Assembly (NCBI GenBank): GCA_021840255.1
Contig: JAKBYX010000005.1
Span: 1 to 64,000 of the forward strand
Reading direction: 5' to 3'
Length of the DNA stretch: 64,000 nt
Source of the DNA: Nitrospirota bacterium
GTDB lineage: Bacteria > Nitrospirota > Thermodesulfovibrionia > Thermodesulfovibrionales > JdFR-88
Positions within the stretch are counted from its first letter, which is position 1. Every line of letters starts with the position of its first letter. Below are positions 1 to 64,000 of the stretch, piece after piece. Both the position numbers and the translations under genes were made by a program. A model generated the notes under the pieces. It was not told where the DNA came from. It searched no databases and saw only the letters and a program-made list of their open reading frames with translations.

Positions 1-36
1 AAAAAAGTAAAAATAAAAATAAAAATAAAAAATTTT
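1..36. repeat. A-rich low-complexity tract
   Basis: The first 36 bases are nearly all A, broken by single T or G bases in an AAAAAT-like pattern. The tract lies just upstream of the first gene. An AAGGAGG ribosome binding site follows at 44-50. The tract belongs to a family of A-rich tracts found throughout this window. Confidence 0.7.
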
Positions 37-62
37 CCTGCACAAGGAGGAAAACCACCCCC

Positions 63-899
63 ATGGATTTTGGAATAAAAAACAGGCTTTCAAAGATATT
101 CAGCCCCAAAACCGGCAGGACGGTGATGCTGGCCGTCGACCACGGCTATTTTCAGGGCCCGACAACGGGGCTCAGGGACATGAAAAACATCATCCCGCTT
201 GTCCCCCAGGCAGACTGTCTTTTTGTGACCAGGGGCATTCTCAGGACCTCTATCGACCCGGCAACAAAAACATCCATCTGCCTCAGGGTCTCAGGAGGCC
301 CCAGCATTCTTGGAGAGCTGTCTAATGAGGACATAACCACATCCATGGAGGAGGCCCTCAGGCTGAACGCCTCCGGGGTGGGCATGTCCATATTCGTTGG
401 GGCGAAAAACGAGGACAGGACCATCTCAAATCTGGGAAGGCTGATAAACGAGGCCCAGAGGTACGGCATGCCCGTGCTGGCCATAACCGCCGTGGGCAAG
501 GAGATGGCCCGCGACGCGCGGTATCTTGGACTGGCATGCAGGATGGCTGCGGAGATAGGGGCGAACATCGTGAAGACCTATTATTGTGAGGACTTCCACA
601 AGGTGGCGGAGGGATGCCCGGTGCCAATAGTCATTGCGGGAGGCAAGAAGCTGCCTGAGATGGAGGCGCTCCAGATGACAGAGGACGCCATAAGGGCCGG
701 GGCCAGGGGCGTGGACATGGGCAGGAACATCTTCCAGAGCGACAGCCCGGCGGGAATGATAAAGGCGGTGAGGGCCATCGTGCACAAAGGGGCCACCGCC
801 AGAGAGGCCTTCGATCTTTATCATGCAAGCAAGGGGGAAAGCGGGGGGAAAAGATCTTCCTCCGCGGAGGCCGTTGACGAAAGCATGGAAAAGGTTTAA
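63..899 (+). CDS. LsrF/DhnA-like class I aldolase or thiolase
   Basis: This 278-residue protein strongly resembles LsrF, the (P)-HPD thiolase of autoinducer-2 breakdown, and the wider DhnA/FbaB class I aldolase family. Visible landmarks are the opening block around AVDHGYFQGPTTGL, the Schiff-base lysine region NIVKTYY near residue 183, PIVIAGGKKLPE and the phosphate-binding GVDMGRNIFQS. A strong AAGGAGG lies 12 bases before the ATG. No lsr transport or regulatory genes are nearby. The next gene, 15 bases downstream, is a zinc alcohol dehydrogenase, so the pair more likely handles a phosphorylated sugar or keto compound than AI-2. The substrate is not known. The C-terminal 25 residues are polar and probably disordered. 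Confidence 0.85.
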   Translation: MDFGIKNRLSKIFSPKTGRTVMLAVDHGYFQGPTTGLRDMKNIIPLVPQADCLFVTRGILRTSIDPATKTSICLRVSGGPSILGELSNEDITTSMEEALRLNASGVGMSIFVGAKNEDRTISNLGRLINEAQRYGMPVLAITAVGKEMARDARYLGLACRMAAEIGANIVKTYYCEDFHKVAEGCPVPIVIAGGKKLPEMEALQMTEDAIRAGARGVDMGRNIFQSDSPAGMIKAVRAIVHKGATAREAFDLYHASKGESGGKRSSSAEAVDESMEKV

Positions 900-914
900 G
901 GGAGCATTTTTGAT

Positions 915-1952
915 TTGAAGGTAGCGGTATATTACAGCAACAGCGACCTCCGTATGGAGGAGCGGCCCGTTCCCGCCATATCGGAAGACGAGATACTTGT
1001 AAGGATGAAGGCATCCGGCATCTGCGGGACTGACGTAATGCAATGGTACAGGCAGCAAAAGGCCCCCCGTGTCCTGGGACATGAGATGGCGGGGGAGATC
1101 GCTGAAGTTGGAAGCCGCGTGAAAGGACTCAAAAAGGGAGACAGGGTTTTCGTTTCCCACCATGTCCCCTGCTATGAATGTCATCACTGCAAGGCCTCCG
1201 ATTATACCGCCTGCGAGGCGCTCCATACCGGCAATTATGAGCCGGGCGGGTTTTCCGAATACATACGCGTGCCCGCGCTGAATGTTAAATATGGCACCCT
1301 TCCGCTGCCCGGCAACGTGAGCTATGAAGAGGCGGCGATGATAGAACCCCTGGCGTGCGTGGTTTCCGGGCAGGAGCGCGCAAAGATAAAAAACGGGCAC
1401 ACCGTCCTTGTTATCGGCTCCGGGGTCTCGGGGCTCCTGCATATACAGCTGGCCAAATTGAAAGGGGCCGCCGTCTTTGCCACGGACATAAGCGAATACC
1501 GCCTTGGCAAGGCCGCCGGGTTCATAGGGGCCGGCCATGTGTTCCATGCGGACAGGTATTCGGCGGATGAGCTTAAGAAAATGAACAACGGCAAACTCGC
1601 CGACCGCGTTATCGTATGCGCCGGGGCAACGCAGGCCGCACGGCAGGCGGTCTCCTCAGTGGACAGGAAGGGGACAGTCCTTTTTTTCGCCGTGCCGCGA
1701 GAGGACATAAGCATCCCCTCCATGAGGTTTTGGAGGGACGAGATCACTGTCACGTTCTCCTATGGGGCCGCGCCGGATGACCTGCGGACGGCGCTGTCGC
1801 TGATTGAAAAAGGCGGCGTGGACGCCAAAAAAATGGTCACCCACACCATAGCGCTTTCGGACATACAAAAAGGCTTTGCGCTGGCCGCAGGAGCGGCGGA
1901 ATCCCTGAAAGTGGTCATCGTGCCGGACGCCGCGCAAAAAACCTCCACCTGA
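915..1952 (+). CDS. Zinc-dependent medium-chain alcohol dehydrogenase
   Basis: This 345-residue MDR-family oxidoreductase is of the sorbitol/threonine dehydrogenase type. The catalytic zinc region GICGTD and GHEMAGEI are near residues 36-65. The structural-zinc cysteines, in CYECHHCKASDYTAC, are near residues 90-104. The Rossmann motif VIGSGVSGLL is near residue 165. It starts with TTG, preceded by AAGGGAGC. It should oxidise a polyol or reduce a ketone with NAD(P). It is probably cotranscribed with the LsrF-like gene 15 bases upstream, which suggests two steps of one sugar-like pathway. Substrate is not predictable from sequence. Confidence 0.85.
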   Translation: MKVAVYYSNSDLRMEERPVPAISEDEILVRMKASGICGTDVMQWYRQQKAPRVLGHEMAGEIAEVGSRVKGLKKGDRVFVSHHVPCYECHHCKASDYTACEALHTGNYEPGGFSEYIRVPALNVKYGTLPLPGNVSYEEAAMIEPLACVVSGQERAKIKNGHTVLVIGSGVSGLLHIQLAKLKGAAVFATDISEYRLGKAAGFIGAGHVFHADRYSADELKKMNNGKLADRVIVCAGATQAARQAVSSVDRKGTVLFFAVPREDISIPSMRFWRDEITVTFSYGAAPDDLRTALSLIEKGGVDAKKMVTHTIALSDIQKGFALAAGAAESLKVVIVPDAAQKTST

Positions 1953-2007
1953 TCCTTTCACAAAAAAATCAAAAAAACCAAAAATAAAAAACGTCTTCGC
2001 CTACCAG

Positions 2008-2184
2008 ATGAATCACCTTGCGGCAAGCCGCAGGGTATCTGTTATGAATTTTCAGTTAGTCATTCCGGCCAGAATTTTATTTAAAAAATCGGGCGGAATC
2101 TTTCTTAACGGAACCTTTCTTACGAAGGATTCCCGGCACGCCCAAGGGCGTAAACCCGTTTTATTAAAATTTGCGGGAATGACA
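2008..2184. repeat. Palindromic dispersed repeat, copy 1
   Basis: This copy shares about 60 bases at its left end and about 70 at its right end with 2660-2810. It contains the hairpin half-sites TTGCGGCAAGCCGCAGGG, and inverted outer motifs GTCATTCCGG and GCGGGAATGAC. The middle is longer and partly different from copy 2. It looks like a REP- or MITE-type non-coding element. The predicted reading frame inside it is not a gene. Confidence 0.8.
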
Positions 2185-2231
2185 ACATAAGGTTGCCTGT
2201 AGCACGTTACGGAGAGTTAAACAGTTAAAAA

Positions 2232-2262
2232 TTCAAAAGGAGAATGGCCGTTCTGTTATAAT
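2232..2262 (+). promoter_or_regulatory. Possible promoter of the small membrane protein gene
   Basis: A perfect TATAAT lies at 2257-2262, with a poor TTCAAA-like -35 at 2232-2237. The ATG at 2275 is only 12 bases after the -10 box, so a transcript from here would be nearly leaderless. An AAAAGGAG sequence at 2235-2242 is too far upstream to act as a ribosome binding site for this ATG. Confidence 0.35.
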
Positions 2263-2274
2263 TTTCAGACCAGC

Positions 2275-2601
2275 ATGGAAGAATATCCCGAAGAAATAGA
2301 AAAACAACAAGAACCTGTTGGCGCCCAGAAGCCGCCCGTAAAGGCCGGCTGGATATGCCTGGCCGCCGCCTGGGCGCTTTTTCTAATACCAGTGCCCGGC
2401 CTAGGCATGATAGGATGGGCGCTCAATCTGGCGGCCTTCATCATCTCCATAATCAACATGGTGAAGGGGCGGGTCGGCGCGGGTGTGGCTCAGCTCGTTT
2501 GCGTGCTGGTCGTCTCTCCGCTGGTTTATTTTGTGGGCCTTGGGATATTGTGGTCTCACATGATGGCCCAACCGGAACACTACCACCGGATATTGCTTTA
2601 G
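2275..2601 (+). CDS. Small membrane protein of unknown function
   Basis: This 108-residue protein has an acidic, proline-containing N-terminus. Two or three hydrophobic segments follow: about residues 23-42 (GWICLAAAWALFLIPVPGLG), 43-62 and 70-92. I do not recognise a family; the layout resembles small DUF4190-like membrane proteins. It lies between two copies of a palindromic repeat and is transcribed away from hisG. It lacks a close Shine-Dalgarno site, but a TATAAT box sits just upstream. The membrane segments argue that it is real. Confidence 0.55.
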   Translation: MEEYPEEIEKQQEPVGAQKPPVKAGWICLAAAWALFLIPVPGLGMIGWALNLAAFIISIINMVKGRVGAGVAQLVCVLVVSPLVYFVGLGILWSHMMAQPEHYHRILL

Positions 2602-2659
2602 GTCCGCACTCAACTTTAGTTCTTCCCTCCGGGAGAGGAGAAGGGGTGAGGGGTTTGGA

Positions 2660-2810
2660 ATGAATCACCCTGCGGCAAGCCGCAGGGTATCTGTTATGAA
2701 TTTTCAGTTAGTCATTCCGGCTTGTCCGGAATCCCTCTTCGGCTTTCCGGAAGGATTCCCGGCACGCCCAAGGGCGTAAACCCGTTTTATTAAAATTTGC
2801 GGGAATGACA
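2660..2810. repeat. Palindromic dispersed repeat, copy 2
   Basis: This second copy is in the same orientation as 2008-2184. It begins with the perfect hairpin CCTGCGGCAAGCCGCAGG and ends with GCGGGAATGACA. The inner part, TCCGGCTTGTCCGGA and CTTTCCGGAAGG, can also fold. It differs from copy 1 mainly in the middle. It sits between the small membrane protein gene and the 3' end of hisG, and may serve as a transcription barrier. Confidence 0.8.
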
Positions 2811-2868
2811 ATCGGAAGTTATGCTTGTAGCCAAATTAATAACACCAGTCGTCTATGAGACACTACAG

Positions 2869-3756
2869 CTAGGGGATGACTTTATTAAGCTGGTACTCCA
2901 CGATGCCCGTGGCCCCGGCACGTTTCAGGTCCGGTATAAGGTCTCTTACCGTCCTTTCGTCTATGACCACGTCCAGGTCGTACCAACCCTTCCCGGTAAG
3001 CAGGGAGATTGTGGGGGAGTTCATGGAAGGCAGGCATTTGAGCACCCGGTCCAATGCCTTGTCCGGCACGTTCATCTTCAGCCCCACCTTCTCCTCGGCC
3101 GCCAGGGCGCCCCTGAGCAGAAGCACCAGGTTTTCCATCTTCTGCTTTTTCCAGCGGTCCTTCCAGGATTTTCTGTTCGCGATGAAACGGGTGCTGGACT
3201 CTAGCATCGTATCCACAATGCGCAGGTTGTTCGCCCGCAGAGAGTTGCCCGTCTCGGTGAGTTCCACTATTGCATCGGCCAAGTGCGGGGGTTTCACTTC
3301 GGTTGCCCCCCAGGAAAACTCCACATCCGCCTTCACGCCGTTTTGCCTGAGATACCTCTTCGTGTAGCTGACAAGCTCCGTTGAGACCCGCTTGCCGTTC
3401 AGATCTTTAACTTTCTTTATGGGAGAATTCTGGGGCACCGCCACCACCCACCTCACCGGCTTCAGCCCCTCTTTTGCATATATAAGCTCCGCCACTTCCT
3501 GCACATCGGCGTTCTGTTCCAATATCCAGTCCTTGCCGGTCAGCCCGCAGTCCAGTATCCCTTTTTCCACGTATCCGGCCATCTCCTGCGCCCTTATGAG
3601 CATGGCCTCCACCTGCGGGTCGTCAAACGACGGATAATATGAACGGGAAGAGACGGATATGTGATAGCCCGCCTTCCTGAAAAGCTTCAGTGTGGATTCC
3701 TGGAGGCTCCCTTTGGGAAGCCCTATCTTAAGTTTCTTCTCAGCTGGCATGACCAC
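2869..3756 (-). CDS. hisG: ATP phosphoribosyltransferase, long form
   Basis: HisG joins ATP and PRPP in the first step of histidine synthesis. At 295 residues this is the long form: a catalytic part beginning [10 protein letters not shown], with GLTGKDW and the phosphate-binding [13 protein letters not shown]. It ends in the C-terminal regulatory domain, with [14 protein letters not shown] typical of the histidine-inhibited enzyme. No other his genes are in the window. It is the last gene of a long minus-strand run and is separated by about 117 bases from queC. Start codons M1 and M3 are both possible. Confidence 0.95.
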
Positions 3757-3873
3757 TAAATTATCACAATCAGGATGTTTATTTCAATATACCTGTGAAA
3801 CAGTCCGGTGGAAGACAAACGGAAAACGCAAATGGGGGGCGGATGGTGTGAATAAAAACCTCCTTAATTTGTT

Positions 3874-4611
3874 TTATTTCAGCGCTTCCAGAAGCGGGTC
3901 GGGGACGCCGGCATCGGCAAACCCTTTTGCCCGGTAGAGGCAGCTGTCACACCTGCCGCAGGGGCGCCCTGAAGTCGGCGGGTCGTAGCAGCTCCATGTA
4001 AGCGAATAATCCACTCCAAGTTCCAATCCCTTCCTGATGATCTCACCCTTTGTCATATGCAGGAGCGGGGCATGCACTTTGAACCTTATCCTGCCTTCCA
4101 CGCCCGCCCTTGTGGCCAGGTTGGCCATCTGCTCAAACGCTGCAAGGTACTCCGGCCTGCAATCCGGATACCCGCTGTAATCCATTACGTTTGCGCCCAT
4201 AAAGATGTCCGCAGCCTCCAGGGTCTCGGCCCAGGCCAGCGCGAAAGATAAAAACACGGTATTTCTGGCAGGCACATACGTAACGGGTATGGCCCCGGCG
4301 GCGGGGGCCTCACCTTTAGGCACTTCTATCGATGATGTCAGCGCCGAGCCACCTATAAGGCCCATATCGAAGCTCATGAGCAGGTGCTCAACGATGCCAA
4401 GGCTCCGGGCCACAGCCCGCGCGGACTCCAGCTCCCTGGCGTGCCTCTGGCCATAACTGAAGCTGAGAGCGGAAGGTGTATAACCCTCCTGCCTGGCTAT
4501 CGCGGCGGCGGTTGCCGAATCGAGTCCTCCGCTTAAAAGCACGACCGCCTTTTTTATGCCCTTGGCAGGGACTTTTTTATCTTCCACAGTTCGCTCGCTT
4601 TCCATTCTCAT
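3874..4611 (-). CDS. queC: 7-cyano-7-deazaguanine synthase (preQ0 synthase)
   Basis: QueC converts carboxy-deazaguanine to preQ0 with ATP and ammonia in queuosine tRNA modification. The PP-loop motif [12 protein letters not shown] is near residues 22-33. The zinc cysteines are near the C-terminus, in [23 protein letters not shown] and the [17 protein letters not shown] block are typical. Its ATG overlaps the stop of the upstream DUF4388 gene as ATGA, suggesting translational coupling. The first 18 residues are polar and less conserved, so a slightly later start cannot be excluded. Confidence 0.95.
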
Positions 4612-5666
4612 CAGTGGATATCGTCTCCATTGCCGGGCACGCCGTCAGGACCGGATGAAACAAGGGTAAAACCCGAATCCGTCACCTTGTAAACATAAGG
4701 GTTGCCCCAGGGGTCCAATGTGGGACCCACGTGCTCAAGCCCGGCCGGATACCTGCCGTTTTCCACCCGGTAGACTTCCACTCCGAACCGGAGCCTGTCT
4801 ATCCCCGCGGAGGCTTCATATTGTTTGGAAACCACCGGATGCGCCTGATACCCGGCGTAGAAGGTGCCGGCTGACAGTAGGAAAAGAACAGCGAGTATCC
4901 CTTCCAGCAGAAACGGGGGCAGCTTCTTGCCTCCAGAGGCCGCCTTTGAAGGGACAGGCTCAGGCTTTTCACCCGTGGTCTTTTTGTCTATGAGCCCTTT
5001 TTCATAAAGCTCCAGGAGGGTCTTCGATATCCTGAAGCTGTCAGTGCCGCTGATACTGGCTATGGTGCTTACATCGTTTTCGCCATCAACCAGATCATAA
5101 ATACTTTTCTCCAGCTCGTCCATTTCCCCTAGCTGAGCCTGCGTCTTTAAGAATATGCTCTCCAGGGTGATCTTGCCATCCACCGCGGACCATTCATCCA
5201 GTATCCGGAGGCCCTCCATCAGGATATGCTGCGTGTCAAGAGATATGGGGATGTCCTTGTCCATCGGGATGCCCTGGGGCTTGAACTCGTAATGGCCCTG
5301 CCGCCAGGTAAAAAGATAACTGATCAGCTCGGTGAACTGCTGCACAAGGGTGTCCCGCAGAGTTTCCCCCGAAATGGCGCCCATCTTTACCAGCGCATTT
5401 CCCAGCTTTGCCCCGGCTGCCTTCTGCTGGGCTAGGGCCGCATCGAGGTCTTTCTCCTTGATGAGCCCCTTTTTGAGCAGAAGCATGCCCATCCTGGATT
5501 CCGTCCGCCTGCTTGACTCGACAAAGACTATATTGCCTTCATAAAAAAGTATCCTGACGCGGTCAAAGCCCGCTTCCACCGTGAGGACGCCCGTTTTCCG
5601 CTGGTAATATATGAGCTGAAGGATGTCGGTGAGACCGAATTCCTTAAGTGTGCCTTCTAAAGCCAT
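4611..5666 (-). CDS. DUF4388 (PATAN) protein fused to a GspG-like domain
   Basis: This 351-residue protein has an N-terminal DUF4388/PATAN domain (about 1-60, beginning [24 protein letters not shown] in outline). A GspE N-terminal-like helical segment follows ([20 protein letters not shown]). A middle part of about residues 70-225 resembles regions of gliding or pilus regulators. One membrane helix near 255-275 follows. The C-terminal 65 residues match the type II secretion major pseudopilin GspG C-terminal fold ([26 protein letters not shown]). The pseudopilin N-terminal methylation helix is absent, so only the globular part is reused, presumably outside the membrane. It overlaps the TPR gene by 10 bases. 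Function unknown. Confidence 0.75.
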
Positions 5667-7378
5667 TCGCGTCCCTGCCTCCTTCTGATCCCGGCGAAAG
5701 ACAGTATATATAGCAGGCCTATACCGGCCGCAGCCGCATAATTAAGCCATGCATGGTCCAGGGCCGCCAGGCCCACGGTGAACAGGGGGTTCAGGAGCGC
5801 CGCCATAAGAAAAAAGAGGAAACCCCAAAGCATAAGCATACCCTGCAAAATGTTGCCGCCATATATATAGGCTATTCCGGGAGGGGCAAACCCGAGGGCC
5901 CTTATCAGGGCGCTCCTCTTCAGCTGCCCTCCGTGGATCTTAAGGAGTCTTGCCACACGCTTCTTGGGATCCAGGACCTCGATCTTAACAAGACTGCGAT
6001 AGCAGTCGCTGCACATCCTGCCCCAGTAAAGCTCCTTTTCGCATCTTTCACACAGGATCTTGCCGCACCTTGAACAACGGAAAGCCTTCACCCCGCCCTT
6101 TTTGACATAAAAAAGGAAAAATACGGCCAACAAAACCGCCGCGGGCGCAAGGAGGGGAGGATACAGGCCCACTGATGACGCCTCAACGCCCCTGTGAATA
6201 TTTTCAAACAGGGAATAGAAATCGCGCATGCCAAGCGACTCATCCATAACCTTGCCGCCTGGGGAATTTTCATTTCCCCCCGCCATGCTCATGAACCGGG
6301 AGACCCTCGCAGGGTCAATGCTTACGGCCTGTTTATAAAGTTCGTCTCCTTTTTCGTAATCAAGCTGGTCCCTGCTGATCCGGGCCAGGTTGAAATACGC
6401 CGCCGCGCCGGGCCTTATGCCGACAGAGGTCTGATAAAGCTGGCCGGCCTTGTCGGGCTCGCCCAGCAGATAATAACAGTTGCCCAGGTTGATATATGCG
6501 CGGGGGTCCTTCCTGACGTCGATTGCCGCGCTATAAGCGGCAATGGCATCCGAAAGCTCGCCCGCCCTGCCGGCAGCCAGCCCATAGGAGAAAAGGCCGT
6601 CAAAATCCCTTCTGCCCCCAAGTGCGTCCAAGGCAAGCGAATTGTCCGTGCCCTCATTCACGGCTACCACCGCCCGCATTCCCGGAGTGGCCACATGGTA
6701 AACGCTCTCAGCCCAGCCGCTAAGGTATGGCACGAAGGCAAAAAATATCATTACCAGATATACGAGCACGCGGTCCCTTTTCTGAAAATACAGCCCAAGC
6801 AGGAGAAAAACAGAGGCAAGGAAAAAAATGGGGCCAAAAAAAGCCCCAATGGCCGGCACCAGGAAGAGGAAAAAATGTCTCCTGTCCTCGCTTATGTCAT
6901 GCCTTAAAAGCGGGAATTCCTTTGACAGTCTAAGGGCCGCGGTGACGGCGAGGGAAATAAAAAAAGACCAGACAAGGGCAAAAGTGAGGAGGCCGGACAG
7001 ATTCATGGCCCACCACCAGTTCCTGCCGTAAGCCTTGAAACCCTCAACGCCGTAGTAGAGCCCGCTTAAAAGACCGTTCGGGAAATCCCTGAGGTCCATG
7101 GCTGCGAGACTGAAATATGCCGGGGGAAAATCGGGTGAGACACGGATGGCCTGCTCAAGGAGAGCGCCTGAATGGATGGGATCATTTGCCGCCCTTTCCA
7201 TCAGCACATAAGAAAGCGGCTCGTTTTCCTTCAAGGAGGGGTCTTTGATCTTAAGCTGGCCATTGCCGGAAGCCATTGCCTGGACAGCTGGCAGGGCGGC
7301 AAAACAAAATGCGAGGATAACAAAAATTTTAACGGCATTCAAAAAAAACTTACGTCTTCTCACCGATTCTCCGTTCAT
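5657..7378 (-). CDS. Multi-pass membrane protein with TPR repeats and a zinc ribbon
   Basis: This 573-residue protein begins with a signal-like hydrophobic stretch (about 14-36). It has further membrane segments around 125-230. A TPR block lies at about 255-365 (ELSDAIAAYSAAIDV, YINLGNCYYLLGEPDKAGQL). A central helix follows, then a double CxxC zinc ribbon near 435-465 (CSRCGKILCERCEKE, MCSDC), and two or three C-terminal membrane helices. It overlaps plsY upstream and the DUF4388/GspG gene downstream, so the three are probably translated together. It may scaffold an envelope complex. I do not recognise a named family. Confidence 0.7.
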   Translation of the reverse strand: MNGESVRRRKFFLNAVKIFVILAFCFAALPAVQAMASGNGQLKIKDPSLKENEPLSYVLMERAANDPIHSGALLEQAIRVSPDFPPAYFSLAAMDLRDFPNGLLSGLYYGVEGFKAYGRNWWWAMNLSGLLTFALVWSFFISLAVTAALRLSKEFPLLRHDISEDRRHFFLFLVPAIGAFFGPIFFLASVFLLLGLYFQKRDRVLVYLVMIFFAFVPYLSGWAESVYHVATPGMRAVVAVNEGTDNSLALDALGGRRDFDGLFSYGLAAGRAGELSDAIAAYSAAIDVRKDPRAYINLGNCYYLLGEPDKAGQLYQTSVGIRPGAAAYFNLARISRDQLDYEKGDELYKQAVSIDPARVSRFMSMAGGNENSPGGKVMDESLGMRDFYSLFENIHRGVEASSVGLYPPLLAPAAVLLAVFFLFYVKKGGVKAFRCSRCGKILCERCEKELYWGRMCSDCYRSLVKIEVLDPKKRVARLLKIHGGQLKRSALIRALGFAPPGIAYIYGGNILQGMLMLWGFLFFLMAALLNPLFTVGLAALDHAWLNYAAAAGIGLLYILSFAGIRRRQGREWL

Positions 7379-7937
7379 CTCCTCTGATGAGTCTCTTTAT
7401 ATTGCCTGTATGCCGCATGATTATCAAGAGCGCAAGGGCGGCAGCCGTAAAGACCACGGGCCGCGATGCGCCAAAAAAGTATGAGACAGCAGGAAGGGCC
7501 GCGAAGGCCAGAAGCGCAGCCAGAGAAGAATACCTGGTAATAAAAGCTACCGAAAGCCATACGGCAACCGCAAAAACCCCGGACAGCGGAGAAAGGGCAG
7601 CCATCACGCCCAGACTCGTAGCCACGCCTTTTCCGCCTTTCAGCTTAAGGAAAATAGAAAAATTATGGCCCAGCACGGCGCAAACTCCCGCCATGCCCTG
7701 CCATGCGGCATCGAAACCCAAAAGCCTGGCGATGCACACCGCCGCCGCTCCTTTAAGGGAATCCCCAAGAAGGGTAAACAACGCCGGCCATTTGCCCACG
7801 CTCCTGAGCACGTTGGTGGCCCCAATGTTGCCGCTGCCTGTTTTTCTGAGGTCGATGCCTTTAAGGCTTGCGGCCAAAAGACCAAAAGGGAGAGAACCCA
7901 GCAGGTAGCATGCGAGAAGGAAGGCAGGCTTCGCCAT
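7350..7937 (-). CDS. plsY: Acyl-phosphate glycerol-3-phosphate acyltransferase
   Basis: PlsY transfers an acyl group from acyl phosphate to glycerol-3-phosphate, making lysophosphatidate in the inner membrane. The 195-residue protein has the family's three motifs: LGSLPFG, SGNIGATNVLR near residues 34-44, GHNFSIFLKLKGGKGVAT near 90-107, and a later membrane region. The length is normal. It starts five bases after pgsA and overlaps the following TPR gene by 29 bases. With pgsA it forms a phospholipid synthesis pair inside the Kdo run. Confidence 0.95.
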   Translation of the reverse strand: MAKPAFLLACYLLGSLPFGLLAASLKGIDLRKTGSGNIGATNVLRSVGKWPALFTLLGDSLKGAAAVCIARLLGFDAAWQGMAGVCAVLGHNFSIFLKLKGGKGVATSLGVMAALSPLSGVFAVAVWLSVAFITRYSSLAALLAFAALPAVSYFFGASRPVVFTAAALALLIIMRHTGNIKRLIRGDERRIGEKT

Positions 7938-7942
7938 TTTGC

Positions 7943-8488
7943 CTAAACCGAGGATCTCCGGAAAGATATCGTGTATTTGACCCCGGAGAAGACCGCAAGC
8001 GCCAGGGCCACGTAAATGAGGACTGTGCCCAGATCGTGAAGCATTCCAAAATTCCTGCCGTCCAGGACAAGGCCCATGATCGCGATAAACTGAAAAACAG
8101 TCTTTACTTTCCCCCCCATCTCCGCGGGCATCACCATGCCTTTAGACAGGGCCACCACCCGTAGGGCCGTGACCAGAAATTCCCTGAGTATAAGGGCCGA
8201 CGCCACCCAGACCGCAAGCTCTTCCATATAAACCAGGAGTATGAGCGCGGAGATGACAAGGAACTTGTCCGCGATGGGGTCCATCAGGATGCCGAATTTT
8301 GTAACGGTCCCCGTCTTCCTGGCCAGATAACCGTCAAACCAGTCCGTCATTGAGGCAAGCGCGAATATTCCCGCTCCGGCAACCGGATAATCGGGCGCCA
8401 CGTACAGGAAAACAGGGATGACCAGCACCCTGCTTAACGTAAGGACAGTGGGCAGGTTAAGCTTTACTGTAGGAGTCGATGATGTCAT
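7943..8488 (-). CDS. pgsA: CDP-diacylglycerol-glycerol-3-phosphate 3-phosphatidyltransferase
   Basis: PgsA makes phosphatidylglycerol phosphate from CDP-diacylglycerol. The CDP-alcohol phosphotransferase motif D-x2-DG-x2-AR-x8-G-x3-D-x3-D is intact in TDWFDGYLARK and GILMDPIADK, near residues 48-74. Several membrane helices surround it, and the length of 181 residues is usual. Its start overlaps the 3' end of kdsC by 32 bases. It is followed directly by plsY. Confidence 0.93.
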   Translation of the reverse strand: MTSSTPTVKLNLPTVLTLSRVLVIPVFLYVAPDYPVAGAGIFALASMTDWFDGYLARKTGTVTKFGILMDPIADKFLVISALILLVYMEELAVWVASALILREFLVTALRVVALSKGMVMPAEMGGKVKTVFQFIAIMGLVLDGRNFGMLHDLGTVLIYVALALAVFSGVKYTISFRRSSV

Positions 8489-9020
8489 CCCAGAGTCCTT
8501 TGGCCTTCAGTATGAATTCCACACATTCCCTTGCGGCCCCGCAGCCGCCCTTTGCCTTCGTTATCATGAGCGCGTGCCTTTTTGCCTCTTCGTGGGCGTC
8601 GGCAACGGCAACAGGAAGCCCGGCGCGCATTAATATGGGAATGTCCACGACATCATCGCCCACATACGCCGTTTCCATCGCCGGGAGACCCAGCTTTTCA
8701 AGTAGAGCCTCATATGCCGGGGCCTTGTCGATGCAGCGCTGGTACACCTCCCTGATGCCAAGCTCACTGGCCCGCTTTTCAACTACCCTGGAGTACCTCC
8801 CCGTTATCAGCGCCACATCTATGCCCGCTCTCTGGAGCAGCTTTATCCCGTGCCCGTCCCTTACATTGAATTTCTTATACTCGCCTTCTGCTCCGTCCAG
8901 GATTATACCCCCGTCGGTGAGGACCCCGTCCACATCGAAGATAAGCAGCTTTATCAATTTGGCCCGCTCTTTAAGGCCCCTTGTGTTCACAGGCCCCACA
9001 GGTTTAGTCTGTTTTTTCAA
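8457..9020 (-). CDS. kdsC: 3-deoxy-D-manno-octulosonate 8-phosphate phosphatase
   Basis: KdsC removes phosphate from Kdo-8-phosphate in lipopolysaccharide core synthesis. This is a C0-type HAD phosphatase of 187 residues. The nucleophile motif IFDVDGVLTDG is near 28-38, with RDGHGIKLL, TGRYS and YVGDDVVDIP following. Its start overlaps the stop of kdsD as ATGA, so the two are translationally coupled. The neighbouring kdsD, kdsA and kdsB complete the pathway. Confidence 0.93.
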   Translation of the reverse strand: MKKQTKPVGPVNTRGLKERAKLIKLLIFDVDGVLTDGGIILDGAEGEYKKFNVRDGHGIKLLQRAGIDVALITGRYSRVVEKRASELGIREVYQRCIDKAPAYEALLEKLGLPAMETAYVGDDVVDIPILMRAGLPVAVADAHEEAKRHALMITKAKGGCGAARECVEFILKAKGLWDDIIDSYSKA

Positions 9021-9994
9021 GCGATGCCCTTTTTAAGGATATCGTGGATATGTATGACGCCCGCTCCCCTGCCGGTCTCATCAAGGACCGCAAGCGTCGT
9101 GATCGAATGGGCTTCCATGACGGCAAGCGCCCGCGCGGCCAGTTCCTCCGGCCTTATGAACTTGGGGGTCTTGCTCATCAACTCGCCGGCTTTCATATCG
9201 AAAAGCTCCTTGCCATGGCGCTCGATGGCCCGCCTCAGGTCCCCGTCCGTTATCACCCCCTGCACAACGCCCGAGCCGTCCGTAACGAGGGTCATGCCGA
9301 GCCTTTTGGATGACATCTCCACGATCACACCGGACATGGACGTGTCCGGAGAAACACATGGCATGTCCTTGCCGCATATCATGAGGTCCTTAACGGTAAT
9401 AAGAAGCTTCTTTCCCAGGCTGCCGCCCGGATGGAGGCTTGCGAAATCCTCCTCCCTGAACCCTCTTTTCTTTATCAGCACGACGGCAAGTGCGTCCCCC
9501 ATGGCGAGGGCGGCGGTTGTTGAAGCCGTTGGCACTATGCCCATGGGACAGGCCTCCTCCTTCACGCTTATGTCGATCATGGCGTCAGCCGCGCGGCATA
9601 GCGTGGAACCGCAATTGCCGCTCATTACCGCCAACTGCACATTGAAGCGTTTCAGATGGGGCAGAATGGCTATGAGCTCTTCCGTCTCCCCGCTGTTGGA
9701 GATCGCAAGCACGACGTCATTCCTCATGACCATCCCCAGGTCCCCGTGGATGGCCTCTGCCGGATGGAGAAAGAGCGAAGGGATGCCGACCGAGGAAAAG
9801 GTGGCGGCGATCTTTTTGCCCACGAGACCTGACTTGCCCATGCCGGTTATGACGACCCTGCCCTTGCAGTCATCTATCATGCGGACTGTCTTTAAAAAGC
9901 CCTCGTCCAGGGCGCCGGTAAGCGCAAGCAGGGCATCGGCCTCTACCTTAAGGACCCTTTCAGCCTCACGCAGCAGATTTTTACTGTCTTTCAT
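9017..9994 (-). CDS. kdsD: Arabinose-5-phosphate isomerase
   Basis: This enzyme converts ribulose-5-phosphate to arabinose-5-phosphate, the first step towards Kdo. The 325-residue protein has an N-terminal SIS sugar isomerase domain (VVITGMGKSGLVGKKIAATF; HPAEAIHGDLG; SNSGETEE). Two C-terminal CBS repeats follow from about residue 210. This is the usual KpsF/GutQ/KdsD layout. It lies six bases after kdsA and overlaps kdsC. Confidence 0.94.
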   Translation of the reverse strand: MKDSKNLLREAERVLKVEADALLALTGALDEGFLKTVRMIDDCKGRVVITGMGKSGLVGKKIAATFSSVGIPSLFLHPAEAIHGDLGMVMRNDVVLAISNSGETEELIAILPHLKRFNVQLAVMSGNCGSTLCRAADAMIDISVKEEACPMGIVPTASTTAALAMGDALAVVLIKKRGFREEDFASLHPGGSLGKKLLITVKDLMICGKDMPCVSPDTSMSGVIVEMSSKRLGMTLVTDGSGVVQGVITDGDLRRAIERHGKELFDMKAGELMSKTPKFIRPEELAARALAVMEAHSITTLAVLDETGRGAGVIHIHDILKKGIA

Positions 9995-9999
9995 GATCT

Positions 10000-13290
<3,291 letters not shown>

Positions 13291-13460
13291 ATCCAGCTAT
13301 TATAAAAAACCCGACACAATTAAGACAAGGACGACCGGACAGAATTGTGCCACTTGAACAGTAAATGGATAGCGAGCGGCAAGTGAGCGAACCATGACAA
13401 ATAAAAAAAGTCCCTGCATTCGATGCCGCAGGCATAAAAAGCCAGATACGGCGGTTTTCG

Positions 13461-13889
13461 CTATTCGGACGTAGTGGTGTTTTCCGCCTTAACAGGCGAA
13501 GCATGGAGGGACGAACTGCCTGAGCCCATCGCGATGAGGGTTATCCCCAGCACTATGACGACTATCCCGGACCACCGCAGCCAGGAAATCTCCTCTTTCA
13601 GAAAGATCTTTGCCAGGAAGGCCGCAGCAACGTAGGAAAAAGCGGTCAAGGGCATTACAAAGCTCAGGTCCGCCTGGGAAAGGGAGATAAGATACAGGAA
13701 GAAAAAGCAGGCCAGAAGAGCGGTGCCGATAACTATATACGGGGTTGTGATAACAGTGCCGAACCAGCCTAGCCACTGCGAAGGCTCCCGCCAGTTTATG
13801 TCCCCTATCCTTCTCATGCCGTAGCTCAAAAAGGTCTCTCCAACCGCGGCGCAAAGCGCCGCTATAAGGATTATGCCAATTGTCTTCAT
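13461..13889 (-). CDS. EamA/DMT-family half-size transporter
   Basis: This 142-residue protein has about four membrane helices in the drug/metabolite transporter style (LSQADLSFVMPLTAFSYVAAAFLAKIFLKEEISWLRWSGIVV in outline, a classic EamA C-terminal half). It probably works as a dimer, as ArnE/F or EmrE-like proteins do. It is the third gene after hpnJ and hpnK, so it may move a lipid-linked or sugar intermediate of hopanoid head-group synthesis. That role is inference from position only. Confidence 0.75.
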   Translation of the reverse strand: MKTIGIILIAALCAAVGETFLSYGMRRIGDINWREPSQWLGWFGTVITTPYIVIGTALLACFFFLYLISLSQADLSFVMPLTAFSYVAAAFLAKIFLKEEISWLRWSGIVVIVLGITLIAMGSGSSSLHASPVKAENTTTSE

Positions 13890-13934
13890 GGGATATAATT
13901 TTTTTAAAAAAACAAAAACTCCTCTCTGGATATT

Positions 13935-14801
13935 TTAAAATTTTATACTATCGGGGATATCTTTGAAACCCGCAAGGGTGATCCCGCCCGAGCCGGCGAG
14001 CATTTTCACCTTTGCGGACAGGACCGCATCCAGCTCCCTTGCCCCCCCCGGCGTGGAGAGGTCCGGATGGAGAAAGACCTCTGCAACGGGCCCCCTCACG
14101 CGCGGGACCAGCTTTAAAAAAAAGTCCTCGCAAACATGCCCGGTGTGCGAGAGCCCATAGGTGTTTGCAAAATGGAGAAACCCCATCGAGCGGGCGGCCC
14201 TGGCATTAAAAACCTCCAGGGCCTTGAAGGCGGCCCATTCGTGGCACCTGGAGGCCCATTTTAAAAATCCGTCAAAAGTTAAAGGTCCCAGGGGCCCTGG
14301 GGGCATTCTCATCCATTTTATGTCCCTTTCCCGGGCGGCCTTGCTCAGGATAGCAAAAAGGACCGGGTGGGCATGCAGGTGGTGGTGGGAGTCCACATGC
14401 GAGGGCTGTATCCCCGCTCTCTGAAGGCGGTCAAACTGCGCCTCGATCTCGGCCTCTATCTGCCCCGAAAGAACCTTTCTTTGTGTCCAGTACTTAAGGC
14501 CGGCCTTTGCCGGGTTTTCCTCAAAAAAACCTCTTTCGTCCACAAGTCCCGGTATCTCCGAATGAGGCAGCACCGAACGTCCGTCACAGAAGGTGGCATG
14601 GAGGCCCACCGAAAGACCGGGAAGTTTGCCGGCAAGCTCTGCCGCTTCCCCGAATGCCTCACCCCCGGCCATGATGCTTGCCGAATTCAAGACCCCCAGA
14701 CGGTAGGCTTTCTCTATTGCGGCGTTCACGGATGGGCTTTTGCCAAGGTCATCGGCATTGATCACAAGGCAGGTTTTTTCTTTTTCTTTTTTCTCACTCA
14801 T
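13935..14801 (-). CDS. hpnK: HpnK-like ChbG/YdjC hopanoid deacetylase
   Basis: This is a ChbG/YdjC-family carbohydrate deacetylase. The metal ligands are visible as INADDLG near residue 14-20 and HVDSHHHLHAHP in the middle, with FLHPD later. Next to an HpnJ-type radical SAM gene, it matches HpnK, which deacetylates N-acetylglucosaminyl-bacteriohopanetriol-type intermediates. I chose the ATG at 14801 (MSEKKEKEK), preceded by an AGGTGG-like site; an in-frame start exists at 14885. The Lys/Glu-rich first residues come from another A-rich tract. Confidence 0.83.
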   Translation of the reverse strand: MSEKKEKEKTCLVINADDLGKSPSVNAAIEKAYRLGVLNSASIMAGGEAFGEAAELAGKLPGLSVGLHATFCDGRSVLPHSEIPGLVDERGFFEENPAKAGLKYWTQRKVLSGQIEAEIEAQFDRLQRAGIQPSHVDSHHHLHAHPVLFAILSKAARERDIKWMRMPPGPLGPLTFDGFLKWASRCHEWAAFKALEVFNARAARSMGFLHFANTYGLSHTGHVCEDFFLKLVPRVRGPVAEVFLHPDLSTPGGARELDAVLSAKVKMLAGSGGITLAGFKDIPDSIKF

Positions 14802-14917
14802 AAGAACCACCTGAATAGGGGAAAAGCCATACTTTTGTCCTTCATGGCAAGGAAGGGGACTGCTTTCGCCCCCTGAGCTGATCATCTTTGGACATTCGTC
14901 TCTTGGGCTAGTCAGCC

Positions 14918-16339
14918 CTATTTGGCTATTTCCTTTCTTTTGGCCATGAAAGACAAAAACTCCTTGCCTTCCCTGGCCCTGCGCTTCAGGACCTGCCGGT
15001 CGGAGAGCATCTCCTTGAGAATGCGGAGCACCGGGCGCGGCCTGAAATAAAACCGCCTGTAAAACCTCTCCACATTCTCGAATATCTTTTCTTTGGGCAG
15101 ATGGGGATAAGAGAGGGCGCCGGTCTGGATGCCATCATTCACAAGTCCGCTTTCGGCCATTCTGAGCCACCCTTCCTTCATGGCCTGGCGGTAAAGCTCA
15201 GTGCCGGGGTATGGCGCGGCGAGGGACACCTGTATGCTGTAAGGGTCTATCTCCTTTGCAAACCTGATGGTCTCTTCCATCGTTTCCGCCGTCTCCCCTG
15301 GAAGCCCCAGTATGAAGCACGCGTGAAGGAGTATGCCAAGCTCCCTGGCATCCTTTACGAATTTCCTTGCCCCCTCCACCGTGATGCCTTTTTTTATGTT
15401 ATTGAGTATCTTCTGGTTGGCGGACTCAAAACCCACCACCAGTAGCCTGAGCCCGTTTTCCTTAAGTACCTTGAGTGTATTGTAAGGAACGGCCGCCCTG
15501 GCCGTGGCCGACCACTTTATCCCAAGCGGGCCTATTTTCTTTGCGATTTCTTCGGCGCGGGCAGGGTCCCCGGTGAAGGTGTCGTCATCGAAATAAAACT
15601 CCTTCACCTGGGGGAAAAGACGCTTGGCGTGGGCAAACTCTTCGTAAACGTTTTGGGCGCTCCTGGTGCGGACCACACCGCCGCCTATCGTCTGGTGCCA
15701 CAGGCAGAAAGTGCACTTTGCCCTGCAGCCCCTGGCGGTGTAAAGCGCCATGTAAGGGTGGTCCAGATAGCCGTCGTAATAATCTTCTATCTTCAGGTCA
15801 CGGGCATAAATGTCCGTGACGAAAGGCAGGGCGTCCAGGTCCGTTATCAGAGGACGGGCAGGCGTGCGGACAAGCTCCCCGTCCTTGAGATATGCAACCC
15901 CCTGAACCTCCCTGAAGTCTTTGCCATTGGCTATCTCTGCGATGGTGTAATCGAACTCTCCCATACAGACGAAATCCACCGCTTGGCAGCTTCTGAGGGT
16001 CTCAAGAGGGAGCATCATCACATGGGGGCCCACCAGACACACCAGGATGCCGGGATAGGTCTCCTTGTAGCGGCTGGCAACGGCGCAATCGTTTTTGACA
16101 GTGGGCGTGCTCGTATGGATCACAACCATGTCGAAGCCTTTGCCCGCCCGCACGACATCTTCAATGCCCGCTCCGGATGGAGGGGCGTCCACAAGAAGGC
16201 TATCCTTTACAAGCCCCGCGCCATAGGCCAGCCATGCGGGATACCAGAAAGAGCGCACCTCCCTGGCTGCCTGGTAGCGGGCCCCTGCCCCGCCGTCAAA
16301 ACCTTCAAACGAAGGGGGGTTAAGGAAAAGGACTTTCAT
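14918..16339 (-). CDS. hpnJ: HpnJ-like B12-binding radical SAM protein
   Basis: This protein of about 473 residues has an N-terminal cobalamin-binding-like domain (MKVLFLNPPS; VCLVGPHVMMLP). A radical SAM domain follows, with the cluster cysteines in CRAKCTFCLW near residue 204-213. PYMALYTARGC, EFYFDDDTFT and CFILGLPGET are typical of HpnJ. In Burkholderia, HpnJ rearranges the hopanoid glucosamine head group to a cyclitol ether. The neighbouring hpnK supports this. The ATG at 16339 gives the usual start; a GTG at 16348 is also in frame. Squalene-hopene cyclase and hpnH/hpnI are not in the window. Confidence 0.82.
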   Translation of the reverse strand: MKVLFLNPPSFEGFDGGAGARYQAAREVRSFWYPAWLAYGAGLVKDSLLVDAPPSGAGIEDVVRAGKGFDMVVIHTSTPTVKNDCAVASRYKETYPGILVCLVGPHVMMLPLETLRSCQAVDFVCMGEFDYTIAEIANGKDFREVQGVAYLKDGELVRTPARPLITDLDALPFVTDIYARDLKIEDYYDGYLDHPYMALYTARGCRAKCTFCLWHQTIGGGVVRTRSAQNVYEEFAHAKRLFPQVKEFYFDDDTFTGDPARAEEIAKKIGPLGIKWSATARAAVPYNTLKVLKENGLRLLVVGFESANQKILNNIKKGITVEGARKFVKDARELGILLHACFILGLPGETAETMEETIRFAKEIDPYSIQVSLAAPYPGTELYRQAMKEGWLRMAESGLVNDGIQTGALSYPHLPKEKIFENVERFYRRFYFRPRPVLRILKEMLSDRQVLKRRAREGKEFLSFMAKRKEIAK

Positions 16340-16525
16340 TGCCTGCACCTGTCCGCTTTATTGTTTCCCGATTCCATTAAAAGGACCTCTTTTAAAAAAT
16401 TCCCTCTGAATGACCGGCACTAACAACCGGCATAACCAAAAATATACCATATTTTCCGGTATGTGAGGGGCGGGATAAGCGGGCAGGGCATGAATATTGA
16501 AAAAATTTTCTGCTAAACTCAAACC

Positions 16526-16822
16526 GTGGAAGATGAAAAGGATCCTGACGGGCAAGAGGCGGTCCGGCTGCCTATTGACGGGGTGCTGGACCTGCACACC
16601 TTCGATCCCAGGGACGTGGAAGATCTACTGCCTGAATACATCGCCATGTGCAGGGGAAAAGGGATCTTCGAACTGCGGATAATACATGGCAAGGGAACGG
16701 GAACGCTAAGGGAAAAGGTCCACTCCATCCTCAGGCGGCGGCCGGAAGTAGCCACGTTCCGCCTTGCCGGCCAGGAGGCTGGAGGCTGGGGCGCAACGCT
16801 CGTATTTCTTAAGAGATTTTGA
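16526..16822 (+). CDS. Smr-domain protein
   Basis: This 98-residue protein is essentially one Smr domain, as at the C-terminus of MutS2. The LDLHTFDPRDVEDLLPEY helix, IIHGKGTGTLREKV and a final WGATLVFL strand are clear. Smr domains have nuclease or nucleic-acid-binding activity. It starts with GTG at 16526. It stands alone between minus-strand genes. An A-rich tract follows at about 16848-16877. Confidence 0.85.
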   Translation: MEDEKDPDGQEAVRLPIDGVLDLHTFDPRDVEDLLPEYIAMCRGKGIFELRIIHGKGTGTLREKVHSILRRRPEVATFRLAGQEAGGWGATLVFLKRF

Positions 16823-16870
16823 ATGAAGCAAGATGAAAGTAACTGCTCAAAAAACAAAAAAGCAAAAAGA

Positions 16871-17434
16871 TCAAAAATTGCCTTTTACCCTTTTCCATGT
16901 CTCCGTCCTTCCAAAGAGGGAGAACCCCAGGTATCCCCTTAGTTTCATCGTATCCGGGTCTGCAAGAGAGATGTAGCAACTGTAGGTCTTGCCGTTGTCA
17001 GGGTCGTAAACCGTGCCCTTCCATGAACCCTGGCCGGTATAGGCCGCATGGATTATCACCAGTCCCAGTATAGGCTGGCGGCGGAGGGCCGGGGCCGGGT
17101 TGTTCTCATCGAGGGCAGGCCTGCCCCTGTCATCGTTTGGCTGCCTGAGCCACGCAAGCCTTCCAAGAAATCCGCCTGTTCTGTCCGCATCCCTGTAAAA
17201 CTCGACTTTGGCATCTCCTTTCTGGGTAAGCCAGAAGCCGATTATCCGCTGGGGCTGCTGGGCACCCCCGTGCATTTCTCCTTTTGGGCAATTTACCTCT
17301 TTGGCCTGTGCTGCGCCGCCCGGTAAAAGGAAAACGGTAAAAATAGCAAAAAAAACGAAAAAACAGCAACTTGCCGTTTTTGCATGGCGTAAAGATCCCT
17401 TGCGGCAGGCTTTCCTGATGCCAGAAGCAAACAT
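16871..17434 (-). CDS. Exported DUF2147 protein
   Basis: This is a DUF2147 protein. After a signal peptide ending AAQA-KEV it has IIGFWLTQKGDAKVEFY, a WKGTVYDPDNGKTYSC block and LRGYLGFSLFGRTETWKRV, all family signatures. DUF2147 proteins are small periplasmic beta proteins of unknown function. I chose the ATG at 17434 because it gives a basic N-terminus followed by a hydrophobic core. A longer in-frame start at 17548 would add a hydrophilic leader. The phenylalanine-rich signal core is encoded by a T-rich stretch. Confidence 0.8.
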   Translation of the reverse strand: MFASGIRKACRKGSLRHAKTASCCFFVFFAIFTVFLLPGGAAQAKEVNCPKGEMHGGAQQPQRIIGFWLTQKGDAKVEFYRDADRTGGFLGRLAWLRQPNDDRGRPALDENNPAPALRRQPILGLVIIHAAYTGQGSWKGTVYDPDNGKTYSCYISLADPDTMKLRGYLGFSLFGRTETWKRVKGNF

Positions 17435-17787
17435 AACCTTTTTAGTATAAAAAAACTGGCTGGCATACTGCCAATTCCACTTTTGCCTCTTCCCATCAAA
17501 AGACTGCCCTGATACAGAATTTTGCCTGGCCGGTATTCTCTTGTCCATGGATATTTCAGGCTAGGACTCCTCAAAGAGATTTTATATATAAATAATTTTA
17601 CTGATGTTTTTTTAAAGTTTTTCCTGTTAATTCCCGATATATAAACAAAGTCTATGAAAAATTAAGGACATTTGGCATTGCCATTCTGGCATACATAATT
17701 TCGTTAATAAATGTTTTTAGGTATAAATTTTTTTGGTATACGGGGGCCGGACATGAAAACATTAATCATCGGAAGTTATTGATCTCA

Positions 17788-20394
17788 ATGGGTATTTCCA
17801 CCTCCAAGGATGCCGTACCCCGCCTTCCGCGAAGACGGTTTTTCATACGTTCAGGCGACCCTGAAAACGGGTCTGGCCCGAAGGTCCCGGACGGCAAACC
17901 GGCGTGGATGCTGCGCATTTTGTGCGTGGCGGCCTGTGTTTGCGTCTTCCTGTATGCGGCAGATATTCATCTGACCATTCTGCAGCAGGCCGTGGTGGGC
18001 TATGGGCTGCTGGGCCTGGTGCTCGTTCTCATGCGTCTGCCTTCTGCCAAGACACAACCCATCAGGACTTTGATCCTGCTTACAGCCGCTTTTATTACAC
18101 TGCGTTATTGTTTTTTCCGGACATTTTATAGTCTCACGTATACCGGATTCCTTGCCTCCATCGCCATGCTGCTGCTTTACGGCGCTGAAATGTATTCCGC
18201 GCTTATTTATTTTTCCGGTATGTTCGTTAATCTGTGGCCCCTCAAAAGAAAAGTGGTCCAACTGCCGGAAAACCGTGCCCTCTGGCCTATTGTCGACATA
18301 TTTATTCCCACTTACAACGAACCGGAGGAAATGGTCAAAATTACCGTTTCCTCCTGCTCCCAGATGGATTACCCGGCTGACAAACTGAATATTTATATAT
18401 TGGATGACGGGGGGACCATTCAGAAACGAAACAGCCCGGATGCGGCACAGGCCCTGGCGGCAAATGAAAGGGCGTCGCGGCTCAAAAAAATTGCGCAGGA
18501 GTTGGGTGTCAATTACATAACCAGGGAGATGAACGAGCATGCCAAGGCAGGCAATCTCAATAACGCCCTTCAGCGCACCAGGCTGGCATATGCTGAAAAA
18601 ACAGCCCTTGGCGGCGAATGGCTGAACTGGGGCACTGTTTCTTCACCCGGGGACCTGGTCCTCATCCTTGACTGCGACCATGTGCCCACCATGGATTTTC
18701 TAAAGAACACGGCCGGTCTGTTCCTCAAGGATGAAAAATTGTTCCTTGTGCAGACGCCCCATTTTTTCATCAATCCAAATCCCATCGAAAAAAATCTCGG
18801 CACCCATAATGACGCGCCAAACGAAAACGAAATGTTCTACCGTGCCGTGCAGCCGGGACTGGACTTCTGGAATTCCTCTTTCTTCTGCGGTTCGGCGGCC
18901 CTGCTGCGGCGAAAGCATCTGGAGGAAGCCGGAGGGATCTCCGGAGACACCATTACCGAGGACGCTGAAACCGCGCTCTCCCTTCATGCAAAGGGATACA
19001 GGAGCGCATACCTGCTTAAACCCATGATATGCGGACTCTCCCCGGACACATTCGAGGACTTCATGATACAAAGGAGCAGGTGGACGCAGGGCATGATCCA
19101 GATACTCCTGCTGAAAAAACCTTTTTTCAAAAAAGGATTGAGCTGGTACCAGCGCCTTTGCTACACCAACAACTGCCTTTTCTGGTTTTTTGGCCTGGCC
19201 CGCTCGATCTTCATCATAGCTCCCCTGGTATATCTGTTTTTCGGGTTCGGTATATATAACGCATCGCCGGCGCAAATATTGGTGTACGCCGTGCCGCATC
19301 TGCTTTGCTCCATGGCCATAACGAACTACCTGTTCGGCGAGGTGCGATGGCCCTTTTTCTCCGAGCTGTTCGAGACCGTACAGAGCATCTTCCTTGTGGG
19401 CCCCATCATTGGCGCCATTTTGAACCCGTCAGCGCCTAAATTCAAGGTCACCCCCAAGGGCAAAAACCTGGATTCCGATTATCTGAGCCTTCTTTCCGTG
19501 CCCTTTTATATCATCCTGGTCATGACCCTGGTGGGGCTGCCCGCAGCGGCGGCGCGCTGGAGCGAATATCCCATGCAAAGGGGGGCGATAGCGGCATGTC
19601 TGGCGTGGGTCCTGTTCAACATTTTCCTTGTCATGTCATGCCTGGGCATTGTGTACGAACTGAGGCAGATAAGAAGACAGCACCGCATACTGACCACGGA
19701 GAAAGCAAAGGCCCGGATCGCTGGAGCGGATCTGGATGTCAATATCCACGACATTTCACTGGGAGGATTAAGTATCTTTCTTCACGGAGAACATCCTGTC
19801 AGAGTGAATGAACGGCTGATGGTGTCCGCGGAAGGCAATTATTCAGACCGCCCATCCATTAAAGCCAGACGGGCCGCCCTGATCAGGAAAAGGCGCGAAG
19901 CAGTGGCGGCAGAACCGGCATTTGCGGTGGCGGGAAACATACCGGGGCAGGAAACCAGCGGTATTCATGCCCGCAGATCGGGCATGGACGGCAGCCTCAC
20001 CATGGCCGGGGGACTTGCATCCGGGCCAGGGCTATGTCCTCCTGAATCCGCAGGCAGTGTCTGCAGGGTGCGGTATTCCATTCCCGTCACCGTCAAACGG
20101 GTCCAGCAAACTGACGGGGGCGTGAAACTGGGTTGCATCTTTGAGACGGACAGCGTGGAAGACGTAAGCCAAATAATCGCCTTCGTGTATGGCGATAGTT
20201 CCAGGTGGGAAAATTTCTGGCAAAACAGGAAGGACCCCAGGGCTCGCATTGCGATAGCGTTATTTTATCTTTTTTTTAAAGGGGCCAAAGGGGCCAGGCG
20301 GAACATGCAGGCCACATTGGCCGTTGTTGCAAAATATACCGGAAGAGGGATGGAGAGCTTATGGGAGAAATGGAAAAAATACGCTTTCGCTTAA
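17788..20394 (+). CDS. bcsA: Cellulose synthase catalytic subunit, PilZ type
   Basis: BcsA polymerises UDP-glucose and threads cellulose through the inner membrane. The GT2 motifs are all present: DDGG near residue 205, DCDH near 294, TEDAET near 390 and QRSRWTQG near 427. They are flanked by membrane helices. A C-terminal PilZ domain (RRQHR, then NIHDISLGG) binds c-di-GMP for activation. The PilZ domain carries an insert of about 65 residues (roughly 692-757) not seen in ordinary BcsA. The chosen ATG is at 17788, and a TTG at 17779 lies too near the GGAAG site. bcsB overlaps by 34 bases. Confidence 0.95.
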   Translation: MGISTSKDAVPRLPRRRFFIRSGDPENGSGPKVPDGKPAWMLRILCVAACVCVFLYAADIHLTILQQAVVGYGLLGLVLVLMRLPSAKTQPIRTLILLTAAFITLRYCFFRTFYSLTYTGFLASIAMLLLYGAEMYSALIYFSGMFVNLWPLKRKVVQLPENRALWPIVDIFIPTYNEPEEMVKITVSSCSQMDYPADKLNIYILDDGGTIQKRNSPDAAQALAANERASRLKKIAQELGVNYITREMNEHAKAGNLNNALQRTRLAYAEKTALGGEWLNWGTVSSPGDLVLILDCDHVPTMDFLKNTAGLFLKDEKLFLVQTPHFFINPNPIEKNLGTHNDAPNENEMFYRAVQPGLDFWNSSFFCGSAALLRRKHLEEAGGISGDTITEDAETALSLHAKGYRSAYLLKPMICGLSPDTFEDFMIQRSRWTQGMIQILLLKKPFFKKGLSWYQRLCYTNNCLFWFFGLARSIFIIAPLVYLFFGFGIYNASPAQILVYAVPHLLCSMAITNYLFGEVRWPFFSELFETVQSIFLVGPIIGAILNPSAPKFKVTPKGKNLDSDYLSLLSVPFYIILVMTLVGLPAAAARWSEYPMQRGAIAACLAWVLFNIFLVMSCLGIVYELRQIRRQHRILTTEKAKARIAGADLDVNIHDISLGGLSIFLHGEHPVRVNERLMVSAEGNYSDRPSIKARRAALIRKRREAVAAEPAFAVAGNIPGQETSGIHARRSGMDGSLTMAGGLASGPGLCPPESAGSVCRVRYSIPVTVKRVQQTDGGVKLGCIFETDSVEDVSQIIAFVYGDSSRWENFWQNRKDPRARIAIALFYLFFKGAKGARRNMQATLAVVAKYTGRGMESLWEKWKKYAFA

Positions 20395-22595
20395 AAATAA
20401 AAATATGGCCTCTGCTCGGAGCGGTAGCTCTTTTCCTTATTTTCCCGCTCCCCGTCCAGGCTGTCGAAATGAGCGTCAACTTAACCAAGCTCGCTCCCGT
20501 GGTGTCCACAAAGCTTTATGGCGCTCAGGACAGCTACACCGTTAAAATCCCAATCCCGGACCGCTGGAAGATCAACAGGGCCGTTCTGAAATTTTCATAT
20601 GTTAATTCCACGGCACTGATCAGGCAGAATTCGCGCCTGGTTGTCTGGCTCAACGAAAGGCCACTGACCCAGATAACGCTGGATTCGTCTTCCCCCGGCG
20701 GACAGGTCTCGGTCCTGCTGCCTGCGCGATTGCTGAAGCCAGGCTATGACGACCTCCGCTTCAGCGTGTCACAGCATTACACAAACAGTTGCGAGGACCC
20801 AACCGCCCCTGAACTATGGACGACCCTCGCGCTGGACAGATCGTCCATAGATTTCGACTATACACTGAAAACCGTACCGTTGTCCCTTTCAGCGGTCAAT
20901 TTCCTTTTTGACGCCCGCATATTCAGTACAGACAAGGTGAACCTGGCAGTGGAAGACCTTTCGCGGGAGGAGATCGAAGCGGCCGCTATCGCCGCCATGG
21001 GGATTTCGGTGCGGTTTGACTACCGCCCCGTACATTTCTCCCTTTCCGGGGGGCTAAAGCCGGGATGTGACAACATCGTCATAGGCGATAAAAGTTTTGT
21101 TACCCGCATAACGGGAAACAAACATTTGAATGCCAGCGGCCCGCTCATCAATATTTTCCATATGCCTGGCGACGACGCCCACGCGCTCATTACCGTGCAG
21201 GGCTCCGGCGGGCAGCAGCTTAAAAAAAGCGCACGGGCGTTTGCATCCCTGTCCTTTCCTCTTCCCGACTCCCCATCCATGAGGGTGCAGCAAGTGGCCA
21301 TAGCCCGCCTGTATCCCCTCGCCGGAAACGATGTCCTGATCCCGGGACATGAATATGCGTTCAGGGATATAGGTTTCAAGACTGCCACCTTTCAAGGGAT
21401 GGGATGCAAGCCCGGCGATATCTCCATAAAATTGCCTGACGGCATCATGCCGCAGTCAAACAGCTATGTGCGTCTCGGACTTCATCTGGCTTACGGAGGC
21501 GGCATGCGAAAAGACAGCGTGCTGAACGTATCGGTGAACGGCAAGTTCGTGTCGGCCATATATCTTGACAACCAGAGCGGGACAACGTTCGCGGATTACC
21601 GCATCGACATCCCCGCCGGTCTCTTCAGGTCCGGGAAAAACACTGTAAGGTTCACCCCCGTCCTGACGCCGATGGTTACCCACCGCTGCGAGTTTATACA
21701 GACCGGCAACCTTGTCCTGACCCTCTTTGACGATTCAACAGTGCAGATCCCCTCGATGGCCAATTGGACCGCCATGCCGCGCATCGACCTGTTCGCCATT
21801 GACGGTTTCCCTTTTACTGAGGATGCAAGCATGAAAGATACTCTTGTGTATCTTCCGGAAAAGAATTCATACGCAGCCGCGGCAGCCATCAACCTGCTTG
21901 CAATGGCCGCGCAAAAGGACGGTTTCCCGGGGTATAGCATACATCTTACTTACAGCGAGCCAAAAGGGGACGGCCGCAATGTCATAACGGTAGGCACAGT
22001 AAATACCCTGCCGGAAAAAATATTGAAAGCCATGCCGGCACAAATAGGCAAAGATGGCCTTCTCCCCTACCCGCTCATTAAAGATTATTCCGGCGAAAAG
22101 ACCATTCTTAGCGCGCGCCTGGATGCCATAATAGGCAAGGTCCTTCCCCCCCCGGTCAAAAACCGGCCGGTGTTGCCCGATATCAGGGCGCTGGTCCGCG
22201 AAATGAGCGAACCCGGAGGGCAATGGGTGTTCCTTGCGGAATTCGAATCTCCGTATAAGAGCGGAAGATCGGTCCTTCTGCTAACCGCTATTTCCAGCCC
22301 GGCCCTTTATAACGGCTCAGATGCTCTGCTGGAACCTTCTGTACAGGGCCGCTGCACCGGGGGACTTGTGGTATTAGACCCTTCCTCTCCGGAAAAGAGC
22401 ATAGTGGGCCTCGATACCGGAGAGACCTACTATGTGGGCGGCCTGGGCCTGTTCCCCCGCCTGAACGCCCTCATTTACGAACATGACGTGCTCTTCTTTT
22501 TATTGCTTTTAGGAAGCTTTGGCGTGCTGACCCGTTTTGCTTATCTGAAACTGAAGGCCATGAGGGCCCAAAGAGACAGCGATGAAGAAGCTTAG
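20361..22595 (+). CDS. bcsB: Cellulose synthase periplasmic subunit BcsB
   Basis: BcsB is the periplasmic, membrane-anchored partner that carries the nascent cellulose chain away from BcsA. The 744-residue protein has a signal/anchor (about 12-34). It then has carbohydrate-binding and flavodoxin-like repeats (YTVKIPIPDRWKI; CEDPTAPELWTTL; CEFIQTGNLVLTLFDDS) and one C-terminal membrane helix near 715-735. The start overlaps bcsA, and the end overlaps bcsZ by 14 bases, so the three are coupled. Confidence 0.94.
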   Translation: MGEMEKIRFRLKIKIWPLLGAVALFLIFPLPVQAVEMSVNLTKLAPVVSTKLYGAQDSYTVKIPIPDRWKINRAVLKFSYVNSTALIRQNSRLVVWLNERPLTQITLDSSSPGGQVSVLLPARLLKPGYDDLRFSVSQHYTNSCEDPTAPELWTTLALDRSSIDFDYTLKTVPLSLSAVNFLFDARIFSTDKVNLAVEDLSREEIEAAAIAAMGISVRFDYRPVHFSLSGGLKPGCDNIVIGDKSFVTRITGNKHLNASGPLINIFHMPGDDAHALITVQGSGGQQLKKSARAFASLSFPLPDSPSMRVQQVAIARLYPLAGNDVLIPGHEYAFRDIGFKTATFQGMGCKPGDISIKLPDGIMPQSNSYVRLGLHLAYGGGMRKDSVLNVSVNGKFVSAIYLDNQSGTTFADYRIDIPAGLFRSGKNTVRFTPVLTPMVTHRCEFIQTGNLVLTLFDDSTVQIPSMANWTAMPRIDLFAIDGFPFTEDASMKDTLVYLPEKNSYAAAAAINLLAMAAQKDGFPGYSIHLTYSEPKGDGRNVITVGTVNTLPEKILKAMPAQIGKDGLLPYPLIKDYSGEKTILSARLDAIIGKVLPPPVKNRPVLPDIRALVREMSEPGGQWVFLAEFESPYKSGRSVLLLTAISSPALYNGSDALLEPSVQGRCTGGLVVLDPSSPEKSIVGLDTGETYYVGGLGLFPRLNALIYEHDVLFFLLLLGSFGVLTRFAYLKLKAMRAQRDSDEEA

Positions 22596-23622
22596 TTTTT
22601 TCCTCCTGGCAGTGGCCGCCCTTTCATTATGGAGCCGCGCAGAAGCCAAGGCGCCTCAAAAAGAATGGGATGCCTATAAGGCGCAATTCATTTCGGCGGA
22701 CGGAAGGAATATTGACCGGCAGCAGGGGAAAACAAGCACCTCTGAAGGCCAGGGATACGCCATGCTCCTGGCGGAGGGTTTTGACGATTATCCGGCCTTC
22801 CAAAAGATATGGCGGTGGACAAAGAACAACCTCCAGGTCAGAAAGAATGACCGCCTTTTTGCATGGGAATGGGGGAAGCGGCCCGATGGGCAATGGGCCG
22901 CGATCGATCTTAACAACGCCACCGACGGTGACACCCTCATCGCATATGCTCTCGTGCTGGCCGGAAGGAAGTGGCGCAATGCCTCCTACGCTTCTGCCGG
23001 ACGCGCGATCGCCGCTGATATCAGAAAGCATCTTGTCATAGAACGAAACGGAATGCTCCTGGTGCTGCCGGGTTGTTACGGTTTTTCATCCAATGACGCC
23101 CTGGTCATGAATCCGTCATATTTCATATGGCCTGCGTACCGGATCTTCGGAGAAGTTGACAATAAACAGTTCTGGAGCAGGGTCTACAGAGACAGCATGA
23201 AGCTTCTAGGCAAGGCGCGCTTTACTGTTTTCGGATTGCCCCCTGACTGGATGACGGTAAACCGGGTCGGCGCCCCGCTGCCCACCGGGAAAAGGAGTGT
23301 GTACGGTTACGGCGCCATAAGGGTCCTGCTTTACCTTGCGTGGGAAAAGGACAAAACCGGTCTTTCACCCTTCAAAAAATTTATCGGCCTGTACAAATGC
23401 CTTGGGTTCATCCCCAGGGAAGTGGACCTGGAAAATAACACTTTTTCAATGGATGATGCGCCGGCCGGGTTTTACGCAGTATATGCCAGGGCGGCCCGGC
23501 AGTTGGGAGAACCGGGACTGGGAAGGATTCTCGAGCAAAAGGCGGCTCAAAAACTCAAGCTGGAGAGCGGCAGCTATTACTCGAATTCCCTTTATCTGCT
23601 GTCGCTTATGGAATGGAAATAA
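22582..23622 (+). CDS. bcsZ: Periplasmic endoglucanase, GH8 family
   Basis: BcsZ is a periplasmic endo-1,4-beta-glucanase needed for normal cellulose export. The 346-residue protein has a signal peptide (cleavage near ARAEA-KA). The GH8 acid is in STSEGQGYAMLLA near residue 55. The second catalytic region is ATDGDTLIAYALVLAGRKW near 115. Length and motifs are normal. It is coupled to bcsB by a 14-base overlap. Confidence 0.94.
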   Translation: MKKLSFFLLAVAALSLWSRAEAKAPQKEWDAYKAQFISADGRNIDRQQGKTSTSEGQGYAMLLAEGFDDYPAFQKIWRWTKNNLQVRKNDRLFAWEWGKRPDGQWAAIDLNNATDGDTLIAYALVLAGRKWRNASYASAGRAIAADIRKHLVIERNGMLLVLPGCYGFSSNDALVMNPSYFIWPAYRIFGEVDNKQFWSRVYRDSMKLLGKARFTVFGLPPDWMTVNRVGAPLPTGKRSVYGYGAIRVLLYLAWEKDKTGLSPFKKFIGLYKCLGFIPREVDLENNTFSMDDAPAGFYAVYARAARQLGEPGLGRILEQKAAQKLKLESGSYYSNSLYLLSLMEWK

Positions 23623-23719
23623 AAAACTGTTTTATATTAAGCGGTCCATTGGCCCGGATGTCCGCAAGTCCTGGAACCAACGGGTATAAAGAACTAAGGA
23701 TCTGCAAGGAGGAACCGAC

Positions 23720-24172
23720 ATGTTTTCAAGGAAGTTGTTAGCGGCTGTTTTTGTCCTTTGCCTGGGGTTTGCGGCCCCGGCTTTAGCTATTGACAGTTAT
23801 CCCGGCTCAACCTGGGGGGAGTTGCTGTGGCAGGTGCCCGCACATGGCCCTCAGCCTAACATCCCGGACCTGCTTACGGACGGATGGATAAGGCAGGGTG
23901 CGGACGTGGCCCATTTGGACGGTGTGCACCTGGTGCCGTATATGACCCTGCGATGGACGGCGGACACCAAAGGGCTTTCCTGGAACAACACTATAGGACC
24001 GGGCATCGGCCTGTCACTGCTCACCACGCCAATAAAACAGTCTTCGGTGACGATCGGGATCGAAAACGTCTGGAATTATTACGACAGGGACTGGGGTTAC
24101 AACGCATCAAGAATAACCGATACCGTGAACGTATACATGGACTGGTACGGTTGGTGGGACTTGAAAAAATAA
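23720..24172 (+). CDS. Exported protein of unknown function in the cellulose operon
   Basis: This 150-residue protein has a clear signal peptide (residues 1-23, ending APALA-ID) and a strong AAGGAGG ribosome binding site. The mature part is rich in Trp, Tyr and Gly and alternates polar and hydrophobic residues (TLRWTADTKGLSWNNTIGPG; NYYDRDWGYNASR), suggesting a small beta structure in the periplasm or outer membrane. It lies between bcsZ and bcsG, where an outer-membrane export protein would be expected, but it is far too short to be BcsC. A distant likeness to the C-terminal part of NfrA-type proteins is possible. I do not recognise it firmly. Confidence 0.75.
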   Translation: MFSRKLLAAVFVLCLGFAAPALAIDSYPGSTWGELLWQVPAHGPQPNIPDLLTDGWIRQGADVAHLDGVHLVPYMTLRWTADTKGLSWNNTIGPGIGLSLLTTPIKQSSVTIGIENVWNYYDRDWGYNASRITDTVNVYMDWYGWWDLKK

Positions 24173-24206
24173 AACATAGTTTTTTTAGGACCGAGGAGGC
24201 CGAGGC

Positions 24207-25748
24207 ATGCAGTTCTTGAGTTTTTATTTTCTGGGAACACTTTTCCTTTCTTTCATGGGTTCGATCAAGTTTGATTTCATAAAGAACATTATTTTTGGCG
24301 GTTTCCTCGCTCTGCCCATTCCGGAGAGAGTCCCGGCATCCAGGGTATTGAAATATCTACGGGTTGCCATCGGCATCCCGCTGGGCTTCCTGCTTTTCTG
24401 GCACGAAACATGGTTTCCGCCCCTGGGTTATGCGTTCCATTCCCTTACGGGCGCAAACGCAATGTCCGCGGGCTATATGTTCCAGTTTGTATTTCAGAAT
24501 CTTAACCCCATAGACATCGGCGGGCTTATCCTCCTTTTCATCCTTTGCCATTTTGCCTCAAAGCGCTTAAACATGGCCATCCCGGTGATTATTTTGATGG
24601 TTGCCATCATGCCTTTCCGGGCATGCGGGGTAAAGCAGGCGGCAGCCGCACAGGCCCCGCCGGCCAACGGCACGCCGCAGGGTTATTTTGAAGCGTTCCA
24701 CAGGTCCGAGGCCAAACGCATTGTCAGGTTTGAAAAACCCAGGAAGGGAGCGCCGCCTTTCGATATCATTGTCCTTCACATATGATCCCTCTCATGGGAA
24801 GACCTCTCGGTCGAGGGGTTAAAGAATGATCCGTTCTGGAAACAGTTCAACATGCTTTTTACGGATTTCAATACCGCCACGGGCTATAGCGGCCCCGCGG
24901 CCATAAGGGTCCTCAGGTCCACCTGCGGCCAGGAAAAACACGGGGACCTTTACAACCCGGCGCCGGATGGCTGTTACCTGTTCGAGAGCCTTAGAAAAAA
25001 CGGCTATCAGGCATTCACCGCGCTCAACCATGACGGCGTTTACGGTGACTTTTCCAAAGAGATCGTGACACTGGGAAAGGCGGCGCCGCCCATGGGCGAT
25101 CAGGGCCTGTCCCCCAGGCAGCTCGATTTCGATAAATCCCCGGTCTATGACGACCTCCAGGTGCTGGACAAGTGGCTTGCCGTGCGCAACAAATCAGGGG
25201 CCGCGCGGGCGGCCCTTTATTATGATACGGTCACGCTTCACGCGGGGGCGCACTTCGTGGGTGAAAAATTCTGGTGGCTCAAATCACGCAAGACTCATTA
25301 CAAGGAGTGCCTCGTAGGCATGATGCAAGAGCTCGATCAGTTCTTTGGGCAACTGGCCGCCTCCCGGCGCAATTACGTTGTCATCTTTGTGCCTGAGCAC
25401 GGGGCCGCCCTTGTTGCAAAAAGCATCCAGCCGGCCGATCTGAGGGAAATCCCTTTGCCGTCCATCACGCTGGATCCCGTGGGAATAAAGTTCATCGGCC
25501 CCGCATTTTCCCATGTCCCGCCAGGACAGCGGATAATATCCAAACCCACCAGCTATACGGCCTTTACATATGTAATATCGGAGCTGTTAAAAAATGTCCC
25601 GGTCTCCAAAATTGACCTTAAAAACATACCTGAAACCCCTTATGTGTCCGAGGGCCAGAATAACAAGATAGTTCAAATGGGAAACAGCTATTATTTGAAG
25701 GAAAAAGGTAAAAGCTGGGTAAAACTGCCGGAGGAGGATGTAAAGTAA
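24207..25748 (+). CDS. bcsG: Cellulose phosphoethanolamine transferase, probable selenoprotein
   Basis: BcsG transfers phosphoethanolamine from phospholipid to cellulose in the periplasm. The N-terminal 150 residues hold four or five membrane helices. The frame is broken by one TGA at 24783-24785, in the context VLHI-TGA-SLSWEDL. E. coli BcsG reads NIC-SLSW there, so the TGA replaces the zinc-binding cysteine (C243). Homology continues in the same frame across the 22 codons before the next ATG. The nucleophile serine is kept in TGYSGPAAIR (S228), and the zinc ligands in VPEHGAAL (E397, H398). Read with selenocysteine at residue 193 the protein is 513 residues, normal for the family. A SECIS-like hairpin follows the TGA. 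GAGGAGG precedes the ATG. A nonsense mutation is the alternative. Confidence 0.85.
24801..24820 (+). promoter_or_regulatory. Candidate bacterial SECIS hairpin in bcsG
   Basis: The RNA from 24801 to 24820 folds into a stem of eight pairs (two G-U wobbles among them) closed by the four-base loop GGUC at 24809-24812. The loop begins 23 bases after the TGA. Bacterial SECIS elements usually have the apical loop 16-37 bases after UGA and a G in the first two loop bases; both hold. The E. coli fdhF element likewise shows GGUC(U) in its loop. A competing pairing of 24786-24791 with 24813-24818 is possible. Confidence 0.7.
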
Positions 25749-25760
25749 TTTAAAAAACTG

Positions 25761-25797
25761 AAAAAGGGCGGCGCTTTCATCCAGCCGCCCCTTTTTC
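25761..25797 (+). terminator. Rho-independent terminator after bcsG
   Basis: A stem of GGGCGGC (25766-25772) and GCCGCCC (25784-25790) is flanked by A5 before it and C-T5 after it. It lies 13 bases after the bcsG stop and marks the end of the cellulose operon. Confidence 0.85.
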
Positions 25798-26005
25798 CCA
25801 GCGCGGCAGTGATCTTTTTGCATCCGGCATCCGTCAGCAAGGAAAAACAAATTAATTTACCCCCCGTCTTCCTAAACGGGCCATATTGAGATACAATCTT
25901 TTTAAAGTTTTCAAAAGACCCTCATCTTTTAAAAATCTTTTATTTTTCCAAAGACAAAAAAAAGAAAAAAATCATTGCGCTCATAGAATACATAAAGGGC
26001 CTAAA

Positions 26006-26878
26006 ATGAATGTGGGAAACATGGACAGCCGGAAATGGCTTGAGCTTTGCCGGATAAGGATATCGTTTTTTTCCGTGCTGGCGGCGGCCACAGGATACCT
26101 GCTTGCCGCACCCCGGCCCGGCACGCGTATCGCCTTGCTTGCCCCGGGCGTCATGCTGCTTGCCTGCGGCGCTTCGGCCATTAACCAGTTCCTTGAAAGA
26201 AAGACCGACGCCCTCATGCCAAGGACCAGCGGCAGGCCTGTGCCCTCCGGCAGGACCAGTCCGGCGGGCGCCTTTCTGTTTTCCATCTGCCTCATATCCC
26301 TGGGGACTGCGGCGCTTTTTTGGTCCCGGGGGCCTTTGCCTGCGGGCATGGGGCTTTTCACGGCCTTCTGGTACGGGGCGGTATACACGCCCCTTAAAAG
26401 GAAAACGCCTTTTGCCGTGGCGCCCGGAGCTCTTACGGGGGCCATGCCTTTCGCCATCGGATGGGCTTACGCGGGCGGCTCGCTTTCCGATCCACGGTGT
26501 ATACTGCCATGCTTTTTTTTCTATATGTGGCAGATGCCCCATTTCTGGCTTTTCATCTCGCAGTACGGGGGGGAATACGAAAAGGCCGGCCTGCCTTCCC
26601 TCACAAAAGTATTCTCGGAACGCCAACTCGCAAGGGTCATCTGCAGCTGGAGCTTAAGTTGCGGCGCAGGCGCAATGCTCCTGGCTTACTGCGCTTCCGG
26701 AGGCATCATCATATACGGCTTGGCGGCCGCTGCCGCCTGCCTGGCGCTCTCCGGGGCCGCGATGCTCAAAATGGGGTCCGAAAAAAAGAAAAACAAAAAC
26801 TACCTTTTTGCCTGGCGGGGCATGAATGCCGCCATGTTCGCGGTAATGTGCCTTCTGTCGGCAGACAGAATATTTTGA
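26006..26878 (+). CDS. ctaB: Protoheme IX farnesyltransferase (heme O synthase)
   Basis: CtaB adds a farnesyl group to heme b to make heme o for terminal oxidases. It is a UbiA-superfamily membrane prenyltransferase. The first Asp-rich motif is NQFLERKTDALMPRT near residue 71-85. YTPLKRKTPFAVAPGALTGAMPFAIGW and YMWQMPHFW are typical of CtaB. The ATG at 26006 follows AAAGGG. An A-rich tract near the end encodes EKKKNKNYL. No oxidase subunits are nearby; only a small cytochrome c gene follows. Confidence 0.9.
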   Translation: MNVGNMDSRKWLELCRIRISFFSVLAAATGYLLAAPRPGTRIALLAPGVMLLACGASAINQFLERKTDALMPRTSGRPVPSGRTSPAGAFLFSICLISLGTAALFWSRGPLPAGMGLFTAFWYGAVYTPLKRKTPFAVAPGALTGAMPFAIGWAYAGGSLSDPRCILPCFFFYMWQMPHFWLFISQYGGEYEKAGLPSLTKVFSERQLARVICSWSLSCGAGAMLLAYCASGGIIIYGLAAAAACLALSGAAMLKMGSEKKKNKNYLFAWRGMNAAMFAVMCLLSADRIF

Positions 26879-26953
26879 CTTGACCGATGCAAAAGTAAAA
26901 AATTTTCAGATGAAATAAAAAGCAAGAAATCTCAAAAAAGAAGGGAGAAAAAG

Positions 26954-27277
26954 ATGAAGACCGCAACTCTCGCCTCAGCCTTTTTTGCCGCGATGCTCTT
27001 TTTGTTTCTGCCTTCCGGAGCTTCTGCCAAGGGCATGTCCGGGAAGGCGCTTTTTCAGAAAAACTGCTCGGACTGCCACGTCAACGGGGGCAATATTATT
27101 AACCCCGCCTATACGCTCCACAAAAAAGACCGCCAGAAACACGGCGTCAAAACGGTAAATGACATCGTGCACATAATGAGGCACCCGGGCCCCGGAATGC
27201 ATGTGTTCACAAAACAGATGGTCCCGGACAAGGACGCAAAAAAAATAGCCAGATACATTCTCAAGACGTTTAAATAA
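26954..27277 (+). CDS. Small periplasmic c-type cytochrome
   Basis: This 107-residue protein has a signal peptide (cleavage near GASA-KG) and one heme site CSDCH at about residues 38-42. A C-terminal methionine region (GPGMHVF, KQMVP) could give the sixth ligand. It resembles class I cytochromes of the c6/c553 type. AGGGAGAAAAAG precedes the ATG. It follows ctaB and ends at a strong terminator. Confidence 0.88.
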   Translation: MKTATLASAFFAAMLFLFLPSGASAKGMSGKALFQKNCSDCHVNGGNIINPAYTLHKKDRQKHGVKTVNDIVHIMRHPGPGMHVFTKQMVPDKDAKKIARYILKTFK

Positions 27278-27297
27278 GGGCCTCCAAACATATGCAT

Positions 27298-27331
27298 AAA
27301 ATAAAAGGGCGGCTTTTCGCCCTTTTATTTT
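27298..27331. terminator. Strong hairpin terminator after cytochrome c
   Basis: A nearly perfect 13-bp stem, AAATAAAAGGGCG against CGCCCTTTTATTT, has a short GCTTTT-type loop. A-rich and T-rich flanks allow termination in both directions. It lies about 20 bases after the cytochrome stop. Confidence 0.85.
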
Positions 27332-27360
27332 ATGCCGCGTGATATTATCATTTAAAATCG

Positions 27361-27509
27361 TGAACTCTTTCAAAAGCCTTCTTCACAATACTGGCGCTCT
27401 TCAAATTCCAGCAGTTGATCTTTTTATCCGGCGGGAGGAAAAACAGCTGGAGCGGGAGTTTGGCGCGGAATGGCTGAGCTATAAAGGCAGGGTGCGCCGA
27501 TGGTTATAA
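27361..27509 (+). pseudogene. Remnant of an isoprenylcysteine methyltransferase-like gene
   Basis: In the frame ending at TAA 27507-27509 the DNA encodes LFIRREEKQLEREFGAEWL, then SYKGRVRRWL. This is the characteristic C-terminus of ICMT/PEMT-like membrane methyltransferases. Upstream only about 20 further codons are open and they do not form the expected membrane helix in that frame. A neighbouring frame gives a hydrophobic FTILALFKF stretch, suggesting a frameshift. No start codon or N-terminal domain is present, so this looks like a decayed fragment. Confidence 0.5.
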
Positions 27510-27601
27510 GCTTATTTTTGCTTTAAAAGGCTTCGGATCAGGCTTACGCCTTTACGCTTTGCTTTATTGAATGGCCGCTCCCTCCGTGATAGGCTTTAGG
27601 T

Positions 27602-28621
27602 ATGCAAATCCAAAAGGCCTGCGACCTTTGCAAGGACCTTATTTGCACCAGGGAACTGGGAGGCACACTTAACGCCCTTGCAAAGTCCATCGCCCAGGGC
27701 CTCTCCGCAAAAGGGTGTTCCATAGAGCTTTTGAACCGCAGGGACCATTCGTTTGAAGTGTCCGCCCTGTACGGAATGGTCAGGGAATTTTTTACCCCGG
27801 AAGGCGGCCCGCCTGACCCCAAAAAACTGGAAGCCGACAGCCTGGCCCTGCAAGGAGAGACCAGCAGCATTGCGGTTGAAAAAGACGGCATCCGCCGTGT
27901 CTTAAGCGTGCCCCTTCTTTCAGAGCGCGGGACCATAGGAGTTATCAGGGTGTATTCGGATGAGGCCCGCGAGTTCACTCCTGAGGAAACCGCGCAAGCC
28001 CTTTTTTTTGCTTCCATGGGAGGCATGCTTGCGGAAAAGGCAAAGGTTTGGGACAGGATGAAGGCGCTGGCGGAAACTGCCAGGACGGTGTCCGGCTCGC
28101 TTTCAATCGATGAGGTGCTAAAGGAGATAGCGGAGGCCGCAACCAAAGGGCTTGACGCACATGCTGCCTCTATATGGCTGGTGGACAGGGAGCAAAAAAA
28201 ACTGTCCCTTCGGGCCTCTTATGGCCTTTCAAGCGAATACGCGGCGAGGAAATCTGTCAGGCTGGAAGACAGCCCCATAGACAGGGAATGCCTGCAATGC
28301 AACATTGTGAGCATACCTGATATCTCCCTGGACAACAGGGTGGCGGACCGCGAATCGCTTTCCCAGGAAGACATCTATGGGCTGCTGAGCGTTCCGCTTG
28401 CGATAAAGGGCTCCGCACTGGGGGTCCTGAAGGTGTATATGCCCTATCCTTATGAGTTCAGCCCCGGGGACATGGAGTTCGCAAACGGCCTTTCCTGCCA
28501 GGGGGCTATTGCGCTGGAAAACGCCCGCCTCTTTGAGCATATAAAGCGGGAATACGATGAACTTCAAAAAGATGTGTGGAAATGGTATGACTGGGGCGAG
28601 CGCTTTCCAAAAAGATTATAA
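27602..28621 (+). CDS. Tandem GAF-domain sensor protein
   Basis: This 339-residue soluble protein has two GAF domains, about residues 10-150 and 165-315. The second (ASIWLVDREQKKLSLRASYGLS ... LLSVPLAIKGSALGVLKVY) is the clearer. No kinase, cyclase or DNA-binding domain is attached. Cysteines in the N-terminus (CDLCKDLIC) and C-LQC near residue 238 could bind a metal or sense redox state. The gene runs into hydB with an overlap of up to 65 bases, so it belongs to the sulfhydrogenase operon and may sense its redox state. This role is inference. Confidence 0.8.
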   Translation: MQIQKACDLCKDLICTRELGGTLNALAKSIAQGLSAKGCSIELLNRRDHSFEVSALYGMVREFFTPEGGPPDPKKLEADSLALQGETSSIAVEKDGIRRVLSVPLLSERGTIGVIRVYSDEAREFTPEETAQALFFASMGGMLAEKAKVWDRMKALAETARTVSGSLSIDEVLKEIAEAATKGLDAHAASIWLVDREQKKLSLRASYGLSSEYAARKSVRLEDSPIDRECLQCNIVSIPDISLDNRVADRESLSQEDIYGLLSVPLAIKGSALGVLKVYMPYPYEFSPGDMEFANGLSCQGAIALENARLFEHIKREYDELQKDVWKWYDWGERFPKRL

Positions 28622-29711
28622 GACCATCATACCGGTGGAGGCCCTGGCCCGCTTTGTCGAAAGGCTGGGTGAGCAGTACACGCTTACGGGACCGGTGGGC
28701 GGAGGCTTGACGGCCAGGTTTGAGGACGTATCCTCTTTTTCGCAGATGGACCTGGATTATCAAAGCACGATGCTGCCCCCGGGGAAAAAATACCTGTTCG
28801 AGCCCGTGCAGGAGGTGCTTTCCTTTGATATTTCAGAGGGCAGGTTTCTGGAGGACCATAAGGATCCTCAAATGCGGAAGCGTGCGCTGATAGGCTTACA
28901 CCCCTGCGACGTAAACGCCATACTCTATCTGGACAAGGTTTTTCTGGGCCAGTATACAGACCCTTTTTATAGGATAAGAAGGGAAAATATCTTCACCATT
29001 GCGCTTAACTGCAAGAGCGTGACGGACCTCTGCTTCTGCCACCTGGTAGGGGCAGGACCTTATCTGAAAGCCCGGAGCGGATATGACATTCTTCTTACTG
29101 AGTTACGCGGGTTGCTGACAGATTCAGGCGTGGATTCAGGCGGATCCGGGGCAGATATGGACGGTGGAGAAAAAAAATTCCTGCTGGAGCTGGCAAGCGA
29201 AAAGGCCAGGGACCTGTTCCATGCCCTTTCTCCGGACAAGGGGAAACCGCCTGAAGAAAAGGACCTGGCGAAAATAAAAGAGATGGAGGCTGCCCTTTTA
29301 AAAACTTTTAAAAAAAACCTGGATATGGAGGCGGTGCAAAATGCGCTCCTTGCCCGCCCGGACCACCACGCGCTCAAGGAAACCGCGGACTCACGATGCC
29401 TCTCCTGCTCCAACTGCGTCATGGTCTGCCCGACCTGCTTTTGCCACGATGTCCGCGATGAGACCGATCTTGCGCTTTCCCGCGTAAAAAAGATAAGGAG
29501 GTGGGACGCCTGCCAGGACATCTCCTTCGCAAGGGTGCACGGCGGCAACTTCAGGGCCCAAAGGTATGCCAGGCTCCGTCAGTTCGTCTTTCACAAGCTG
29601 GATTATGATACGCAGTTCGGCATGAAAGCAACGGTGGGCTGCGGCAGGTGCATAAGATGGTGCCCCACGGGCATAGACCTCACGGAGATAGCCAAGGCGA
29701 TGATGGAATGA
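28557..29711 (+). CDS. hydB: Sulfhydrogenase beta subunit, iron-sulfur protein
   Basis: The beta subunit passes electrons between the hydrogenase and the flavin subunit in group 3b [NiFe] hydrogenases. The 384-residue protein ends in two ferredoxin-like cysteine groups, CLSCSNCVMVCPTC near 281-294 and CGRCIRWCP near 360. The middle part has LIGLHPCDVNAI and NCKSV, typical of HydB/AsrA-type proteins. A later ATG (28587, MTGASAFQK) may be the real start, since 28557 lies deep in the GAF gene. The stop overlaps hydG as ATGA. Confidence 0.9.
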   Translation: MNFKKMCGNGMTGASAFQKDYKTIIPVEALARFVERLGEQYTLTGPVGGGLTARFEDVSSFSQMDLDYQSTMLPPGKKYLFEPVQEVLSFDISEGRFLEDHKDPQMRKRALIGLHPCDVNAILYLDKVFLGQYTDPFYRIRRENIFTIALNCKSVTDLCFCHLVGAGPYLKARSGYDILLTELRGLLTDSGVDSGGSGADMDGGEKKFLLELASEKARDLFHALSPDKGKPPEEKDLAKIKEMEAALLKTFKKNLDMEAVQNALLARPDHHALKETADSRCLSCSNCVMVCPTCFCHDVRDETDLALSRVKKIRRWDACQDISFARVHGGNFRAQRYARLRQFVFHKLDYDTQFGMKATVGCGRCIRWCPTGIDLTEIAKAMME

Positions 29712-30589
29712 TAAATGGCTCCCTTGCCCCCGTAAAGGCCGTGATCACCGATGTAAGACAGGAGTCCCCCGGTGTTAAGACTTTTACGATAGAACCAGCC
29801 GGGACTTTTACGATGGAGACCCACCCTATGGCAAAACCGGGGCAGTTCAATATGCTTGGCTATCCGGGGGTAGGCGAAGCGCCCATCTCTTTCAGCGTTC
29901 TTCCTTCCGGGGAAGGCAAAAAAAACAAAAAAGACAAAAAAGGCAAAAAAATTTTCGGGCACACCGTGAGGACGGCAGGCAGGGTGACAGGCTTTCTTTC
30001 CCAGTTTGGACGGGGTGATGAACTCTTTTTAAGGGGACCTTTCGGCCGAGGCTGGCCGCTTGAAGAGGTCATGGGCAAACATCTCCTCCTCATAACGGGC
30101 GGACTTGGGCTGGCCCCTTTAAGGCCAGTAATAGAGATGGCCAGATCGCTTGCCCCAATTGAAGTAACGCTTCTTCACGGGGCCAGGGGGCCGGAGGACA
30201 TAATTTTCAAAACGGAGTTTGCACGCTGGCAGCGCGTTGGGGCCGTAAAGATCGGGCTTACGGTGGACAACCCAGGGCAGGAACAGGAGATCGCGGGAGA
30301 TATAAAGATCCATTCGGGGCTTATAACGGAGCTAATCCGTCCTCTGCGGATAGAGCCCGCCCAAACGATTGCCTTTATCTGCGGGCCGGAGATAATGATG
30401 AGATTTTCTGCCAGGGAACTGATGTTAAAGGGAATGTCCGGGTCCGCCATCCATGTTTCCGTTGAAAGAAGGATGAAGTGCGGGACCGGCCACTGCGGAC
30501 ACTGCCAGATAGGCCCCTGGTTTACGTGCAAGGACGGGCCGGTCTTTGCCTATGACCAGCTGAAGGGGTTGCCCGATGTCATTCTATAA
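29708..30589 (+). CDS. hydG: Sulfhydrogenase gamma subunit, FAD/NAD(P)-binding
   Basis: The gamma subunit binds FAD and NAD(P) and carries a 2Fe-2S cluster. The ferredoxin-reductase fold is seen in KPGQFNMLGYPGVGEAPIS, LRGPFGRGWP and ITGGLGLAPLRPVI. The cluster cysteines are near the C-terminus in CGTGHCGHCQIG. The ATG at 29708 overlaps the hydB stop as ATGA. Residues about 72-83 form a lysine-rich insert (KKNKKDKKGKK) where relatives have a short turn. It is encoded by an A-rich tract. Confidence 0.92.
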   Translation: MINGSLAPVKAVITDVRQESPGVKTFTIEPAGTFTMETHPMAKPGQFNMLGYPGVGEAPISFSVLPSGEGKKNKKDKKGKKIFGHTVRTAGRVTGFLSQFGRGDELFLRGPFGRGWPLEEVMGKHLLLITGGLGLAPLRPVIEMARSLAPIEVTLLHGARGPEDIIFKTEFARWQRVGAVKIGLTVDNPGQEQEIAGDIKIHSGLITELIRPLRIEPAQTIAFICGPEIMMRFSARELMLKGMSGSAIHVSVERRMKCGTGHCGHCQIGPWFTCKDGPVFAYDQLKGLPDVIL

Positions 30590-31391
30590 GAAATTCCGGC
30601 TCCATAAGAAAGATGTCCACTCCCCAAAAGAAAAAAATCCTGAAAAGAAAAGGGTCGGGTTTTTCAAGTTCAGCTGTTGCACGGGCTGCGGTTTTGAGCT
30701 TGCCTATTTCCAAAGATCGCTTAAAGAGACACTGGAGTCATTCGATTTTACGTTCTTCAGGCTGGCCAGCTCCGCGGGCTCGCCGGAGGGCCCTTTCGAT
30801 CTGGCCCTTGTGGAAGGCGCGGTTACTGAACCGTTCCAGATAGTAGAGATAAAGAAGATAAGGGCGGCAAGCAAAGTCCTTTATGCAGTGGGCTCCTGCG
30901 CGATAGTTGGGGGGATCCCCGCAATAAAGGCCCTTGCCCCGGAGATGGAGGTGGAGCGGGCAGCGTATCGGGAAAGGCTTTATGAGATGTCCTCCACGCG
31001 GCCCCATGTCATCGGGGATTACGTGAAGGTGGACGGCTGCATAAGGGGATGTCCTCCAGGTGAAAGGGACCTGGAAGAGGCACTTGCCTCCGTTTTGATA
31101 GGCAAGGAGCCGGAATTCATCGAATACAGCGTCTGCATGGAATGCAAGATGGCCGGCAACGCCTGCGTGCTTTTGGAGGATGGGCTTCCCTGCATGGGGC
31201 CCGTGACGAACGCTGGGTGCGGCGCGCTCTGCCCGGCGCACCACAGGGCGTGCTACAGCTGCTTTGGCCTTATGGGCCAGGCAAACGTCCCGGCGCTCAA
31301 AGGCAAATTCAGGAAACTGGGATTCACCGAGGAGGACATAGAAAAAAGGTTTTTCACCCTGTTTGGCGCGCTGGGGGAAACAGGACAATGA
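30576..31391 (+). CDS. hydD: Sulfhydrogenase delta subunit, [NiFe] small subunit
   Basis: The small subunit holds the iron-sulfur chain beside the NiFe site. FKFSCCTGCGFELAYF near residues 30-45 gives the proximal cluster ligands. AVGSCAIVGGIPA, KVDGCIRGCPPGE and the C-terminal C-x-C groups (CMECKMAGNAC, PCMGPVTNAGCGALCPAHHRACYSCFG) follow. It overlaps hydG by 14 bases and hydA as ATGA. Length 271 is usual for the cytoplasmic group 3 type without a signal peptide. Confidence 0.93.
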   Translation: MSFYKKFRLHKKDVHSPKEKNPEKKRVGFFKFSCCTGCGFELAYFQRSLKETLESFDFTFFRLASSAGSPEGPFDLALVEGAVTEPFQIVEIKKIRAASKVLYAVGSCAIVGGIPAIKALAPEMEVERAAYRERLYEMSSTRPHVIGDYVKVDGCIRGCPPGERDLEEALASVLIGKEPEFIEYSVCMECKMAGNACVLLEDGLPCMGPVTNAGCGALCPAHHRACYSCFGLMGQANVPALKGKFRKLGFTEEDIEKRFFTLFGALGETGQ

Positions 31392-32722
31392 GGATCAAAA
31401 CGGAATACCTGGGCAGGGTTGAAGGAGAAGCCGGCGTCCGGTTCGAGATAAAAAACGGCAGGCTTGCGGAGCTGAAGATAAACATATGGGAGCCGCCCCG
31501 TTTTTTTGAAGGCATGCTTGTAGGCAGAAGATATGACGAGGCACCCGACATAGTGGCAAGGATATGCGGAATATGCCCCGTCTCCCATATGCTCACCTCC
31601 ATCCGGGCCATAGAGAAGGCCATATGGTTCGAGCCGGGGCCCGAAACCATTGCAGCCAGGAAGATCATGGCTTACAGCCAGATAGCCTCCAGCCACCTTG
31701 TGCATCTGGTAATGCTGGCGCTTCCGGATTATGAAGGAAAAAGTTCACTGATGGAGATGATGTCCGCCCGTGATGGGGCCGAATGCGGGAAAAACGGAGA
31801 AACAGAAAAAGCAAAAAAAACCAAAAAAGCAAAAGTAAAAGACCTTCTGAAAAAATTCATTAACGTAAAAGAGGCCTTTAACGGCATCACGCAGACCTTC
31901 GGGGGAAGGGCTCTGCATCCCGTTTCCATGGTGGTGGGGGGGTTCACATCTTTCCCAGGAGAAAAAGAGATAGACAGGCTGCTGTCCGGCCTGGCCTCCG
32001 CGGAAGACGACCTGGAGGACATCGCAGGCCTGATATCGGAGCTGAAACCTCCACGGCTTGAGACGGCCTCCGAACTGGTCTGCCTTTCAGATGATGGCGG
32101 GTACGCGATAAATGGAGGACGCATAGTATCCGATATGGGGCTGGACGGAACGGAAGAAGAATATGAGGAGCTTTTCGAAGAAAAGGAGGCCTCATATTCG
32201 AACGCCAAAAAAACCAGGCTCAGGGAAAGGGGGCAGATAATGACCGGAGCCCTGGCCAGGGTGAGTCTTCAGTCCAGGTGGCTTGGTGAAAAGGCCCGCA
32301 AACCGGCCTTTTCGATTTCTCTCTCATCGTCTTCAGGTAAAAATCCATTTAACAATATAATGGCGCAGGCTGCGGAACTGCTTCATTTCTGGCAGGAGTG
32401 CAAAAAACTCCTGGAGGCATCAGGGGCGGAAAAACAAAAAAAACAAAAATTTCCTGGAAGACCGCCCGCGCGTGAGGGCGAAGGCAGGGCCCTGACGGAG
32501 GCGCCGAGGGGACTGCTGTACCACAGCTATGCGATAGACCGGACGGGAGCCATCCGCAAGGCCAACATAGTTACGCCCACGGCCCACAATTACCTTGCCA
32601 TGGAGCAGGACTTAAGAAGACTTATAGAAGATAATATTGATCTGCCCAAAGAGAGGCTGAAATCTCTTGCCGGCATGCTTATCCGCGCCTATGACCCGTG
32701 TTTTTCATGCTCGGTGCATTAG
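31388..32722 (+). CDS. hydA: Sulfhydrogenase alpha subunit, [NiFe] large subunit
   Basis: The large subunit carries the NiFe active site. RICGICPVSH near residues 57-66 and DPCFSCSVH at the C-terminus supply the four cysteine ligands. The ATG at 31388 overlaps the hydD stop; the 444-residue length fits group 3b. Two A-rich tracts encode lysine-rich inserts, near residues 136-153 (EKAKKTKKAKVK) and 348-357 (KQKKQK). The protein ends exactly at the histidine after which maturation proteases normally cut, so there is no C-terminal peptide to remove. Confidence 0.94.
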   Translation: MRIKTEYLGRVEGEAGVRFEIKNGRLAELKINIWEPPRFFEGMLVGRRYDEAPDIVARICGICPVSHMLTSIRAIEKAIWFEPGPETIAARKIMAYSQIASSHLVHLVMLALPDYEGKSSLMEMMSARDGAECGKNGETEKAKKTKKAKVKDLLKKFINVKEAFNGITQTFGGRALHPVSMVVGGFTSFPGEKEIDRLLSGLASAEDDLEDIAGLISELKPPRLETASELVCLSDDGGYAINGGRIVSDMGLDGTEEEYEELFEEKEASYSNAKKTRLRERGQIMTGALARVSLQSRWLGEKARKPAFSISLSSSSGKNPFNNIMAQAAELLHFWQECKKLLEASGAEKQKKQKFPGRPPAREGEGRALTEAPRGLLYHSYAIDRTGAIRKANIVTPTAHNYLAMEQDLRRLIEDNIDLPKERLKSLAGMLIRAYDPCFSCSVH

Positions 32723-32759
32723 CTTTTTCCGCGAAAAAGCCCGATTTCAATGACCAGAT

Positions 32760-32936
32760 TCAACTTTTTTCCGTGAAAAAGTGTGTCAGAAACTCCTGGT
32801 CCTTGGGCGAGAGGTCAAATTTCATGGCGGCCTCCTGCAACAGGGCAAAAAGGGTTGCCTTGGGGTTCTCCTCCCTCATGGCCGATACCCATCGTATCGC
32901 TTTCCTTATCTGTTCGCCTTCAGGCTGAATGTCCAT
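32760..32936 (-). CDS. Small conserved-looking protein
   Basis: This 58-residue soluble protein starts MDIQPEGEQIRKAIRWVSAM, with an AGAGGTG ribosome binding site a few bases upstream. It is predicted mostly helical, with a mixed charge pattern. It lies just after the hydA stop on the opposite strand. I do not recognise a named family, but the ribosome binding site and composition suggest a real gene. Confidence 0.6.
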   Translation of the reverse strand: MDIQPEGEQIRKAIRWVSAMREENPKATLFALLQEAAMKFDLSPKDQEFLTHFFTEKS

Positions 32937-32991
32937 TGAGACACCTCTTTCCAATATCGAATTTTGCTTTTTTGTTTTTTATTTTTAAAAC

Positions 32992-33879
32992 TTAAGGCCT
33001 TATGGCGCTATATTGCGCCATCGGCATTTTTCTTGTGGATGCCGCCCCGTAATCATTTTTTGTAAGCGCTATTATACCCATATCCACATGCTGGGGAAGC
33101 AGGCCCAGCGCTTTTTCGCAAGAAGCCCTTGCCCCCATGCCTTCCGCCACCATATCATAAACCGTTTTGGCCAGCATTTTCCTTATGCTCTCCTCTCCAA
33201 GTCCCGTAACTGCAATCGCCCCCTCCGGACCGGCATAAAATCCGCAGCCCACCATGGGCGTGTCTCCAACCCGGCCAACCAGCATTGGGGAGGCCCCTCC
33301 GGTAGAGGAAGCCACGGAAAAAACCCCTTTTTTGTCAAGGGCCACCACGCCTATCGTATCGGTTCTTTTTGCTTTTCCCTTCCCGCCAGAGATTTTTTGT
33401 TCACCAACCCATTGCCGGAAAAAGTGAAAATCCTCTTTTCCCATTCGGCTTTTGATCCTTTCGTAATTTGCGGCGGCCCTTTCGGAGACCTCATAATAAG
33501 GCCCGAAGCCAAGTCTTCTGGCGAAGGCCTGGGCTCCGCGGCCGGCCATGGCAACGTGGGGCGAACCCAGCACTGCCCGCGCCACCAGCACCGGGTTTTT
33601 TACTCCTCTTATATTGATAACCGCCCCGATGTGGCCTTCCGAGTCCATTACGGCCGCGTCCATTTCCACGGTCTTGCCGTCGATGCGCAGGACTGAGCCG
33701 CTTCCGGCGTTGAACCTGCCGTCATCTTCGAGGACGCGCGCGGCCTCAACGGCCGCATCGAGAGCGCTTTTGCCCGCCTCCAGCAACTGAAACGCCGCTT
33801 CGCAGGCCGTCCTGCACCCGTCCGAAAACTCCGCCGGAGACCCCACACCTCCGTGCACCGCCACGCCGTATGAAATCAT
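32992..33879 (-). CDS. Isoaspartyl peptidase/L-asparaginase, Ntn-hydrolase
   Basis: This is a type III asparaginase, made as a precursor that cuts itself before a threonine. The processing and nucleophile site is TDTIGVVALDKKG near residue 171-183. YGVAVHGGVGSP opens the protein, NAGSGSVLRIDGKTVEMDA is near 57, and GRVGDTPMVGCGFYA and ITGLGE-like VTGLGEE follow. The length of 295 is normal. A lysine-rich stretch (KISGGKGKAKR) precedes the cleavage site, in the linker normally variable in this family. Confidence 0.9.
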   Translation of the reverse strand: MISYGVAVHGGVGSPAEFSDGCRTACEAAFQLLEAGKSALDAAVEAARVLEDDGRFNAGSGSVLRIDGKTVEMDAAVMDSEGHIGAVINIRGVKNPVLVARAVLGSPHVAMAGRGAQAFARRLGFGPYYEVSERAAANYERIKSRMGKEDFHFFRQWVGEQKISGGKGKAKRTDTIGVVALDKKGVFSVASSTGGASPMLVGRVGDTPMVGCGFYAGPEGAIAVTGLGEESIRKMLAKTVYDMVAEGMGARASCEKALGLLPQHVDMGIIALTKNDYGAASTRKMPMAQYSAIRP

Positions 33880-34221
33880 GGGAAAAGTATAACTTAAAAA
33901 AGGAAACGATTTTAATTTTGATGAGGGAAGTTTGGGGAGGGGGTAAAGGATGAGGTGAGGCGGGGCAAAGCAAATAATTACGTTTTATTGGTCTCTCTCA
34001 CCATTTTATTGGCGCCTCACCTCTCCCATGGGGCGAGGAAGGCGTTCGCTCCACTAAGCGCCGTCTCACTCGTCTTGCCGTCATGTCGCGCATACCGCGC
34101 CTGGTCTGAATAGTTACCGCTGCGTGATGTGACGCGCCCGCGTCACCCCGCTACGCTCAACGCCTTCCGCCCCCCATGGGAGAGGGAAGAGCGAGGGTTT
34201 TTTCCGCAAAAACCAAAAAGC
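33880..34221. repeat. Intergenic region with inverted repeats
   Basis: No gene is seen here. CTCTCCCATGGGG (about 34022-34034) is matched by its inverse CCCCATGGGAGAG (about 34172-34185), and GAGGTGAGGCGGGGC near 33950 echoes GGCGCCTCACCTC near 34010. The same CTCTCCC/GGGAGAG theme recurs near 2625, 38520 and 40610, so this is probably a palindromic repeat family. Confidence 0.55.
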
Positions 34222-34854
34222 CTAAAACCGGAATCCTATATTGCCGGTAAAGATCATGCCTTCTATGTCGGTGTCAAAAGGCTTTGCATACATGTATTTA
34301 AGTTCCAGACCCAGGAAGACGTTCCTGTTTAAGTTGAAGTCCGTCCCGCCAAGTATCTGGAAACCGGGCACGGTGTCGCTGCGGTGAAAATCAATGGCGT
34401 CCACATTGTCATTGGCGAAATAGACGCCCACGCCACCGCCCAGGTAAAAGTCCATCAACGGCCCGTAACCCCTGGAGTAATAATACGGGACCGGGAAGAC
34501 AGCCTTGGCCGTCGCTTCCACATAGGTGGCGTCTATGTCTTCCGTGCAAAAAGCATTTAAGGCGACACAGAAGGCGGTGCCTGAGGTCTGAAGATGTCCA
34601 ACACCTAACTCCGTGGCAAAATACCGGTTGAAATAGTGCCCGAAGGCGGCTTCTCCGTTAAAACCGGTGTCATAGCCGGTCAGTTCGTTTGATACCGGCG
34701 AATACCCGCCCAATTTAATGACCACATAATTGGAGTTGGGCTGATAATCGTAGTTCCGCTGGGCGGCAGCAAATGAGGGAAACAAGGTAAAAACAAAAAG
34801 AGAAAAAACCAGAATAATGGCGGATATCAAAGCGGTCTTTTTCATTTTCATCAT
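34222..34854 (-). CDS. Outer-membrane beta-barrel protein
   Basis: The 210-residue protein has a signal peptide (cleavage near FAAA-QR) and alternating strands rich in Tyr, Gly and Phe. It ends GMIFTGNIGFRF, with the terminal phenylalanine used for barrel assembly. The pattern fits an eight-strand barrel of the OmpA/OmpW-like size class. AGGTGAATG precedes the start. Its function is not known. Confidence 0.78.
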   Translation of the reverse strand: MMKMKKTALISAIILVFSLFVFTLFPSFAAAQRNYDYQPNSNYVVIKLGGYSPVSNELTGYDTGFNGEAAFGHYFNRYFATELGVGHLQTSGTAFCVALNAFCTEDIDATYVEATAKAVFPVPYYYSRGYGPLMDFYLGGGVGVYFANDNVDAIDFHRSDTVPGFQILGGTDFNLNRNVFLGLELKYMYAKPFDTDIEGMIFTGNIGFRF

Positions 34855-35236
34855 TCACCTCCGTTTTTTCAGTACCTGCCTAAAGATCGCGACCTACTAA
34901 AAAGAAAAATTCAAAAAGCAATCCTTGCCCTGTTCTAAAATGACGAAAAACCGGGCCGGAGAAAACGGACCGTAGTAAAGGAGACGCCACATCAGGGCAC
35001 CGCTGTTGTTCATACTCTGATGAAAGATACAAGGCATGCATTTTGAAAAATGATCTTTTGAGACTGGTTCTGATAATTGGATTTTATCACAGGAAGATTG
35101 CCGCCGGAAGCGCGAAAAACCGGCATTGCCCGCACCCGCCTAACCGGTTCTGAAATGTGACGGGGCTCCCTTTGTGGAATAAGGATTAACTGATAGAATT
35201 GGACTGTAATTCCCATAGTCAAGGAGCCAGGCAAAA
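34855..35236. other. Intergenic region
   Basis: No gene is supported in these 382 bases, which separate two divergent genes and so should hold both promoters. The right edge has AAGGAG at about 35221-35226, the ribosome binding site of the histidine kinase gene. A TAGAAT-like -10 box is near 35194-35199. Nothing else stands out. Confidence 0.4.
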
Positions 35237-36151
35237 ATGGGACAGGGGATAGAAAACAAGAGCGGAAAAAGAAAAAACAAAAACAGAAAAGCAAAAAACG
35301 GCCCGGAAGAAACACAAAAACCCCTTCAGGATGAAGAAAGCGCCGGGGGGGCGCGCGGGCAGGAGGAGCGGCAGGAGAAATTCCTGGTCCGCGAGTTGAG
35401 GGAAAAGCTGCATCAGGCCCTCGCCAGGGAACAGGAAGCGCAGGGGGAGCTCCAGCGGTTCATGCATATGCTCTCCCATGATCTGAGGTCTCCCATATCC
35501 ACTGTCTCTAATTTCCTTGGCATTATACTGGCAAGGCAGGGCGGCGTGCTTGATGAGAAATCGAAGGAGTACATAGGCTACTCCCTTGAGATCATAAAGG
35601 ACATGAGCCATTTGCTCACGGACACCCTGTATTACATAAAGATAGGCTCCCGCATGATATCGGAAGGGGAAGTGGACTCTACCAGGGTGTTGCAGCGCGC
35701 CCTCCTGGAACTCAAAGACAAGATCGAAAAGACCGGTGCGGAAATAAAAATATCCGCGCCGGGCCTTCCAGTAATAAGAGGGGATGAAACGCTGCTGGTC
35801 CAGGTGTTCCAGAACCTGCTGGCAAACAGCCTGAAATTTTCGGAGGACACGCCCAGAGTCCGGATATCCGCGGCCCGCCACGAGGCCACAGGCCGTAATC
35901 TTGGAAGTAGTGCTGTTGGCGGTGGGGGCGAATGGCTTTTCAGTTTCAGGGACAACGGCCCGGGCATAAAGCCGGAAGACCAGGCACGGATATTCGAGCC
36001 CTTCGTACATATCGGCGCGGGGAGAGATGGTAAAGGGGCTGGGCTTGGCCTTGCCATATGCAAAAAGATCGTGGAGCTGCACGGCGGGCGCATCTGGGTG
36101 GAATCAGCCCCTGGAGAAGGCTCCACCTTTTATTTCACGATACCGGATTAA
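35237..36151 (+). CDS. Soluble sensor histidine kinase
   Basis: This 304-residue kinase has a lysine-rich head (KRKNKNRKAKN, residues 11-21) from an A-rich tract. A coiled-coil stretch (about 45-75) and HisKA with MLSHDLRSPIS near residue 80 follow. HATPase_c motifs are N-box NLLANSLKF, DNGPGI, GKGAGLGLAICKKI and GEGSTFYF. There is no sensor or membrane domain, so input may come through a partner. The REC-PAS-GGDEF-EAL gene 220 bases downstream is a likely partner, as in bacteriophytochrome-style pairs. Confidence 0.9.
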   Translation: MGQGIENKSGKRKNKNRKAKNGPEETQKPLQDEESAGGARGQEERQEKFLVRELREKLHQALAREQEAQGELQRFMHMLSHDLRSPISTVSNFLGIILARQGGVLDEKSKEYIGYSLEIIKDMSHLLTDTLYYIKIGSRMISEGEVDSTRVLQRALLELKDKIEKTGAEIKISAPGLPVIRGDETLLVQVFQNLLANSLKFSEDTPRVRISAARHEATGRNLGSSAVGGGGEWLFSFRDNGPGIKPEDQARIFEPFVHIGAGRDGKGAGLGLAICKKIVELHGGRIWVESAPGEGSTFYFTIPD

Positions 36152-36371
36152 CAGGGCGTCAGGCCCTTTTTTGGCATCCACCTTGATATTGTTTGAATGG
36201 CGCGAGCAACACAAGAAGCCGCACCTGAAAATAGAGATGCCGCATTTTTATCACGCTTTTTATTATGGACGCATCAGTAAAGTTTTTGTTTGTTTTTGCT
36301 TTCCCGCGCAAAAATTCATTCCAAAGATTTTTTTGGCCACAGGCACAGTATCTTTTTGACAAAAGGGGAAA

Positions 36372-38465
36372 ATGGGTACCGCCGATCTAAACATTTTGCT
36401 TATAGAGGACAACCCGGCCGATGCCGAGCTGATAGACATGATGTTCAGCGAGATCGGGCGGGAGCAATTCCAGAACTACAGCCTTAAAAAGGCGGACAGC
36501 CTTGCAGCCGGGATCAAGGCGCTGGGCAAAGAAGCCTTCAGCGTGGTCCTGCTGGACCTGGGACTGCCCGACAGCAGCGGTCTTGAAACCCTCCTGCGCA
36601 TAGAGGAGAACGCGCAGAATATCCCGGTGATAGCCCTCACCGGCCTGGCCGATGAAGAGTTTGCGGCAAGGGCCATATCCATGGGGGCGCAGGATTATGT
36701 TGTTAAGGGGAAGATAACGGCTGACGGTCTTTACCGCTCCGTGCTGTATTCATTGGAGCGGAAAAAATCCGAGCTTTTACTGAAGGACTCAGAGGAAAGG
36801 TTCAGGGCATTTTTTGAGCTGAGCGGCATGGGTGCCATACAGGCGGACCCGGCGAGCGGCCGCTTTATCATGGTAAACAGGAGCTTTTGCGAACTGACCG
36901 GATACGGCAGTGAGGAGCTTTTGTCGCTTTCCTTCCGGGAGATCACCCACCCTGATGACTGGCCCGCGGATTCGGACAGCTATGAAAAGCTGCTGCGCGG
37001 AGAGCTGGCGCAGTACGACCGGGAAATAAGATATCTGCACAAGGAAGGGCACGCTGTATGGGTGCACGTTTCAAGGACCCTGCTGCGGCGGGCAGGCGGG
37101 CGCGGCGAGCCCCTGCGGGTGCTGGGCATAGTGCATGATATTACGGACAGAAAAAGGATGGAGCGCGAGATAATAGAGATGGCGCACCACGATGCCCTGA
37201 CGGGGCTTCCCAACAGGCGGCTGTTCATTGAGCTGGCGCAGATAGAGATGGCGCAGGCCAGCCGCAACCATAAAAAGATGGCCTTCGTGTTCCTGGACCT
37301 GGACAGGTTCAAGGAGGTAAACGACACCTTCGGGCATGAAGCGGGCGATAAGCTTTTAAAGGAAGTCGCCCTCCGGATAAGAAAAAGCCTCCGGAAATCG
37401 GACACTATCGCGCGGATAGGCGGAGATGAGTTCAATATAATCATCGCCGACCTGCACCGCGCGGAAGGCAGCGCCGAGATAGCCAGGAAGATAGTGGATT
37501 CCTTCCGGGTGCCTTTTCTTATCGCGGGGCACGAGCTGCATGTGACGGCGAGCATCGGCCTCAGCATCTATCCGGACGATGACCTGGACATGGAAACGCT
37601 TTTCAGGTATGCCGATATAGCCATGTACCACGCCAAGGAAACCGGGAAAAACAATTTCCAGTTTTACAACCCTTCGATCAACGTGCATTCCGCCCAGCGC
37701 ATAAAGATGGAAAGCCGGATGCGGCAGGCCATCGCCAAAGGGGAGCTCATGCTCTATTACCAGCCCCTGGCGGACATAAGAACGGGCAAAATGGTCTGCG
37801 CGGAGGCGCTTGTACGGTGGAGGCACCCCGAAATGGGTCTGCTTGAGCCAAAAAATTTCATCCCTCTGGCCGAGGAGACGGGCTATATCACGGCGATAGA
37901 CGAATGGGTGCTGGAGGCCGTTTGCAGCCAGGCAAAACAGTGGCGGCAGGCGGGCCTCCCCCCGGTATGCTTCACGGTGAACCTTTCCTCAAGGGTTTTC
38001 CAAAAGGCCGGGTTCGCCTCCGGCATCGCCAGGATACTTAAGGACACCGGGCTTCCCGCCGGAAGCCTGTACCTGGAGATAACGGAGACCCTGGCGATGG
38101 AAAATATCCAGCTCACCGCCTCTCAACTGGCCCAGCTCTCCGGGCTTGGGGTGCAGATATCGATAGACGATTTCGGCACCGGGTATTCATCACTGAATTA
38201 CCTGAAGCGGCTGCCCATCGGAAGACTGAAGATAGACAGGTCCTTTATCAAGGACATCGCCACGGACCCCGATGACAGAGCAATAATAAACGCGGTGGTC
38301 GCGATGGCCCATAACATGAAGATGAAGGTGATCGCGGAAGGCGTTGAGACGGCAGACCAATTGGATTTTCTTCGCCAGGCGGGCTGCGACGAGATGCAGG
38401 GATTTTTGTACAGCAGGCCGCTGCCGGCCGAAATATTCAGCGAGCTGATCGGAAACGGCAAATAG
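36372..38465 (+). CDS. REC-PAS-GGDEF-EAL c-di-GMP regulator
   Basis: The 697-residue protein has an N-terminal receiver ([18 protein letters not shown]; phospho-acceptor in [13 protein letters not shown]). A PAS domain follows at about residues 135-255, then GGDEF (RIGGDEFNI near 350) and EAL ([12 protein letters not shown] near 478, [16 protein letters not shown]). Both catalytic signatures are intact, so it could make or break c-di-GMP. The receiver suggests control by a histidine kinase, most simply the one encoded just upstream. c-di-GMP would act on BcsA. Confidence 0.93.
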
Positions 38466-38499
38466 AGAGCATCCCGGAATTCATTCCCTCACATTATCC

Positions 38500-38545
38500 C
38501 TTTCTCCTCACCCCTGCCCCCCTCTCCCGGCGGGAGAGGGGGGAA
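38500..38545. repeat. CTCTCCC/GGGAGAG palindromic repeat
   Basis: The palindrome CCCTCTCCCGGCGGGAGAGGG is followed by G-rich sequence. It lies after the stop of the c-di-GMP regulator gene and can form a strong hairpin. The theme recurs near 2625, 34022 and 40610. Confidence 0.6.
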
Positions 38546-38720
38546 AGCCGGAAGGCCAAGAAACAGGGAAGGGGAAACGCAAAGACGGGGGCGGGTGGCG
38601 TGAGCGCAGCGAGTGCCGCCAGCCTCCACACAGATCCCGGAAGAGCCTGTCCGGCCCTATAGAGTTTCATGTGGACGGGGAAAAAGGGCTTTACTTACAT
38701 TACTTCAGCCGGGCATTACC

Positions 38721-39812
38721 TCAGCCGGAGACCCGGCCCGTGACCACTATGGCGTCGCCAAAGAGGACCTTGGCCTTTATGTCCCGGAAGCCGGCCTTTT
38801 TAAGAAAGCCTTTCAGCTCTCCATGGGTGTAGGTGCACCCTGCCTCCGTGTTGACCAGCATGTTTATTGAAAAAAGCGCGCCTGACAATGGGGCGATGCG
38901 GTTGTCTTCCAGGTAGAATTCATTTATCGCGGCGCGCCCGCCGGGGTTCAGGGCCGCCCTGGCCCTCCCAAGCAGGTCTTCGCACTGTTCATAGGAGTTT
39001 GAATGGAGTATATTGCTCATGAAGATAAGGTCATAGCCGCCGCCAAAATCATCGGAATTGAAATCCCCCTTCATGAAGCCGATGTTTCCGTTATTTCCCA
39101 CGCCGTTTTCCTGCTTTTGCTTTTTCTGATTTTTGATGTTCCTTGCCGCTATCTTTATGACGTCGGCGCGGTCAAAGAGGGTGACCTTGCCCACCCCGGC
39201 CCTGGCCATCTCCATCGAGTACGTACCGGGGCCTCCGCCCAGGTCTAGCGCGCTCCCCACGCCCTTCATACCGATCGCCTTTATGATGTCCCCGGCCCTG
39301 AGGGCCGCAAGGTTGTGCATTCCCATTATGAAGGCATCCAGACTGAACTCGCCGGACTCCCTGGGCGCGGGTTTGCCGGTGCGCAGAGATTCGTCCAGTT
39401 GGGACCAGCTCCGCCAGAGGTTGTCCGCATGCCGCACAATGGCCCCTTGGTAATACGGGGAATCCTTGACCAGGAAAAGCCCCGCCTCTTCCGTGTTCCG
39501 ATAAATACTCTCCGTCGAATTCCGGTATTTGCTTTTTTCCCCGGATTTTTTAAGAAGGCCAAGCCCGGCAAGCGCATCCATCAGTATTCCGGTTGCGCGC
39601 GGGTCCGCCTTTATACGTCCCGCCACCTGCCGTGCGGACGCGCCCGTCTTTGTGTGCTCAAAGAGGCCAAAGTTGACAGCCGTAAGCAGGGGCCTTGCCT
39701 GCCAGAACGCGCTCCAAAGCCTCCTTAACGCCGCAGCCTTTTCTATGGTCTTTTTGTTCAAAATTTGCCCCTCCAATTCCTGGATCTTTTTTTCAATAAA
39801 TTTTTTCCACAA
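38721..39812 (-). CDS. SAM-dependent O-methyltransferase-like protein
   Basis: This 363-residue protein has an N-terminal winged-helix dimerisation domain (LLTAVNFGLFEHTKTGASARQVA) and a class I methyltransferase fold. The SAM-binding motif is ALDLGGGPGTYSMEM near residue 189. It resembles the plant COMT/acetylserotonin and hydroxyneurosporene methyltransferase group. A lysine/glutamine-rich insert (NQKKQKQENG, about residues 221-233) interrupts the fold between the acidic strand and the next helix. It is encoded by an A-rich tract. Substrate unknown. Confidence 0.85.
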   Translation of the reverse strand: MWKKFIEKKIQELEGQILNKKTIEKAAALRRLWSAFWQARPLLTAVNFGLFEHTKTGASARQVAGRIKADPRATGILMDALAGLGLLKKSGEKSKYRNSTESIYRNTEEAGLFLVKDSPYYQGAIVRHADNLWRSWSQLDESLRTGKPAPRESGEFSLDAFIMGMHNLAALRAGDIIKAIGMKGVGSALDLGGGPGTYSMEMARAGVGKVTLFDRADVIKIAARNIKNQKKQKQENGVGNNGNIGFMKGDFNSDDFGGGYDLIFMSNILHSNSYEQCEDLLGRARAALNPGGRAAINEFYLEDNRIAPLSGALFSINMLVNTEAGCTYTHGELKGFLKKAGFRDIKAKVLFGDAIVVTGRVSG

Positions 39813-40037
39813 TATAGGGACGCTTAAAAAAAGAAAGGATGCCGCGCCTGAAAAATTCTATGCGCCGTCATCCTTTCCGTCAAGGATTTTTTGTTTTTTG
39901 TCCTGCCTTTGCTCAGCACATGAAATGCCTGGGAGCTAGTCCCTGTCTTTAAAAAAAACCTTCTTCCCGTTCCAGCGGTTCATGTTTCCGTTACAGCAGT
40001 TCATGCGGGGGCCGCCTTTATGCATCCCCCCATGCAT

Positions 40038-40547
40038 TCAAAACCCCGCCATATTCTCCCTGACCTTTTCGCACTGCTCCGGGGTCAGCTCCGACCTGAT
40101 GGCAACAAAGGCCTTTATGCGGGCCAGGCGGAGCTCCGTCTGAAGGGAGGCGATCTGCTTGAGCTTGGCCTCTACCGCCGCCATGTCCACATGGTCTTTT
40201 CGAAACCCGTTATGTAACATGTCCATCAGTTCCACTCTTGCGACTTCGATGTCCGCCTTCTTCATGATGGCATCCTTGCGAAGGCCGCTCCTTACCTTCC
40301 AGATGGCCTCCATCTGCGGCCTGCTCAAGCCAAGTTTTTTGAAAATTTTCCACATCATCTGCCGCCGCGCCGCGAACATCCCCATGCGGCCGCCCATCAT
40401 CCCGCCCTGTCCATAACCTGATTCGCACATGCAACGAGCTCCGCTATCAAGGCCGGACCATGAAACATCCGGGGCGGCATAGGAGCTGAAAGGGACCGCA
40501 ACCAGCAACACAAAAACCGAAGCTAACACAAGCAAAACCTTTCTCAT
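40038..40547 (-). CDS. Spy/CpxP-like periplasmic protein
   Basis: This 169-residue protein has a signal peptide (cleavage near SSYA-AP) and a Met/Gly-rich segment (YGQGGMMGGRMGMF) that may bind metal. The helical LTxxQ-type region ends SELTPEQCEKVRENM. Spy-like proteins are envelope-stress chaperones or metal sensors (ZraP/CnrX relatives). The ATG follows AGGAGG. It is divergent from the small membrane protein at 40818, with possible operator repeats between them. Confidence 0.82.
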   Translation of the reverse strand: MRKVLLVLASVFVLLVAVPFSSYAAPDVSWSGLDSGARCMCESGYGQGGMMGGRMGMFAARRQMMWKIFKKLGLSRPQMEAIWKVRSGLRKDAIMKKADIEVARVELMDMLHNGFRKDHVDMAAVEAKLKQIASLQTELRLARIKAFVAIRSELTPEQCEKVRENMAGF

Positions 40548-40602
40548 ACTTCCTCCTTTTAGGAATCTGATTTTCTTTTTCTCACTCCCTTTAAATCAGA
40601 AA

Positions 40603-40656
40603 CCTGCCCCCTCACCCTCCCGGAGAGGGGGGGTAAGGAAGGTGAGGGGGCAGGCT
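40603..40656. repeat. Long palindromic repeat upstream of the Spy-like gene
   Basis: CCTGCCCCCTCACC at the left is inverted as GGTGAGGGGGCAGG at the right, enclosing CTCCCGGAGAG. The whole can fold into a long hairpin and belongs to the CTCTCCC/GGGAGAG family. It lies in the divergent intergenic region. Confidence 0.65.
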
Positions 40657-40701
40657 GACTCTTTAAGACTACAAGAATATCTCTTAAGTGTGGGTTAACC
40701 C

Positions 40702-40753
40702 TTTGTAAAAAAATGAAAATTTTTGTAAATCCTTCCCTTACACTTCTTTACAA
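40702..40753. promoter_or_regulatory. Possible operator repeats
   Basis: TTTGTAAA occurs at 40702-40709 and again at 40722-40729, exactly 20 bases apart. An inverted TTTACAA follows at 40747-40753. Direct repeats two helical turns apart between divergent genes suggest a response-regulator site, perhaps for envelope stress given the Spy-like gene. The half-site resembles the CpxR GTAAA box, but the spacing differs. Confidence 0.3.
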
Positions 40754-40817
40754 TCGGCGGAACCATTATTAGGTAGAATTAAGTGTTATATCTTTTAAGG
40801 AACCGGAGACGCCCCAT

Positions 40818-41171
40818 ATGAGTTTAAAGACACGCCTGTACCTGATAGCGGCCTGTATTCTGGTTGCGGGTCTTGGCAGCGCGTCAGCCATTTATTTGAC
40901 GGCCGCGGACTATTCGGACAACGTGGGCTATGAGATAATTAATGGACAGGCCTATCCTGTTGCACCCGGGGATTCAAAGATGTATATGCACGATATGGAG
41001 CTATACGGAGGGAAGGCAAACGTGATCGCGGATGAGTTCATACGCTGGTTCGACGGGTTATGGCACGGGAAAACACCGGCATTCATCGTGGCGTTCATTG
41101 CCGCGTCCATATCCCTGATGCTCATTTTTTACGCGGCCGGCCTGCCTTCCAAAGTAACGCGGAAGAATTAA
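40818..41171 (+). CDS. Small two-helix membrane protein
   Basis: The 117-residue protein has an N-terminal membrane helix (about 8-28), a periplasm-sized polar loop (about 30-85) and a second helix (about 88-108), ending with a basic tail. It starts with ATG at 40818 after AAGGAACCGGAGACG. No family is recognised. It precedes the isochorismatase-like gene and the ATPase operon and may be cotranscribed with them. Confidence 0.65.
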   Translation: MSLKTRLYLIAACILVAGLGSASAIYLTAADYSDNVGYEIINGQAYPVAPGDSKMYMHDMELYGGKANVIADEFIRWFDGLWHGKTPAFIVAFIAASISLMLIFYAAGLPSKVTRKN

Positions 41172-41227
41172 AGCAGGGAGCCCCAGCTCAAGAGGTCTGC
41201 CCTCCACCCCAAGCAGAGCCCTGTATT

Positions 41228-41262
41228 TTGCCAAAAAATAAAAATAAAAATAAAAAATGCAA
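41228..41262. repeat. A-rich low-complexity tract
   Basis: An almost pure A tract with single T bases at regular spacing (AAAAAT units) lies between the small membrane protein and the isochorismatase-like gene. It is nearly the same as the tract at 1-36. Confidence 0.7.
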
Positions 41263-41293
41263 AACTTTTCCCACTTTCAAAAGGAGACAGATC

Positions 41294-41908
41294 ATGAAGA
41301 AAACAGGCGGCATCCTTATCTATGAGACACTTGGAGAGATAACAGACCCGGCCCATTCCTGCCTTGTAGTCTGGGACGTTCAGAACGGGCTTGTGGACAG
41401 GATATTCAACAAGGAGGAGTTCCTGAACAACCTGGCAACCCTGATCAATGCGCTGAGGGGAAAAATGCCGGTTGTATATACCTTCATCACTCCGCCTCCA
41501 ACGGGGTTCCGGTACTCATGGCATATCTACTCCATGATGAGGCGCTTCAACGTCAAAGAGCCCGGCCAACTGCCAGCCTTCATGGCCCCGGGCTCAAAAG
41601 AAAGAGAAACGCCGGAGGCGGTGAAACCGAGGGGAGGCGATATCCTGCTGGAAAAGCCCACGGCAAGCATATTCATCGGCACGAATTTCGAGAACATGAT
41701 GCGGGCAAGGGGGATAACCACCTTGATCTTCACCGGGATTGCCACAGAGATCGGGATAGAATCCTCCGCGCGGGACGCATCAAATAGGGGTTTTTATCCG
41801 GTGATAATATCCGATTGCGTCTCCTCCATGGACAGAGAAGCCCACGAGCGTTCACTGCGGAACATGGGCAGGCTGGCCGTTGTGGCCCGCTCCGGAGAAT
41901 TATTTTAA
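41294..41908 (+). CDS. Isochorismatase-fold hydrolase lacking the catalytic cysteine
   Basis: This 204-residue protein has the isochorismatase/cysteine-hydrolase fold. The conserved aspartate is in LVVWDVQNGL (D28), and the lysine is in ILLEKPTAS (K121). The loop that normally reads T-x-x-C-V-E reads TEIGIESSARDA, so the nucleophile position is Gly154. Loss of the cysteine is known in true isochorismatases (EntB, PhzD), which hydrolyse a vinyl ether rather than an amide. The ATG at 41294 follows AAGGAGACAG. It lies directly before the N-ATPase operon. Confidence 0.85.
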   Translation: MKKTGGILIYETLGEITDPAHSCLVVWDVQNGLVDRIFNKEEFLNNLATLINALRGKMPVVYTFITPPPTGFRYSWHIYSMMRRFNVKEPGQLPAFMAPGSKERETPEAVKPRGGDILLEKPTASIFIGTNFENMMRARGITTLIFTGIATEIGIESSARDASNRGFYPVIISDCVSSMDREAHERSLRNMGRLAVVARSGELF

Positions 41909-41974
41909 AAAAAACCTTAACCCTTTTTTTTGCCTCACAAATTAGACGATTTTCCAGTGTGATAACATTTGGTT

Positions 41975-43361
<1,387 letters not shown>

Positions 43362-43370
43362 TCTTACATC

Positions 43371-43772
43371 ATGAACGGCCACCTTTTTAAACTGAAGATA
43401 ATAACGCCTTCAAAGGTCTTTGAGCGGGAGGTGACCCATATAAGGCTAAGGGACGAAAGCGGTTTTTTGGGCATACTGAGCGGCCATACGGACCTCGTCA
43501 CGGCGGTGCCCCCCTCTTTGGGTTATTACATCGACTCAGGAGGCAAAGAGACTTTTATTGCAGTGAATGAGGGCATATTGCAAGTCAAAGACGGGCTTGT
43601 GACACTATCCGCGCGAGAGGTGTTCGAAAGCGCGGACGCCGCCCGGCTTTCGGAGACGATCCAGAAAGAGGCGCTTGGAAGGTCGGCTGCGGAAACCGGG
43701 CTTTCCCGCATGCTAAAGGGCATGGAGACCGCCTTCATTGAAAAGACGGTCCGGTTTGAAAAAGGCCGGTGA
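43371..43772 (+). CDS. atpC: N-ATPase epsilon subunit
   Basis: The epsilon subunit is part of the central stalk. The 133-residue protein has the N-terminal beta sandwich (LKIITPSKVFEREVTHIRLRDESGFLGILSGHTDLVTAV in outline) and a helical C-terminus. It comes directly after atpD. This D-C-first order is the hallmark of N-type ATPase operons, unlike the usual atpIBEFHAGDC order. Confidence 0.9.
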   Translation: MNGHLFKLKIITPSKVFEREVTHIRLRDESGFLGILSGHTDLVTAVPPSLGYYIDSGGKETFIAVNEGILQVKDGLVTLSAREVFESADAARLSETIQKEALGRSAAETGLSRMLKGMETAFIEKTVRFEKGR

Positions 43773-43812
43773 CGCGGGAAAACAAAACAAAAGTAAAAAA
43801 AGAAAACAAAAA

Positions 43813-44115
43813 ATGTTTTTCTCTTTTTGGGCAATGCAAAAAAAAGCGAAGGAGAAATTCCCGGACGAAATAGAAAGATCGGCCTCGGAGCTAATGAGGG
43901 CCCGTGGTAAAAAATCCTCATTCTGGCGGTACGCATATACGATAGGCGTCGGAGGATGGCTGTTCGTGCTGCCGGTGGTCGGGGGGGCCTACCTGGGGCA
44001 TTACCTGGACGGAAAGATGAAGGGCGGCATCTCCTGGACGATCACCTTCATTATCATCGGTATAGCGACGGGCATTTATAATGTCTGGCTCTTTTATTTC
44101 AGGAGGCAGGGATGA
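43813..44115 (+). CDS. atpQ: N-ATPase AtpQ/AtpI-like membrane protein
   Basis: This small protein has two membrane helices (FWRYAYTIGVGGWLFVLPVVGGAYLGHYLD in outline; WTITFIIIGIATGIYNVWLFYF). It belongs to the AtpI/AtpQ group thought to help c-ring assembly or carry Mg/Ca. Starts at 43738 (TTG with GGAG upstream) and 43834 are also possible. A start at 43738 would add a lysine-rich head (NKSKKRKQK) encoded by an A-rich tract. N-type operons usually also have atpR next to atpQ; I see no second such gene here. The stop overlaps the atpB start. Confidence 0.75.
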   Translation: MFFSFWAMQKKAKEKFPDEIERSASELMRARGKKSSFWRYAYTIGVGGWLFVLPVVGGAYLGHYLDGKMKGGISWTITFIIIGIATGIYNVWLFYFRRQG

Positions 44116-44783
44116 GGCCGCTCGTCATCAGCCCTGAGCCGCTCATACGCCTGGGCCCGGTCATCATTACAAAAACCGTCGCCACCACGTGGCTCATAAT
44201 GGCCGTGATAACACTTGTCTGCTGGTTTGCAAAGAGACACCTGGCGCTTAAAAAACCCTCCAGGCTCCAGGAGGCGCTGGAGGCGGTCCTGGAAGCGGTG
44301 GAAAACATGGTAAAAGATGTGCTGCCGGATGTGGACCCATGGCTGGTCATACCGGTGATAGGGACCCTGTGGATACTTATAGGGGTCTCAAACCTGGCCG
44401 GCCTGATACCGGGGCTCAAGACGCCGACGGCGGACATAAACACCACCTTCGCGTTTGCCGTCCTTTCCTATTCCATGACGCATTTTTTTGGCATAAAGAC
44501 ACGCGGACTGAAGGGATACGTCAGCCATTATGTAAAACCCTCATGGGTGCTGCTGCCGTTTCACCTGATAGCTGAGACGACAAGGACAATGGCGCTTGCG
44601 GTGAGGCTTTTCGGCAATATGCTGAGCGGCGAGATGACGGCGGCAATAGTCCTTGGGATAGCGGGGCTGCTTGTGCCGGTACCGTTTGCCCTGCTCCACA
44701 TCATAATCGGGCTCATACAGGCATACATCTTTGGCGTTCTGACGCTGGTTTTCATAGCCGGGGGCATACAAAAAGAGGCATAA
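44112..44783 (+). CDS. atpB: N-ATPase a subunit
   Basis: The a subunit forms the ion half-channels against the c-ring. Essential arginine lies in TMALAVRLFGNMLSGEM near residue 164. Five membrane helices are visible, and PFHLIAETTR precedes the arginine helix. Length 223. ATGA-type overlap with atpQ. It is typical of the short a subunits in N-ATPases. Confidence 0.93.
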   Translation: MRPLVISPEPLIRLGPVIITKTVATTWLIMAVITLVCWFAKRHLALKKPSRLQEALEAVLEAVENMVKDVLPDVDPWLVIPVIGTLWILIGVSNLAGLIPGLKTPTADINTTFAFAVLSYSMTHFFGIKTRGLKGYVSHYVKPSWVLLPFHLIAETTRTMALAVRLFGNMLSGEMTAAIVLGIAGLLVPVPFALLHIIIGLIQAYIFGVLTLVFIAGGIQKEA

Positions 44784-44801
44784 AGAAGGAGGACTTTTGA
44801 G

Positions 44802-45065
44802 ATGAGTCCATTAACCCTTGTCATCATTGCATCCGTGATCGCGGCGGCTATAGCCATCGCAGCAGGCGCATACGGCCCGGCCAGGGCGCTGGGAGAAGCC
44901 CTATCCAAGGCGTTGGACGCCATTGCCAGGCAGCCAGAGGCGTCCAACCAGATATCAAGGACGCTCTTTGTGGGCATGGCCCTTATAGAGTCTATCGCGA
45001 TATACGCCTTCGTGGTCGCCCTCATCATCCTGTTCGCCGATCCGCTGGTCGGACTGCTGAAATGA
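44802..45065 (+). CDS. atpE: N-ATPase c subunit
   Basis: The c subunit forms the rotor ring. The 87-residue hairpin has a polar loop IARQPEAS near 41-48 and the ion-binding glutamate in ALIESIAIY (E63, followed by S64). Helix 1 carries another acid (E32 in ALGEAL). Sodium-binding c subunits use Gln or Glu in helix 1 plus Glu-Ser/Thr in helix 2. The Glu-Ser pair is here but the helix 1 residue appears shifted, so sodium use is uncertain. AGGAGGA precedes the start. Confidence 0.93.
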   Translation: MSPLTLVIIASVIAAAIAIAAGAYGPARALGEALSKALDAIARQPEASNQISRTLFVGMALIESIAIYAFVVALIILFADPLVGLLK

Positions 45066-45874
45066 GGTTCGATTTCTGGACCTTCTCGCTCCAGGTAATA
45101 AATTTCGTCGTGCTGCTTTTCATCCTCAAGGGTCTACTCTACAAACCCGTAAAGGAGATACTTGAGAAAAGAAGGGAGCTCTCGCGGAAGATGCTGGAAG
45201 AGGCCGAAGCGGTGAAGGGCGACGCGCTCCGGATGAAGGAAGCCCGTGAAAAAGAGATGAAAAGCATTCAGGACGCAAAAGCGCAGCTTATCGAAAAAGC
45301 AGCACAGGAGGCCGAAGAGAAAAAACGGGAACTCCTTATTGACGCCCAAAAAAACGCCGATGCCCTGATCGAAAAAGAAAGGGCGCTCTTCGCCGCGGAG
45401 AAAAAAAGGGCCGAAGAGGAGATAGAGGATACCGCCGTCTGCACCGCGGCAACATTTGCTTCCAGCCTCCTTAAAGACATCTCCAGCCTGGAGCTCCACA
45501 AGAGCATCTGGCAGAACCTTTACAGGGAGGCAGACGAGATAGCAAAAGGCATCTCTGGCACTTTTTCCCACGGACCTTCCGTACCCCCGACAAACGCGAT
45601 GGAGCTCGCCGTCCGTACCGCATGGCCGATCGGGCGAACCGAGCTTCAAAAATTCATGGAGACGCTACAGCGCGTGGTCCCCGGCATCAGGCTTTCCGCC
45701 ATGGAGATCGCCGACAAGGACCTTATAGCCGGGGTAAGCATAAAGGCGGGCGATAAGGTCTATGATTTTTCCCTGGCCGGGCAGATAGAGGCCTTTGCCT
45801 CGAATCTGAGATCCGGAAGGGAAAAAATAAAAATATCCGGTGGGCCCGGCCAGAAAAATGCCGATGACCAATGA
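45062..45874 (+). CDS. atpF: N-ATPase b subunit with delta-like C-terminus
   Basis: The b subunit is the peripheral stalk. Residues 8-28 form the membrane anchor (FSLQVINFVVLLFILKGLLY). A long charged coiled coil follows to about 150. The C-terminal 70 residues resemble the delta subunit (IADKDLIAGVSIKAGDKVYDFSLAGQIEAF in outline), as in N-ATPases, which lack a separate delta gene. At 270 residues it is much longer than an ordinary b subunit. It overlaps atpE as ATGA and runs into atpA. Confidence 0.92.
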   Translation: MRFDFWTFSLQVINFVVLLFILKGLLYKPVKEILEKRRELSRKMLEEAEAVKGDALRMKEAREKEMKSIQDAKAQLIEKAAQEAEEKKRELLIDAQKNADALIEKERALFAAEKKRAEEEIEDTAVCTAATFASSLLKDISSLELHKSIWQNLYREADEIAKGISGTFSHGPSVPPTNAMELAVRTAWPIGRTELQKFMETLQRVVPGIRLSAMEIADKDLIAGVSIKAGDKVYDFSLAGQIEAFASNLRSGREKIKISGGPGQKNADDQ

Positions 45875-47414
45875 AGTGAGCACACGGCGCGATCTTATTG
45901 AAAGGATGTTCGAAGAGGCCGGGAAAGCCCGCTTCGCGCTGAGGGTGCATGAGGAAGGCAGGGTGCTTTCAACGGGTGACGGCATCGCCACGGTGTCCGG
46001 CCTGGGGGAGGCAAGACTCTTTGAGCTAGTGGAGCTTAAAAACGGCAACACCGGAATAGTGTTCGACCTGGGAAGCGAAAGCCTGGGGATCGTGCTTCTT
46101 GCCGGGCAGGGGGAGATCAGGGCGGGGGACGAGGTGCTGAGAACCGGAAAGGTGGCGTACGTAAACGCCGGGGACGAACTGCTTGGCCGCGTTGTCAATG
46201 CCCTGGGCAGGCCTGAAGACGGCGGCCCGGAGCCCGCAAACACTGAGGCATATCCCATCGAAAGAGAGGCCCCTCCCATCGTAAAAAGGGATTATGTCTC
46301 CAGTCCCCTTCTGACCGGCATCAAGGTGATAGACGCCATGTTTCCCATTGGCAGGGGGCAAAGGGAGCTGATCATAGGAGACCCTTCGACCGGCAAAACG
46401 TCCATCTGCGTGGACGCCATCATAAACCAGAAAAAGGAAAAGGGGAAAAACAAAAATAAAAATAAAAACTCTGACGTCCTCTCGATCTACACGGCCATAG
46501 GGTTGAAAAAGACGCACATCCTCAGGATAATCGATGAGCTGAAGACCTACGGCGATTTTTCAAGGACCATCGTCCTGGCGGCGTATGCGTCGGACTCCCT
46601 GGGAATGCAGTACATCGCGCCTTATAGTGCGATGGCCCTGGCGGAATACTTCCTGGACAGGGGCCGTGACGTTCTGCTGGTCCTGGACGATCTGACCAAA
46701 CACGCGGAGGCATACCGTTCGTTAAGCCTGCTTCTGAACAGGCACCCCGGCAGGGAGGCATATCCCGGAGACATATTCTTCCTGCATGCGCGTCTCCTGG
46801 AAAGGGCTGCCAGGATAGCCCAGGGCTACGGGGGCGGCTCCATAACGGCCCTGCCGGTGGCGGAAACGCAGCAAGGCCGCATTTCCTCGTACATCCCGAC
46901 CAATCTTATCTCCATAACCGACGGGCAAATATACGTGGATTCGCTGCTCTTCGACAAGGGTTTCCGCCCCGCAGTGGACGTTGGAAAATCGGTGTCCAGG
47001 ATCGGCGGCAAGGCACAGGTAAAGGCTTTAAAGGAGGTGTCCGGGCGGCTGAAGATAGATTATTCGAGGTTCCTTGAATTGGAGGTGTTCACCAGGTTCG
47101 GCGCGCACCTGGAGGAAGAGACCGCGAAGCTGCTGGGCCGCGGGATGAGGCTGCGGGAGATACTGAAGCAGCAGCGGTTCCACCCGTTTTCAATAGCTGA
47201 AGAGGTGATGACGCTGTGGATCGTAAACTCGGGGGCACTGGACAGGTTGGAGCCCGAGCTTGCGGGAAAGGCCTGCACGGACATCCTAGCCGCGATAAAA
47301 AAGGACCTGCCCTGGATAATGGATGGGATAAGAGACAAAGGCGCCCTGGAGCCGGCCGCCCGGGACGCGCTTAATAAATTCTTCGCCTCCCGTAAAGACC
47401 CTGAGGAAAATTGA
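45858..47414 (+). CDS. atpA: N-ATPase alpha subunit with Lys/Asn insert
   Basis: The alpha subunit binds regulatory nucleotide. The P-loop is IGDPSTGKTSICVDAI near residues 173-188, with VLDDLTKHAEAYR and SITALPVAETQQGR later. Just after INQ (about residues 190-205) comes an insert, KKEKGKNKNKNKN, where relatives go almost directly to the next strand (SIYTAIGLKK). It is encoded by an AAAAAT-type tract. ATG 45858 is the likely start; an in-frame start at 45840 lies within atpF. Confidence 0.94.
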   Translation: MPMTNEVSTRRDLIERMFEEAGKARFALRVHEEGRVLSTGDGIATVSGLGEARLFELVELKNGNTGIVFDLGSESLGIVLLAGQGEIRAGDEVLRTGKVAYVNAGDELLGRVVNALGRPEDGGPEPANTEAYPIEREAPPIVKRDYVSSPLLTGIKVIDAMFPIGRGQRELIIGDPSTGKTSICVDAIINQKKEKGKNKNKNKNSDVLSIYTAIGLKKTHILRIIDELKTYGDFSRTIVLAAYASDSLGMQYIAPYSAMALAEYFLDRGRDVLLVLDDLTKHAEAYRSLSLLLNRHPGREAYPGDIFFLHARLLERAARIAQGYGGGSITALPVAETQQGRISSYIPTNLISITDGQIYVDSLLFDKGFRPAVDVGKSVSRIGGKAQVKALKEVSGRLKIDYSRFLELEVFTRFGAHLEEETAKLLGRGMRLREILKQQRFHPFSIAEEVMTLWIVNSGALDRLEPELAGKACTDILAAIKKDLPWIMDGIRDKGALEPAARDALNKFFASRKDPEEN

Positions 47415-47447
47415 ACGTTTTTTACCTGGTGAAGGAGGGTTTTACCC

Positions 47448-48308
47448 TTGGGCATGCTAACATCCCTGGAAATTGAGAGGCGGATAAGCGCCTTCCGGAC
47501 TATCGAAGACATAGTGGGTGCGATGAAGGCCTATGCCGGCATAGCCATAAGGAGGACCGATGAGCTGGTCATCAATATACGGGAATACGAGGAAAGCATA
47601 TTTCAGGCCATGGCCGGCATCGTGGCGCATCACAAAGAGATCGCACAAAAGATCGAATATTCGGGACGGGGCAGGAGGATACTTGTGGCCTGCGGCTCCT
47701 CCCAGGGGCTTTGCGGACTCTTCAATGAAAGGATGGCCGATGCCGTTTCAAAGGAAAAAAAGGACGGAGACGCGCTTTTTGTGACCGGCCGGAAACTGAT
47801 GGCAGCGCTTGGAGCCAGGCAGATCGTCCCGGAATATTATGCTGGTTCCCCTGCAAGCGCAAGCGGCATACAGGGTGCGCTGGAAGAGGCCCTCTCCCGC
47901 CTCATGGACATCTACAGCGGACAGGAGTTCTACAGGCTTGCCTTCATCTTTACAAGCGTATCCGGGAAAAGGCCCCGGATACTTACGGAGCGGGTCTTGC
48001 CCCCGGACCTGGAACTGGTCAGCCTGAAAAACCCGGCCCGTGTACAGATGAAAAACCCTCCGCTTTTATATCTTGAGGCTGGCAGGGTATTCGAAAAGCT
48101 CATGGAGCACCTGATCTTCATAACCCTTTACAGGAGCTATGTGGAGTCCCTGAGGAGCGAAAACTGGTACCGGCTGCAAAGCATGGAAGGGGCGGCGGAA
48201 AACCTTAAAAAGCGGCTGTCCGGGATCGAAGCGCTTCAGAAATTCGTGCGCCAGGAGGAGATCACTGAAGAGGTACTGGAGATACTGCAAAGCAAGAAGA
48301 AAACCTAA
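47448..48308 (+). CDS. atpG: N-ATPase gamma subunit
   Basis: The gamma subunit is the rotating shaft. The N-terminal helix (LEIERRISAFRTIEDIVGAMKAYAGI) and the SSQGLCGLFNERM motif in place of the usual SDrGLCGxfN are recognisable. The C-terminal helix is LKKRLSGIEALQKFVRQEEIT in outline. TTG at 47448 follows GGAGGG with good spacing; ATG at 47454 is the alternative. It is the last gene of the operon and overlaps the convergent GGDEF gene by four bases. Confidence 0.88.
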   Translation: MGMLTSLEIERRISAFRTIEDIVGAMKAYAGIAIRRTDELVINIREYEESIFQAMAGIVAHHKEIAQKIEYSGRGRRILVACGSSQGLCGLFNERMADAVSKEKKDGDALFVTGRKLMAALGARQIVPEYYAGSPASASGIQGALEEALSRLMDIYSGQEFYRLAFIFTSVSGKRPRILTERVLPPDLELVSLKNPARVQMKNPPLLYLEAGRVFEKLMEHLIFITLYRSYVESLRSENWYRLQSMEGAAENLKKRLSGIEALQKFVRQEEITEEVLEILQSKKKT

Positions 48309-49276
48309 GGGGCCTTCTTATAGACGGCGATGCGGTCCCGCCCTCCGTTTTTCCCCTCGTACAAGGCAAGGTCTGCGTTCCTGATGCTGCCGGCGATGCC
48401 GTCCTCCTGGTCATAGGCGGCAACCCCGATGGTCATCGTCACACTAAGGTAGACATTGTTGTAACTAAGCGCGCTGCCCGCAATCTGCTGCCGGATGCGC
48501 CCTGCAACCGCCTGGGCGCCCTCGACGCCGGACTCGGACAGAAGCAGGAGGAACTCTTCTCCTCCCCAACGTGACGCCACATCCTGCTCGCGCACGGACT
48601 GCTTTAAAATGGCGGAGATGGAGCGAAGCACATGGTCCCCGCATTCATGGCCGTAAGTATCGTTGAACTTCTTGAAATGGTCTATGTCGCACATCGCAAA
48701 ACAGAACGGCCTTTTCTTCCGCTTGAACCTGACCTCTTCCTCCCTGCATTTCTCCATCATGTGTATCCTGTTCCAGAGGCCCGTCAGATGGTCTGTGCTC
48801 GCCATCCGGGTTATCTGCTCCAGGGCCTTGGCAAGAAGCGCGTTTTTTTCATTGAGCTCATTGTTGACCGTCTCCAGCGTCCTGGAATATTGCTTCAGAC
48901 TCTCGCGCGAGTTCTTTATCTCAAGGTGCGTCTTTATGCGCGCATGAAGTTCCGTGGGATTGAACGGCTTTGTTATATAGTCCACCCCGCCGGAGGTGAA
49001 CCCCTTGACGATGTCATCTTCCTCATTGCTGGCCGTTATGAAGATGACCGGAATGCCGGAGGTCTCCTGGGCGGACTTCAGCAGCCCGCATGCAGTAAAG
49101 CCGTCCATTTCCGGCATCATGACATCCATGAGGACAAGGTCAGGCGAACACTGGCAGGCCAGCTTGACGGCCTTTTCCCCATTAGTGGCCACCAGTATCT
49201 CATACTGGCCCCTGAGCATCTCCCCGAGCATTTTTATATTTGCTGGCACATCGTCTGCGATCAGTATTTTTTCCAT
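48305..49276 (-). CDS. REC-GGDEF diguanylate cyclase
   Basis: The 323-residue protein has an N-terminal receiver (ILIADDVPANIKMLGEML; phospho-acceptor in LVLMDVMMPEMDG). A short coiled coil follows (SLKQYSRTLETVNNELNEKN), then a GGDEF domain with the active motif RWGGEEFLLL near residue 245. This is the PleD/WspR type of phosphorylation-controlled cyclase. It is 65 bases after a hybrid histidine kinase that may phosphorylate it. Its product would activate BcsA. Confidence 0.93.
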   Translation of the reverse strand: MEKILIADDVPANIKMLGEMLRGQYEILVATNGEKAVKLACQCSPDLVLMDVMMPEMDGFTACGLLKSAQETSGIPVIFITASNEEDDIVKGFTSGGVDYITKPFNPTELHARIKTHLEIKNSRESLKQYSRTLETVNNELNEKNALLAKALEQITRMASTDHLTGLWNRIHMMEKCREEEVRFKRKKRPFCFAMCDIDHFKKFNDTYGHECGDHVLRSISAILKQSVREQDVASRWGGEEFLLLLSESGVEGAQAVAGRIRQQIAGSALSYNNVYLSVTMTIGVAAYDQEDGIAGSIRNADLALYEGKNGGRDRIAVYKKAP

Positions 49277-49341
49277 ATCATCACCTTTTTGGTTTTTGGG
49301 CTTTTTTTGGGCTTAAATTTTTTGAGGCTGTATTTGGGGTT

Positions 49342-52300
49342 TTAAGCTCCCTGAATTTTTCCGGGGTCCAGTTTTTCAAGTGCAGCCTGCAGATGTCCCA
49401 AAGCGACGTCAAAATCGAAACTGTTCAACGCCTTGCCCAACGCCTCCATTTCCCCGGAGGCCAAAGGCAAAAACCCGCTGGCGGCATCCCCTTTGATACC
49501 TTCAAAAAAATCCGCCGCGTCAAAACTGTTTTGCCTTATCCTGTCCTCCAACTGCCTGAACAGCAGCCTTAATCTTTCCGCCTCGCCTTTTGACAGTTTT
49601 TTGGCCGCGGGGTCTTGCTCCTCTGAAACGGGGACAGCGCCTGTTTCCGTATGGAGTAAAGTCCTTGCCACATTCAGGACCCGCGTCAATTCATCGCGGA
49701 AGGCCCGCATGGTTTCCGTTATATTCCCGCTGCCGGTTTGCTTCAGGCTTTTTTCCAATTCCACGGCAGCCTGCTGGAGGTCCTGCGCCCCGATGTTTCC
49801 GGAGGTCCCCTTTATGTTATGCACAAGACGGCAGGCTTCGGCAACCTTGTCCTGCTCTAGCAGCAAGGATATTTCGCCTGGCGCCCCCCTGAAGGAATCC
49901 GCGAACTCCAGAAGGATATTCCTGAGGAGCCTTTTGTTTCCCGCCACCAGCCTCAGTGCGGCCTTCATGTTTATCCCCGGCAGGGAATCGGGCAGACCTT
50001 CATTACTATGGGCAGTAGAGCCGGCCGGACTTTGAGAGCCGGGGAATGAGCCGGAATGGGCCGCGCGCGCCGATCTATCGTCCGGCGTTTTGGGCCTGCC
50101 TCCCAGCCAGCGGCGGAGGGTCTTGAAAAACTTCTCCGGATCGATGGGCTTTGGCGTATGGTCGTTCATGCCCGCCTCAATGCAGCGCTCCCTGTCTCCG
50201 GCCATGGCGTGGGCGGTCATGGCTATGATCGGCAGATCTTTATATTTATCGTTGCCCCGGATGACTTTAGTCGCCTCCAACCCGTCCATTACGGGCATCT
50301 GGATGTCCATTAGCACACAGGCGTATTCGCACTTATCCAGCATTTCTATGGCCTCTTTGCCGTTTGAGGCGGCATCCACCTTCAGCCCGGCGCTTTCCAT
50401 CAGTTCCATTGCTACCTGCTGGTTTATGAGATTGTCTTCCACGAGAAGTACCCTGCGCCCCTCAAACAAAGCCAAAGCATCCGTGCCGGCGTTTTCAATG
50501 CGCTTTCCGGATTGCGGGCCGGACCCGCCCACGGAAACATTGCCCCCGTGAATATTCATGAGCGTGTCAAAAAGCCGGGATTGGGTCACGGGCTTGGTAA
50601 GATAGCCCCCAATGCCAAGAGATGAGGCCCTGTCCTTGACATCGTCAGCGCTATAGGCGGAAACCATTACTATCATGCTGGAGGAATCCACCATGCCGCC
50701 GCTTTTCATCATCGATATGGTTTCAACGCCGTCCATGCCCGGCATCTTCCAGTCCATGATGATTATCTGGAAGGGGTCTTTGCTGGAATTCTCCAGTATG
50801 CCCAGCGCCTCGTGTCCGGATTGTGCCGTCGTTACCTTAAACCCCATAGACTCCATGTAAGACCTGAGGACCTCCAGTGACACCTCCTGGTCGTCCACAA
50901 TAAGTACCTTCGCCCCTCTAAGCCCGGACATCTGCTTGTAATGGTCCTCATCGGATTGATGGCGGATGCTAAACGGCAGGGTGAAAAAGAACGTGCTTCC
51001 CTTGCCGTGGCGGCTGGTGAGCCCCAGATCGCCGCCCATCAGTTCGGCAAACTTTTTTGATATGGCAAGCCCCAGGCCCGTGCCCCCGTACTTGCGGGTT
51101 ACCGAGGCGTCCGCCTGGGAAAACGACTGGAAGAGCCTGCTCTTTTGCTCCTTCGTGATGCCGATGCCGGTGTCCTTTACGGAAAATTTGTAAAACCCTC
51201 TTTCCCCACCCTTGTTCTTACCCCTCTTGTATGGGCGCCTCGAGCGCAGCTCCACGGATATGAGGATGTGGCCGCTTTCGGTGAATTTCACCGCGTTATT
51301 GGCAAGGTTGATAAGTATCTGTCCCAGCCGCAGGGGGTCTCCCCTTAACAAAACCGGGATGCCTTCCTGGACGCTGAAAAGAAGTTCCAGGCCCTTTTTG
51401 TGGGCGGCATGTCCCACCACATTTGAAACATGGTCCAGCACCTCTTCCAGGTTGAAGTCCGTCTCCTCCATGGTGAATTTGCCGGCCTCTATCTTGGAGA
51501 AATCAAGGATGTCGTTTATGATGCCAAGCAGATGCTGGGCCGAATCCCGTATCTTGTTAAGGTAATCAAGCTGCTTGCCGTCCAGCTCCGTTTTTGCCAT
51601 CAGATGGGAAAGCCCGATGATGGCTTTCATGGGGGTCCTGATCTCGTGGCTCATATTTGCCAGGAATTCGCTTTTGACCCGCGCGGCGGACAGGGCCGCC
51701 TCCCTGGCCTGTATCAGTTCCTTCTGGGTGTTCTTCTCCTCCGTAATGTCCCGCACGATCTCGATGGCCCCGATCGCCTCGCCGGCTCCGTTGCGCAATA
51801 CGGACGCGCAGCCGTCTAGGTAGCGCTGCAGAAACGGGATCAGGTCCGTTTCCCCGAAAAGTCTCTCGTTGTCCTGATCGCGCCTCAGGCGGGGGTATTT
51901 CTTCTCCAGTTCCCCTTTGTCCTTTGACACAAGGTTTATGAGGATGGGCCGCCTCTCGCCATAAAACGCCAGGCTGTATTCATAGTTGCCCTTCCCTATG
52001 ATATCGGCGGCCTTTACATGCGTCATGTCCTCCATGGCCTTGTTCCAGAACATAACGACCCCGTCGTGATCAATTATGAAGGTGGGATATGGCAGGAAAT
52101 TGATTATGTTATTGAGGAGGTTATACGAATCCCGAATGGTCTTTTCGCTCTTTTTCCTCTCTGCTACGTCCCGCCATACGGTATAAATGAGCTCTCTGCC
52201 GCCATGCTTGACCAAGGTAAGTGATACCTCTACCGGGAACTCTTCCCCGTCCGCCCTTTTGTGTGTCCACTCGAACCTGTGAGAGCCGTCCCGGATGGCC

Positions 52301-52530
52301 AAAGCTATCATTTCGTCGGCCTTTTCGCTGGACAGACGTCCGTCGGGCTGAAACTTGGGAGAAAGAACCGAAGGGTGCGTATTTAAAACCTGGTCCCTGG
52401 AAGCGGCATGCAAAATGCGCACCGCAGCCTGGTTGCAGTCAACGAAATGGTTATTTTCGATCAACAGACAGGCATCAGGGGAGCATTCAAACAGCATCTC
52501 GAACGTTTTATCAGGCAGCTTCCTCTCCAC
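49342..52530 (-). CDS. Hybrid histidine kinase PAS-PAS-HisKA-HATPase-REC-REC-Hpt
   Basis: This soluble kinase of 1062 residues has PAS domains at about 10-125 and 140-270. HisKA contains NMSHEIRTPMKAI near 295, and HATPase_c has DTGIGI and GGTGLGLAISKKF. Two receivers follow (VDDQEVSLEVLRSYMES; VEDNLINQQVAMELMES), then an Hpt domain with histidine in VHNIKGTSGNIG near 910. It resembles BarA-type phosphorelay kinases. Lacking membrane helices, it should sense a cytoplasmic signal. The REC-GGDEF gene lies just downstream on the same strand. Confidence 0.93.
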   Translation of the reverse strand: MERKLPDKTFEMLFECSPDACLLIENNHFVDCNQAAVRILHAASRDQVLNTHPSVLSPKFQPDGRLSSEKADEMIALAIRDGSHRFEWTHKRADGEEFPVEVSLTLVKHGGRELIYTVWRDVAERKKSEKTIRDSYNLLNNIINFLPYPTFIIDHDGVVMFWNKAMEDMTHVKAADIIGKGNYEYSLAFYGERRPILINLVSKDKGELEKKYPRLRRDQDNERLFGETDLIPFLQRYLDGCASVLRNGAGEAIGAIEIVRDITEEKNTQKELIQAREAALSAARVKSEFLANMSHEIRTPMKAIIGLSHLMAKTELDGKQLDYLNKIRDSAQHLLGIINDILDFSKIEAGKFTMEETDFNLEEVLDHVSNVVGHAAHKKGLELLFSVQEGIPVLLRGDPLRLGQILINLANNAVKFTESGHILISVELRSRRPYKRGKNKGGERGFYKFSVKDTGIGITKEQKSRLFQSFSQADASVTRKYGGTGLGLAISKKFAELMGGDLGLTSRHGKGSTFFFTLPFSIRHQSDEDHYKQMSGLRGAKVLIVDDQEVSLEVLRSYMESMGFKVTTAQSGHEALGILENSSKDPFQIIIMDWKMPGMDGVETISMMKSGGMVDSSSMIVMVSAYSADDVKDRASSLGIGGYLTKPVTQSRLFDTLMNIHGGNVSVGGSGPQSGKRIENAGTDALALFEGRRVLLVEDNLINQQVAMELMESAGLKVDAASNGKEAIEMLDKCEYACVLMDIQMPVMDGLEATKVIRGNDKYKDLPIIAMTAHAMAGDRERCIEAGMNDHTPKPIDPEKFFKTLRRWLGGRPKTPDDRSARAAHSGSFPGSQSPAGSTAHSNEGLPDSLPGINMKAALRLVAGNKRLLRNILLEFADSFRGAPGEISLLLEQDKVAEACRLVHNIKGTSGNIGAQDLQQAAVELEKSLKQTGSGNITETMRAFRDELTRVLNVARTLLHTETGAVPVSEEQDPAAKKLSKGEAERLRLLFRQLEDRIRQNSFDAADFFEGIKGDAASGFLPLASGEMEALGKALNSFDFDVALGHLQAALEKLDPGKIQGA

Positions 52531-52715
52531 CTTGTCCCTCTGCCCGGAAAGTTTTCAAACGCGGGCGCAATCAGTAATTCTGGTGAATTATATAAAAATA
52601 CCGTCTCAAAAATAAAGATTTTTTGAACAGTTTTAACGAAACACGGGAACGCTGGCGGCAAAAATCTCCTCTTTTTAAGATGGGAACAGCCGGGGCAGTA
52701 TCACATCAAGTCCGG

Positions 52716-55115
52716 TCAGGAAGCCAGGACTTTACTTATGATCTCACTTACCTGATTAGTGTTATAGGGCTTGTTTATTACTCCGCAGAAACCGTACTTC
52801 CCGTATTCGGACATTACAGGGTCCACCGAGTAGCCGCTTGACACTAATACCTTTGCATGCGGGGCAAGCTCGTGGAGTTTAGTTACCGCCTCTTTGCCTC
52901 CCATCCCGCCAGGGATCGTCAGGTCCATAATTACAAGGTCAAAAGGCCTATTCTCTTTTTGCGCATTCATATATAAAAAAATTGCTTCATTTCCGTCTCC
53001 GGCAAAGCCTATCTCATATCCAAGGGCGGCCAGTATCGCTCCTGCTACATTCCTTATTAATGCCTCATCATCCATGATCAGGATCTTACCTTTGCCGTGC
53101 CTTACCCCTGCGGTTTCCTGGCACCCGGGGCAGGCAGTATCTTTCAATGCGGGGATGTAAATGGTAAAGGCGGTTCCTGCTCCTACCGCTGACTTGACGG
53201 ATATATGTCCCTCATGGCGTTTCAGGATCGAAAAGACCGATGAAAGCCCCAATCCGCTTCCGGTTGCCTTTGTCGTAAAATACGGGTCAAATATTCTTCC
53301 GAGATGCTCATCCGGTATGCCTACCCCCTCATCACGGAAAGTGATCCGCACATAATCCCCTGGTTCCAGTGAAGGCACTTCTCCTCCGGAGACGGTATAG
53401 TTCTCAAACCCTATATGAACTGACCCGCCTTCAGGCATGGCATGGATCGCGTTAATGATCAGATTATTAAAGACCTGATTTATCTGTCCTTTGTCGACTT
53501 CAGTGCTCCAAAGATTTGCCGGGATGTTGTAGAAACATTTTACATTGGAGCCCGACAACGCAAAATTAACAGCTTCTTTTGCTATCCCAGTTATTAAAGC
53601 AGCCTTTTTGACCGGAGCGCCGCCTTTTGCGAAGGTCAGCAATTGATGGGTCAGGTCGGTAGCTCTTTGTGCCGCCTTTTCGGCCTCCGTCAATCTCTCA
53701 AAGGCTTTGTGGTCAATTCCAATGAACATTTTTGCAAGACTCACATTGCCCATGATAGAGGTCAGCAAATTATTAAAATCATGTGCCAGGCCACCCGCAA
53801 GGATTCCCAATGACTCAAGTTTCTCCATTTTCTGCAACTCTTGCTCCAGCCTGTATTGCGCGGTAATGTCACGGAATACAAGCACCACTCCGATCGTCTT
53901 GCTCTCCCTGTCCCTTATCGGAGCGCCACTGTCAGCAATAACGATCTCCGTCCCGTCTTTCCTTATAAGGGCAGTGTGATTGGCCAGGCCCACGGTCAAA
54001 CCTGTTCTCACAACTTTTTCCGCGGGGTTTTCGCATTGTTCCCTTGTTGTTTCATTGATGATATTGAAAACCTCTGCAAGCGGCTTTCCCATTGCCTCCT
54101 CATGCTTCCATCCCGTGAGTTCCTCACCCACTTTATTGAGGAGCGTTATCATCCCTTCGGTATCGGTAACTATGACCCCATCACCTATGCTTCCTAACGT
54201 TACCGCCAACCTCTCACGCTCATTGGCAAGCAGATCTGCAGCCCGTCTCTGTTGTGTAACATCAAGCACCAATGAGGCGGCTCCAATTACCTGTCCCCCT
54301 TCATTGACCAAAGGCGTATTGAACCACTCGCAAATGAGAATTTTCCCGTCTTTTGCGTGATTTTCAATCACATTGTGAGCGCCGCCTTTCCGGGAAATGA
54401 TGTCAGACCAGATTTTATCCACATGCTCTTTCTCACTTGGAGGCAGGACCAGTTCACCAGGATATTTGCCCACGGCCTCTTGCCTGCTATAGCCGAAAAT
54501 CTTCTCCGCAGCCGGGTTCCATTCCTTGACCCTGAGGTCAAGAGTCCATTCAATGACACCCAACGGGGTATTTTGCACATGGAGATTAAGCCGCTGTTGT
54601 GATTCCCGCAACACCTTCTCAGCCTTTATCTTCTCCGTAATATCGCGGGTTATGCCCAACAGCCCAAGGATCTCACTTTTCTCATTGCGAAATGGGACAG
54701 CGTGCGTTTCAAGCCACAACCGTCTGCCTTTTAACCCCACCATTTCAAACGTCAATGTCCCCGATCCGCCGTTGCACACTTCTTTGGTGAGCCTCATGAA
54801 AGCATCTCTATACTCTGACGTAACAAGAGGACAAACGCACTTCCCTTTGACCTGTTCCAGGGACTCAGCTTCGATCATATCCAGGCCTGCCCTGTTCATC
54901 ATGAGCAGATTTCCATCGGCATCTACTATTTTCACGCATTCCGGCTCTGTTTCTATGATGGTATTGGAAAAGGCTTCGCTTTGCCGTAATTTGTTTTTTG
55001 TTTCCACAAGATCTTTGTTAATCGCAACCATCGAATAGTATCGCCATATGGCCATAACTGCAATGATCGTGATGCCTAGCCCTGTCACGAGAAAAAAAGT
55101 CATCGCACTGCCCAC
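52716..55115 (-). CDS. Membrane-anchored PAS hybrid histidine kinase
   Basis: The 799-residue protein has one N-terminal membrane helix (about 5-24) and several PAS domains between about 45 and 420 (for example LGLLGITRDITEK, GSIGDGVIVTDTEG). HisKA has AGGLAHDFNNLLTS near 440, HATPase_c has DEGVGIPDEHLGRIFDPYFTTK, and a receiver (ILIMDDEALIRNVAG; VIMDLTIPGGMGG) ends the protein. It starts with GTG at 55115. Its DNA is visibly less GC-rich than neighbouring genes, which may mean a separate origin. Confidence 0.92.
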   Translation of the reverse strand: MGSAMTFFLVTGLGITIIAVMAIWRYYSMVAINKDLVETKNKLRQSEAFSNTIIETEPECVKIVDADGNLLMMNRAGLDMIEAESLEQVKGKCVCPLVTSEYRDAFMRLTKEVCNGGSGTLTFEMVGLKGRRLWLETHAVPFRNEKSEILGLLGITRDITEKIKAEKVLRESQQRLNLHVQNTPLGVIEWTLDLRVKEWNPAAEKIFGYSRQEAVGKYPGELVLPPSEKEHVDKIWSDIISRKGGAHNVIENHAKDGKILICEWFNTPLVNEGGQVIGAASLVLDVTQQRRAADLLANERERLAVTLGSIGDGVIVTDTEGMITLLNKVGEELTGWKHEEAMGKPLAEVFNIINETTREQCENPAEKVVRTGLTVGLANHTALIRKDGTEIVIADSGAPIRDRESKTIGVVLVFRDITAQYRLEQELQKMEKLESLGILAGGLAHDFNNLLTSIMGNVSLAKMFIGIDHKAFERLTEAEKAAQRATDLTHQLLTFAKGGAPVKKAALITGIAKEAVNFALSGSNVKCFYNIPANLWSTEVDKGQINQVFNNLIINAIHAMPEGGSVHIGFENYTVSGGEVPSLEPGDYVRITFRDEGVGIPDEHLGRIFDPYFTTKATGSGLGLSSVFSILKRHEGHISVKSAVGAGTAFTIYIPALKDTACPGCQETAGVRHGKGKILIMDDEALIRNVAGAILAALGYEIGFAGDGNEAIFLYMNAQKENRPFDLVIMDLTIPGGMGGKEAVTKLHELAPHAKVLVSSGYSVDPVMSEYGKYGFCGVINKPYNTNQVSEIISKVLAS

Positions 55116-55471
55116 AATAAATTGGATTTTTGGTTAGCAAACCCCTCTGGATCTGCGGGAATTATGGCAGCAAACATTCTTTTCATCCATTGGTTTATTT
55201 GAGCCTCTGTAAAAGTCACTGTAAGAAGGGACAATGCACTGAAAAGGAAATGGAACCGGGCACTGACAAGGAGGTGGAACCTGCAAGTTGGTCTGCGGAT
55301 CAAATTGAAAAATCGTAATTTACACACATCCCCCCCCCCAACGGCATAACAATATATCAAAACCCAAAAATTTTTCAACAGATCGAGGTTCATAGATCGA
55401 GGTTCATACCCTTTTTCACGGCAAAAAGGGACTGGCAATACTTTTTCGAGGGTTGAAGGGGCGGAACGCAG

Positions 55472-55527
55472 GTTTTGCTGAGAGTAACAGATGAAGCTGG
55501 CGGGGTGGACGGTACTCTCAGCAAAAC
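55472..55527. terminator. 15-bp inverted repeat hairpin
   Basis: GTTTTGCTGAGAGTA (55472-55486) is perfectly inverted at 55513-55527 (TACTCTCAGCAAAAC), with a 26-base loop, and is followed by a run of T's. It could end transcription rightward. The loop contains the tRNA-Asp 3' fragment, so it may instead mark a recombination site. Confidence 0.5.
55498..55512. repeat. tRNA-Asp 3'-end duplicate (possible att site)
   Basis: TGGCGGGGTGGACGG is identical to 56620-56634, the 3' end (CCA, discriminator and acceptor/T-stem part) of the tRNA-Asp gene. Short copies of a tRNA 3' end about 1.1 kb away are a classic trace of site-specific integration. No integrase gene lies between the two copies. Confidence 0.6.
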
Positions 55528-55880
55528 TTTTTTAGCTATATTTTCTGCTTTTTGATGCGGCCCATGCAAAGAAACAACCCTAAAACAGGTTACTCAATGA
55601 GCAGGATATCACTAAAACCCTAAGGTTGCCTGCATGGCAAAGCACAGGCAAAAAAGTAAGGACCGGCAGGAAAAAGGCTTTCGGACTGAAAGCCGACAGC
55701 CGCCGCAGGGCGGCCGCCCACCCCCAAAATAGTCAGACACTCTTTGAAAATTAACGGCCCTTCCCTTCGATCCTGATCACCAGCTTCGAATCGAGGGACG
55801 AGCCACTTATCTGCCATTCAACTGTATTTATCGAAGATTTCATTTAGAATAGAACAAAAGGGCAAAGGAGGTGTTTTAAT

Positions 55881-56072
55881 ATGACTTTGGCTGCCGCCAA
55901 AAAGAAAATCGCCCCGGAGGATTACATACTGTCTGTGTTATCTCCGGAAGACAGGCTAGATGCCGCTTTCACGGTTGCCAGGGAAGCTTTCAAAAAGACC
56001 AAGCTTACCATGAAAGACGTCGATAATGCCGTTAAAACCGTAAGGAGAAAGGCTTACGAGAAAAAGAAATAG
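55881..56072 (+). CDS. Probable antitoxin partner of the PIN protein
   Basis: This 63-residue protein is Lys-rich and mostly helical (EDYILSVLSPEDRLDAAFTVAREAFKK in outline). It is preceded by AAAGGAGG. It lies directly before a PIN-domain gene, the usual place of an antitoxin. No DNA-binding motif is clear, so the role rests on position. Confidence 0.65.
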   Translation: MTLAAAKKKIAPEDYILSVLSPEDRLDAAFTVAREAFKKTKLTMKDVDNAVKTVRRKAYEKKK

Positions 56073-56076
56073 GGTT

Positions 56077-56481
56077 GTAATCGATACCGGTGTGCTTATC
56101 TCGGCCTTTGCCTTTGACGGCGCTCCTGAAAAGGCCCTTGAGAAGGCTTTCAAGCACTCCCAAATTTTTGTATCACCCCTGCTTATTGAAGAATACCGTG
56201 ATACCCCACTCAAACTTGAGCAACGGGGAAAGATAACCCATCAACAGATGAAGGCCCTTATTGCGGGCATAGCCGCTTTTGTCGCAAATGCCAGGATAGT
56301 TCATCCCTCAAAGGAGGTATTTTTATGCAGAGACCCCGAAGATAATATGGTCCTCGAATGCTGCCTTGCCGCGAAAGCGGGGATATTGATTACAGGGGAC
56401 AATGACCTCCTCGATATTGGCGATCTTCCCTTTGATCTTAAAATCATTACGCCCCAGGAATTTGTTGGATATCGACTTTGA
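56077..56481 (+). CDS. PIN-domain toxin-like RNase with unclear start
   Basis: This PIN-domain protein has the acidic residues in VVIDTGVLISAF, LIEEYRDT, RDPEDNMVLECCLAA and LITGDNDLLDI, the pattern of the PilT N-terminal-like toxins (COG1569 type). The first canonical start in frame is GTG 56092, which would remove the first aspartate. Codons back to a stop at 56041 include no ATG, GTG or TTG. So it may use a rare start or be joined to the upstream gene by a +1 frameshift. I give the frame from the first PIN residues. Confidence 0.7.
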   Translation, partial: VIDTGVLISAFAFDGAPEKALEKAFKHSQIFVSPLLIEEYRDTPLKLEQRGKITHQQMKALIAGIAAFVANARIVHPSKEVFLCRDPEDNMVLECCLAAKAGILITGDNDLLDIGDLPFDLKIITPQEFVGYRL

Positions 56482-56619
56482 CCTAGCCTTCTGCGTGTGT
56501 GCATACATACATACATGCGGAAAGATAATGCCATCGATCCATTCAAGAACCATAGTTTGTCGTCTGCAACACTTTATGGTTCCGCGACACACTGTGTGCT
56601 ATTGATTTTCAAGGGAGTT

Positions 56620-56696
56620 TGGCGGGGTGGACGGGGCTCGAACCCGCGACCTTCGGCGTGACAGGCCGACGTTCTAACCAACTGAACTACCACCCC
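56620..56696 (-). tRNA. tRNA-Asp (GTC)
   Basis: The minus strand gives a full cloverleaf: acceptor GGGGTGG/CCACCCC, D-loop with AGTTGGTTAGA, anticodon stem TCGGC-CTGTCAC-GCCGA with anticodon GTC, T-loop GGTTCGAGC, discriminator G and an encoded CCA. Its 3' end is duplicated at 55498-55512. Confidence 0.95.
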
Positions 56697-56729
56697 TTGG
56701 TGATGCACTGCAAACACAAACACTTCATT

Positions 56730-56805
56730 TGGTAGGCGGAACAGGGATCGAACCTGTGACCTCAGCCTTGTAAGGGCTGCGCTCTCCCGATTGAGCTATC
56801 CGCCC
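56730..56805 (-). tRNA. tRNA-Val (TAC)
   Basis: The minus strand gives acceptor GGGCGGA/TCCGCCT, D-arm GCTCAATCGGGAGAGC, anticodon stem CAGCC-CTTACAA-GGCTG with anticodon TAC, T-loop GGTTCGATC, discriminator A and an encoded CCA. It lies 33 bases from tRNA-Asp and is probably cotranscribed with it. Confidence 0.95.
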
Positions 56806-56954
56806 GGCCTTAAAAAGAAACAACAAAAAGCCTTTCAGACGAATTTATATTAAACAAAAACAAAAACCGGTTTGTCAAATGCCCCTCATATATTCTAATA
56901 GGAAAAAGGGCCCCGCGCAGCAAAAAAACAAAACGGACGAAAACCAAAACCGGG

Positions 56955-57470
56955 CTAAAACTCTATGCCGGCCCTGGCCTTAAGCCCCTTGTCCAGAGGG
57001 TGTTTTACGGCCCTCATCTCCGTTACGTAATCGGCGGCCTCTATCAGTGAGAGCGGGGCATCCCTGCCGGTCAGCACAAGCTCCACCCCGGCGGGCTTCC
57101 GCCCAAGGAACACAAGCGCCTCCTCTTGCGTGACAAGCCCGTGTTTTATCAGGTGCATGAACTCATCCATTATCACCAGGTCGTACCCTGGCATGATCAC
57201 CGCAAGCTGCTCCAGCGCCCCTATGGCCTTTGCCCTAAGCGCGCCAAGGTCGGCCCCCGGATGGAAATAGGGAGAAAGGACCTCCTTGAAACTAAGTATC
57301 CGCACCTGGAGTTTTTCCAGCATGGCTATCTCGCCCCCGTTCACCGCCTTCATGAACTGGGAGAAAAGGACCTTCATCCCCCTGCCCCTGGCCCGCACGG
57401 CAAGCCCCACCGAAGCGGTGGTCTTCCCCTTTCCGTCGCCGGTATATATATGGATCAGCCCCTTTTCCAT
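56955..57470 (-). CDS. cobO: Corrinoid adenosyltransferase, CobO/BtuR type
   Basis: CobO transfers adenosyl from ATP to cob(I)alamin. The P-loop IYTGDGKGKTTASVGLAVRARG is near residues 7-28 in outline. QFMKAVNGGE, DLVIMDEFMHLI and ELVLTGRDAP are family features. I chose the ATG at 57470, which begins MEKGLIHIYTG; an upstream in-frame start at 57536 adds a hydrophobic leader that relatives lack. Adenosylcobalamin is also a link to the B12-binding HpnJ protein, although HpnJ-type enzymes use other cobalamin forms. Confidence 0.93.
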   Translation of the reverse strand: MEKGLIHIYTGDGKGKTTASVGLAVRARGRGMKVLFSQFMKAVNGGEIAMLEKLQVRILSFKEVLSPYFHPGADLGALRAKAIGALEQLAVIMPGYDLVIMDEFMHLIKHGLVTQEEALVFLGRKPAGVELVLTGRDAPLSLIEAADYVTEMRAVKHPLDKGLKARAGIEF

Positions 57471-57602
57471 TCTGATGCCGATTATAACAACAAAAATAAT
57501 AAAACGTTTCTGAAAATTCCGTTCCGGTCCATCCAACCCTTTTTGCCATAAGCCCCTCTATAGGATATATTTTATTCATCTAAAGCTCATGAACGGGAAA
57601 AA

Positions 57603-60206
57603 ATGTCCAGGCCAACTGATGATTATGGAAAGCTTACAGTCGCGGAGACCTTAAGGGAACTGAAGACTGACGCAGGAAAAGGGATTACGGCGCAGGAAGC
57701 CGGACGCCGCATAGCTGAGCACGGCTATAACGAGATCCCCGAAAAAGAGCAGTCCGCGCTCATCCGCATGGCCAAAAGGTTTTGGGGGCCGATCCCGGGG
57801 ATGATCGAGGTTGCCGCCCTGCTTTCAGCCGCGGTACACCGCTGGGAAGACTTCGCAATAATCATGGTCTTGCTCCTGACGAATGCGTTCATAGATTTCT
57901 GGCAGGAGGCGAAGGCGTTAAGCGCGCTAAAGGTTCTGAAAGAGAAACTGGCAAAAAAAGCGCTTGTGCTGCGCGACGGGGCTTTTCAGACCATAGACGT
58001 CAGGGAGCTTGTTCCAGGGGACATCATCGAGATAAAAATAGGGGATGTGGTCCCCGCAGACCTGAAGCTGGTCGAGGGAGATTATATCCAGGCAGACCAG
58101 TCCGCCCTCACCGGGGAATCCCTGCCCGTGGAAAAGAAGGCCGGAGACATCTCATATTCCAATTCGGTCATAAAACAGGGAGAGATGAAGGCAGTGGTCG
58201 TCAACACCGCCTCGAATACCTTTTTCGGCAAGACTGTCGCTCTAGTGGCCAGGGCCGAGCGGGAGGAACGGAGCCATTTTCAGAAGGCGGTCATCGGCAT
58301 AGGCAATTATCTTATCGTCATCACCATATTCCTTGCTGCCTTCATCCTCATCACGGCAATGTTCCGGCAGGAAAATATGATAAGCATTTTAAGGTTCACC
58401 CTCGTGCTTACGGTGGCCGCCATACCGGTTGCCCTTCCCGCAGTCCTGTCCGTGACAATGGCGGTGGGAGCAATGAATCTGGCAAAGAAGCAGGCCATTG
58501 TCAGCCGCCTTGTCGCAATCGAAGAACTTGCAGGGGTGGACGTGCTCTGCTCGGACAAGACCGGCACGCTTACGCAAAACAGGATGACCGTGTCCGATCC
58601 TGTCTCCTATGGCACATACTCGACAAATGACGTAATAATATATGCCGGCCTTGCGTCAAGGCAGGAAAACATGGACCCTATAGAGCTGCCTGTATTCGAA
58701 TATCTTGAGGCAAAGGGCATGATGGATTCCCTGAACGGGTTCACGCGGGTAAAATTCATACCCTTTGACCCGGTCAGCAAACGGACCGAGGCCCAGGTAA
58801 TCGCGGGCGATAAAAAAACACTGATCGTCACAAAAGGGGCGCCGCAGGTGATATTGGACCTCTGCGGAGGAGGGTGCGAGGGAATAGAAGACAAAGTGGG
58901 AGAGCTTGCGGAGAAGGGCTTTCGCACCCTCGGGGTAGGGGTCAAACATCCGGGGGATGAACATTTCCAGTATGCGGGCCTCATACCGCTTTTCGATCCT
59001 CCAAGAGAAGACTCCAGTGAGACGATACGGGAGGCCAGGGCGCTTGGGCTGGACGTCAAAATGGTTACCGGGGACAACAGGGCAATCGCCAGGCAGATAG
59101 CGGGGATATTGGGGATAGGCGAGGACATCCTCGATGCGACCGAGCTGAAGGGGGCAAGCACCAGGGAAATGGTTGTTCTTGGAGAGCTCATCGCAAGGAC
59201 CCTTTACAAAAAGCTGTCTCCATCCGTATCGGAGCATGATATACGAAGGTTCTCAAAGGATGTGATTAAAGACCTGGAAACATCCTTCGAAACCGCGAAC
59301 CTGCCGCCAAGGCACGTCCAGAAACATGAGTCTGAACTCATTGAGATGATAGAGGGCGCGGTGGGGTTCGCGCAGGTATTTCCTGAGGATAAATACCTCA
59401 TAGTGGACAAGCTCCAGAAGGGCGGACATATCGTGGGCATGACGGGCGACGGAGTAAACGACGCCCCGGCGCTCAAAAAAGCCGACGCGGGCATCGCAGT
59501 ATCCGGGGCCACGGACGCTGCGCGGGCCGCTGCGGACGTAGTGCTGATGGCGCCGGGGCTTTCCGTAATAGTGGATGCGATAAAGGGCGCAAGGGTGACC
59601 TTCGAAAGAATGAAGAGTTACAGCATATACCGCATCGCAGAGACGATTCGCGTAATTCTCTTCATGGCCGCCTCCATCATAATCTTTAATTTTTACCCGG
59701 TCACGGCGATAATGATCATCATCCTTGCGTTCCTCAACGACCTGCCCATTCTTGCCATCGCATATGACAGGACAAAGGTGGACGACAAACCCGTAAGGTG
59801 GAAGATGAGGGAGGTCATCACGGTGTCGACCGTCCTGGGCATCGCGGGAGTCGTTGCCAGTTTCGGTATATTCTACCTTGCGGAAAGATACCTGCGGCTG
59901 CCTCCTCCCGTCGTTCAGAGTTTCATCTTCTTGAAGCTGGCCGTCGCAGGCCATTTGACTATATTTGTTACACGGACCGAAAACCACTTCTGGCAAAAAC
60001 CTTATCCATCGCCCCTTCTTTTCTGGGCGGCCCTTCTAACCAAGATCGCAGCTACCCTGTTTACTGTCTACGGGTGGTTCGTAAGCCCTATCGGCTGGAA
60101 CTACGCTTTATTGGTATGGGGATACGCCCTCGCATGGTTTGTCATCAACGATTTCCTGAAGATATGGACATACCGGTCGCTGAGGAAAAACGGGACTATC
60201 ATATAG
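57603..60206 (+). CDS. P-type H+-ATPase (plasma-membrane type)
   Basis: This 867-residue pump is of the P3A class, like yeast Pma1. The actuator motif is LTGESLPVEKK near 180. Phosphorylation site is CSDKTGTLTQNRM near 317. Hinge TGDGVNDAPALKKADAGIAV near 615 in outline. About ten membrane helices are visible. It should export protons using ATP. It is followed by two ClC-type genes, so the group may manage pH and charge balance. Confidence 0.92.
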   Translation: MSRPTDDYGKLTVAETLRELKTDAGKGITAQEAGRRIAEHGYNEIPEKEQSALIRMAKRFWGPIPGMIEVAALLSAAVHRWEDFAIIMVLLLTNAFIDFWQEAKALSALKVLKEKLAKKALVLRDGAFQTIDVRELVPGDIIEIKIGDVVPADLKLVEGDYIQADQSALTGESLPVEKKAGDISYSNSVIKQGEMKAVVVNTASNTFFGKTVALVARAEREERSHFQKAVIGIGNYLIVITIFLAAFILITAMFRQENMISILRFTLVLTVAAIPVALPAVLSVTMAVGAMNLAKKQAIVSRLVAIEELAGVDVLCSDKTGTLTQNRMTVSDPVSYGTYSTNDVIIYAGLASRQENMDPIELPVFEYLEAKGMMDSLNGFTRVKFIPFDPVSKRTEAQVIAGDKKTLIVTKGAPQVILDLCGGGCEGIEDKVGELAEKGFRTLGVGVKHPGDEHFQYAGLIPLFDPPREDSSETIREARALGLDVKMVTGDNRAIARQIAGILGIGEDILDATELKGASTREMVVLGELIARTLYKKLSPSVSEHDIRRFSKDVIKDLETSFETANLPPRHVQKHESELIEMIEGAVGFAQVFPEDKYLIVDKLQKGGHIVGMTGDGVNDAPALKKADAGIAVSGATDAARAAADVVLMAPGLSVIVDAIKGARVTFERMKSYSIYRIAETIRVILFMAASIIIFNFYPVTAIMIIILAFLNDLPILAIAYDRTKVDDKPVRWKMREVITVSTVLGIAGVVASFGIFYLAERYLRLPPPVVQSFIFLKLAVAGHLTIFVTRTENHFWQKPYPSPLLFWAALLTKIAATLFTVYGWFVSPIGWNYALLVWGYALAWFVINDFLKIWTYRSLRKNGTII

Positions 60207-60281
60207 CGGGCATATAGCCGCCAAGACTTCGGGCGAACAGGCATGGACGGAAGCCTTCCCGCGATTTTTACGCTTTTCAGG

Positions 60282-61517
60282 TTAAAAGGAGCTTTTTTCT
60301 ATCTTTGAAATCTGGCTTGGATAAATGCTTCTGGGGCCGGACAGGACGAAACTGAGGACGCACGCGATGGCCGCATAAGGGGCAACCCTGGGCCCGAAAA
60401 GCTCAAGGGCCATGATACTGGCGGAAACCGGGGTGTCCGCGCAGCCGGCAAGAAGGCTTACCATCCCGATCGCCGCGGAAAAACTTAAATCCATGCCCAG
60501 CATACTTCCAAAGGTGCTCCCCGCCGTGGCCCCTATGAAAAAAATTGGGGTGATATTACCTCCGCTTCCGCCGAACCCAAGGGTAACCGCGGTGAAAAGC
60601 ATTTTTGCCAGAAACGAAATATACGGTGCTGGCATCCCCTCCAGGGCTCTTTCCAAAGGGTCCAGCCCAAGGCCAAGATACTTGGTCGAGAAAGCAAAAG
60701 ACAGCAGCACCAGCACAAGGCCGCCAAGGGCCGCCTTTAGAGATATTCTCAACCCGGCAAGATGTACTACCTTCTCAATACCTCTTGACACATTGATGAA
60801 AAGAAAGGAACAGAAGCCAAAGAAAACGCCGCTGAGGCACACCTTTAAAAAAAAGAGCCCGCCGCCGCTTATGACAGGGGAAAACCGCAAGGGCTCATTA
60901 AAATAGACGACCCCTAAATAGGATGAAACATGATAGCTTATGATACCGGCAAGGAACGAGGGCAGAAGCACTTCGTATAAAAGCCCCCCGGCAAATAATA
61001 CCTCCAGCCCGAAAATCGCCCCCGCAATCGGGGTGCCAAAAACAGCCGAAAACCCCGCGCTGATACCGCAAATGACAAGTTTTTTTCTGTCCTTGTCATC
61101 GAATTTAAGGAGGCTTGAGGTCACCGATGCCAGTCCGGCCCCTATCTGGGCGCATGGCCCTTCTTTTCCCGCGGACCCTCCTGCAGCGATAGTAATGATG
61201 GATGCAACGAATTTTACGGGCGCAACCAGCGGAGCAACTTTCCCGGAACGCCTGTTCACGGCCTTTATCACCCTGTCTGTGCCCCCGCCAGCCGCCTCCG
61301 GCGCGAGGGCCCTGGCGAGGGCTTCGCTGGCAAACAGGGCGGCTGGAAGCATCAGAAAGTAATAACTGAACCCGTGAGTCAGAGTTGTTACCCATCCAAG
61401 CGCTTTTAGAAATGCTGCGGTTGAGAGTCCCACAATGGAACCCACCGCTGAGGCAAGCAGCAGCCATTTTATGACATTCAGAAATACCGCTAACTGCCCA
61501 GTGGGGCTTTTCTTCAT
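60282..61517 (-). CDS. ClC-type anion channel or transporter
   Basis: The 411-residue protein has the ClC signatures: GGSAGKEGPCAQIGA with the gating glutamate, PIAGAIFGLEVLFAGG and GSGGNITPIFFIGATAGS. The position that carries the proton glutamate E203 in the E. coli exchanger reads valine here (GLEV), as in channel-type ClCs. The first selectivity motif is GGGTDR rather than GSGIP. No CBS domains. It could be a chloride or fluoride channel; the sequence does not decide. Confidence 0.88.
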   Translation of the reverse strand: MKKSPTGQLAVFLNVIKWLLLASAVGSIVGLSTAAFLKALGWVTTLTHGFSYYFLMLPAALFASEALARALAPEAAGGGTDRVIKAVNRRSGKVAPLVAPVKFVASIITIAAGGSAGKEGPCAQIGAGLASVTSSLLKFDDKDRKKLVICGISAGFSAVFGTPIAGAIFGLEVLFAGGLLYEVLLPSFLAGIISYHVSSYLGVVYFNEPLRFSPVISGGGLFFLKVCLSGVFFGFCSFLFINVSRGIEKVVHLAGLRISLKAALGGLVLVLLSFAFSTKYLGLGLDPLERALEGMPAPYISFLAKMLFTAVTLGFGGSGGNITPIFFIGATAGSTFGSMLGMDLSFSAAIGMVSLLAGCADTPVSASIMALELFGPRVAPYAAIACVLSFVLSGPRSIYPSQISKIEKSSF

Positions 61518-61689
61518 AGTTCAGCCATTCCGCCCTGAAGTTTCCGGCTTAACAGCCAGGCCCATTTCCATGAAAAAAGCTTATCAGATAAAATGATGAG
61601 AGACATTAACGGGTAATTTCACTTCATGATGTTATAATTATCGGTCATGCCCGATAACCTAAAAACAGGTCTTCTTTAATGCGGTCGCG

Positions 61690-63483
61690 ATGAAATCCGT
61701 TAGAACAGCCGGCCAGCCGGAGACCAGCAAGCTGGCGGAGATGGCCGCCCTGCTTAAAAAATTCCACATGCCGGAGCATACCGCCTTGATCATCCTTTCC
61801 GTTCTGGTGGGAGTTTTGGCCGGGCTAGCCAATGTTCTTTTCCGCACCTCCATGAATTTCGTCCACCAGCTTTTTTTCATACACGGGGCAAACCTCCTGG
61901 AAATAAACCGCGGCGGGATATACAGGGTGTTTCTGCCCCTTTTGCCTATGGCCGGGGCCCTTCTTCTGATACCGCTGTCCAGGGCCTTCCCAGGCGATGT
62001 GAACGGCTACGGGTTCCCGAAATTCATAGAACTGGTAAACATCAGGGGCGGCGTTATCAGGATCAGAAACATCTTTCTTAAGATTATCGCACCTGCGCTC
62101 ACGATAGGCACCGGAGGGTCGGCGGGGATAGAGGGCCCCATCGCCATAATCGGGGGCACGATAGGGTCAGGCACCGGGCAGCTCTTCCGGGCCTCCGGAA
62201 GCAGGATGAAGCTTCTGATAGCCGCGGGCTCGGCCGGAGCGATAGCGGCCACCTTCAACGCTCCCATAGCCGGGGTGATGTTTGCGATAGAGATCGTGCT
62301 CCTTGGGAATTACGAGATATCTTCTTTTGCCGCCATAGTCATATCCTCCGGGATGGCCACGGTCGTGTCGAGGGCGTTCTACGGCTCCAGTCCGGCGTTC
62401 AGGGTGCCGGAGTACCAGCTGAGGAGCATGGCGGAGATACCCCTTTATATGATCTTCGGTGTCCTGATGGGATTTCTGGCCGTCTTGTATATCAGGGTTT
62501 TCCATGGCATCAAGGACGAATTCGAAAAGCTGGGGATCAACCCTCAGCTAAAACCCGTGCTCGGCGCTTTCATAATAGGCTCTTTCGGAATATTTCTACC
62601 CCAGATAATGGGAAACGGGTATGACATCATAGGCCTGGCCCTGATCGGCAAGATAATCTTCCCGATTGTGGCCATCCTTATTTTCCTGAAGCTCCTGGCC
62701 ACCGCGGTGACCATCGGCTCCGGAGGGGCCGGGGGTGTTTTTGCTCCTTCGCTTTTCATAGGGGCGATGGCGGGGGAGAGCTACGGCTATGTTGTGCATT
62801 GGCTGTTCCCTGCCTATACAGCCTCCCCCGGGGCGTATGCCACGGTGGGAATAGGCTCTTTTCTGGCTGCCGCCACACATGCGCCGCTTACCGGGATATT
62901 CCTTCTTTTCGAGATGACCGGAAATTACAAGATAATAATCCCCCTCATGTTCTCTTCCATCATAGGCACCCTGATAGCAAAGAAGGTCTACCCGGACTCC
63001 ATAGACACTGTAGACATAACTAAAAAGGGAATAAAGATACATATGGGCAGAGAAGTGGCCATTATGAGCAGCATAAAGGTGCGAGAAATAATGCACAAGG
63101 ATTTCATAACGGTGAAGGAAAACACCACCTTGGAGGAGGTCATCACCAAGATGATCCGGGAAGAGAAGTTCTATATCCCGGTAGTGGACTCCGGCGGGCT
63201 CATGAAAGGCATTATCTCCTTCCAGGACGTAAGGCCGGTGCTCATGGAGGAAGAGGTGAAGGCAATAGTGCATGCGGGACAGGTGGCAACTGAAGAGGTG
63301 ATCGTGCTCTACCCCGGCGAAAACCTGAACGCCGCCGTGGAGCGGTTTTCCCTGAAAGACATAGATGAGATACCCGTTGTTGGCAGGGACAACCCCAAAA
63401 AGGTGATCGGCATGGTCAGCCGCAGGGACGTAATAACGGCCTATAACAAGGAAGTCCTTAAAAAGACCAAACCGGATCTGTAA
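61690..63483 (+). CDS. ClC-type anion channel with two CBS domains
   Basis: The 597-residue protein has a ClC core (GTGGSAGIEGPIAIIGG; FNAPIAGVMFAIEIVLLG; GSGGAGGVFAPSLFIGA). A C-terminal CBS pair follows from about residue 460 (VREIMHKDFITV, VGRDNPKKVIGMVSRRDVI) that probably senses adenine nucleotides. As in the divergent ClC gene next to it, the proton-glutamate position is hydrophobic (AIEI). The two ClC genes are head to head with 172 bases between them. Confidence 0.9.
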   Translation: MKSVRTAGQPETSKLAEMAALLKKFHMPEHTALIILSVLVGVLAGLANVLFRTSMNFVHQLFFIHGANLLEINRGGIYRVFLPLLPMAGALLLIPLSRAFPGDVNGYGFPKFIELVNIRGGVIRIRNIFLKIIAPALTIGTGGSAGIEGPIAIIGGTIGSGTGQLFRASGSRMKLLIAAGSAGAIAATFNAPIAGVMFAIEIVLLGNYEISSFAAIVISSGMATVVSRAFYGSSPAFRVPEYQLRSMAEIPLYMIFGVLMGFLAVLYIRVFHGIKDEFEKLGINPQLKPVLGAFIIGSFGIFLPQIMGNGYDIIGLALIGKIIFPIVAILIFLKLLATAVTIGSGGAGGVFAPSLFIGAMAGESYGYVVHWLFPAYTASPGAYATVGIGSFLAAATHAPLTGIFLLFEMTGNYKIIIPLMFSSIIGTLIAKKVYPDSIDTVDITKKGIKIHMGREVAIMSSIKVREIMHKDFITVKENTTLEEVITKMIREEKFYIPVVDSGGLMKGIISFQDVRPVLMEEEVKAIVHAGQVATEEVIVLYPGENLNAAVERFSLKDIDEIPVVGRDNPKKVIGMVSRRDVITAYNKEVLKKTKPDL

Positions 63484-63635
63484 GGTGGATTTTTGTTTTT
63501 TAGCCCGGCCCGCTTGAAATTCCCCAACCCGCATCCATTTTTTTAACATGTCAATCTTAAAGAAATTGCTCTCCAGCGCCGATAAATATATCAAGCGATA
63601 TTGTTGAAATTAGAGTAAGCCGTGGGGCAGGCGCC

Positions 63636-63794
63636 ATGAGTAGACCTTCGGACATAGAACTAAGTGAACTCTACCTGATGTTGTATTCCAGCTACTACTA
63701 TACCGATGGTAATACGACAAGCGGCCAAAAGATAAAAAATCTGACAACACTGATGGACGAGATTAATGGCAAGTACACTGAGCCTGACAAATGA
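63636..63794 (+). CDS. Small hypothetical protein
   Basis: This 52-residue frame starts MSRPSDIELSELYLMLYSSY and ends at TGA 63792. Composition is protein-like (Tyr/Ser-rich, then KIKNLTTLMDEING). The ribosome binding site is weak (GGGGCAG). It overlaps the next small frame as ATGA. No family recognised. Confidence 0.4.
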   Translation: MSRPSDIELSELYLMLYSSYYYTDGNTTSGQKIKNLTTLMDEINGKYTEPDK

Positions 63795-63937
63795 CAGTAG
63801 ACGTAAAGCCTGAGGAGCAAATGGATTTTTTGATCGGAATTTATTCCGGCTCCACGGCGGCGGAGCCGTATGCCCTAAGGAGCGGCTGTTCCTTGCCAGG
63901 CGTCCGTTTTTGGATTTTATGCCCCTCGGGCCTCTGA
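63791..63937 (+). CDS. Small hypothetical frame, coupled to the previous one
   Basis: This 48-residue frame begins MTVDVKPEEQMDFLIGIYSG at an ATGA overlap. The latter half looks less protein-like. It may be real, a fragment, or chance. The remaining bases to 64000 show nothing I can call. Confidence 0.25.
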   Translation: MTVDVKPEEQMDFLIGIYSGSTAAEPYALRSGCSLPGVRFWILCPSGL

Positions 63938-64000
63938 TGCAGGGAATTTCTGATCGAACGAGATTTGCTCGCTGCCCATTTAAGCGGGAAAAGCTGGTGC

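Follow-up and report, generated by a model that had tools for sequence, protein, structure and literature searches.

The window analysed here is a stretch of 64,000 nucleotides (64 kb) from the draft genome of an uncultured Nitrospirota bacterium. It contains a cellulose synthase cluster in which a bcsG gene directly follows bcsA, bcsB and a gene for a GH8 endoglucanase. The bcsG frame has one internal stop, a TGA at codon 193, and terminates with TAA. The genes of the cluster, and the elements of bcsG referred to below, are as follows.

17779-20394, + strand: bcsA-like cellulose synthase gene (glycosyltransferase 2 and PilZ; Pfam)
20361-22595, + strand: bcsB (Pfam PF03170, 3.1e-99)
22582-23622, + strand: bcsZ-like GH8 endoglucanase gene (Pfam PF01270, 5.3e-69)
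23720-24172, + strand: gene for a small predicted secreted protein of the bcs cluster, just before bcsG (no Pfam or NCBIfam match)
24207-25748, + strand: bcsG, predicted selenocysteine-containing cellulose phosphoethanolamine transferase (513 codons, one TGA read through)
24783-24785, + strand: in-frame TGA, codon 193, predicted selenocysteine, equivalent to the zinc ligand Cys243 of E. coli BcsG
24786-24851, + strand: 22-codon stretch separating the TGA from the next in-frame start; its protein sequence is conserved and can be translated only by read-through
24801-24820, + strand: predicted bacterial SECIS hairpin GACCUCUC-GGUC-GAGGGGUU, apical loop at 24809-24812, 23 nt after the TGA
24888-24890, + strand: codon for Ser228, the nucleophile (E. 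coli Ser278), from alignment
25395-25400, + strand: codons for Glu397-His398, zinc ligands (E. coli Glu442-His443), from alignment

Read through the TGA, the bcsG product matches the Pfam family CBP_BcsG (PF11658) over model positions 2-516 of 516 (4.8e-129; 431.6 bits, cut-off 24.8), and also passes the NCBIfam equivalog model for BcsG, TIGR03368 (427.7 bits, cut-off 410.2). The parts before and after the TGA both match CBP_BcsG when searched singly (2.2e-23 and 2.3e-96, respectively). The next in-frame ATG, GTG or TTG is found at 24852, 23 codons beyond the TGA. A first-pass annotation made from the sequence alone had described a single in-frame TGA in an otherwise intact bcsG, followed by 22 codons before the next possible start, and both descriptions hold. 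An AlphaFold model of BcsG built on a 5-sequence alignment was too poor for use (mean pLDDT 48).

Longer genes with similar "PGSTWG" units adjoin bcsG in other Nitrospirota (L030, 259-1062; L021, 595-1467; L080, 3207-4529). This suggests that the "PGSTWG" proteins, together with the small protein encoded at 23720-24172, constitute an undescribed family of cellulose-cluster proteins.

The TGA codon and the active site of BcsG

BcsG is a class VI phosphoethanolamine transferase (E. coli, 6PCZ; Salmonella, 5OLT). In the enzymes of these two organisms the zinc is held by Cys243, Glu442 and His443, with Ser278 as the predicted nucleophile, and alanine at any of these four positions abolishes the phenotype in E. 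coli (PMC10525099). Alignment to E. coli BcsG (PDB chain 9b8v_B) pairs codon 193 with residue 243 and Ser228 with residue 278; Glu397 and His398, which lie within a conserved PEHG motif, correspond to the remaining zinc ligands, and the histidine and arginine equivalent to E. coli His396 and Arg458 are kept as well. The alignment thus agrees with the first-pass placement of the TGA exactly at the C243 zinc-ligand position and with its assignment of S228, E397 and H398 as retained residues. The window gene resembles known bcsG genes in its full-length homology, its location in a bcs cluster, its catalytic serine and its Glu-His zinc ligands, but differs from those of E. coli and Salmonella in that the codon for Cys243 is a TGA with a SECIS-model hairpin behind it. 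Selenocysteine at position 193 would be a chemical analogue of the cysteine zinc ligand.

A TGA in place of this cysteine codon is found in one other species, which belongs to the same genus (L045/L019; public record JAJYIR010000032.1, "Nitrospirae bacterium isolate DBS2-1.bin129"). The bcsG gene of this sister species carries its TGA at the same codon and has no other stop, so that both a homologue with TGA at this position and the lack of further disabling mutations in a close relative, two points on which the first-pass reading turned, speak in its favour.

A SECIS-like hairpin downstream of the TGA

The bacterial SECIS model used here (PMC13188914) specifies a loop of 3-9 nt with G among the first two nucleotides, a stem of 4-16 bp, a spacing of 16-37 nt and a minimum free energy of -7.5 or lower. 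The hairpin in the window bcsG, which the first-pass annotation did not mention, lies within all four limits, with a GGUC loop, a stem of 8 bp, a spacing of 23 nt and a free energy of -10.3 kcal/mol. Its 20 nt are identical in the sister species, and the two genes share the GGUC loop, a stem of 8-9 bp and the 23 nt spacing (-10.3 and -11.3 kcal/mol). Among codons of the window genes, the chance pass rate for the model is about 4.8%, and of the 13 cysteine-encoding homologues one satisfies it, marginally; a GGUC loop on a stem of at least 6 pairs at the right distance is present at 0.17% of positions. Taken alone, the first 50 nt counted from the TGA do not have an unusual minimum free energy (z -1.15). 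The case for a SECIS element is therefore built on agreement with the model constraints, conservation of the loop and comparison with cysteine homologues. Silent-site conservation of the hairpin is not significant, a run of 7 identical codons being seen in about 10% of such segments. The sister species further possesses an FdhA-like gene whose U-H-x-P motif contains a TGA; the hairpin behind this TGA has the loop GGUCU. This gene is independent evidence that the genus decodes UGA as selenocysteine with this type of loop.

Selenocysteine machinery

Genes for selA, selB and selD were detected in the window genome at 593.5, 364 and 354.2 bits, respectively, all above curated cut-offs. The selD gene itself contains an in-frame TGA near its N-terminus, at the site where known selenocysteine-containing SelD proteins carry this residue. 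The sister species also has a selB gene, as do nearly all genomes of the family. The tRNA-Sec was not found in the draft assembly of either TGA species by the Rfam model, by BLAST with the tRNA-Sec of a congener or by a custom covariance model, the covariance-model searches having scored only the top candidates from an initial pass, such that a very divergent tRNA-Sec could be missed. Of the genes to which the first-pass annotation had tied its reading, selA, selB and a TGA-containing selD are thus in place, while selC (tRNA-Sec) is not in the assembly. An Rfam match over the cut-off in genome G000 was rejected as tRNA-Sec, as it corresponds to tRNA-Ser.

Elsewhere in the genus and family, tRNA-Sec is present in near-identical copies, and in several family genomes selC adjoins recombinase or transposase genes or lies near contig ends, where draft assemblies often break. 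A third genome (G236) has selB and lacks a complete tRNA-Sec in its assembly; 29 of its bases match the 3' end of tRNA-Sec exactly (L069, G236:C27:8649-8677) and are perhaps the remnant of an integration site. Given the 76% completeness of the window assembly, the proximity of selC to mobile genes and contig ends, and the case of G236 with selB and a partial match, the absence of tRNA-Sec from both TGA assemblies is likely an assembly gap. It is the weakest link in the case for a selenoprotein.

Also observed were long-armed tRNA-Cys genes resembling the selC* type (L058, L063, L064, L062 near 1501-1600), which have a GCA anticodon and are scored by the tRNA-Sec model; three of them come from the taxonomic family to which the window genome belongs. 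Transfer RNAs of the selC* type have been reported from Nitrospirae, and some in other groups bear a UCA anticodon (PMC7609411). The main rival to selenocysteine is accordingly a suppressor such as a tRNA-Cys of the selC* type, which would read UGA as cysteine or some other amino acid and yield an ordinary cysteine-containing BcsG. The occurrence of such tRNA-Cys genes in relatives (L058, L063 and L064) lends it some substance, as does the failure to find tRNA-Sec in either TGA-species assembly. However, the anticodon of the selC*-like tRNAs encountered here is GCA, which reads cysteine codons rather than UGA, none of these tRNAs was found in either TGA species, and the SECIS-model hairpin with its fdhA-type loop, along with selA, selB and selD, points to selenocysteine. 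We therefore regard decoding by a suppressor as improbable.

Conservation and selection across the TGA

The two TGA-bearing BcsG proteins are 84% identical, at a synonymous divergence of 0.5-0.65 between their genes. The dN/dS ratio is 0.159 before the TGA and 0.157 after it, and falls to 0.044 in the 22-codon stretch that follows the TGA, where 21 of the 22 residues are identical between the species. These values bear on the possibility that bcsG has been split into a membrane protein that stops at the TGA and a catalytic protein with its own start at ATG 24852. Open frames do exist on both sides of the TGA, but the 22 codons between TGA and ATG contain no ATG, GTG or TTG in either species and are nonetheless the most constrained stretch of the gene (dN/dS 0.04), and a second product beginning at 24852 would lack residue 193, the zinc ligand, as well as the first part of the catalytic domain. 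A split gene is thus very unlikely.

Even less credit can be given to a pseudogene or a sequencing error, in which the TGA would be a disabling mutation in a dying gene or a base-calling mistake in an intact cysteine-encoding one. Single nonsense codons are common in draft genomes, and TGC or TGT is one base away from TGA; yet the same TGA, with no other stop, is present in an independently assembled genome of another species, and at this silent divergence dN/dS is about 0.16 on both sides of it. Neutral decay simulated over that divergence (n=2000) gave a mean of 21 extra stops in the two copies, and never zero. Global reassignment of TGA was rejected, since TGA serves as an ordinary stop in 11 of 35 long frames of the window.

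BcsG was detected in 16 of 396 sampled genomes of the phylum, with an internal stop only in the window genome and the sister species, one TGA in each; no further TGA-containing BcsG was found among the 396 phylum, 12 family and 176 order genomes. All 13 other Nitrospirota BcsG proteins that cover the column have cysteine there, as does that of E. coli. In a BcsG tree the two TGA proteins form one clade within cysteine-bearing relatives, and a single cysteine-to-selenocysteine change in this genus would therefore be the simplest history. Three cysteine-type BcsG proteins (L028, L030, L031) from the clade that is sister to the two TGA proteins have threonine at the position of the nucleophilic serine, as in EptA/MCR-type enzymes.

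A probable selenocysteine form of BcsG

It is highly probable that bcsG is an intact selenoprotein gene encoding a form of BcsG with selenocysteine as zinc ligand, as the first-pass annotation had proposed. The intact frame, the TGA conserved in the sister species, the purifying selection across it, the lack of further lesions, the SECIS-model hairpin and the presence of selA, selB and selD all support this reading, from which we infer selenocysteine insertion, a zinc-selenolate bond and transferase activity; the tRNA-Sec gene was not found in the assembly. SelB, docked on the hairpin that lies 23 nt behind the UGA, would deliver Sec-tRNA-Sec, and UGA 193 would be read as selenocysteine. The predicted product is a 513-residue membrane-anchored BcsG, whose periplasmic domain would hold the catalytic zinc by Sec193 in place of cysteine, with Ser228, Glu397 and His398, and would move phosphoethanolamine onto cellulose made by the products of the neighbouring bcsA and bcsB genes. 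Besides the missing tRNA-Sec, two points weigh against a selenoprotein: the TGA occurs in only two species, and zinc ligand in a transferase is an unusual role for selenocysteine, which in most known cases is redox-active.

The reading probably extends to a zinc-selenolate catalytic centre in a phosphoethanolamine transferase that is no redox enzyme and belongs to the alkaline phosphatase superfamily; such a centre would stand outside the thioredoxin-like and the Mo/W/Ni selenoenzymes. Selenocysteine-containing formate dehydrogenase alpha subunits (FdhA) are alike in using selenocysteine as a metal ligand and, in the sister species, in the GGUC of the fdhA hairpin loop; FdhA, however, is a Mo/W redox enzyme, whereas BcsG is a zinc-dependent group transferase. 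In [NiFeSe] hydrogenases, selenocysteine likewise replaces a metal-coordinating cysteine of the catalytic centre, but the chemistry is that of nickel redox. The NiFe hydrogenase encoded in the 64-kb window retains cysteine (DPCFSC). From general selenium chemistry, a lower pKa, a softer metal ligand and easier repair after periplasmic oxidation are possible advantages of selenocysteine in BcsG.

The prokaryotic selenoproteins listed so far are mostly redox enzymes or similar to them. A 2026 inventory of 119 prokaryotic selenoprotein families and subfamilies does not include BcsG, nor does it name a phosphoethanolamine transferase, a sulfatase or a phosphatase (PMC13188914, Table 1). Literature searches combining selenocysteine with BcsG, and selenoprotein with phosphoethanolamine transferase, retrieved no report within their incomplete full-text coverage. 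Because a second species has the same arrangement, the gene appears not to be broken but to encode a new type of selenium enzyme. Annotation pipelines that take the TGA for a stop would describe it as split or broken. If the reading is true, a zinc-bound selenolate in a phosphoryl-group transferase would extend the range of uses of selenocysteine, and BcsG would provide, inside a single enzyme family, a clean cysteine/selenocysteine pair with which to test the benefit of selenium at a zinc site.
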